23,197 bases of DNA from positions 1 to 23,197 of IMG/VR virus record IMGVR_UViG_3300042868_004379; one strand, written 5' to 3'. The translations under genes were made by a program, and so were the position numbers. The notes under the pieces were generated by a model. The model had not been told where the DNA came from and searched no databases. It saw only the letters and a program-made list of their open reading frames with translations. Positions 1-23,197 of this stretch are shown piece by piece. The DNA comes from a virus. Positions within the stretch are counted from its first letter, which is position 1, and each line of letters begins with the position of its first letter.

Positions 1-182
1 TTACAAGTTCAAAGCAATTAAATGCAGTGATTCAATGGTCTAAAGATGGGACATCATTAGCTGAAATAACTGCAATAGATATTATTTCAATTGGCAGTAT
101 TATGCAAGTATCTATCACAACTGCAACTACTAATGCTGATTTAACATCTTGCGTTATAGCATTCCAATATGAAATCATCTGA
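1..182 (+). CDS. 3' end of an upstream gene, probably structural (partial)
   Basis: An open frame enters from the left edge (codons starting at base 3) and ends with TGA at 180-182, giving about 59 C-terminal residues. These are rich in Ser, Thr, Ile and Ala (for example the stretch VSITTATTNADLTSC), with a beta-strand-like character typical of virion surface or tail-fibre proteins. No motif identifies it. It is followed 30 bases later by the lysozyme gene, so it would be the last gene of a late structural block that precedes lysis, a common phage order. The structural assignment is inference; the open frame and its stop are seen directly. Confidence 0.5.
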   Translation, partial: TSSKQLNAVIQWSKDGTSLAEITAIDIISIGSIMQVSITTATTNADLTSCVIAFQYEII

Positions 183-212
183 TAGCGGCATCAGACTGAT
201 ACATTATAAAAG

Positions 213-671
213 ATGAATATAAGTAAGACTGGTATTCAATTGGTCAAGGACTTTGAAGGTCTTAGACTCAATGCCTACAAGTGTAGTGCTGGTGTTGCTA
301 CAATTGGGTATGGTTCTACTTTCTATCCTGACAAATCTAATGTCAAGATGGGAGATGTGCTAAGAGATAAGGATGAAGCAGAAGTATTACTCATAGCAAC
401 CCTTAAAGACTTTGACATATACGTATCTAAGTACACTAAGTCAGTTAAGTTAACCCAATATCAGTTTGATGCACTTGTATCATTTGCCTTTAATTGTGGA
501 TTATGTGCATTAGGTTCATCTACCTTGCTTAAAAAGGTACTTATTAACCCTAATGACCCAAATATAGCTTTAGAGTTTGCTAAATGGAATAAAGGCGGTG
601 GTAAGGTGTTGCAAGGTTTGGTTAAAAGAAGGAAAAAAGAAAGTGAACTATATTTTAAGGTGGTCGTATAG
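213..671 (+). CDS. Phage lysozyme (endolysin), glycoside hydrolase family 24
   Basis: A 152-residue T4-lysozyme-type muramidase that would cleave the MurNAc-GlcNAc bond of peptidoglycan at the end of infection. The catalytic pattern is at the N-terminus: Glu15 in FEG, then Cys24 eight residues later, then Thr30 in the sequence ATIGYG. This is the E-8aa-(D/C)-5aa-T triad of the family, with Cys in the Asp position, a variant found in many phage members. The length suits a single catalytic domain without a cell-wall-binding domain. There is no signal peptide or membrane anchor, so release would need a holin. It is the first gene of a packed cassette, and the next gene starts on its stop codon. 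Confidence 0.93.
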   Translation: MNISKTGIQLVKDFEGLRLNAYKCSAGVATIGYGSTFYPDKSNVKMGDVLRDKDEAEVLLIATLKDFDIYVSKYTKSVKLTQYQFDALVSFAFNCGLCALGSSTLLKKVLINPNDPNIALEFAKWNKGGGKVLQGLVKRRKKESELYFKVVV

Positions 672-886
672 TGAATATGGCTATCGACCCTAAGAAATTC
701 AAACAAATAGCTGACTTACTTATGGTGTACTGGCACTTGACTATAGGCTCACTCATATCTGTGGTTGGCTTTTGGCTATTCTTTACTAAGAAGATAGACA
801 AAGAGTCATTTGCCTATATCATTGGTGCGGTTGTTACGTTAAAGTGGGTGTGGAAACCAACCGAGAAAGGGGGTAATAATGACTGA
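671..886 (+). CDS. Small two-helix membrane protein, holin candidate
   Basis: A 71-residue protein with two hydrophobic stretches (about residues 17-39, rich in Trp, Leu, Ile and Phe, and about 46-62) separated by a short charged turn (KKIDKE), and a charged tail. Size, two predicted membrane helices and position immediately after the lysozyme fit a holin that would permeabilise the inner membrane to release the enzyme. The GTG at 671 overlaps the lysozyme stop by one base; ATG at 677 is an alternative start that loses two residues. No named holin family is recognised, so the function rests on topology and context. Confidence 0.6.
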   Translation: MNMAIDPKKFKQIADLLMVYWHLTIGSLISVVGFWLFFTKKIDKESFAYIIGAVVTLKWVWKPTEKGGNND

Positions 887-1388
887 TGGTGTAAAAGATA
901 CTATCTATACCCACACATTTGATAATGTTTGTGTAATTGGTGCATCATGTAAGTTGCATAACCATATTCTTAAGGAGGTTATTAATAAACCTGAACCATT
1001 TACCTTTATAAATCACTACATGGGAGATACTTCTATGTATCTCTACCAAAATCAATGGGGTGAAACACTATATGTTGACCAAAAATTAACTAAATTTGAG
1101 CCAATTGTTGAGGTGGATGTTGAAACAATACCAGTAATACCATTTAGAGCATCGGATACTATACAACCTTGTGATGCTAAGTGGTTAATTAAGGGTGAAA
1201 AGTTTGAATTAAAACCTTATTCTATACAAAAATGTAAAAATAAGATGGTTCAAGACTACTTATATAGTGACTTATCGAACTCAATTGTAATGATGTTAAT
1301 GTTATTAGCTACTTCTATATGGCTATATCGTAGTGTTTTTATTTGGGCTGAAATGATAGGTAAGATTAATAAGATAGTTCGTGCATAG
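879..1388 (+). CDS. Unknown protein with C-terminal membrane helix, in lysis cassette
   Basis: A 169-residue protein I do not recognise. The first roughly 130 residues look soluble and mixed alpha/beta, with four cysteines. A hydrophobic segment at about residues 136-158, containing MMLMLLATSIWLY, could be one membrane helix followed by a short basic tail. This would be a C-tail-anchored topology. The start overlaps the previous stop by 8 bases and follows a purine run, AAAGGGGG at about 866-873, which looks like a Shine-Dalgarno site and is unusual in this window. It lies between the holin candidate and the PAS-HisKA gene and is probably co-transcribed with both. Its role is unknown. Confidence 0.7.
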   Translation: MTDGVKDTIYTHTFDNVCVIGASCKLHNHILKEVINKPEPFTFINHYMGDTSMYLYQNQWGETLYVDQKLTKFEPIVEVDVETIPVIPFRASDTIQPCDAKWLIKGEKFELKPYSIQKCKNKMVQDYLYSDLSNSIVMMLMLLATSIWLYRSVFIWAEMIGKINKIVRA

Positions 1389-1390
1389 AG

Positions 1391-1960
1391 ATGTCTACAC
1401 GCTATATCTTAGCTAATTCTATTGACCTACTCTATGTAGTTGCTGACTATGAAGGTCAGATATTGCGCTCAAATGATTTGTTTAAAGAGTATTCAAGTCA
1501 TATCAAACCTAAAAAGGTAAGTGATATAATCTCAGATGATACTGAGTTAGATGATTATGTAGCATCTGTTAAGAAAGCCATTGAGATTGAACCTAACCCA
1601 GTTAGAATATACGCACGAACCAAGCAGAAAAATAGTGGGTTAAGATGGAACTTGTGGAACTGCTACGCAATACTTGGCTCACTTCACTTTATTGGTTTTC
1701 AAATTACTGATGTGACCAGCATAACAAGTCACGAACACGAGAAACAAAAGCAGTTATTAGAAGAGTTCAGGTTTATGTTGAGTCACGAACTAAGGCAGCC
1801 TTTAACATCAGTTGCTGGTGTGGTTAAGTTGTTACTTGACAAAGATGGTAAGATGGATGATGCTGAACAAACTGAACTATTGAAGATGGTAGATGATTCA
1901 ATGAAGAGGTTAGATATAGCAGTTCATTTATTGGTTAAGAAAGCAACAAGGCAGCTATGA
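1391..1960 (+). CDS. PAS + HisKA (histidine kinase dimerisation) protein lacking the ATPase domain
   Basis: A 189-residue protein. Residues about 8-110 look like a PAS sensor fold (VVADYEGQILRSN near the start, FIGFQITDVT at the end). Residues about 118-186 form a HisKA/DHp helical hairpin with a clear H-box, FMLSHELRQPLTS, placing the phospho-accepting His at 132. The ORF stops after the second DHp helix: there is no HATPase_c domain (no N, G1 or G2 boxes) here or in the next ORF. It therefore cannot autophosphorylate alone; it could be a phosphate acceptor, a decoy partner for host kinases or response regulators, or a dimerisation module. It sits inside the lysis cassette, 2 bases after its neighbour and overlapping the next gene by 4. 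Confidence 0.82.
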   Translation: MSTRYILANSIDLLYVVADYEGQILRSNDLFKEYSSHIKPKKVSDIISDDTELDDYVASVKKAIEIEPNPVRIYARTKQKNSGLRWNLWNCYAILGSLHFIGFQITDVTSITSHEHEKQKQLLEEFRFMLSHELRQPLTSVAGVVKLLLDKDGKMDDAEQTELLKMVDDSMKRLDIAVHLLVKKATRQL

Positions 1961-2157
1961 GAGAATGTATGCTACCAATGGACGAAGACGAAGCAGATGA
2001 AAGATTGCTCAATGTGGTTAAGCACTATGTCATCGAACGTGAAATGCCAATCTATGTAGCTAAGAATGTACTAAGAAGTAACTTAAGAGATAAGTCATGC
2101 TTTGAATTACAATGGGAAAAGTTTATTAAGTTAATTGGTGGTTATGCAACAAAGTAA
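1957..2157 (+). CDS. Small unknown protein downstream of PAS-HisKA
   Basis: A 66-residue protein starting in an ATGA overlap with the PAS-HisKA stop, which suggests translational coupling. The N-terminus is acidic (MDEDEADERL), followed by helical sequence with a basic centre (EREMPIYVAKNVLRSNLRD). There is no membrane segment or recognised motif. It is not a remnant of a kinase ATPase domain, because no N-box or glycine-rich boxes are present. Tight coupling to the HisKA-type protein makes a partner role possible, but this is only inference from position. Confidence 0.65.
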   Translation: MRECMLPMDEDEADERLLNVVKHYVIEREMPIYVAKNVLRSNLRDKSCFELQWEKFIKLIGGYATK

Positions 2158-2818
2158 ATTTGACTCAATTGATAAGGTGCTAATGATTGTAGGTAGTATT
2201 GTTATGCTGCTTATCTTCATTCATACTTGTGGCATGAATGGTCAACTAACCATTGACTATCGTAAGATGAAAGAAGAGGTGCAGAATTATAAGGTGCAAC
2301 ACTTGGCAGATTCAAGTAAGTTAATTAGTCAAGCTATCAACTATCAAAGTGAGATTGACAATAAAGATATAGCAATTAAACTATTAGCCATTCGCAATCC
2401 TAAAGAGGTGGTCAAGATTAAGTATAAGACTAAGGTAGAAACTAAAATTCAACTTGCTGAACCTATCACAATTGATTCAACCAATTACATTAAGTTACCA
2501 GTTCAATTCTCAGATTATAGTGAATGGTATTCTATTGATGGTAAGATTGACACTACTGGAAGCCTTGTAATCGATTCAATAGTATCAAGTGGTACTTTGA
2601 CCTATTCGGTAGGAGATACTTTAAGATATGGTCTATTTAATCGTTTAATGAGAAAAACAGATAGTGTAGTTAGATTGCACATTGATAATCCTACTATGTC
2701 AATCACTAACCTATCTAATATCTATGTCAAGAAAGAACCAAAGTGGTATCAATCTACTGCATTTAAGGTAGGTGTTGGTGTATTATTAGGTATTGGATTG
2801 AGTAGCCAAATAAAATAA
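2144..2818 (+). CDS. Membrane-anchored coiled-coil protein, spanin candidate
   Basis: A 224-residue protein with an N-terminal membrane helix (about residues 12-28, VLMIVGSIVMLLIFI), a charged region likely to be coiled coil (about 35-75), a beta-rich middle, and a second hydrophobic segment near the C-terminus (about 205-220, GVGVLLGIGL). As the last gene of a cassette beginning with lysozyme and a holin candidate, it could be a spanin-like protein linking inner and outer membranes in lysis of a Gram-negative host. I chose ATG at 2144 rather than the TTG at 2135. The cysteine after the first helix (HTCG) is a poor lipobox, so an inner-membrane anchor is more likely than a lipoprotein. It could instead be another envelope protein. 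Confidence 0.55.
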   Translation: MQQSKFDSIDKVLMIVGSIVMLLIFIHTCGMNGQLTIDYRKMKEEVQNYKVQHLADSSKLISQAINYQSEIDNKDIAIKLLAIRNPKEVVKIKYKTKVETKIQLAEPITIDSTNYIKLPVQFSDYSEWYSIDGKIDTTGSLVIDSIVSSGTLTYSVGDTLRYGLFNRLMRKTDSVVRLHIDNPTMSITNLSNIYVKKEPKWYQSTAFKVGVGVLLGIGLSSQIK

Positions 2819-2895
2819 TAGTAAAGTTTTGTATTTCATTATCAGTCAATTACGAAATGTAAGTAAAAATAATTGCATTTATTTTGATAGAGGTA

Positions 2896-2925
2896 TTGCA
2901 GAATCAAAAAATGGTTTTATCTTTG
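2896..2925 (+). promoter_or_regulatory. Bacteroidota-type promoter of the early cluster
   Basis: TTG at 2896-2898 and TATCTTTG at 2918-2925 match the -33 and -7 elements (TTG, TAnnTTTG) of the Bacteroidota primary sigma factor, with a 19-base spacer. Transcription would start near 2929, leaving a leader of about 45 bases before the ATG at 2975. It lies in the 156-base gap (2819-2974) that separates the lysis cassette from the next cluster; I see no other feature in that gap. Confidence 0.7.
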
Positions 2926-2974
2926 CCCTATCAATAAGTCACAAAAAATTTACTCACTCACTAAATCAAACACA

Positions 2975-3178
2975 ATGACAACTACAACTTACATTTACGA
3001 AACATCTGCTGGTACTAACGTAGAAACATTTGCATCTTCAGGTTATATTACTTTAACTCAAAACGGATTATTCAAATATGAGCATCATTTCGGTAGTCAT
3101 ATGTTGAATCTTCAAGAGCAAATGTTAGTTGCTGAGTTAACTACAAGAAATATTCAATATACAAAAACAATCAACTAA
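2975..3178 (+). CDS. Small unknown protein, first gene after the promoter
   Basis: A 67-residue protein starting with a Thr-rich stretch (MTTTTYIYET). It has an apparent beta-strand region (SSGYITLTQNGLFKYEHHFG) followed by a helix (LNLQEQMLVAELTTRN). There is no cysteine, signal peptide, membrane helix or recognised motif. It is the first gene downstream of the promoter at 2896-2925 and is followed by a terminator-like hairpin, so it may be expressed strongly and early, with reduced read-through beyond it. Function unknown. Confidence 0.7.
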   Translation: MTTTTYIYETSAGTNVETFASSGYITLTQNGLFKYEHHFGSHMLNLQEQMLVAELTTRNIQYTKTIN

Positions 3179-3185
3179 CCAATAA

Positions 3186-3212
3186 GGGAGGCTCAGACCT
3201 CCCTACTTTTTT
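3186..3212 (+). terminator. Rho-independent terminator-like hairpin
   Basis: GGGAGG (3186-3191) pairs with CCTCCC (3198-3203) around a six-base loop and is followed by TAC and six T (3207-3212). It lies 7 bases after the stop of the 67-residue gene. Because no promoter is obvious between it and the following genes, it may be partial, allowing some read-through. Confidence 0.65.
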
Positions 3213-3249
3213 CATTTAATCAATTAATCAATCTATAAATTCAATCACA

Positions 3250-3447
3250 ATGAACAATCAATTTCTAATTACAATTGAGACTAACACAACATCTGAATCA
3301 ATCTCTTCACATCAACTATTAAGAGATGCTAAAATGTGTGCTGATACCTACCTTACCACCAAGAAGTCTGAATACATAGAGTCTGAGAATCCAGCCATTG
3401 TAATTTGGGAAAATGACTTTATGGTTCAATACATCCCATTCTTTTAA
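3250..3447 (+). CDS. Small unknown protein
   Basis: A 65-residue protein, MNNQFLITIE at the N-terminus and ending in IPFF. A predicted N-terminal strand is followed by a helix (LLRDAKMCADTYLTTKK) and two C-terminal strands, a small alpha/beta arrangement common among early phage proteins. No recognised motif. The 71-base gap before it holds the terminator-like hairpin and an unstructured leader with AATCAAT repeats. There is no Shine-Dalgarno sequence. Confidence 0.65.
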   Translation: MNNQFLITIETNTTSESISSHQLLRDAKMCADTYLTTKKSEYIESENPAIVIWENDFMVQYIPFF

Positions 3448-3488
3448 TCAACTAATCTTCTAATCAATCAATCTAAAATTCATAAACT

Positions 3489-3782
3489 ATGAACACATCA
3501 ACTATTTTCAAACTTCAAGAGGGTAACACCTATTTTCACTATGACCATCTTAACGGCTCAATGGTATCTGTAGTAACTGATGGATGCTATAGCGGTATCT
3601 TCACAAGATGCGATTCTAATTGTGCTGTAATGGCAAGACAATTCCACAAAGAAGAGTATCACAATGTACCTCTTATCTATCGTGACTATATTGCAGTATC
3701 TACAGAAGAGTATGTAGAGGCATTCGATAAGGCAATGGCTAAGTTAGAAGAGGCATCACACATTATGTTTAAATCACTTTAA
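3489..3782 (+). CDS. Small unknown protein
   Basis: A 97-residue protein with an N-terminal beta-rich half (TYFHYDHLNGSMVSVVTDG) and a C-terminal helix (EYVEAFDKAMAKLEEASH). It has two cysteines in the middle, Cys33 and Cys42, but no recognisable metal-binding pattern. It belongs to the same series of short early genes, each separated by 30-70-base AC-rich leaders, and precedes the SSB-like gene. Function unknown. Confidence 0.68.
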   Translation: MNTSTIFKLQEGNTYFHYDHLNGSMVSVVTDGCYSGIFTRCDSNCAVMARQFHKEEYHNVPLIYRDYIAVSTEEYVEAFDKAMAKLEEASHIMFKSL

Positions 3783-3809
3783 TTTTTAATCAATAAATCC
3801 AAATCAATT

Positions 3810-4511
3810 ATGTTACCAACTTTAAATGCTCCAGTAGGAGGCGAATCAAATTATTCAAATAAGATAGCACCAGTAGGGATGCATCTTGCACGTATCTACC
3901 AAATCATTGACTTAGGTACAACAGAACAAACTGGTCAATTTGGCGGTAAGAAAAGAAAGGTTCAAGTATTATTTGAACTACCATTAGAAACGGCAGTATT
4001 TGACCCTGAAAAGGGTGAGCAGCCATTCTACGCACGTAATATGTATACCTTATCAATGCACGAGAAAAGCACCTTAAGAAAAGATGTGCATTCAATGATG
4101 GGTAAGACCTTAACAGATAATGAGGCTAAGTCATTTAACATCTTCAATCTACTTGGTAAGGAGTGCATGGTTAACATCATTCATAAACAAAGCGGTGATA
4201 AGACTTTTGCCAATATTCAAACTATTACACCAGTTCCTAAAGGTATGGTATGCCCTCCAGCGGTTAACCAACCATTGGTATTCTCAACTCAGCAACCTGA
4301 TATGGATGCATTCAGAAAGTTACCTGAGTTTGTTCAGGATAAGATTAAGTTGAGTGATGAATTTATAGCTTACATGGAATCTCAAATGAATGATACTAAG
4401 TATTCAGTTAGCAACTTACCACCAACCTTTGAAGTAGAGAAAGGTGTTAACCCAAGTGACTTTGAATGGATGCAAGGTGACCAAGAAGACCCAACTAAAT
4501 TACCTTTTTAA
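3810..4511 (+). CDS. Single-stranded DNA-binding (OB-fold)-like replication/recombination protein
   Basis: A 233-residue protein. The N-terminal ~140 residues resemble phage SSB-like proteins: a short Gly/Pro-rich leader, a strand with HLARIYQIIDLGT, then KKRKVQVLFELP, a region dividing Tyr/Met-rich strands, and ECMVNIIHK before a further strand. The C-terminus is acidic (QGDQEDPTKLPF), as in many SSBs whose tails recruit partners. It is followed by a coiled-coil protein and a PD-(D/E)XK exonuclease, which fits a recombination/replication set. The family assignment is from overall pattern only; no catalytic residue can confirm it. It ends 10 bases before a GC-rich hairpin. Confidence 0.5.
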   Translation: MLPTLNAPVGGESNYSNKIAPVGMHLARIYQIIDLGTTEQTGQFGGKKRKVQVLFELPLETAVFDPEKGEQPFYARNMYTLSMHEKSTLRKDVHSMMGKTLTDNEAKSFNIFNLLGKECMVNIIHKQSGDKTFANIQTITPVPKGMVCPPAVNQPLVFSTQQPDMDAFRKLPEFVQDKIKLSDEFIAYMESQMNDTKYSVSNLPPTFEVEKGVNPSDFEWMQGDQEDPTKLPF

Positions 4512-4520
4512 TTAATCAAT

Positions 4521-4540
4521 GGAGGGTGTAATAGCCCTCC
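4521..4540 (+). other. GC-rich intergenic hairpin without a T tract
   Basis: GGAGGG (4521-4526) pairs with CCCTCC (4535-4540) around an eight-base loop. It resembles the stem at 3186-3203 but is followed by TTAAAATC, not a T run, so it is a weak terminator at best. It may be an mRNA-stabilising or processing structure between the SSB-like gene and the next ORF. Confidence 0.5.
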
Positions 4541-4555
4541 TTAAAATCAATCACT

Positions 4556-5206
4556 ATGAAAGCAGAACTCACATTAAAAATAGATTCGCTATACCAAGTC
4601 ATTAATGACCCTAATAATCTGAAGGCTCAACAACTAATCAATGATGCACCAAATAAGGTCGAGGACAAACTATCTTACGACATTACCGAGCATACTATCA
4701 AATTAGCAAATGAAGTCCTTAAATCAATTGAATCAAGTCGTAAGGCTATTACATCACCACTTGATGCATACAAGAAGCAAATCATGGACGTGGAGAAAGA
4801 AGCAGTTGAGCCACTTAAGAAGTACATTGAATCTGCTAAGAGTAAGATGTTAGCCTACAATGAAGAGTTAGAAAGGGTACAACGTGAGGCAAATGAGAAA
4901 CTAAGGATTGAATCTGAGAAAGCATTAGAAGATGCACCCTTTGATGTATTCAATACTTTAGCTGGTTACTTTGTTGACCAAGCAGTTAGCATCAATACTG
5001 AGCAACCTAAGAACATTAGGGTTACTAAGAAAGCAAGAATCAATGGTGAAGTGAACTGGTCAATGGTACTTAATGTATTATTTGCTGCTGAATGTATAGA
5101 CTACCAAGACTTGCTCACACCACTTACAAAGGCTATGGAAAAGTGCGGTGTGGTGAAGATTGATGGTATTGAAATTTACGAACACAAAACACAAGTAATT
5201 CGATAA
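4556..5206 (+). CDS. Coiled-coil protein, DUF1351-like, recombination-associated
   Basis: A 216-residue protein with a long central helical, coiled-coil-prone region (about residues 45-125; AITSPLDAYKKQIMDVEKE, EELERVQREANEKLRIES) and a C-terminal domain containing VTKKARINGEVNW and KCGVVKIDGIEIYE. This architecture, and its place between an SSB-like gene and a RecE-like nuclease, resembles the DUF1351 phage family, whose members are often found with recombination genes. It probably supports DNA replication or recombination in the cytoplasm, but no biochemical role can be read from the sequence. It starts 15 bases after the hairpin. Confidence 0.6.
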   Translation: MKAELTLKIDSLYQVINDPNNLKAQQLINDAPNKVEDKLSYDITEHTIKLANEVLKSIESSRKAITSPLDAYKKQIMDVEKEAVEPLKKYIESAKSKMLAYNEELERVQREANEKLRIESEKALEDAPFDVFNTLAGYFVDQAVSINTEQPKNIRVTKKARINGEVNWSMVLNVLFAAECIDYQDLLTPLTKAMEKCGVVKIDGIEIYEHKTQVIR

Positions 5207-5209
5207 GTT

Positions 5210-5728
5210 ATGATAGCAACTCAAGGAATGCAAACTGCAAGATTTTATGTTGATACAGATGTTGATACAAGACCTGAGATAATAAAACGATTAACTAAAC
5301 CAAGAAATTACAAATCATCTATGGACACACAATTAAGCATTGAAGATAGAGTAATGTCAAATGGACATTCACCAAACTATTATTTTACTAAGTCAAATCA
5401 TTTTGAGATTGTAGATATGTTTGAAAAGTATAGAATTGAATACAAATTATCTGAAACTGAATTTGCAAAACTTGCTGACTATTCAAGAAGTTGCTATATG
5501 CAAAAAGTAAAAGGTCAACATAGGTTTAGTAAATCATCATTTTATAGATTCTATGATGTATGTGATAAATTAGAAAAGAATGAAAATGATACATGGCATA
5601 TACCATCTAAAGATATCCATGATAGAATGGTTGAATTTAGTGTAGATAGTTGCATCAACTTTCTAAAGGCTACTGGTGACTACAAGATATGCAAACGTGA
5701 AATCACTACTAATTGGATTGAATTATGA
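5210..5728 (+). CDS. Unknown protein with possible XRE-like helix-turn-helix
   Basis: A 172-residue protein. Residues about 68-115 contain a helix pattern like an XRE-type HTH: YKLSETEFAKLADYSRSCY followed by KVKGQHRFSKSSFYRF, similar in spacing to the usual 'LSQTELA-LAGVSRSTYSKIENG' arrangement. The rest is unrecognised. It begins 3 bases after the coiled-coil gene and overlaps the exonuclease by 4 bases (ATGA), so it is in the same operon. It could be a local transcription regulator or simply a DNA-binding recombination accessory. The HTH call is by eye and uncertain. Confidence 0.6.
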   Translation: MIATQGMQTARFYVDTDVDTRPEIIKRLTKPRNYKSSMDTQLSIEDRVMSNGHSPNYYFTKSNHFEIVDMFEKYRIEYKLSETEFAKLADYSRSCYMQKVKGQHRFSKSSFYRFYDVCDKLEKNENDTWHIPSKDIHDRMVEFSVDSCINFLKATGDYKICKREITTNWIEL

Positions 5729-6342
5729 CTCGTGACCAATTCGTATACTTTCCAGCACTATCTTGTTCACGTATTAAGAAACACTATACTGGTGACATCA
5801 GTTATGCAAAAGTAGCATTAGAGTTAGGTGTTAGCCTACATCATCAACTACTTGATTTGAAACCTGAACAAATGAACCTTGAGGCATACAATGTACACAA
5901 GGCAATAGCAAAGCACCCAGTAGCATCAAGGATTATGAACGGTGCAATCAATGAGCATCCAATGATTAAAGAGGTGCAAGTAGGTAGACATACCATAGAA
6001 GGTAAAGCAATGTTTGACATCTACAATTCACAACTTAATGTGATAGCAGACATTAAGACCACATCAGCAAGAACCTTAGATGTGTTTGCCTCTGACATGG
6101 TCAAGCACTACAACCACATCCAAGCTGTTTGGTATTCATTGATAGCTGGAATAGACCCTAAGAACTTCTTTTATATTGGTGTAACATCAAGGTCTAAAAG
6201 GTTAGGTAGTAACTCAGATACTATCTTAGTGTATCGACATTCAGACCAAGAAATATTAGAAGCACGTAAGTTAATTACTGGATACCTTGACCAAAACATT
6301 AATGAACTCAAATCACATTTTAATTCATCTTATAAATCGTAA
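5725..6342 (+). CDS. PD-(D/E)XK exonuclease, RecE/Cas4-like
   Basis: A 205-residue nuclease-like protein. The core motif is seen as GKAMFD (Asp98), then NVIADIKTT giving Asp109-x-Lys111, then HYNHIQAVWYSL giving the Gln133-x3-Tyr137 motif typical of RecE/AddB/Cas4-type enzymes. The family needs a divalent metal and degrades or trims DNA ends. With the SSB-like and coiled-coil genes it suggests a phage recombination or end-processing module, although no annealing protein such as RecT is recognisable. The ATG overlaps the upstream stop by 4 bases. A role in 5'-3' resection is inferred from the family. Confidence 0.78.
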   Translation: MTRDQFVYFPALSCSRIKKHYTGDISYAKVALELGVSLHHQLLDLKPEQMNLEAYNVHKAIAKHPVASRIMNGAINEHPMIKEVQVGRHTIEGKAMFDIYNSQLNVIADIKTTSARTLDVFASDMVKHYNHIQAVWYSLIAGIDPKNFFYIGVTSRSKRLGSNSDTILVYRHSDQEILEARKLITGYLDQNINELKSHFNSSYKS

Positions 6343-6344
6343 CT

Positions 6345-6575
6345 ATGAAAAATGAAACTGCAATAGAAATCATACTTAGACTTCTTAAATTACATACTAA
6401 GTTAAACAAAGAATGCCCTGAGATATTAGAAGTCATAGAAAGCTACTTAGACATTGAACAGAATCAAATTACATCTGCTTGGAATGATGCATTTCTAATA
6501 GGTAAAAATGGATTCATTCTTGAAGATTATAGCAATGGCAAAGAATATTATAATGCAAAATATAAGAAGCCATGA
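6345..6575 (+). CDS. Small unknown protein
   Basis: A 76-residue protein, largely helical at the N-terminus (AIEIILRLLKLHTKLNKE), with an aromatic, probably strand-rich C-terminus. It has one cysteine and no recognisable motif. It starts 2 bases after the exonuclease stop and overlaps the next gene by 4 bases, so it is in the same transcription unit. Function unknown. Confidence 0.68.
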   Translation: MKNETAIEIILRLLKLHTKLNKECPEILEVIESYLDIEQNQITSAWNDAFLIGKNGFILEDYSNGKEYYNAKYKKP

Positions 6576-7036
6576 ACCATGAACTAATAGCACACATCGA
6601 ATACCTTAAAGATAAGGATATGAGATTCAAGGTAATTGAGGAAAGATACCTTATTGCAGTTAGTAGATACTTTATGTGCGGTGGTGAACTGCCATCACAC
6701 CAAATAGCTAACTATCTCGCATTAAACAACCATAGACTTACTTTAATGATTCAGGATAAGATGGCTCAAATGACTGGTGTAGAATTAAAAAATAATGCAC
6801 CTAAAGTCAACATCTATAATTCACTTAAAGACTTAGAATATAAGTCACCAAGAAGTTATAGATACGAATGGCAGCCAGTATATGAATTAGATTACTATAA
6901 CTACCTTGCAAACAATTCGAGAGAGCAAATTATTCATAATTATAAATTGTACTTACATGAGTCAAGAAGCAGAAATCTACAAGGTAATAGCAAGGTATCT
7001 AACACTCAAGCACCCAAAGGTAATATTCAGATTTGA
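6572..7036 (+). CDS. Unknown protein, mostly helical
   Basis: A 154-residue protein with helical N-terminal half (HIEYLKDKDMRFKVIEERY) and a Tyr-rich middle (YRYEWQPVYELDYYNYL). It has no catalytic or membrane signature. It starts in an ATGA overlap with the upstream gene, and its last 80 bases overlap the VRR-NUC gene in another frame. That overlap is long, so the C-terminal part may be poorly conserved. Function unknown. Confidence 0.65.
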   Translation: MNHELIAHIEYLKDKDMRFKVIEERYLIAVSRYFMCGGELPSHQIANYLALNNHRLTLMIQDKMAQMTGVELKNNAPKVNIYNSLKDLEYKSPRSYRYEWQPVYELDYYNYLANNSREQIIHNYKLYLHESRSRNLQGNSKVSNTQAPKGNIQI

Positions 7037-7340
7037 TTTTGCTGCTGGTCTCTACCTGAGTCCTTATATGGCAAATAAGCATAGGTCACAGAATCCAATC
7101 AAAGGGTATCCTGACTTATTCATTGCAGTACCTAAAGGTAACTTTGCTGGTCTATTCATTGAGATTAAAACAGATAAGGCTAACCCATTTAAGAAAGATG
7201 GTACATTAAAATCTAATGAGCATACTGAACGCCAAGCAGAGGTATTGAAAGCATTAAATGAAGTTGGCTATGCTGCACTATTTTCAACTGGTGTAGACGA
7301 AACAATTAAAGTGATTGAGAGTTATCTTAATCAAGAATAA
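6957..7340 (+). CDS. VRR-NUC domain nuclease
   Basis: A 127-residue protein consisting of a single VRR-NUC domain. Key elements are Glu5 near the N-terminus (SQEAEIYKVI), PDLFIAVPKG with the catalytic Asp, GLFIEIKTD with Glu-x-Lys, and HTERQAEVLKALNEVGYAA with the conserved Gln. This PD-(D/E)XK branch includes phage stand-alone nucleases and is linked to cleavage or resolution of branched DNA. I start it at ATG 6957 (MSQEAEIYK) because the motif begins there; an in-frame ATG at 6906 would add 17 unrelated residues. It overlaps the upstream gene by 80 bases. Confidence 0.85.
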   Translation: MSQEAEIYKVIARYLTLKHPKVIFRFDFAAGLYLSPYMANKHRSQNPIKGYPDLFIAVPKGNFAGLFIEIKTDKANPFKKDGTLKSNEHTERQAEVLKALNEVGYAALFSTGVDETIKVIESYLNQE

Positions 7341-7345
7341 TTTTA

Positions 7346-7353
7346 TATCTTAG
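7346..7353 (+). promoter_or_regulatory. Possible weak -7 box for the structured RNA
   Basis: TATCTTAG at 7346-7353 matches TAnnTTTG except for one base. No TTG lies at the expected distance upstream, so this is a weak candidate. If used, transcription would start near 7357, just before the structured RNA at 7363-7470. Confidence 0.3.
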
Positions 7354-7362
7354 CACCATTCA

Positions 7363-7470
7363 GAGGTAGTAGCCTGAGTGTATTGTAAAACTTTTCACCC
7401 TATGGTGACTGAGAGACTGAGAGTAAAATCAAAGTCGCTACTACCTCAGTCTTCATAGGGTATTTTTTTT
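7363..7470 (+). ncRNA. Structured RNA with mutually exclusive hairpins (attenuator/riboswitch-like leader or sRNA)
   Basis: The 133-base gap 7341-7473 contains a complex set of pairings. (a) GAGGTAGTAGC (7363-7373) pairs perfectly with GCTACTACCTC (7437-7447). (b) ACCCTATG (7397-7404) pairs with CATAGGGT (7454-7461), and directly inside it GACTGAG (7407-7413) pairs with CTCAGTC (7445-7451), making a 15-pair terminator stem followed by A and eight T (7463-7470). Stem (a) and the inner part of (b) share bases 7445-7447 and (a) crosses (b), so they compete. The T tract ends 3 bases before the ATG at 7474, which suits conditional termination. GACTGAGA is tandemly repeated at 7407-7422, giving another partner. 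No known riboswitch class is recognised. Confidence 0.6.
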
Positions 7471-7473
7471 ATT

Positions 7474-7692
7474 ATGAAACTGCAAGAACTAAGTCAAGAA
7501 GAATTAAGTGGAATGCTTATAAACCTTTACAATACACATAGGTTATTGTGTATTGAATATTTGACATATGCACAAAATGATGATTGTGAATTACATAAGA
7601 AAAGGTTAACTAAAGAATATATCAATGAGATATTGACAGATGGTATTGACCAAATTATACTACAAAATTGTTCATCTATAATTGGAGATTGA
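7474..7692 (+). CDS. Small unknown protein behind the attenuator-like RNA
   Basis: A 72-residue, mainly helical protein (LQELSQEELSGMLINLYNTH at the N-terminus) with three cysteines and no recognised motif. Its ATG lies 3 bases after the T tract of the structured RNA, so its expression would depend on read-through. It ends one base before the ATG of the replication-initiator gene (TGATATG), so the two are probably translated from one message. Confidence 0.65.
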   Translation: MKLQELSQEELSGMLINLYNTHRLLCIEYLTYAQNDDCELHKKRLTKEYINEILTDGIDQIILQNCSSIIGD

Positions 7693-7693
7693 T

Positions 7694-8365
7694 ATGAATA
7701 GCAGAGATACTTGCATCTTTTATCGGTCAATGTTTGAATCAATAAAAGAACTACCTAAAGAGAATCAGGCTGAGTTATACAATGCCATCTTTGAATACTC
7801 ATTAGACTTTGTTGAACCTACTTTAAGTGGTCTATCATTGACTATATGGAGACTGATAAGACCAGTATTGGAGAAAGGTAATGCTAACTATATCAATGGA
7901 AGTAAGCCGAAGACTAAGCAAACAAGAAGCGAAACCGAAGCGAAACCGAAGCCAATTGTAAGCGAACAAGAAGCGAAAGTGAAGCGACTTGTAAGCGAAA
8001 GTGAAGCCTATAAGGATAAGGATAAGGATAAGGATGAAGATAATGATAAGGATAAAGTTAAGAGTGCTAAAGCACCTAACTATACAAAATTTACTAATGA
8101 AGACCTTATTGAACAAATCAAACCATTTATAGATAAGTATGGTAAAGATTTTTGTAATGCTTTTTACTTTTATTGGTCTGAACCTTTGCCTAATGGTAAA
8201 ATGAGAATGACTGGTCAAAAGGCTTGGAATATAAATAGAAGACTTGTAAATTGGAAACAGACAGAAAAACAACCTACTAACACTACCAACTTTGTCAAGT
8301 CAGCACCAGTAGTCTTTAATCGTTCATCACAAGGTCAACACTATGTAGGTGACGATGTCAAATAA
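7694..8365 (+). CDS. Replication-initiator-type protein (DUF6291-like N-terminus) with repeat-encoded linker
   Basis: A 223-residue protein in three parts. Residues 1-70 (FYRSMFESIKELPKENQ, then IWRLIRPVLEKGN) resemble DUF6291, found in Bacteroidota phage proteins. Residues about 71-123 are a charged low-complexity linker with an approximate 11-residue repeat (SETEAK, SEQEAK, SESEAY) and then (KD)n. Residues about 130-195 (FTNEDLIEQIKPFI, FYFYWSE, TGQKAWNINRRLVNW) resemble the C-terminal domains of phage replication proteins. The linker DNA carries an 11-bp-spaced repeat array, recalling lambda O, whose gene contains the origin. I infer that it binds those repeats and recruits DnaB, encoded at 9108. 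ATG 7694 was chosen over TTG 7682. Confidence 0.65.
   Translation: MNSRDTCIFYRSMFESIKELPKENQAELYNAIFEYSLDFVEPTLSGLSLTIWRLIRPVLEKGNANYINGSKPKTKQTRSETEAKPKPIVSEQEAKVKRLVSESEAYKDKDKDKDEDNDKDKVKSAKAPNYTKFTNEDLIEQIKPFIDKYGKDFCNAFYFYWSEPLPNGKMRMTGQKAWNINRRLVNWKQTEKQPTNTTNFVKSAPVVFNRSSQGQHYVGDDVK
7904..8014 (+). repeat. Iteron-like array, 11-bp period, consensus AAGCGAAANNG; candidate replication origin
   Basis: Units beginning AAGC start at 7916, 7927, 7938, 7949, 7960, 7971, 7982, 7993 and 8004, exactly 11 bases apart; one more AAGC lies at 7904, 12 bases before. Five units read AAGCGAA, the others differ at one or two positions. Because 11 is not a multiple of 3, the same DNA word is read in all three codon phases, so the repetition is at the DNA level. 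The period is about one helical turn, placing the units on one face. Location inside the initiator-type gene, followed by an AT-rich repeat, matches the lambda origin layout. Origin function is inference. Confidence 0.7.
8011..8058 (+). repeat. Hexanucleotide repeat (TAAGGA)n next to the iterons
   Basis: Four perfect TAAGGA units run from 8011 to 8034, followed by TGAAGA, TAATGA, TAAGGA and a partial TAAAG up to about 8057. They encode Lys-Asp/Glu-Asp dipeptides in the linker. The repeat is in-frame (6 bases), so slippage would change linker length without breaking the gene. It could serve as the easily melted segment beside the iterons. Confidence 0.75.
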
Positions 8366-8368
8366 TTA

Positions 8369-8410
8369 TACGTACAAAAAATAAAAATCAGTACGTACAA
8401 AAAAATAAAA
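8369..8410 (+). repeat. Two direct repeats with palindromic TACGTA core, upstream of the methyltransferase
   Basis: TACGTACAAAAAATAAAA (8369-8386) recurs at 8392-8410 with one extra A, 23 bases apart start to start. Each copy contains TACGTA, itself a palindrome, followed by an A-rich tract. They fill the 47-base gap before the ATG at 8413 and could be operator sites, an upstream activating element or part of the replication region. The repetition is seen; the role is inferred. Confidence 0.65.
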
Positions 8411-8412
8411 CA

Positions 8413-9066
8413 ATGAAATACAAAGTACTTAATTTATATGCTTGTCTTGGTGGTAATAGATACCTATGGACAGATTGTGAAGTTACTGCTATAGAACTTG
8501 ATTCAGAACTTGCAAGAATGTACCAAGAAAGGTTTCCAAATGATATAGTAATAGTTGCTGATGCACATCAATACTTACTTGACCATTATAAAGAGTTTGA
8601 TTTTATTTGGTCTTCACCACCTTGCCCAAGTCATAGCAGAGCAAGATACTGGACGAGTTCAAACTATGATACTAATGTTGAAGCAGTCTATCCTGATATG
8701 AAATTGTATGAAGAGATTTTATTCTTACAACATTATTATAGAACTGGTAAGTGGGTAGTTGAGAATGTCATACCATACTATGAACCATTGATAGCAGCAA
8801 AAAAAAGAGGTAGACATTTATACTGGACTAATTTTAATTTGCCAAGTGATTTAGGAGATAGAAGAATTCAGATAGGTGCTGGAACTGATGAACTAAAAAG
8901 GTTATGTGAATTTCATAAGATTGATATTTCATCATATAAAGGTGAACAAAGTATGATTAAGGTTGCACGTAACTTAGTAGACTATGATGCTGGTTTGACT
9001 ATCTACAATGTTGCACGAGGCATATTTGAAAAGTCTAAATTCAATCAAACATCATTATTTGAATAA
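8413..9066 (+). CDS. Compact C5 cytosine methyltransferase-like protein without a target recognition domain
   Basis: A 217-residue SAM-dependent methyltransferase of the C5-cytosine type. Motif I is LNLYACLGG (residues 6-14), the catalytic PC is in SSPPCPSHS (Cys71), motif VI is ENV (117-119), and a motif VIII-like RGRHLYW lies near 132-138. The usual variable target recognition region and motifs IX-X are missing or too reduced to recognise, and the length is well below the normal 300-400 residues. It is therefore either a minimal enzyme, one using another protein for specificity, or one modifying a different substrate. It follows the TACGTA repeats and precedes dnaB. No restriction enzyme gene is nearby. 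Confidence 0.72.
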   Translation: MKYKVLNLYACLGGNRYLWTDCEVTAIELDSELARMYQERFPNDIVIVADAHQYLLDHYKEFDFIWSSPPCPSHSRARYWTSSNYDTNVEAVYPDMKLYEEILFLQHYYRTGKWVVENVIPYYEPLIAAKKRGRHLYWTNFNLPSDLGDRRIQIGAGTDELKRLCEFHKIDISSYKGEQSMIKVARNLVDYDAGLTIYNVARGIFEKSKFNQTSLFE

Positions 9067-9071
9067 ATGTA

Positions 9072-9100
9072 TTGCACAAACAAAAAATATATTAAATTTG
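9072..9100 (+). promoter_or_regulatory. Bacteroidota-type promoter immediately before dnaB
   Basis: TTG at 9072-9074 and TAAATTTG at 9093-9100, spacer 18 bases, match the TTG / TAnnTTTG promoter. The -7 box ends only 7 bases before the ATG at 9108, so the mRNA leader would be about 3-5 bases. Confidence 0.7.
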
Positions 9101-9107
9101 AAAAACA

Positions 9108-10493
9108 ATGACCAACCCACAACAAGCACTCATAGGTATCTTAATGACTGGTGATACCCATCAGGAACTTATACCACAACTTGGTGAGCATCTTTTCAAT
9201 GAGGTGCTTACCTCAAGATGTTATGCAGTAATCAAGAAAACAATTGATAAAGGACTTACTCCTAACTTGGTCAATTTCTTTATGACTGCCAATGAACTTG
9301 ATAAGTTCACACCTAAAGAAACATCTGAGATAGTGATGTGGTCAAACAACCTGACCTATAATGAACCAGTCAATGAATACATTGCCATTCTTAAAGACAA
9401 TCACATCAAGCGGTCAATAGCATCAATAGTAACTGAGCAGTCATTAGGTCTTATCAATAACGATGGTTACACAACTGCCACATCAATAATTAAATCTCTT
9501 ACCAACCTACTTGATACTGGTACTAACTCAGATAATATTATTGACCTTTCTGAACTAACCAATGATGAACGTGAGGCATACTATCGTAGGGCAGCACTAA
9601 CACTATCAGGTAAGACTACTGGTCTTGAGACTGGTCTAAAGTCACTAAATAAGTTTACGGGTGGTTTTCATCCTGAGTTCATTATCATTGCTGGTAGACC
9701 AAGTATGGGTAAGACTGCATTAGCATTATTTCACGGAATGAAAAGTGGTGAGGCTGGTATCTATTTTAATCTTGAGATGAATAAGTCTCAACTATGTCAA
9801 AGGTTAATTTTACAAGATGCTGGTGATTCAATCCACTCTTCAAGGTTACGTGATGGTAACCTTAGTCAATCTGAGTTACATTCATTTGAAAAGGTAATAG
9901 GTAACATTGAGAAACAACCATTTCTAATCTACGATAAGGCAAGGTGTGGTGTACACGAGGCAATAAGGGTAATGAAGAGAGAGCATCGTAAGGGAAGGTG
10001 CAAGTGGGCAATTATTGACTACTTGCAACTAATGACCATAGAAGGGTTTAAAGGTGGCAATAGAGAGGCAGAGGTAGCTGAGATTAGTAGAACTTTAAAA
10101 GCAGCACAAAAAGAACTTGGCATACCAATTATAGCACTTGCTCAGTTGAGCAGAGAAGTTGAAAAGAGACCTGATAAGAAACCAATCCTATCTGACTTAC
10201 GTGAGTCAGGTTCATTAGAGCAAGATGCAGATAGTGTAGCTTTCGTTTGGAGACCATCATACTATGGATTGAATGATGAAGATGGTAATCCATACACTAA
10301 TCACATCTTCTACCTATTTGAGAAACATAGACAAGGTGCTACTGGTGTGGTTGAGTTCAGGCATTCACCTAACATGACCAACTTTACTGATGTGGTTACA
10401 CATGATATTGGTAGTACATACTTACCACAACCTAAAGACCTAAGACATTATGCAGACAAAGACTGGGACAAAGACACCAACCAACCATTCTGA
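9108..10493 (+). CDS. dnaB: Replicative DNA helicase, DnaB family
   Basis: A 461-residue DnaB-type hexameric helicase that unwinds DNA at the replication fork. The N-terminal helical domain begins at once (NPQQALIGIL), a linker follows, then the RecA-like domain with Walker A GRPSMGKT (196-203), a DnaB signature IYFNLEMNKSQL, Walker B WAIIDYLQLM (Asp304), and DLRESGSLEQDADSVAFVWR (363-382) typical of DnaB. There is no fused primase domain and no primase gene in the window, so host or distal primase would be needed. The start at 9108 is fixed by the N-terminal domain, which makes the promoter box 7 bases upstream notable. Confidence 0.95.
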   Translation: MTNPQQALIGILMTGDTHQELIPQLGEHLFNEVLTSRCYAVIKKTIDKGLTPNLVNFFMTANELDKFTPKETSEIVMWSNNLTYNEPVNEYIAILKDNHIKRSIASIVTEQSLGLINNDGYTTATSIIKSLTNLLDTGTNSDNIIDLSELTNDEREAYYRRAALTLSGKTTGLETGLKSLNKFTGGFHPEFIIIAGRPSMGKTALALFHGMKSGEAGIYFNLEMNKSQLCQRLILQDAGDSIHSSRLRDGNLSQSELHSFEKVIGNIEKQPFLIYDKARCGVHEAIRVMKREHRKGRCKWAIIDYLQLMTIEGFKGGNREAEVAEISRTLKAAQKELGIPIIALAQLSREVEKRPDKKPILSDLRESGSLEQDADSVAFVWRPSYYGLNDEDGNPYTNHIFYLFEKHRQGATGVVEFRHSPNMTNFTDVVTHDIGSTYLPQPKDLRHYADKDWDKDTNQPF

Positions 10494-10599
10494 ACCATTA
10501 CCTTGTGAGTTCAACTACTACGAAATAAGAGGTGGTAAGTGCGAATTTGCAAAGGTGTATTATGGTAAGATATTTTGTACTAATAAGAATTGTAAATAA
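10450..10599 (+). CDS. Small four-cysteine protein overlapping the dnaB end
   Basis: A 49-residue ORF in another frame, from ATG 10450 inside the last codons of dnaB to TAA 10597-10599. The stop overlaps the ATG of the next methyltransferase (TAATG), suggesting coupled translation. The first residues are Thr/Lys-rich (MQTKTGTKTPT). The remainder holds cysteines at 19, 31, 43 and 48 in an aromatic, basic context (CEFNYYEIRGGKCEF, FCTNKNC), compatible with a small zinc-binding fold. It fills the 105-base gap between dnaB and the methyltransferase. Start uncertain; function unknown. Confidence 0.5.
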   Translation: MQTKTGTKTPTNHSEPLPCEFNYYEIRGGKCEFAKVYYGKIFCTNKNCK

Positions 10600-11702
10600 T
10601 GATAAAAGTAGGTAGTGATTTTTCAGGTGTTGGTGCATTCAATCAAGCATTGATAAGATTAGGAATTGATTTTGAAGAGGTATATGCTTGTGATATGGAT
10701 AAGTATGCAAGGCAAACATACATTCACAATTATGGTGAACCATCGTACTATCCAACAAATGTCTATGATAGAGTAATACCAAAAGATTCACTTGACATAT
10801 ATATGACATCTCCACCTTGCCAAGCATTCTCATTAGCTGGTAAGAGATTAGGAAAAGAAGATAAAAGAGGTATCTTATTTTTTAACTCACTTGAGTTCAT
10901 CAAGCAAAACAAACCACGTTATTTTATATTTGAGAATGTTAAAGGTTTGCTTTCAGATGATGGTGGTAAGACATTTAGTGAATGGGTTAACCTACTTGGT
11001 GGTAAGTCAGTCAATGGAAACCAAATTTTATTTCCTTATGAAGATTCAGTACCTTATCACTTATATTGGGAAGTTCTTAATGCTAAAGAGCATGGAGTGC
11101 CACAAAATCGTGAAAGAGTATTTTTAGTTGGTATTCGTGATGATTCAGATAATAACTTTAGATTTCCAATTGAAGAACATTTAACTAAAAGATTGAAAGA
11201 TGTACTTGAACAAATTGTAGATGATAAATATATTATTACACAAGAAAAAATTGAATATTTAAAAAGAAGTGATGATACAGGTTGGGGTAAAAATTTTATT
11301 GATGATGAAAAAGATATATCATATTGTATTGATGCATCTTATTCTAAAGGACATCGTGGAGCAACAGTTGTTAAAACTGAACAAAATAATGTTAAAGTTG
11401 GGGACTATAGAAGTGATGAAGGTTTTAGGTGGAGAAAAGATGGTAATTCTCCAGCAATTATGGCAATGATGAGAGATACATGGAAAGAAAATTATACTGG
11501 ACAAAATCCACCAATTATAGAAAAAGATTATAAAATAAGAAGACTTACACCACGTGAGTGTTTTAGATTAATGGACTTTCCCGATACATTTACTTGGACT
11601 TGTTCAGATAGTCAAGCATACAAACAGGCTGGTAATTCAATTGTTGTGAATGTTCTTTATAAGATATTAAAGAATTTAAACCTATCAATAAGTACAACGT
11701 AA
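10599..11702 (+). CDS. DNA (cytosine-5-)-methyltransferase
   Basis: A 367-residue, full-length C5 methyltransferase that transfers a methyl group from SAM to cytosine in DNA. Motif I FSGVGAFNQAL (residues 8-18), motif IV SPPCQAFS with catalytic Cys74, motif VI ENVKGL (Glu112), motif VIII QNRERVFLVG (169-178), a variable target-recognition region of about 130 residues, motif IX RRLTPRECFRLMDFP (314-328) and motif X YKQAGNSIVVNV (341-352) are all present in order. No restriction partner is seen, so it is probably an orphan enzyme protecting phage DNA or marking it. The target-recognition part is very AT-rich, even for this window. ATG overlaps the upstream small ORF by one base. Confidence 0.94.
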   Translation: MIKVGSDFSGVGAFNQALIRLGIDFEEVYACDMDKYARQTYIHNYGEPSYYPTNVYDRVIPKDSLDIYMTSPPCQAFSLAGKRLGKEDKRGILFFNSLEFIKQNKPRYFIFENVKGLLSDDGGKTFSEWVNLLGGKSVNGNQILFPYEDSVPYHLYWEVLNAKEHGVPQNRERVFLVGIRDDSDNNFRFPIEEHLTKRLKDVLEQIVDDKYIITQEKIEYLKRSDDTGWGKNFIDDEKDISYCIDASYSKGHRGATVVKTEQNNVKVGDYRSDEGFRWRKDGNSPAIMAMMRDTWKENYTGQNPPIIEKDYKIRRLTPRECFRLMDFPDTFTWTCSDSQAYKQAGNSIVVNVLYKILKNLNLSISTT

Positions 11703-11714
11703 TCATATAATCAC

Positions 11715-11722
11715 TATATTTG
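11715..11722 (+). promoter_or_regulatory. -7 box immediately before a start codon
   Basis: TATATTTG at 11715-11722 is a perfect TAnnTTTG match, ending 6 bases before ATG 11729. No TTG stands at the expected -33 position, so the promoter is less certain than those at 9072 and 13197. Confidence 0.5.
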
Positions 11723-11728
11723 TTGACT

Positions 11729-11938
11729 ATGGAACAAATCAAGAAAGATAACAGAGGTGGTAAGAGACTTGGTGCTGGTCACCCATTCAAGTATGGTGAA
11801 CGTACAATTAACATCACATTTCGCATACCAACATCGCACAAAGAACTAATCAAGGTAATGGTTAAAGAATATCTTGATAAGGTTAGTGCTGAACACAAAA
11901 CAAGTAAACCAACTAAATCTGAACACTATGGCTGCTGA
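11729..11938 (+). CDS. Small DNA-binding-type protein (GGKRLGAGHP motif, possible ribbon-helix-helix)
   Basis: A 69-residue basic protein. GGKRLGAGHPFK near the N-terminus resembles the 'GGxRxGAGRP' AT-hook-like motif that heads many phage small DNA-binding proteins, followed by INITFRIPTSHKELIKVMVK, a strand-helix pattern like a ribbon-helix-helix repressor. The start is ATG 11729, not the upstream TTG codons. A promoter box lies 6 bases upstream. It may regulate the following genes or act in DNA packaging. The next gene overlaps its end by 11 bases. Confidence 0.62.
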   Translation: MEQIKKDNRGGKRLGAGHPFKYGERTINITFRIPTSHKELIKVMVKEYLDKVSAEHKTSKPTKSEHYGC

Positions 11939-12146
11939 ACAATCGGTTATTGAACTAATCTTTGAAAGACAAAATGAAATGAACATTGATGATTTTATTC
12001 AATGGCTCAATACGAACTATGAAGAGTTAAAGTCTCAGCATAAGATGGAAGTGATGGGTGCTTATGAATGTGGGTTAGAAGATAGCGAAACAGAAAGATA
12101 TGCACCTAAAGCATCTTTAGACTTTTATAATCAGTTTTATGGATAA
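11928..12146 (+). CDS. Small unknown acidic protein
   Basis: A 72-residue protein (MAAEQSVIELIFERQNEM at the N-terminus), helical and acidic, ending in an aromatic segment (LDFYNQFYG). I start it at ATG 11928, which overlaps the previous gene by 11 bases; an in-frame ATG at 11874 would overlap far more and add unrelated residues. No motif is recognised. Confidence 0.62.
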   Translation: MAAEQSVIELIFERQNEMNIDDFIQWLNTNYEELKSQHKMEVMGAYECGLEDSETERYAPKASLDFYNQFYG

Positions 12147-12165
12147 GAATTAATAAAAATAAACT

Positions 12166-12450
12166 ATGAACTTGTACACATTTTACCACAATTGCTTAGA
12201 CGATAGCGATAAAAGATATTTAGCGCATTTGCTAAAAAAAGAAAAAGTAAAAGCATCTACTGAATTATTAGTCAAAGATTGGATTAATATAATTGATGTA
12301 TCAGTTAGACTTACAAACATATTAAAATGTTATTATATTGATATTGATATTTACCCTTCTGAAATAACAAAAGAAATGTTTTTAAGTAATCGTAATACTG
12401 GAATTATAACGTGGAGAGAATTTGAAAAATTAAGAGGAGATTATATATGA
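12166..12450 (+). CDS. Small unknown protein
   Basis: A 94-residue protein, MNLYTFYHNCLDDSDKRYL at the N-terminus, with helical regions (LLVKDWINIIDVSVRLTNIL) and a C-terminus ending in EKLRGDYI. No recognised motif. Its stop overlaps the next ATG by 4 bases (ATGA), and it follows a 19-base AT-rich gap. It belongs to the run of small genes before terminase. Confidence 0.68.
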   Translation: MNLYTFYHNCLDDSDKRYLAHLLKKEKVKASTELLVKDWINIIDVSVRLTNILKCYYIDIDIYPSEITKEMFLSNRNTGIITWREFEKLRGDYI

Positions 12451-12845
12451 CACATAAACCTATGGAAAGCAATCTACTACTTATACCTTGTGCTATTGAA
12501 TCAGTTGCCACAAGAAGAGACAAAACCTTAAAGGTAGTGATAGGTACACAAGAACTATCACCAGCAAAGGCAGCAGAGTTATTTAACCAATGGACATCAG
12601 GTGTAGGTGTTATGGCATTTAAAGGTGAGTCATTCAATTACAATGATGAAGAGTTACTCAAGTCAATCAAGATAGATGCTGAAGAGATGGGTAGCAAGAC
12701 ACCCAGTCAAAGGTTGAGGTCTTGCCTATACGTTTTGTTTGAACGCAATCCTGAGGGCTACCAAGATTTTAATAGTTACTATGCATCAATGATGGATAAG
12801 TTTATTGATATGGTTAAGAAACGAATTGACACCTACCAGTTATGA
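12447..12845 (+). CDS. Unknown pre-terminase protein
   Basis: A 132-residue protein. The first part is strand-rich (ESNLLLIPCAIESVATRRD, KTLKVVIGTQEL), then helical (SPAKAAELFNQW), then a helical C-terminus (QRLRSCLYVLFERN, YYASMMDKFIDMVKKRID). No catalytic or membrane signature is seen. It is translationally coupled on both sides through ATGA overlaps. Its position suggests a DNA-metabolism or packaging accessory role, but this is only inferred from the neighbours. Confidence 0.7.
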   Translation: MTHKPMESNLLLIPCAIESVATRRDKTLKVVIGTQELSPAKAAELFNQWTSGVGVMAFKGESFNYNDEELLKSIKIDAEEMGSKTPSQRLRSCLYVLFERNPEGYQDFNSYYASMMDKFIDMVKKRIDTYQL

Positions 12846-13228
12846 ACAAGACCCACACCATACAAGATTCAAGTGGTAATAAGTTAATTGCCTCTCATAA
12901 AGATTCAATCATCAACCTATCATTGCTACTTGCTGATGGTAAGAAGAGAGCCATAGGTCAGATTGATAAAGCAACAAGAACTCTAAGACTGGTTAGGTCA
13001 AGGTCAAAGCATTTAATGAGGGTTAATAATTCATACGGCATCAACTACTACCTCATTGAGAATGGTGTAACATTTGACAAAGTTGAAATAATAGATGAAC
13101 AAAGTAGATGGTTAATACCTAAGGACTATCTTATTGAACATTGCACCACTATGAACTTCAAGGCTCAAGGATTTGAACTACAGAAATTCATATCACTTGA
13201 CAAATTAAATAGTTATGTAACTTTGTAG
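12842..13228 (+). CDS. Unknown protein immediately before terminase
   Basis: A 128-residue basic protein (LLLADGKKRAIGQIDKATRT, LRLVRSRSKHLMRVN), apparently mixed alpha/beta, without a recognised motif. Its stop codon lies 2 bases before the terminase small subunit, and its last codons contain the promoter for that gene (13197-13225). Function unknown; the basic surface could suggest nucleic-acid binding. Confidence 0.7.
   Translation: MNKTHTIQDSSGNKLIASHKDSIINLSLLLADGKKRAIGQIDKATRTLRLVRSRSKHLMRVNNSYGINYYLIENGVTFDKVEIIDEQSRWLIPKDYLIEHCTTMNFKAQGFELQKFISLDKLNSYVTL
13197..13225 (+). promoter_or_regulatory. Promoter of the terminase genes, inside the preceding gene
   Basis: TTG 13197-13199 and TAACTTTG 13218-13225, spacer 18 bases, match the Bacteroidota promoter. 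The box ends 5 bases before ATG 13231, implying a leader of only about 2-3 bases. It overlaps the last codons of the upstream ORF. Confidence 0.72.
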
Positions 13229-13230
13229 TT

Positions 13231-13677
13231 ATGGAAGCACAAGACGAACCTAATAAGGGAGGTAGACCAACTAAGTACAAGGAGGCATTTAATGACCAAG
13301 TATTTGAAATGGCTCTTCTTGGTTTATCAGATAGCCAAATGGCAAACATCTTAGGTATAACTGAACAAACATTAAACAATTGGAAAACCGAACACCCAAT
13401 GTTTTTTGAGTCATTAACGCAAGGGAAAGAGAATGCAGACGGCAAAGTAGCCAAAGCAATGTACAAACGTGCATTAGGTTTAACCATCATTGAAGAGGCA
13501 TTGACTAAAGATGGTCAGATAGTTCAGTTGAGAAAAGAACTGCCACCTGATACTCCAGCAGCGAAACATTGGTTAGCCAATAGACAAAGGAAACTTTGGG
13601 CAAACAATGGTGAAAGCACGATGTACACTACTGAGCCACTAATCATCATAAGGACTGAGGGAGACAAAGATGAATGA
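13231..13677 (+). CDS. Terminase small subunit
   Basis: A 148-residue TerS-type protein that recognises phage DNA for packaging and regulates the large subunit. The N-terminus GGRPTKYKEAF and the HTH (GLSDSQMANILGITEQTLNNW, then HPMFFESLTQGKENADGKV) are typical of phage small terminases with a DNA-binding domain followed by an oligomerisation helix (VAKAMYKRALG). The conserved tail PPDTPAAKHWLANRQRKLW is also characteristic. The stop overlaps the large-subunit ATG by 4 bases. It is the first gene after the promoter at 13197-13225. Confidence 0.9.
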   Translation: MEAQDEPNKGGRPTKYKEAFNDQVFEMALLGLSDSQMANILGITEQTLNNWKTEHPMFFESLTQGKENADGKVAKAMYKRALGLTIIEEALTKDGQIVQLRKELPPDTPAAKHWLANRQRKLWANNGESTMYTTEPLIIIRTEGDKDE

Positions 13678-14954
13678 GTTTCAAGTTAACCAAACGTCAA
13701 ACAACTGCATACGACTTAGCAGTTAATGGTGTTAAGAAAGTAATAGTCTTTGGTGGCGCAATTCGAGGTGGTAAGACCTACTGGTTACTACTAACTCTAT
13801 CATCACTCTGTTTACTCTACCCACGTTCAAGATGGGTAATCATTCGTAAGACCTTACCCGATTTAAAGAGGACAACCTTTCCATCATTTAGTTCAATACT
13901 TAACGATGGCTTGAATCAATACATTAGTTCATGGAATCGTGAGACCAATGTAGTTACATTCACTAATGGTAGTGTACTAATCTTTATGGCTGAATCATTT
14001 GATGATGATAAGGACTTGAATAGGTTCAGAGGGTTAGAAGTAAATGGTGCTGGGTTAGATGAAGTGAATGAGTTACAAGAAGCAACCTTCTACAAGGTGC
14101 AAGAAAGGATAGGTAGTTGGAATAAGGCAATAGGTCAACCACCAATAGTATGTTTGGCTACTTGCAACCCTGCTAACAATTGGGTTAAGTCAGTTATCTA
14201 TGAAAGGTGGAGAAACAATACACTACCTGATAAGTGGTCTTACATCAACTCACGTATCACAGATAACCCATACATCAGTCAAGACTATCTTGAGTCACTT
14301 AAAGAGTTACCACCAATTCAGTATGCAAGATTCGTAGAAGGTGACTGGGATGTAATGGACGATGTATCTAACCCATTCTTATATGCGTGGGATGATGATA
14401 GACACATAGACGATTCACTAACCATCAATCCTAACCTACCAGTATTCATATCAGTCGATTTTAATATTAACCCACTATCAGCATTAATCATCCAGCAACA
14501 TACAACTAAGGGGTGTTCAGTAGTTGGTGAAATTAACATTGACAAGGGTAGCATTGATGCTTTCTGTGATTATGTTGAGAGTCTTAATGTACCTCGTGGT
14601 TTGTTAAGAATAACTGGTGATGCAATGGGTAATGGTCGCAGCATTCAGCAACGTGATAACTCAAGTGCCTATACCCAAATCAAAAGAAGGTTATACCTTG
14701 CTGACTCACAGATAATCATACCAGCTAACCCTACGCACTATAATAGTCGAATAGACTGCAATAACGCATTAACAAGACTTGATGTAAAGGTCAACTCAGT
14801 TAGGTGTAAAGGATTCGTTTATGATGCTAAACAAGTACAATGTAATAGTGATGGTGGTATAATAAAGTCAAACAGAAAAAACTTATCAGAGAGGGCAGAT
14901 TTTCTTGATTGTTTCCGTTACTTTGTAAATTCAATTTTAAAAAGATACCTATGA
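13674..14954 (+). CDS. Terminase large subunit
   Basis: A 426-residue packaging motor. The N-terminal ATPase has Walker A GGAIRGGKT (27-35), Walker B GAGLDEVNEL (Asp129, Glu130) and a coupling motif near LATCNPANNW (161-170). The C-terminal RNase H-like nuclease has acidic residues Asp262 (ISVDFN), Asp316 (ITGDAMGN) and Asp409/Asp412 (ADFLDCFRYF). Both activities needed to cut concatemers and drive DNA into proheads are therefore intact. No portal gene follows, which is unusual. The next ORF starts in an ATGA overlap with the stop. Confidence 0.96.
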   Translation: MSFKLTKRQTTAYDLAVNGVKKVIVFGGAIRGGKTYWLLLTLSSLCLLYPRSRWVIIRKTLPDLKRTTFPSFSSILNDGLNQYISSWNRETNVVTFTNGSVLIFMAESFDDDKDLNRFRGLEVNGAGLDEVNELQEATFYKVQERIGSWNKAIGQPPIVCLATCNPANNWVKSVIYERWRNNTLPDKWSYINSRITDNPYISQDYLESLKELPPIQYARFVEGDWDVMDDVSNPFLYAWDDDRHIDDSLTINPNLPVFISVDFNINPLSALIIQQHTTKGCSVVGEINIDKGSIDAFCDYVESLNVPRGLLRITGDAMGNGRSIQQRDNSSAYTQIKRRLYLADSQIIIPANPTHYNSRIDCNNALTRLDVKVNSVRCKGFVYDAKQVQCNSDGGIIKSNRKNLSERADFLDCFRYFVNSILKRYL

Positions 14955-15295
14955 GCATTTGTTCACCTTGTTACGATTCAGGTAGTTATGTAGATGTATG
15001 TGCTACTGGTCTAACCTTTGGAGTAGCAGAACCCGATACATCATACCTTGTTTGCATCCAGTATAAGGCTACTGGTCGCATTCAGACCTTTGTATCCATT
15101 AGTGATGAGTTTGGTAACATTACCATTGAAGGTGTGTTAATCGACCCATTACAAGGTTATACGTTATGGATAACAACCGATACACCAAATGGTACAAGAC
15201 AAGACTTGACCATAGGTGAAGACACCTACACGTGCATTGACTTTAGCATTGCGGTAACTGATACTGAACCATCAATAGTTAATCTAACACTATGA
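14951..15295 (+). CDS. Small beta-rich unknown protein, probably virion-associated
   Basis: A 114-residue protein, MSICSPCYDSGSYVDVC at the N-terminus, with many Thr, Ile and Val and short strands (YLVCIQYKATGRIQTFVSI, YTLWITTDT). A compact beta-sandwich structural protein is likely. I choose ATG 14951, which overlaps the terminase stop by 4 bases; an earlier in-frame ATG at 14909 lies deep inside terminase. It is translationally coupled to the next gene. No homologous family is recognised. Confidence 0.65.
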   Translation: MSICSPCYDSGSYVDVCATGLTFGVAEPDTSYLVCIQYKATGRIQTFVSISDEFGNITIEGVLIDPLQGYTLWITTDTPNGTRQDLTIGEDTYTCIDFSIAVTDTEPSIVNLTL

Positions 15296-15498
15296 GCAAA
15301 CTATATGCAATAATCAAAGGGTGGTACTACTACCTGACTGCAAGTTCTAAGAATAAGAAGTTGAGTAGTGAACGAACTGCAATATGTAATAACTGCCAAC
15401 ATAGGTATAAGAGATTAAACCTTTGTAATGCTTGTGGGTGTTTCCTACCAGCCAAAACAAGGGTAGAAGATGCACAATGCCCACATGAATACTGGTGA
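15292..15498 (+). CDS. Small zinc-ribbon protein
   Basis: A 68-residue protein with a basic helical N-terminus and a cysteine cluster: CNNC (34-37), then CNAC and CGCF (about 47-53), and CPHEYW at the end. Two CxxC pairs spaced about ten residues apart match a zinc ribbon; a fifth and sixth Cys may also bind. Similar small CxxC proteins are frequent in phages of this group, but the role is unknown. ATG overlaps the previous stop by 4 bases. Confidence 0.7.
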   Translation: MSKLYAIIKGWYYYLTASSKNKKLSSERTAICNNCQHRYKRLNLCNACGCFLPAKTRVEDAQCPHEYW

Positions 15499-15501
15499 CC
15501 T

Positions 15502-15762
15502 ATGGCTAACTTTATCATCTTACAATCTACATTGATTGAGTATAATAAGAATATTGAAGATGAAGAGTTACAAGAATTATCATCAATTGACTTAGGAGAC
15601 TGCAAGGTATTAGTCAATGTCAATGCTATAATGATGGTCATAGAGAATCAAGGAACTACAATACTAACCTTAACCAACTTAGATAGGTTGGTTAGCAATA
15701 ACACAATAGATGAAGTTATTCAGAAAATTAATGCCTCACAAGTTGTGGCATCGATTCAATAG
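15502..15762 (+). CDS. Small protein, FlbD-like in pattern
   Basis: An 86-residue protein. The last 50 residues (VLVNVNAIMMVIENQGTTI, then LTLTNLDRLVSNNTIDEVI) have the strand-turn-strand-helix pattern of the FlbD family, in which a small protein has I-x-V-N followed by a hydrophobic strand and a final E-E-V-I helix. Similar small proteins occur in phage structural regions. The call is from pattern only. Its 3' end overlaps the tail chaperone gene by 53 bases. Confidence 0.55.
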   Translation: MANFIILQSTLIEYNKNIEDEELQELSSIDLGDCKVLVNVNAIMMVIENQGTTILTLTNLDRLVSNNTIDEVIQKINASQVVASIQ

Positions 15763-16360
15763 ATGGAATAAAAAACAAACCAGTTACAATCTTGTTAAGG
15801 TATTCACTCAAGATGGGTATAACTATCTTAGATTCCCTAAAGAGACCAATATGCCACTTGAAAGATTCTCAATGTCGATGGCATTACTTGAAAGACTTAG
15901 TTCAGGTATTAGTGGTTCAGAGATGGAAGGTATCTTAGAAGGTATGGAGAAAGCATTAAGTGCTGGTCTATCCAACCCTAAGAACGCAGCATTAGTTGCT
16001 ACCTACATTCACATCATACGTGAACGTCAAGACACCATCATACATCGTGACCTACTGCTCAACATAGCTGCTACATGGATTATACGTGATGATGAAGACC
16101 CAACAATAATCAATAATGATATTCACAAAGAAAAACTTGATGTATTCGAAAAGATGTGCAAGGAGGGTTCACACGATTTTTTTACACGGCTGGGTATAGA
16201 GCCGCTAATACCCTTAATGTCTATGTCTCCAAGCGACTTTCAGAAATTATGGGAGTACAACGTGGAAGCACAACGCAACCTAATCAAAGCATTGACCCAC
16301 TTAGATTCAGTCCACGATACAGAGCGACCGAAACGACAACGAGAATTAAAAATCAAGTGA
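15710..16360 (+). CDS. Tail assembly chaperone (gpG-like), zero-frame product
   Basis: A 216-residue, mostly helical protein positioned just before the tape measure gene, the standard place for the lambda gpG/gpGT-type chaperone that coats the tape measure during tail assembly. Recognisable patterns include FSMSMALLERLSSGISGSEM and LVATYIHIIRERQDTIIHRD. Codons 156-158 (Asp-Phe-Phe) contain a seven-T slippery run at 16177-16183. A -1 shift there would join the first 158 residues to 99 residues of another frame (16183-16479), giving a 257-residue product. ATG 15710 is used; ATG 15731 (MPHKLW) is an alternative start. Confidence 0.7.
   Translation: MKLFRKLMPHKLWHRFNRWNKKQTSYNLVKVFTQDGYNYLRFPKETNMPLERFSMSMALLERLSSGISGSEMEGILEGMEKALSAGLSNPKNAALVATYIHIIRERQDTIIHRDLLLNIAATWIIRDDEDPTIINNDIHKEKLDVFEKMCKEGSHDFFTRLGIEPLIPLMSMSPSDFQKLWEYNVEAQRNLIKALTHLDSVHDTERPKRQRELKIK
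16177..16213 (+). other. Predicted -1 ribosomal frameshift site with downstream structure
   Basis: T TTT TTT at 16177-16183 is in the correct phase (zero-frame Phe-Phe at 16178-16183) for -1 slippage. Downstream, CGGCT (16187-16191) pairs with AGCCG (16200-16204), and GGGTAT (16192-16197) pairs with ATACCC (16208-16213). The two stems cross, so either alternate hairpins or a compact pseudoknot can form. The second stem begins 8 bases after the slip, near the usual spacing. The shifted frame stays open to 16482. Confidence 0.65.
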
Positions 16361-16482
16361 TGACAATAGTTGACGGTGATGTAATGTCATACAATCAACT
16401 AATGCATAGTGATGTTGATTTATTTATTACTAAATTTGAATCGTTCATAAAATCTCAACAACGTGGCAATAGTATACATTGA
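16360..16482 (+). CDS. Short ORF or C-terminal extension of the tail chaperone (gpT-like)
   Basis: A 40-residue frame (MTIVDGDVMSYNQLMHSDVD at the start) whose ATG overlaps the chaperone stop (TGATG), so it could be made by coupled translation. The same frame is open upstream to at least 16156 and is entered by the predicted -1 shift at 16177-16183, so it is also the end of the 257-residue fusion. It ends 20 bases into the tape measure gene. The helical segment DLFITKFESFIKSQQRG resembles the extension part of gpGT-type proteins. Which route operates cannot be decided here. Confidence 0.6.
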   Translation: MTIVDGDVMSYNQLMHSDVDLFITKFESFIKSQQRGNSIH

Positions 16483-19400
16483 ATATGAAGCGAAAGCAGC
16501 ATCACTTAAAAGTGTAACTGATACTATTATCAATGCTAATAAACAGATTAGTGACTCTGCTCAGACATCAGCTAACTTAGCTAATGAAGTTTATAAATCA
16601 GTAGGTAAATCAATTAGTGCTGCATTTGCATCTAAAGATGTACAAAAATCACTTGATGCAAATCTTAAATCAATCAACTCTTCTAAAGATTCAATTGTTA
16701 AATTAAATGATGAATCAGTTAAATATGCTAAAGCTGGTGCATCATTAGCATATGGTATTAAGAATACTGGTATTGAAGCATTAAAAGCAAATAAAGAAAT
16801 TAGTAGTCTACAACAAACTATTTTCACTTTAGGTAAGAATAGTAACAATACTGGTGAAAAGGCACAATCATTAAAGAGTAGGTTAGCAGCATTAAAAGAG
16901 CAGATAAATCAATTAGATGAAGCAGGTCTATCGGGTAGTAGTGCATTTGAGCAACTATCAGTAGAAGCAGGTCAATTGGCTGACCAAGCAGGTGACACAC
17001 AAGAAAGGATTAGAACATTAGCATCTGATACATTTAAGTTTGATGCAGCCATTGGTGCAGTTAAAGGTCTTGCATCAGTATTTGCAGTTGCACAAGGTTC
17101 TGCTGCATTATTTGGTATTGAAAGTGAAGACCTTAACAAGTCTATAGCACGAACACAAGCATCAGTAGCCCTACTGACAGGACTTAATGAGATTGCTAAT
17201 TTAGTAGCAGGTCAAGGTGCTACCAAGATAGCCTTACAGAATATATTCCTAAAAGATAAGGTAGTAGTGACAAATGTTGCTACTGCATCTGTTGTTGCAT
17301 TAACAACTGCTGAAGAAGGTGCAGCGGTAGCAACATTAGCCACAAAGAAGACTCTTGACTTATTAAAGGTATCTATCGCAGCAACTGGCATAGGTGCATT
17401 CGTTCTTTTGTTTGGTGCTTTGTATAAAATATACGAACAGAATGCAGAAGCCAATAAGAAATACAAAGAAGCATTAGACGAATCAGAAAAGTCAATTAAA
17501 AATAATAAAGAAACATTAAAAGAATTTAACAAGACTCAAGAAACGGCAAAAGATAATTTAGATATTTTACTTAATAAAGAAACTGCAACATCTGTAGCAA
17601 GAAAGAATGCATTGAAAGAACAAGAAGATGCTATTAAAATTGGTATCTTACCACAAGTTATTGCTATACAAAATTTAGTTGCTGAACAAAAGAGATTAGA
17701 AGAGCAGATAAAGAAAAATGATGAGGCATCAAGAACTGCTAACAAAGCAGCACGATTTGATGCAGAAGGTAAAGTAGCATTGGCTGGTCAAGAAATTGCT
17801 GCTGACAATACTGCAAATGAAGAGAAGTTGGCAAACATAAAAAAGGCATTAATTAAAACCAATGCAGCAAAAGCCGAACTTACTAAAGAAGGTAATGAAA
17901 CTGCACTTGCTATTAATGCTGAATTTGATAAGAAAGAATTAGATGAACAAACTGAAAAGAACAATAAGTTAAATGATGAATTGTTAAAGTCTGCATTAAA
18001 CAGATTAAAGATTAGACAATTGACATTTGGTGAATCGGTTCAAACATCAATTGATATAGCTAAGAAAGAATCAGAAATTGAGATTAACTCAGCTAAAGGT
18101 AGTATCAAGAATGCAAAGTTAAGAGCATCAACCATTGCATTAATTCAAGCACAATTAGCAAATACTATTTCAAAAATTAATCTTGAAGCCACTAACAAAG
18201 CAATAGAAGATGAAGTTAAGTTAATCGAGGCTAAAAAGGTTTTGAATACTGCTACAATTGAAGATGAAATTAAACAAGCAAATCTTTCTTTTACTGCTGA
18301 AAAAAATAGTCTTGAAGCAAGAATAAAATTAAATCAAGCAACAGATGCTGACCTTGAATTACTCAAGGCTAATCACGAAAAAAAGATTATAGATATAACC
18401 AGCAGAGCAATTCAAGAAGAATACAATTTAAGAGTTCAGGCATTTGAATTAAGAAAATTGTTAGGTGCTACTACTTTAGCAGAAGAATTGAGTTTGATAC
18501 GTGCAAGAGGTGAAGCAGAATTGAAAGCAAATGAATTATCTAATAGTTCACTTGAAGTCAAAGAGGCTAATAGAAAGACTATCATAGCTAAGACTGATGC
18601 TGACATCACTCAGGCAAAAGTAATTGAGGCAAACAAACGTATTGACATAGACAATGCAGAAAACCAAGCAGCACTTACATTAGGTATTGCAACATCTGAA
18701 CAAAGAATAAAATTGATTGAAGATGAAGGTCAGAAAGCATTAAATTTACTTGATAAGAAACTATTAGGTGAAGAGGCATACAATGCAGCAGTCATCAAGA
18801 TTAATGCAGATACTACTGCCAAACTTAATGCAGAACAAGATGCACGAGTTGATAAGGTATTTGAATATGCTAATGCTATTGGCAACTTATTTTCTTCAAT
18901 TAATGAATTAAGTAAACAATCAACTGATGAAAGAATTTCTTATATAACAGAATCAAGTAAAAGAGAACTTGATGCAATTAATAGTTCTGAAGCATCAGAA
19001 ATTGAAAAGGCAAAATTAAGAGTTGAATTAGAAAAAACTACAACTAAAGCAATTGCAGAAGAGAAAACTAAACAAGCAAATAGAGATAAGGCATTAGCAA
19101 TCTTTCAAGCAATAGTAGCAACTGCAAGGGCAGTAGCAGAGGCATTACCAAACATACCATTATCAATCTTGGTTGGTGCTGCTGGTTTAATTCAGATATC
19201 TGCAATTCAAAGTCAACCAGTTCCTAAGTTTGAAAAGGGTGGTGAGATTGGCGGTAACAGACATAGTCAAGGTGGCACGATGGTAGAAGCAGAGCAAGGT
19301 GAGTATATCGTTAATAGAAAACAAACATCAGCCCACAGAAGAGAATTGAATGCATTAAATCAATCCTCAGATGCCTTTAAGAAGCTAATCAATGAAAGGT

Positions 19401-19582
19401 ATGTTAGACCAGCATTGATGAACTATATGTTAGGTTCTAAATCTAAAGAGATGGGTGTTAATGTGAATGCCACCCTAAACTCAAAAACTATGGAGGCTGA
19501 ACTTAAAGGATTGAGAAAGGACATGAGACAATCAAAGGCACGTTATAACAACTCAATTGATTCAAGATACCAATGGCAGTAG
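16463..19582 (+). CDS. Tape measure protein
   Basis: A 1039-residue tail tape measure protein, which would set tail length; at roughly 0.15 nm per residue this implies a tail of about 150 nm. It is long, Ala/Lys/Glu-rich and helical, with extended coiled coil between about residues 330 and 880. A hydrophobic segment lies at about 302-322 (ATGIGAFVLLFGALYKIY), and a second near 890-915 (LPNIPLSILVGAAGLIQISA). The C-terminal part, FEKGGEIGGNRHSQGGTMVE then GEYIVNRK (about 919-955), is a motif common in phage tape measures. The start is a GTG overlapping the preceding frame by 20 bases. It is followed by a distal tail gene. Confidence 0.92.
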   Translation: MAIVYIEYEAKAASLKSVTDTIINANKQISDSAQTSANLANEVYKSVGKSISAAFASKDVQKSLDANLKSINSSKDSIVKLNDESVKYAKAGASLAYGIKNTGIEALKANKEISSLQQTIFTLGKNSNNTGEKAQSLKSRLAALKEQINQLDEAGLSGSSAFEQLSVEAGQLADQAGDTQERIRTLASDTFKFDAAIGAVKGLASVFAVAQGSAALFGIESEDLNKSIARTQASVALLTGLNEIANLVAGQGATKIALQNIFLKDKVVVTNVATASVVALTTAEEGAAVATLATKKTLDLLKVSIAATGIGAFVLLFGALYKIYEQNAEANKKYKEALDESEKSIKNNKETLKEFNKTQETAKDNLDILLNKETATSVARKNALKEQEDAIKIGILPQVIAIQNLVAEQKRLEEQIKKNDEASRTANKAARFDAEGKVALAGQEIAADNTANEEKLANIKKALIKTNAAKAELTKEGNETALAINAEFDKKELDEQTEKNNKLNDELLKSALNRLKIRQLTFGESVQTSIDIAKKESEIEINSAKGSIKNAKLRASTIALIQAQLANTISKINLEATNKAIEDEVKLIEAKKVLNTATIEDEIKQANLSFTAEKNSLEARIKLNQATDADLELLKANHEKKIIDITSRAIQEEYNLRVQAFELRKLLGATTLAEELSLIRARGEAELKANELSNSSLEVKEANRKTIIAKTDADITQAKVIEANKRIDIDNAENQAALTLGIATSEQRIKLIEDEGQKALNLLDKKLLGEEAYNAAVIKINADTTAKLNAEQDARVDKVFEYANAIGNLFSSINELSKQSTDERISYITESSKRELDAINSSEASEIEKAKLRVELEKTTTKAIAEEKTKQANRDKALAIFQAIVATARAVAEALPNIPLSILVGAAGLIQISAIQSQPVPKFEKGGEIGGNRHSQGGTMVEAEQGEYIVNRKQTSAHRRELNALNQSSDAFKKLINERYVRPALMNYMLGSKSKEMGVNVNATLNSKTMEAELKGLRKDMRQSKARYNNSIDSRYQWQ

Positions 19583-21594
19583 ACATAAGATTCTTAATTG
19601 ATGGTGCTGATAGAGGTCAACCAACTAATGCTAATGAATTTGGTTTTACTATAGCAGAAGAGTCAACTATTAACGCTCGTATAGTTTCCTTTAATAATGA
19701 ACTTAACTTTACTGCTGGTGCATTTGAATACATCTACAATAATTTAATTGATACTGGTGGTTGTTCATTGATTGATGTTGAGGTACAATATATTTGTGAT
19801 GGTTTTTGGAAGAAATTAACTAAGGGGTATATAGTAGTTAGTGAATGTACATTTGACATTGATAGGTGTAGTGTTTCAACTAAGTTATACGATGATTCAT
19901 TTTCAACTAAGATTAATAACAATAAAAGTATTCCATTTTATAGTAATTCTCCTATAACAAAAAACTTGCAACCAATAGTAACACCAACTATTTATGATGT
20001 TGCATTTTTTAATCCATCTAATGGAAACTTTGACATGGGAAACCTTGTTGGATGTATCAAGATATATGATGCATTGAAGTTTCTTGTTAGTTGTATGAGT
20101 GATAATTTTGTAGATTTTGAAAGCGACTACTTCCGCAACCAGATTGATAGCGTAGGATATGGCAAAACTCTGATGATGACAAATGGTTTAGCCATTAGAA
20201 CTCCAAACCAATCACCTACTCAGATGACCTTTGATAAGTTGTATCAAGCACTTAACAAAAAGATAAGATTGGGAATGGTGATTGAAAGACAATCTAATGG
20301 TAGACCATTATTAAGAATTGAAAATTATGATTATTTTCAACAACTTAACCCTTCAGCAAACTTATATGACCAACCTGATATAAAGATGGCATTTGATAAG
20401 ACTCAGCTATATGCGGCTGTGAACTTTGGCTCTGACCCATTCTTGTATCCATCACAATGTAATGGTGGTGCTGGTGGTTGTTTATTTCCACAGATTGCAT
20501 TTCGTGGATTTAGAGATGAAACCTTTGGTATACTGGGAGATTGTAATACATCTAATGTAATGGATTTGAAAAGTGGAGATGTTGTTTTTGATACTAATGT
20601 AATTGATGATATGTGGAGGTATAATAATGACCAGTATGATTTGGGAATGGTACTTGTTGATGCAAACTTTTATGGGTCAACAGAACCAATTTATGCAGAT
20701 GACCAAGACCCATTAGGTATAGGAGGTCATGTATATAATGCCGATTACATAAATGAACAAGTATCTCAGAACTGGCTTGGTGGTTTTCCTAATAGCTTAT
20801 TTCAATATTTATCTGTTGCATTTAATCCATATGATACTATAGTAATTGCTAATTCAAATTACAATCCATCTTCTTACCCAAATTTTCAAATAAACTTTGG
20901 TGGTAATTTAAATTATAGCGGATTTAATAGTAGCTACCTAGTTTTTGGAAATCAATTTTTTGACCCTAATAATTTATTTGATGGTCAAACATATAGTGTA
21001 CCATATACTGGTCTTTATCAAGTTGAAGGAAGCATTGCATTTGGTGCTGTTCCACAAATTGCTGCAAGATTTAAAGGTAGAAGATTTCAAGCATTAATAA
21101 GAAGATTTGATTCTTCAGGTACATTGGTACAAACAACTTATGGTGCATTATCACCAACATATCTTGGTTTATCAGTAGCATATTGTGATTTTGATATACA
21201 AGTAGCTTGTAATCAAACTGACTTAATAAGAATTGATATTGTAGGTAATTTTGTTGCAAATGTAACAACTTGCGACCAACCAGTAATAAATTCTGTTAAT
21301 GTAAGTGGTCTGTCAAGAGCAACAAGATTATATATAAAAGGAACTCCATTTGAGCCAAGTGCATTGGTTGAAGTTGACCCTAACTCAATTAGAAGATTAT
21401 TGTATAAGTTTGACCGACCATTAACGATGACTGAGATTGAGCAGATACTTGATAACTCTTCAAGACCAATTTCATTTGGTAGATGGGATGACCCGTTAAG
21501 AGTTATTAAAGGATACATCAAGAAGTTGGATGTCAAAAGCATCATTGAACAAGAAGCATCATTTGAACTTAAATCAAACAAGATACTAAGATGA
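19573..21594 (+). CDS. Large distal-tail/baseplate-type protein
   Basis: A 673-residue protein starting 10 bases inside the tape measure gene. It is beta-rich with many Asn, Tyr and Asp and few charged runs. The first ~110 residues (DIRFLIDGADRGQPTNANEF, later GYIVVSECTFDI) could form a compact tail-hub-like domain; residues about 430-610 look like carbohydrate-binding or jelly-roll-like strands with GLYQVEGSIAFGAVP in the middle. The C-terminus has FELKSNKILR. Location right after the tape measure, where Dit/Tal-type proteins lie, supports a tail-tip or baseplate function. No signature motif or catalytic residue is seen. It ends in an ATGA overlap. Confidence 0.7.
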   Translation: MAVDIRFLIDGADRGQPTNANEFGFTIAEESTINARIVSFNNELNFTAGAFEYIYNNLIDTGGCSLIDVEVQYICDGFWKKLTKGYIVVSECTFDIDRCSVSTKLYDDSFSTKINNNKSIPFYSNSPITKNLQPIVTPTIYDVAFFNPSNGNFDMGNLVGCIKIYDALKFLVSCMSDNFVDFESDYFRNQIDSVGYGKTLMMTNGLAIRTPNQSPTQMTFDKLYQALNKKIRLGMVIERQSNGRPLLRIENYDYFQQLNPSANLYDQPDIKMAFDKTQLYAAVNFGSDPFLYPSQCNGGAGGCLFPQIAFRGFRDETFGILGDCNTSNVMDLKSGDVVFDTNVIDDMWRYNNDQYDLGMVLVDANFYGSTEPIYADDQDPLGIGGHVYNADYINEQVSQNWLGGFPNSLFQYLSVAFNPYDTIVIANSNYNPSSYPNFQINFGGNLNYSGFNSSYLVFGNQFFDPNNLFDGQTYSVPYTGLYQVEGSIAFGAVPQIAARFKGRRFQALIRRFDSSGTLVQTTYGALSPTYLGLSVAYCDFDIQVACNQTDLIRIDIVGNFVANVTTCDQPVINSVNVSGLSRATRLYIKGTPFEPSALVEVDPNSIRRLLYKFDRPLTMTEIEQILDNSSRPISFGRWDDPLRVIKGYIKKLDVKSIIEQEASFELKSNKILR

Positions 21595-23197
21595 GTTTTA
21601 TATCTATACCCAATCAGCCTATTATATTTCATACACAAGATGACATACTAACACCTTGTATTGAATGTGGGAGTAATGAATATAAACAATTGATTGATTT
21701 TAATGACCAAATATTCTTTCAAGTGGAGTCAACACCTTGCCCATTGTCGGTGCTGTATGCTTATGATACATTTCAATCAGGGTGGGGCAACAACCTTGAA
21801 GATAATACCATTTGCAGCGATGATGTTATAGATAGCGGCATCTATGCTATTTCATTAACAACCAACTACACCTACCAACTTTATCAAGTGACGTTCACCA
21901 TCTTGACATTGGAGCAAGGCACATTGAATGTTGAAATGTATGGAAGTAGTAGTTATCAGATAACATTAGCTGGTACTTACACGCTGTTCTTTGCCAATCC
22001 AACAATCACTGGCAACAGCATGACTCTTGTGTTTCAGACTCCCAATATCAATGGATGGGTAGGCTGTCTGAGCACAAGCGGAATCAAAGTTGAAGGTCTT
22101 GCATCTGGCAATCAGATGAAGGTGGGTATTGTGGATGCAGAGACATTGGATACGGTTGATATGATTGCTCCGCTTTACACGCTTAAGGACAATAAGATAA
22201 CATTTGCCTTTGACTTGACGGATGTAGAGCTTGGGGCAGGGTGCTATCGATTAGCCATGACAGACTTCTGCACCAACACCTGTGGGCAGAACTATGTTTT
22301 CAATGGCGTGTTTAGCGATTCTTTAGGAAGGGTGGCAGGATGGACTCCAAGCAACGCACTTGTGACTCTAAGCGAAGGGTCGGTTGCGTTTGGTTTTTCA
22401 TTAAGTTCACAACAAGCTACAATAACTCAAAGCATAAGCAATGACTTATGCGATGGCTTGCAGTATAATGTGGGTGTGTTCATCGAGAGCCGCAGCAATG
22501 TGCGCATTTATGTAAAAGTTGGAACAGAGGAGGTGCAAGTATTCGGCACCGGATATCAGACGGTGCTTATCACTGCCGATGGCAACAACCCACTTGAGAT
22601 ATTAGTTCAACAATTTGGTGGATTACCTGCCGCCGCAATATTGAATTATGTTGACATTCAAATTGCAGAATCCGACATCCAGTGGGATCTATACTCCGAT
22701 GTGCTTGCAATTGGCGATTACAATGATGAGTGCAAGTACTTCAAGATTGAAGGCTGCAACGCAGAGGACCAGTTCAACCTTGCATTCGGTGGTAGTAGCT
22801 TCTTGCCTGCAATCAGATTAGAGGGGCGTAAGTTTAGAGCTCAGTATCAAACCGAGGTGAACAACTTCCGCTATGCTTCTGGCAAGTATCAAACGACTTA
22901 TGTTGACCGCGAGAAGAAGTGGACGTTTGCTTTTGGTCGTTTGCCTGAGTATGTGCTTGACTTCTTAAGCACTATTTTCTACTACGACAATTGCTATGTG
23001 AACGGCGACTTATACTATGCCATCGATGGCGAGTTCCCAGATGTGGAATACAACGATGCTGATGACCTTGGAGCAATTGCTATCGACCTTGCATTGAAGT
23101 CATCTAAGGTGCGCAAGACCATTTGCAGCAACACCGATGCTGACTGCTTGCCGAGTATCTTAGACAATGCCGATGAGCCATTCTTGTTGGCGCAGGA
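21591..23197 (+). CDS. Large tail protein (partial), possible receptor-binding component
   Basis: An open frame from ATG 21591 (ATGA overlap with the upstream stop) runs without a stop to the window end, about 535 residues so far. The N-terminus MSFISIPNQPIIFHTQDD is followed by CIECG. Later segments are Thr/Ser/Asn-rich and beta-type (QITLAGTYTLFFANPTITG, LVTLSEGSVAFGFSLSSQQA), resembling modules of tail fibre or carbohydrate-binding proteins. Position at the end of the tail cluster fits a host-recognition protein. Base composition rises sharply inside this gene at about 21720: the first ~40 codons look like the rest of the window, the remainder are much richer in G and C. Identity beyond 'tail protein' is not certain. 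Confidence 0.7.
   Translation, partial: MSFISIPNQPIIFHTQDDILTPCIECGSNEYKQLIDFNDQIFFQVESTPCPLSVLYAYDTFQSGWGNNLEDNTICSDDVIDSGIYAISLTTNYTYQLYQVTFTILTLEQGTLNVEMYGSSSYQITLAGTYTLFFANPTITGNSMTLVFQTPNINGWVGCLSTSGIKVEGLASGNQMKVGIVDAETLDTVDMIAPLYTLKDNKITFAFDLTDVELGAGCYRLAMTDFCTNTCGQNYVFNGVFSDSLGRVAGWTPSNALVTLSEGSVAFGFSLSSQQATITQSISNDLCDGLQYNVGVFIESRSNVRIYVKVGTEEVQVFGTGYQTVLITADGNNPLEILVQQFGGLPAAAILNYVDIQIAESDIQWDLYSDVLAIGDYNDECKYFKIEGCNAEDQFNLAFGGSSFLPAIRLEGRKFRAQYQTEVNNFRYASGKYQTTYVDREKKWTFAFGRLPEYVLDFLSTIFYYDNCYVNGDLYYAIDGEFPDVEYNDADDLGAIAIDLALKSSKVRKTICSNTDADCLPSILDNADEPFLLAQ

Follow-up and report, generated by a model that had tools for sequence, protein, structure and literature searches.

A covariation-supported pseudoknot RNA with its own terminator precedes phage replication-initiator genes and is a candidate attenuating leader

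We analysed a window of 23,197 bases, an IMG/VR virus record whose long ORFs lie on the + strand, and found that its positions 7357-7470 form a structured RNA composed of a 5' hairpin (P1), an inner hairpin (P3), an intrinsic terminator (P2) and an 8-bp pseudoknot (PK), which ties the P1 loop to the apical loop of the terminator (Table 1). The RNA belongs to a covariation-supported family tied to replication-initiator genes, comprising 104 distinct group I sequences together with phages of unrelated RNA sequence that have the same architecture. We lean towards reading it as a leader that attenuates the replication operon and that, when terminated, would yield a small RNA; that the RNA is transcribed and terminates, that read-through is regulated and that replication is the target, we infer from sequence. 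A role in timing replication, as the initial annotation suggested, is plausible. That annotation had described two stems before a start codon, and these elements are all present: 11 exact pairs between 7363-7373 and 7437-7447, the 8 + 7 terminator pairs, eight T and the ATG at 7474. P1 and P3 are additional to them. The flagged stretch has a minimum free energy of -36.5 kcal/mol against -25.4 ± 3.4 kcal/mol for shuffled sequences (z -3.3), and 0 of 200 shuffles was as good. P2 is not listed by a simple terminator scan with a loop limit of 8.

Table 1. Elements of the RNA and of the surrounding locus in the window.
Feature	Position	Strand	Details
Holliday-resolvase/endonuclease-like gene	ends 7340		upstream of RNA; PHROG matches
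Alternative, overlapping -7 box TAATTTTA	7338-7345	+	one base off consensus; predicted start ~7350
-7 box TATCTTAG, Bacteroidetes type TAnnTTTG	7346-7353	+	predicted start ~7358
P1, 5' hairpin	7357-7380	+	7357-7363 pairs with 7374-7380; 10-nt loop 7364-7373
PK 5' strand GTAGTAGC	7366-7373	+	inside P1 loop; partner 7437-7444
P2 lower stem, 5' arm	7397-7404	+	partner 7454-7461, 8 pairs
P2 upper stem, 5' arm	7407-7413	+	partner 7445-7451, 7 pairs
P3, inner hairpin	7415-7436	+	7415-7418/7433-7436 plus 7421-7422/7429-7430
PK 3' strand GCTACTAC	7437-7444	+	in terminator apical loop, directly 5' of P2 upper 3' arm
P2 3' arms, intrinsic terminator	7445-7461	+	7445-7451 and 7454-7461
U tract, eight T	7463-7470	+	predicted RNA 3' end
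72-aa ORF	7474-7692	+	directly 3' of RNA; ATG at 7474
DUF6291 gene, presumed replication initiator	7694-8365	+	PF19808 (5e-14); phrog_19415
Origin-like repeats within DUF6291 gene	7904-8062	+	11-nt iterons 7904-8013, then ATAAGG-type 6-nt repeats 8010-8062
C5-cytosine-methylase-like gene	8413-9066		between DUF6291 gene and DnaB
DnaB-like replicative helicase	9108-10493	+	same module; PF03796 (1.1e-73)
Second C5-cytosine-methylase-like gene	10599-11702		other side of DnaB; by eye only
Terminase gene	13674-14954		distant from RNA

Relatives were collected both with the neighbouring genes and with the RNA itself. IMG/VR scans with the 72-aa ORF returned 1 locus, those with the upstream gene 56, and those with the DUF6291 gene 88, of which 80 were kept. 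Of the 66 stretches from a first scan with an RNA pattern, 46 carry the RNA, and the other 20 (including L152) are chance matches, which were dropped before counting; in a second scan, 80 of 83 stretches were considered, giving 77 new loci and at least 68 with the RNA. Diverged members were retrieved with R1, a covariance model built without the pseudoknot. Two alignments resulted, A1 (39 rows, 38 distinct) and A2 (80 rows, 76 distinct), with identical rows counted once; L033 and L121 (both cut), L066 and the repeats L042, L074, L082 and L109 stand outside both. The nested helices of A2 were fitted by R1, and the PK is therefore an out-of-model test in this alignment.

Comparison of homologous leaders, the check that had been proposed for this RNA, revealed strong covariation in both alignments. 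In A1, 97.9% of 1366 cells were paired (89.2% in shuffled alignments), and both-side changes numbered 116 against 37.7, a value reached by 0 of 500 shuffles. Pairs with a both-side change numbered 13 against 9.2 (5 of 500 shuffles reach this), and the diversity of pair types was no better than in shuffles (230 of 500). A2 had 97.4% of 2724 cells paired and 359 both-side changes against 99.5, distributed over 28 of 36 pairs (0 of 500 shuffles), with all five covariation measures above every shuffle. When the partners were slid by 1-3 columns as a control, pairing fell to 29-45%.

All four helices (P1, PK, P2 and P3) are supported by covariation in these alignments. P1 showed both-side changes in 7 of 7 pairs, with 97.5% of A2 cells paired and its outermost pair failing in 12 of 76 rows, and P2 as a whole showed them in 10 of 14 pairs, with 99.9% of A2 cells paired. 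In P3, such changes occurred in three of the four outer pairs and in both inner pairs, the fourth outer pair being weak (unpaired in 42 of 76). The 11-pair stem of the initial annotation is conserved only as an 8-pair core, 7366-7373 with 7437-7444, which is the PK: this core was Watson-Crick in 608 of 608 cells across the 76 distinct group I rows, and in 296 of 296 cells of the 37 rows absent from A1. It was also paired in 28 of 28 further distinct sequences, whose search pattern fixed the last two bases of the PK 3' strand, so that it is exactly paired in 104 distinct group I sequences (76 + 28).

Beyond this core, 64 of 76 rows can pair at the columns of 7365-7445 and 14 of 76 at those of 7364-7446, and the seventh upper P2 pair, 7413-7445, is G-C in 76 of 76. 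The stems thus cross, as had been annotated, but their overlap at 7445-7447 is not conserved. As no base belongs to both the conserved PK core and the conserved P2 core, we see the RNA as a single composite pseudoknot, crossing without conserved overlap, and not two exclusive hairpins; both cores are kept in all 76 distinct rows, and the idea that the named stems compete as exclusive alternatives has to be abandoned. The same covariation bears on the simplest account, an ordinary terminator of the upstream gene with everything else due to chance. The RNA indeed follows the VRR-NUC-like gene, as we call the Holliday-resolvase/endonuclease-like gene ending at 7340 in the window, in many relatives. 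However, the same RNA occurs without such a gene directly upstream, and a terminator needs no covariation in P1, PK and P3. As a full account this explanation is refuted by the covariation of P1 and PK, and we give it next to no credence.

In consensus folds of the nascent RNA, the PK helix is favoured once the PK 3' strand has been made and P2 forms afterwards, and a kinetic order of PK first and terminator second, without exclusivity, is therefore likely in these models. The window itself offers another pairing, as CACCAT near the RNA 5' end matches ATGGTG in the terminator 5' arms (6 bp), and single-sequence folds of the nascent window RNA use that terminator arm before its partner is made. 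An exact CACCAT/ATGGTG match is present in 19 of the 76 distinct rows, and 28 of 76 have five or more Watson-Crick pairs of any kind. In the consensus folds, the lower arm of the terminator pairs with nothing before the opposite arm has been made, revealing no family-wide antiterminator. The CACCAT strand may possibly act as a pre-emptor in a subset, and not as a family feature. The tandem GACTGAGA (7407-7422), thought to offer a third pairing, is repeated in tandem in only 1 of 76 distinct RNAs.

A ligand riboswitch or a leader-peptide attenuator would place a terminator just before a start codon, as seen here, and could make use of the CACCAT/ATGGTG alternative or of the ORF lying across the terminator in the window. 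Yet no mutually exclusive stems are conserved family-wide, and the leader peptide proposed from the ORF at 7402-7458 did not hold up in relatives: the ORF is not conserved, its ATG occurring in 40 of 76, with frames of 5-33 codons (18 codons in 10 of 76) or, in 2 of them, no frame closed in 60. Replication genes would also be an unusual riboswitch target, and we judge both of these mechanisms highly improbable.

The RNA appears to have its own promoter. A box of the form TAnnTT[TA][GA] adjoins P1 in 73 of the 76 distinct relatives, always in the same position, and is a strict TAnnTTTG in 23. Since the flavobacterial -7 box spans -12 to -5 from the start (excerpts of PMC6847099 and PMC9723704), the predicted +1 is A7358, at the base of P1. 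In 21 of the 76, a strict TAnnTTTG lies further upstream than this box. At the other end, the 8 nt after P2 contain a mean of 6.4 T (minimum 4) over the 76 distinct relatives, and the terminated product is predicted to be ~112-120 nt. The alternative offered initially, a roughly 110-base RNA with its own 3' terminator, is therefore supported, and it is compatible with the attenuator reading. On the minus strand, TAnnTTTG motifs are scattered, with at most 7 hits per 5-nt bin over the 76 RNAs and no conserved antisense promoter box; an antisense promoter of this type was rejected on these grounds.

The RNA precedes a small gene and an initiator-type gene with iterons, as had been noted, these being the 72-aa ORF and the DUF6291 gene with its internal repeats. 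The 72-aa ORF has no match in Pfam or PHROG and is swapped for other genes or missing in relatives. To see what stays, we used the 114 RNA-bearing loci found by RNA pattern alone, with near-identical contigs counted separately. An initiator-type gene lies downstream in 101 of the 102 loci with at least 1 kb (77 DUF6291-like, 24 O-like or similar); the two initiator profiles were built from genes seen behind the RNA, and this count therefore tests position, not function. The distance from the RNA to the initiator, measured to the start of the profile match, is ~0-13 nt in 69 loci, 185-232 in 23, 322-326 in 6 and 540-705 in 3, meaning that in 32 of 101 loci the initiator stands 185-705 nt away with other genes between. 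Where 4 kb or more of downstream sequence was available, DnaB was found in 61 of 64 loci. With 3 of the 114 loci omitted for having <150 nt beyond the RNA, the first ORF begins between -6 and +9 nt of the RNA end in 111 of 111; for the loci of one scan this end came from the model, and for those of the other it is an estimate based on the pattern. The one exception to the initiator rule, L321, has an HNH-like and then a helicase-like gene behind the RNA (labels by eye), and neither initiator family was found there. Two loci, L058 and L123, carry a DUF6291 gene without such an RNA by eye.

The protein encoded behind the RNA is not constant. Among initiator proteins from four relatives, two match PF19808 (DUF6291), two phrog_678 ('replication initiation O-like') and two phrog_6451 ('primosomal protein'), and the protein of L164 matches only phrog_19415 (function not annotated) plus a weak hit. 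Group I RNA thus precedes quite different genes, and initiator families are exchanged behind it, which argues against its serving any one protein. The earlier proposal that it controls, or is controlled by, a specific protein is accordingly not supported; what stands of the proposed riboswitch or protein-controlled attenuator is a terminator-bearing, attenuator-like RNA before the initiator region, without the conserved exclusive switch or the single controlling protein. By eye, the initiators of L006, L008, L162 and the window have unlike N-terminal families and a common C-terminal tail like FVKSAPVVFNRSSQGQHYVGDD, as if N-terminal cassettes were exchanged between the RNA and this tail. The repeats have counterparts in some relatives: L100 (3201-3359) and L127 (3203-3305) carry arrays resembling those at 7904-8062 of the window, and no such 11-nt iterons appear among the repeats listed for L018 around its O-like gene, or in 395 nt of L004.

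These observations suggest the following mechanism. A dedicated promoter would start the transcript at ~7358 (or 7350), which would fold as a composite pseudoknot of P1, P3 and P2, with the PK linking the loops of P1 and of the terminator. Most transcripts would stop at the U tract after ~112-120 nt, and the replication operon would be expressed mainly by read-through: with the next ORF within a few nt of the RNA end there is no room for a further promoter, and downstream expression needs read-through unless a start lies inside the RNA. The closeness of the ORF alone is weak evidence for attenuation, phages being compact. The RNA would act as a built-in attenuator keeping initiator and helicase output low. 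In Flavobacterium johnsoniae, translation is tuned by structure near the start codon (excerpt of PMC6847099), and the terminator hairpin beside the start codon would therefore also hinder ribosomes on the read-through mRNA. As initiators of different families sit behind the same RNA, control would lie not with one initiator but with the RNA itself, with the host RNA polymerase or with some other shared factor.

The same elements could instead belong to a stand-alone trans-acting small RNA, whose fold serves a target elsewhere (host or phage RNA or protein), whose terminator is simply its 3' end and whose leaky read-through feeds the replication genes. It would account for the promoter-like box and terminator, for the variable genes behind the RNA, for conserved unpaired bases that could be binding sites, and for the single RNA locus in each of 18 of 18 contigs (34-39 kb, chosen for carrying the RNA), where 5 weaker hits are the reverse strand of that locus. 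However, in 101 of the 102 loci found by RNA alone it is tied to the replication module, and the architecture persists there in phages without detectable RNA sequence similarity. We therefore hold this reading to be possible but on the unlikely side.

The diversity of the PK raises the question of whether an RNA, rather than a repressor protein, sets replication and mutual exclusion among related phages. In such a trans feedback, the P1 loop of the terminated RNA would pair with the PK strand of nascent leaders and cause termination, giving copy control and exclusion of related superinfecting phages. A tree built without the PK gave 7, 1, 0, 16, 8, 17, 0, 15 and 1 changes for the nine PK pairs, so that three of them change 15-17 times, on both sides each time, against a mean of 7.7 for unpaired columns. 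G-U pairs occur in 0 of 608 core PK cells and in 78 of 1824 cells of the other helices. The 17 PK words in A2 form cognate duplexes with a mean of -10.2 kcal/mol against -2.6 kcal/mol for non-cognate ones, and 1% of non-cognate pairs come within 2 kcal of the cognate mean. Pairs that change fast and are yet always paired would fit a specificity element, a self/non-self address, without being proof of one. Against this, the nine-pair mean of 7.2 is no higher than that of P1 (7.4), with P3 at 8.3, lower P2 at 3.9, upper P2 at 1.7 and unpaired columns reaching 21; identical PKs occur in 42 of 56 close sequence pairs; a partner in cis is in every case nearer than one in trans; and any sequence change lowers non-cognate pairing. 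Trees of ~110 nt in mosaic genomes are also weak, as recombination and a short alignment could inflate the change counts. We regard the feedback as improbable on balance. The related notion of a leader carrying its own address, acting in trans on nascent leaders through an 8-bp, strictly Watson-Crick match of diversifying loops in copy control and in superinfection-exclusion groups, independently of the initiator, is in our view similarly doubtful; if true, it would mean RNA-coded exclusion groups whichever initiator protein a phage carries. An integrase was found in 0 of the 18 RNA-bearing contigs (34-39 kb, not necessarily complete) and in 14 of 14 control genomes, which makes prophage immunity unlikely, and that form of the feedback was set aside.

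Another candidate role is that of a structural or replication RNA: a primer, an origin-bound RNA or a multimer held by an intermolecular PK. The phi29 packaging RNA is a phage RNA of this last kind with variable complementary loops, and it is included in the Rfam library. The origin-like iterons begin ~430 nt downstream of our RNA, and the PK could form between molecules too. Yet the predicted 3' end falls well short of the iterons, no match exists in the whole Rfam library, and the terminase gene is far away, so that we consider such a role very unlikely. The phi29 RNA shares the similar size and the variable complementary loops, whereas it has another gene neighbourhood and our RNA ends in a terminator before replication genes and has no Rfam match.

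Of the 80 DUF6291 loci, 58 have a group I RNA, 2 have too little upstream sequence and 20 do not match. Among the 20, L123 has nothing comparable, and the other 19 comprise 11 sequences and 8 repeats. Ten of the 11 were tested, and each has a -7 box, a terminator and a 6-9 bp crossing match between the 5' region and the terminator loop; this match was reached by 3-97 of 1000 shuffles, the controls being weak for L112 (97), L130 (76) and L138 (29). The automated terminator pick was poor for L125, and L119 carries the RNA of L118 by eye. A group II alignment of 14 RNAs contains 11 different PK words of 7-8 bp, each the best match picked by script without a shuffle control, which makes its exactness partly a matter of construction. 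The 4-5 bp stem that closes the loop covaries in group II (GCGG/CTGC, GTTG/CAAT, GTCG/CGAC, CGTG/CACG, GTAG/CTAC, ACTG/CAGT and TGCG/CGCA); the automated P1 was wrong for L372, L388 and L397, where this stem was seen by eye, and L377 and L389, with a weak 6-bp PK, are outside alignment A4. Distant phages thus retain the architecture, with unrelated RNA sequence, in front of the same kind of gene. A third architecture is visible by eye upstream of the initiator in L125, L402 and L413, in which the 5' end of the transcript matches the loop of the terminator over 9-10 bp without the P1-loop arrangement: the PK strand of L125 does not sit in a plain hairpin loop, and L402 and L413 resemble it. Fourteen of the 40 loci viewed (of 46) have no such RNA by eye (L392, L399-L401, L405-L412, L415 and L416).

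Searches outside these records gave little. R1 had 0 matches in 80 of 85 stretches from a pattern scan of genome contigs, and 0 in 395 Bacteroidota genomes under stricter filters than for virus records (18 of 18 detected there). Cultured phages contain no match to the window RNA; the RNA of L100 has one 21-nt match among them, in a human-gut phage record with no RNA by eye and no R1 match, and one 22-nt match among plasmids, taken as chance. In Riemerella phages that have DUF6291-type genes no such RNA is visible by eye, and R1 matches neither of two Riemerella loci nor a Nitratiruptor locus. The hosts of the RNA-bearing phages are presumed to be Bacteroidetes. The methylase-like gene at 8413-9066 is 78.8% identical over 368 nt to a DNA methyltransferase gene of the Flavobacterium phages hemulen and stinky. 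Rfam 15 gave 0 matches at the gathering cut-off for the window and the loci of 11 relatives, the best sub-threshold hit being MicF at 21.6 bits against 79. No description of this RNA was found in open-licence PMC papers, which were also searched for DUF6291 or like leaders. Judged by Rfam and these papers, the family is apparently new. Another candidate RNA of Bacteroidetes near phage genes is HMP_4078, of 109 bp (excerpt of PMC8040213).

The closest parallels among known systems are the plasmid rep leaders of pT181 and pIP501, the P4 CI RNA and Gifsy-1 IsrK. We assign the RNA to none of these, and the family most likely works as a variant of replication-leader attenuation. In the excerpted text of PMC5703833, the rep leaders of pT181 and pIP501 have a terminator immediately upstream of the initiator start codon, and a counter-transcribed antisense RNA decides the outcome, in pT181 together with a pre-emptor; pT181 has its origin within rep, replication is set by RNA pairing, and closely related plasmids differ in incompatibility group. 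The phage RNA shares the terminator signature directly before the initiator start codon, with one small ORF between in the window, and, like pT181, the window has origin-like repeats inside the initiator gene. Unlike these plasmids, it has no conserved minus-strand TAnnTTTG promoter box, and its complementary strands lie within one RNA. A match resembling a pre-emptor is seen in a subset (19 of 76 exact, 28 of 76 with at least five pairs).

Phage RNAs offer further comparisons, one being the P4 CI RNA, which is grouped with C4 RNA. C4 RNA is RF01695 (excerpt of PMC2864571), and CI RNA, according to the excerpt of PMC4825925, arises by processing of a longer transcript, base-pairs with sites flanking it on either side and blocks the phage's own replication genes by premature termination via RNA-RNA pairing. 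Ours is likewise a phage RNA with a terminator at its own replication genes, where its action is inferred, but its fold differs and it has no match in the whole Rfam library, C4 model included. In Gifsy-1, one promoter yields the terminated short RNA IsrK and a read-through mRNA. IsrK acts in trans on this mRNA, where it activates the translation of an ORF whose expression leads to an antiterminator (excerpt of PMC4825925). One promoter with a terminated short form and a read-through mRNA is also predicted here; IsrK has no replication initiator, and the likeness is one of description only.

Some loci show additional elements near the RNA. Between the VRR-NUC-like gene and the RNA of L012, at ~3405-3480, a tRNA-like element is seen by eye, and ARAGORN calls no tRNA. 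In L004 (from 3385), L005, L011, L015, L026, L027, L036 and L045, the VRR-NUC-like gene is followed by a terminator-like element of another kind, which has a 5' hairpin and lies shortly before another gene; a group I RNA is present further downstream in these loci. One contig of 62 kb, IMGVR_UViG_3300037493_001386 (L065/L157 and L043/L071/L200), contains two RNA-plus-initiator modules with different PK words, and represents either two phages joined in assembly or one phage with two modules.

Follow-up and report, generated by a model that had tools for sequence, protein, structure and literature searches.

This locus raises the question of why a short DNA word, AAGC, should recur at a fixed spacing inside a protein-coding gene of a virus, and whether this repetition serves the protein, the DNA or neither. 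The gene lies in a 23,197-nucleotide virus fragment (IMG/VR record IMGVR_UViG_3300042868_004379), which was analyzed in full and which we refer to as the window. Read from the letters of the window, AAGC starts at positions 7904, 7916, 7927, 7938, 7949, 7960, 7971, 7982, 7993 and 8004. The last nine units (7916–8014, + strand, AAGCGAAANNG) are spaced by exactly 11 bp. The original prediction had listed these nine units and a tenth at 7904, and we recovered the same starts; judging by its position and by comparison of the units, the tenth (7904–7914, + strand) is an outlier that lies out of register, 12 bp ahead of 7916. Among the nine regular units, AAGC is present in 9 of 9, position 5 is G in 6, positions 6 and 7 are A in 8, and position 11 is G in 7. 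All three codon frames are occupied, which agrees with the earlier remark that the DNA word is kept while the codon phase changes. The pattern AAGC-N7-AAGC-N7-AAGC occurs seven times in the window, every time in the array, while dinucleotide shuffles lead to an expectation of 0.15.

The gene that carries the array (7694–8362, + strand) is an open reading frame for a protein of 223 amino acids, which we propose to be a replication initiator. This protein matches the DUF6291 profile (PF19808, E 5e-14; 52.7 bits, with a curated cut-off of 27.2), as do 73 of 73 members of A3, and it also matches a PHROG of unknown function (PHROG 19415, E 1e-25). A DnaB-type replicative helicase is encoded at 9108–10493 (+ strand; PF03796, E 1e-73), and a single methylase-like gene separates it from the DUF6291 gene, so the initial assignment of a DUF6291-like gene located two genes before dnaB was correct. 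AlphaFold2 predicts an N-terminal DUF6291 domain of three helices (residues 1–70, 7694–7903, + strand; mean pLDDT 95), which is our proposed DNA-binding domain, and a C-terminal folded domain (residues 135–191, 8096–8266, + strand; pLDDT about 85–96). Residues 71–134 are predicted to be disordered, and the array and the tract that follows it therefore lie in a linker between two confident domains. Neither a profile search of the PDB nor a Foldseek fold search gave a significant relative of the N-terminal domain, the solved RepA_N and DnaD winged helices included, so DNA binding by this domain is proposed without support from a fold. The window protein lacks the DnaD C-terminal domain, and its Pfam and PHROG results contain no match to a phage replication protein O profile. 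We identified no DnaC/P-type loader in the window, and our literature search found no paper that names DUF6291.

The tract that directly follows the array (8010–8062, + strand) consists of (TAAGGA)n, as had been noted before, and TRF places its start at position 8010. It is C-poor and AT-rich (72% AT, compared with 54% in the array and 65% in the window), and we propose that it is an unwinding element. Its codons are biased throughout the family toward GAT, AAT, GTA and TAT. In 72 tails past the array, Asp is encoded by GAT in 166 of 169 cases (105 expected), Asn by AAT in 389 of 404 (237 expected) and Val by GTA in 167 of 204 (70 expected). The Lys and Glu codons in these tails are unbiased. 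The coding strand is thus held almost free of C, which might suit an unwinding element with strand asymmetry.

The repeat in the protein does not account for the array, because synonymous constraint sits at the words themselves. We recoded the linker synonymously, drawing on the phage's own codon usage. Eight linked AAGC pairs are observed in the linker, while the mean after recoding is 0.51 and none of 20,000 recodings reached the observed value. Likewise, identity at lag 11 is found at 62 of 109 positions, a value never reached in 20,000 recodings (null 37.1 ± 4.7). Of about 64 relatives, nearly all give the same outcome as the window in this test. A comparison with 30 relatives whose DNA differs by more than 8% locates the constraint: in the linker, Ser90 and Ser101 are each encoded by AGC in 30/30, Lys97 by AAG in 30/30 and Glu93 by GAA in 30/30, whereas among conserved residues of the folded domain Ser12 is encoded by AGC in only 1/30 and Lys22 by AAG in 6/25. 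Elsewhere in the phage, AGC, GCG and CGA have usages of 7%, 1.5% and 7%, and the codon choice in the array words is far from these values. We also considered mRNA structure as a reason for the codon choice and rejected it, as the array folds no better than shuffled sequences (z 0.15).

To extend the analysis to the whole family, we applied an iterated search to all loci and obtained 219 distinct DUF6291 genes, of which 91 are representatives at less than 80% domain identity. Relative to the synonymous null, only lags 11 and 22 are strongly raised in the 219 sequences (mean z of 3.2 and 3.3; next highest 1.5). The period is significant in 60 of the 91 representatives; in controls, the same test is positive for 19 of 1116 other coding segments (1.7%), 0 of 91 N-terminal domains and 5 of 91 C-termini. 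The word varies by clade while the period is constant: AAGC occurs in the window clade and others, AACC occurs in Riemerella phage GRAP2, Clostridium asparagiforme prophages and many more, and AACCCC and ACAACC are also used. Thus, across the set of 91 diverse genes the 11-bp period persists when linker residues differ, as the original prediction would lead one to expect. That prediction had also stated that it would be contradicted by relatives that keep the linker residues and lose the DNA period, or by relatives without repeats. Relatives of the former kind were not seen, given the nearly frozen word codons in the 30 diverged relatives. As for the latter, about 11 of the 91 representatives, several of them marginal family members, are missing a clear array. 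Fourteen representatives without direct repeats bear the same cores as palindromes, e.g., AACCnnnGGTT, AACCCCnnnGGGGTT and AAGCAAATGCTT. Word classes cluster on the tree of N-terminal domains (29 changes versus 44 when shuffled; 0/200 shuffles), where the count of changes is only approximate because the tree is built from few columns and has weak forks. PF19808 is present in only 4 of 395 genomes of one phylum, and so the family is seen mainly in phages and scattered prophages. A first scan of genome contigs with one distant member as query gave no matches. Two DUF6291 genes, each with its own array, occur together on one 62-kb contig (L007 and L013), and a single C. asparagiforme chromosome has two such loci (L153 and L154); these pairs might reflect co-resident replicons or joined contigs.

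In a scan of 2.9 million viral contigs that ignored the protein, we also looked for runs of five words, either AAGC or AACC, at 11 bp. Among the ORF-borne matches listed, DUF6291 accounts for 72 of 110 with AAGC and 24 of 70 with AACC, and in these matches the array starts at a median of 15 nt past the DUF6291 domain. Most of the remaining ORFs examined from these scans match phage replication families, namely replication initiation O-like, replication initiation protein, primosomal protein, DnaD-like helicase loader, DUF1376 and Lin1244_N. A control scan with a period of 10 was not cleanly negative: it found 95 stretches, and 14 of the 65 ORF-borne ones belong to DUF6291 genes, which makes 10 bp a minority period. 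At several loci in these scans (L354, L478, L493, L518, L533, L398 and others), 11-bp AAGC or AACC arrays lie in linkers of initiators other than DUF6291 (Lin1244_N, DUF1376, DnaD-like/O-like), and at others (L593, L596, L597 and more from the period-10 scan) initiator-like linkers hold AAGC words at a distance of 10 bp; families may differ in their spacing.

The genes and domains associated with DUF6291 are those of replication modules. DnaB is encoded near the DUF6291 gene, and often adjacent to it, in 12 of 91 loci, and in another group of relatives a gene for a G39P-family loader is directly downstream. On a record of a circular 51-kb Bacteroides finegoldii plasmid, the DUF6291 gene overlaps dnaB and has AACCCC at 11 bp. 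The C-terminal domain is swapped among relatives: in the pairs compared, N-terminal domains are 96–100% identical and arrays are 87–99% identical, while the C-termini are unrelated, and so the array stays with the N-terminal domain when the C-terminal domain is exchanged. One DUF6291 relative (L176) has a DnaD C-terminal domain (TIGR01446, E 6e-22; PF07261, E 1e-18). Other relatives have Phg_2220_C or a domain common to annotated Flavobacterium phage replication proteins that are encoded directly before a primase.

Upstream of the initiator operon is a conserved RNA leader (7357–7461, + strand) of about 105 nt, which has three helices, a pseudoknot and a terminator-like 3′ end followed by a U-run. 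In an alignment of 35 sequences, fitted to a model with nested helices and without the pseudoknot, 24 of 33 pairs have two-sided changes, 97% of pair cells are kept, and two-sided changes occur in 152 cells, versus 40 in shuffles. The structure is also borne out by 22 sequences aligned independently with MAFFT. The pseudoknot, in which GGTAGTAG (7365–7372) pairs with CTACTACC (7438–7445), also covaries. About 43 loci of the window clade carry this leader upstream of DUF6291 (e.g., L004:5868-6005 and L047:5868-6005), and in many relatives its end coincides with the start codon of that gene. Rfam gave no match above the gathering threshold, only sub-threshold matches. We regard the leader as a candidate attenuator or riboregulator that may control expression of the initiator by termination. 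Weak matches to the RNA model (E 0.01–0.03) occur upstream of other initiator genes (L161:2188-2315, L060:1953-2073 and L129:3620-3740), including a DUF1376-type initiator in a Flavobacterium phage, and this RNA may be more widespread.

Given these observations, it is highly probable that the array forms the section of a phage origin to which the initiator binds, located inside the initiator's own gene. Our best reading of the family is that DUF6291 proteins are phage replication initiators that carry their own origin iterons. The sequences show the array itself, selection on it as DNA, its position in the linker, its conservation through changes of word, the codon constraint on the neighboring tract and a setting among replication genes. 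From these we infer that the array acts as an origin, that the protein encoded by the gene binds it, and that melting of the tract and loading of the helicase would follow. In this model, the N-terminal DUF6291 domain would bind the AAGC-led iterons, which, at one repeat per turn, would all face the same side of the helix. Cooperative binding would then strain the adjoining C-poor, AT-rich tract so that it melts, and the C-terminal domain, directly or via a loader, would recruit the DnaB-type helicase. The array would be tolerated in a coding sequence because the disordered linker accepts a peptide that is dictated by the DNA. Weighing against this reading are the missing sequence or fold relative of the N-terminal domain among solved structures, the roughly 11 of 91 representatives without a clear array, the failure to identify a DnaC/P-type loader in the window, and the GC skew of the window, which has no visible turning point at 8 kb. 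As the record is a fragment of a virus, another origin may also lie elsewhere.

It is important to consider other explanations of the array. One is that an old 11-bp expansion by tandem duplication or slippage left a pattern with no function in DNA. Duplication has indeed occurred: the 11-residue (33-base) protein repeat that was pointed out along with the array is real, as the window has nine in-phase units compared with six in 20 of 30 relatives, and the length of the KDKD tract is variable. However, synonymous positions of the words are frozen in relatives in which the codons of the folded domain are scrambled, the period outlasts changes of the word and is rare in control segments, and decayed words at orthologous units with intact protein were not seen in relatives. 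We consider this explanation very improbable. Even less credible is selection for an 11-residue protein repeat, such as a charged linker with fixed spacing. Close relatives do have invariant Ser, Glu, Ala and Lys residues in their linkers, which would fit such selection, but the codons within the words are far from phage usage, AACC-type relatives keep the DNA period with a different peptide, and the linker is predicted to be disordered. The frozen synonymous codons at the words are a constraint for which neither a repeat in the protein nor past duplication accounts.

The main rival accepts a function in DNA and holds that the array binds DUF6291 or a host protein as an operator, incompatibility site or partition site, and not as an origin. 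Regulatory sites can occur within genes, and selection at the DNA level does not name the process that it serves. However, the array sits in the linker, away from the promoter, and the upstream RNA leader is already a candidate control element. A role in replication is also favored by the codon-constrained AT-rich tract after the array across the family, by similar arrays in proteins that match initiator and DnaD-like families, and by the helicase or loader genes that are often downstream. We therefore judge the operator or partition reading to be unlikely, and prefer the origin.

Origins inside initiator genes are established in other systems. In phage lambda (gene O, ori-lambda) and Stx phages, the iterons bound by the initiator are embedded, together with an AT-rich tract, midway along the gene for that initiator, and additional iterons lengthen the protein (PMC7466680). 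The DUF6291 gene is similar in having its array and AT-rich tract in its middle. Unlike lambda, whose four to six iterons are longer and are each an inverted repeat, it has a core of about 4 bp with an 11-bp period, and its N-terminal domain is DUF6291, without a match to an O-family profile. In Bacillus phage SPP1, gene 38 contains oriL, with direct repeats and an AT-rich unwinding element, and the system comprises initiator, loader and helicase, with G39P and G40P (PMC6316719). Some DUF6291 relatives resemble it in having a G39P-family gene immediately downstream, although the initiator domain is different. Another difference is that SPP1 possesses oriR as a further origin, while the 23-kb window contains no second array. 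In the pSK41 RepA_N initiator, the N-terminal domain binds Rep boxes that are central in rep, and C-terminal domains differ (PMC5703833, PMC7145576); the ori-encoded linker is dispensable (PMC5703833). That system differs in belonging to a plasmid and in having a winged-helix N-terminal domain and four Rep boxes, and DUF6291 has no sequence or fold match to solved RepA_N structures. What the DUF6291 gene shares with these systems is tandem initiator-type repeats between N- and C-terminal domains, adjoined by an AT-rich tract for which unwinding is predicted. By analogy, the best reading is that the layout equals that of lambda O, SPP1 gene 38 and pSK41 rep and that the locus works like them, while by the tests run the protein is not an O or RepA_N homologue.

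A broader hypothesis, whose chances we see as evenly balanced, is that helically phased short iterons in initiator-gene linkers are a widespread design of phage origins. Such iterons, with a core of about 4 bp and a spacing of 11 bp or, less often, 10 bp, would have arisen in or been exchanged across unrelated initiator domains (DUF6291, DUF1376, Lin1244_N, and O-like/DnaD-like helix-turn-helix). The core word would switch with the N-terminal domain, as direct repeats or palindromes beside a C-free AT-rich tract, and DUF6291 would be a new DNA-binding fold of initiators. A literature search of incomplete coverage found no prior description of 11-bp phage iterons in initiator linkers. The proposed function would give a job to DUF6291, a family annotated only as unknown, and would make the position of the origin predictable from sequence alone in many phages and prophages. 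Natural pairs of N-terminal domain and word could be a source for learning rules of DNA recognition. The array is also a clear example of a single DNA segment that is under protein-coding and DNA-binding constraints simultaneously.

Additional genes in the window are of separate interest. Genes of the cytosine-methylase type flank dnaB (8413–9066 and 10599–11702, both + strand); the match of the former is limited to the N-terminal part of the family, and this gene may be truncated or specialized. Elsewhere on this phage contig, an ORF at 1391–1960 (+ strand), in which an ATPase domain is not evident, has a sequence that resembles a PAS-type region and then a histidine-kinase H-box segment (MLSHELRQPLTS).
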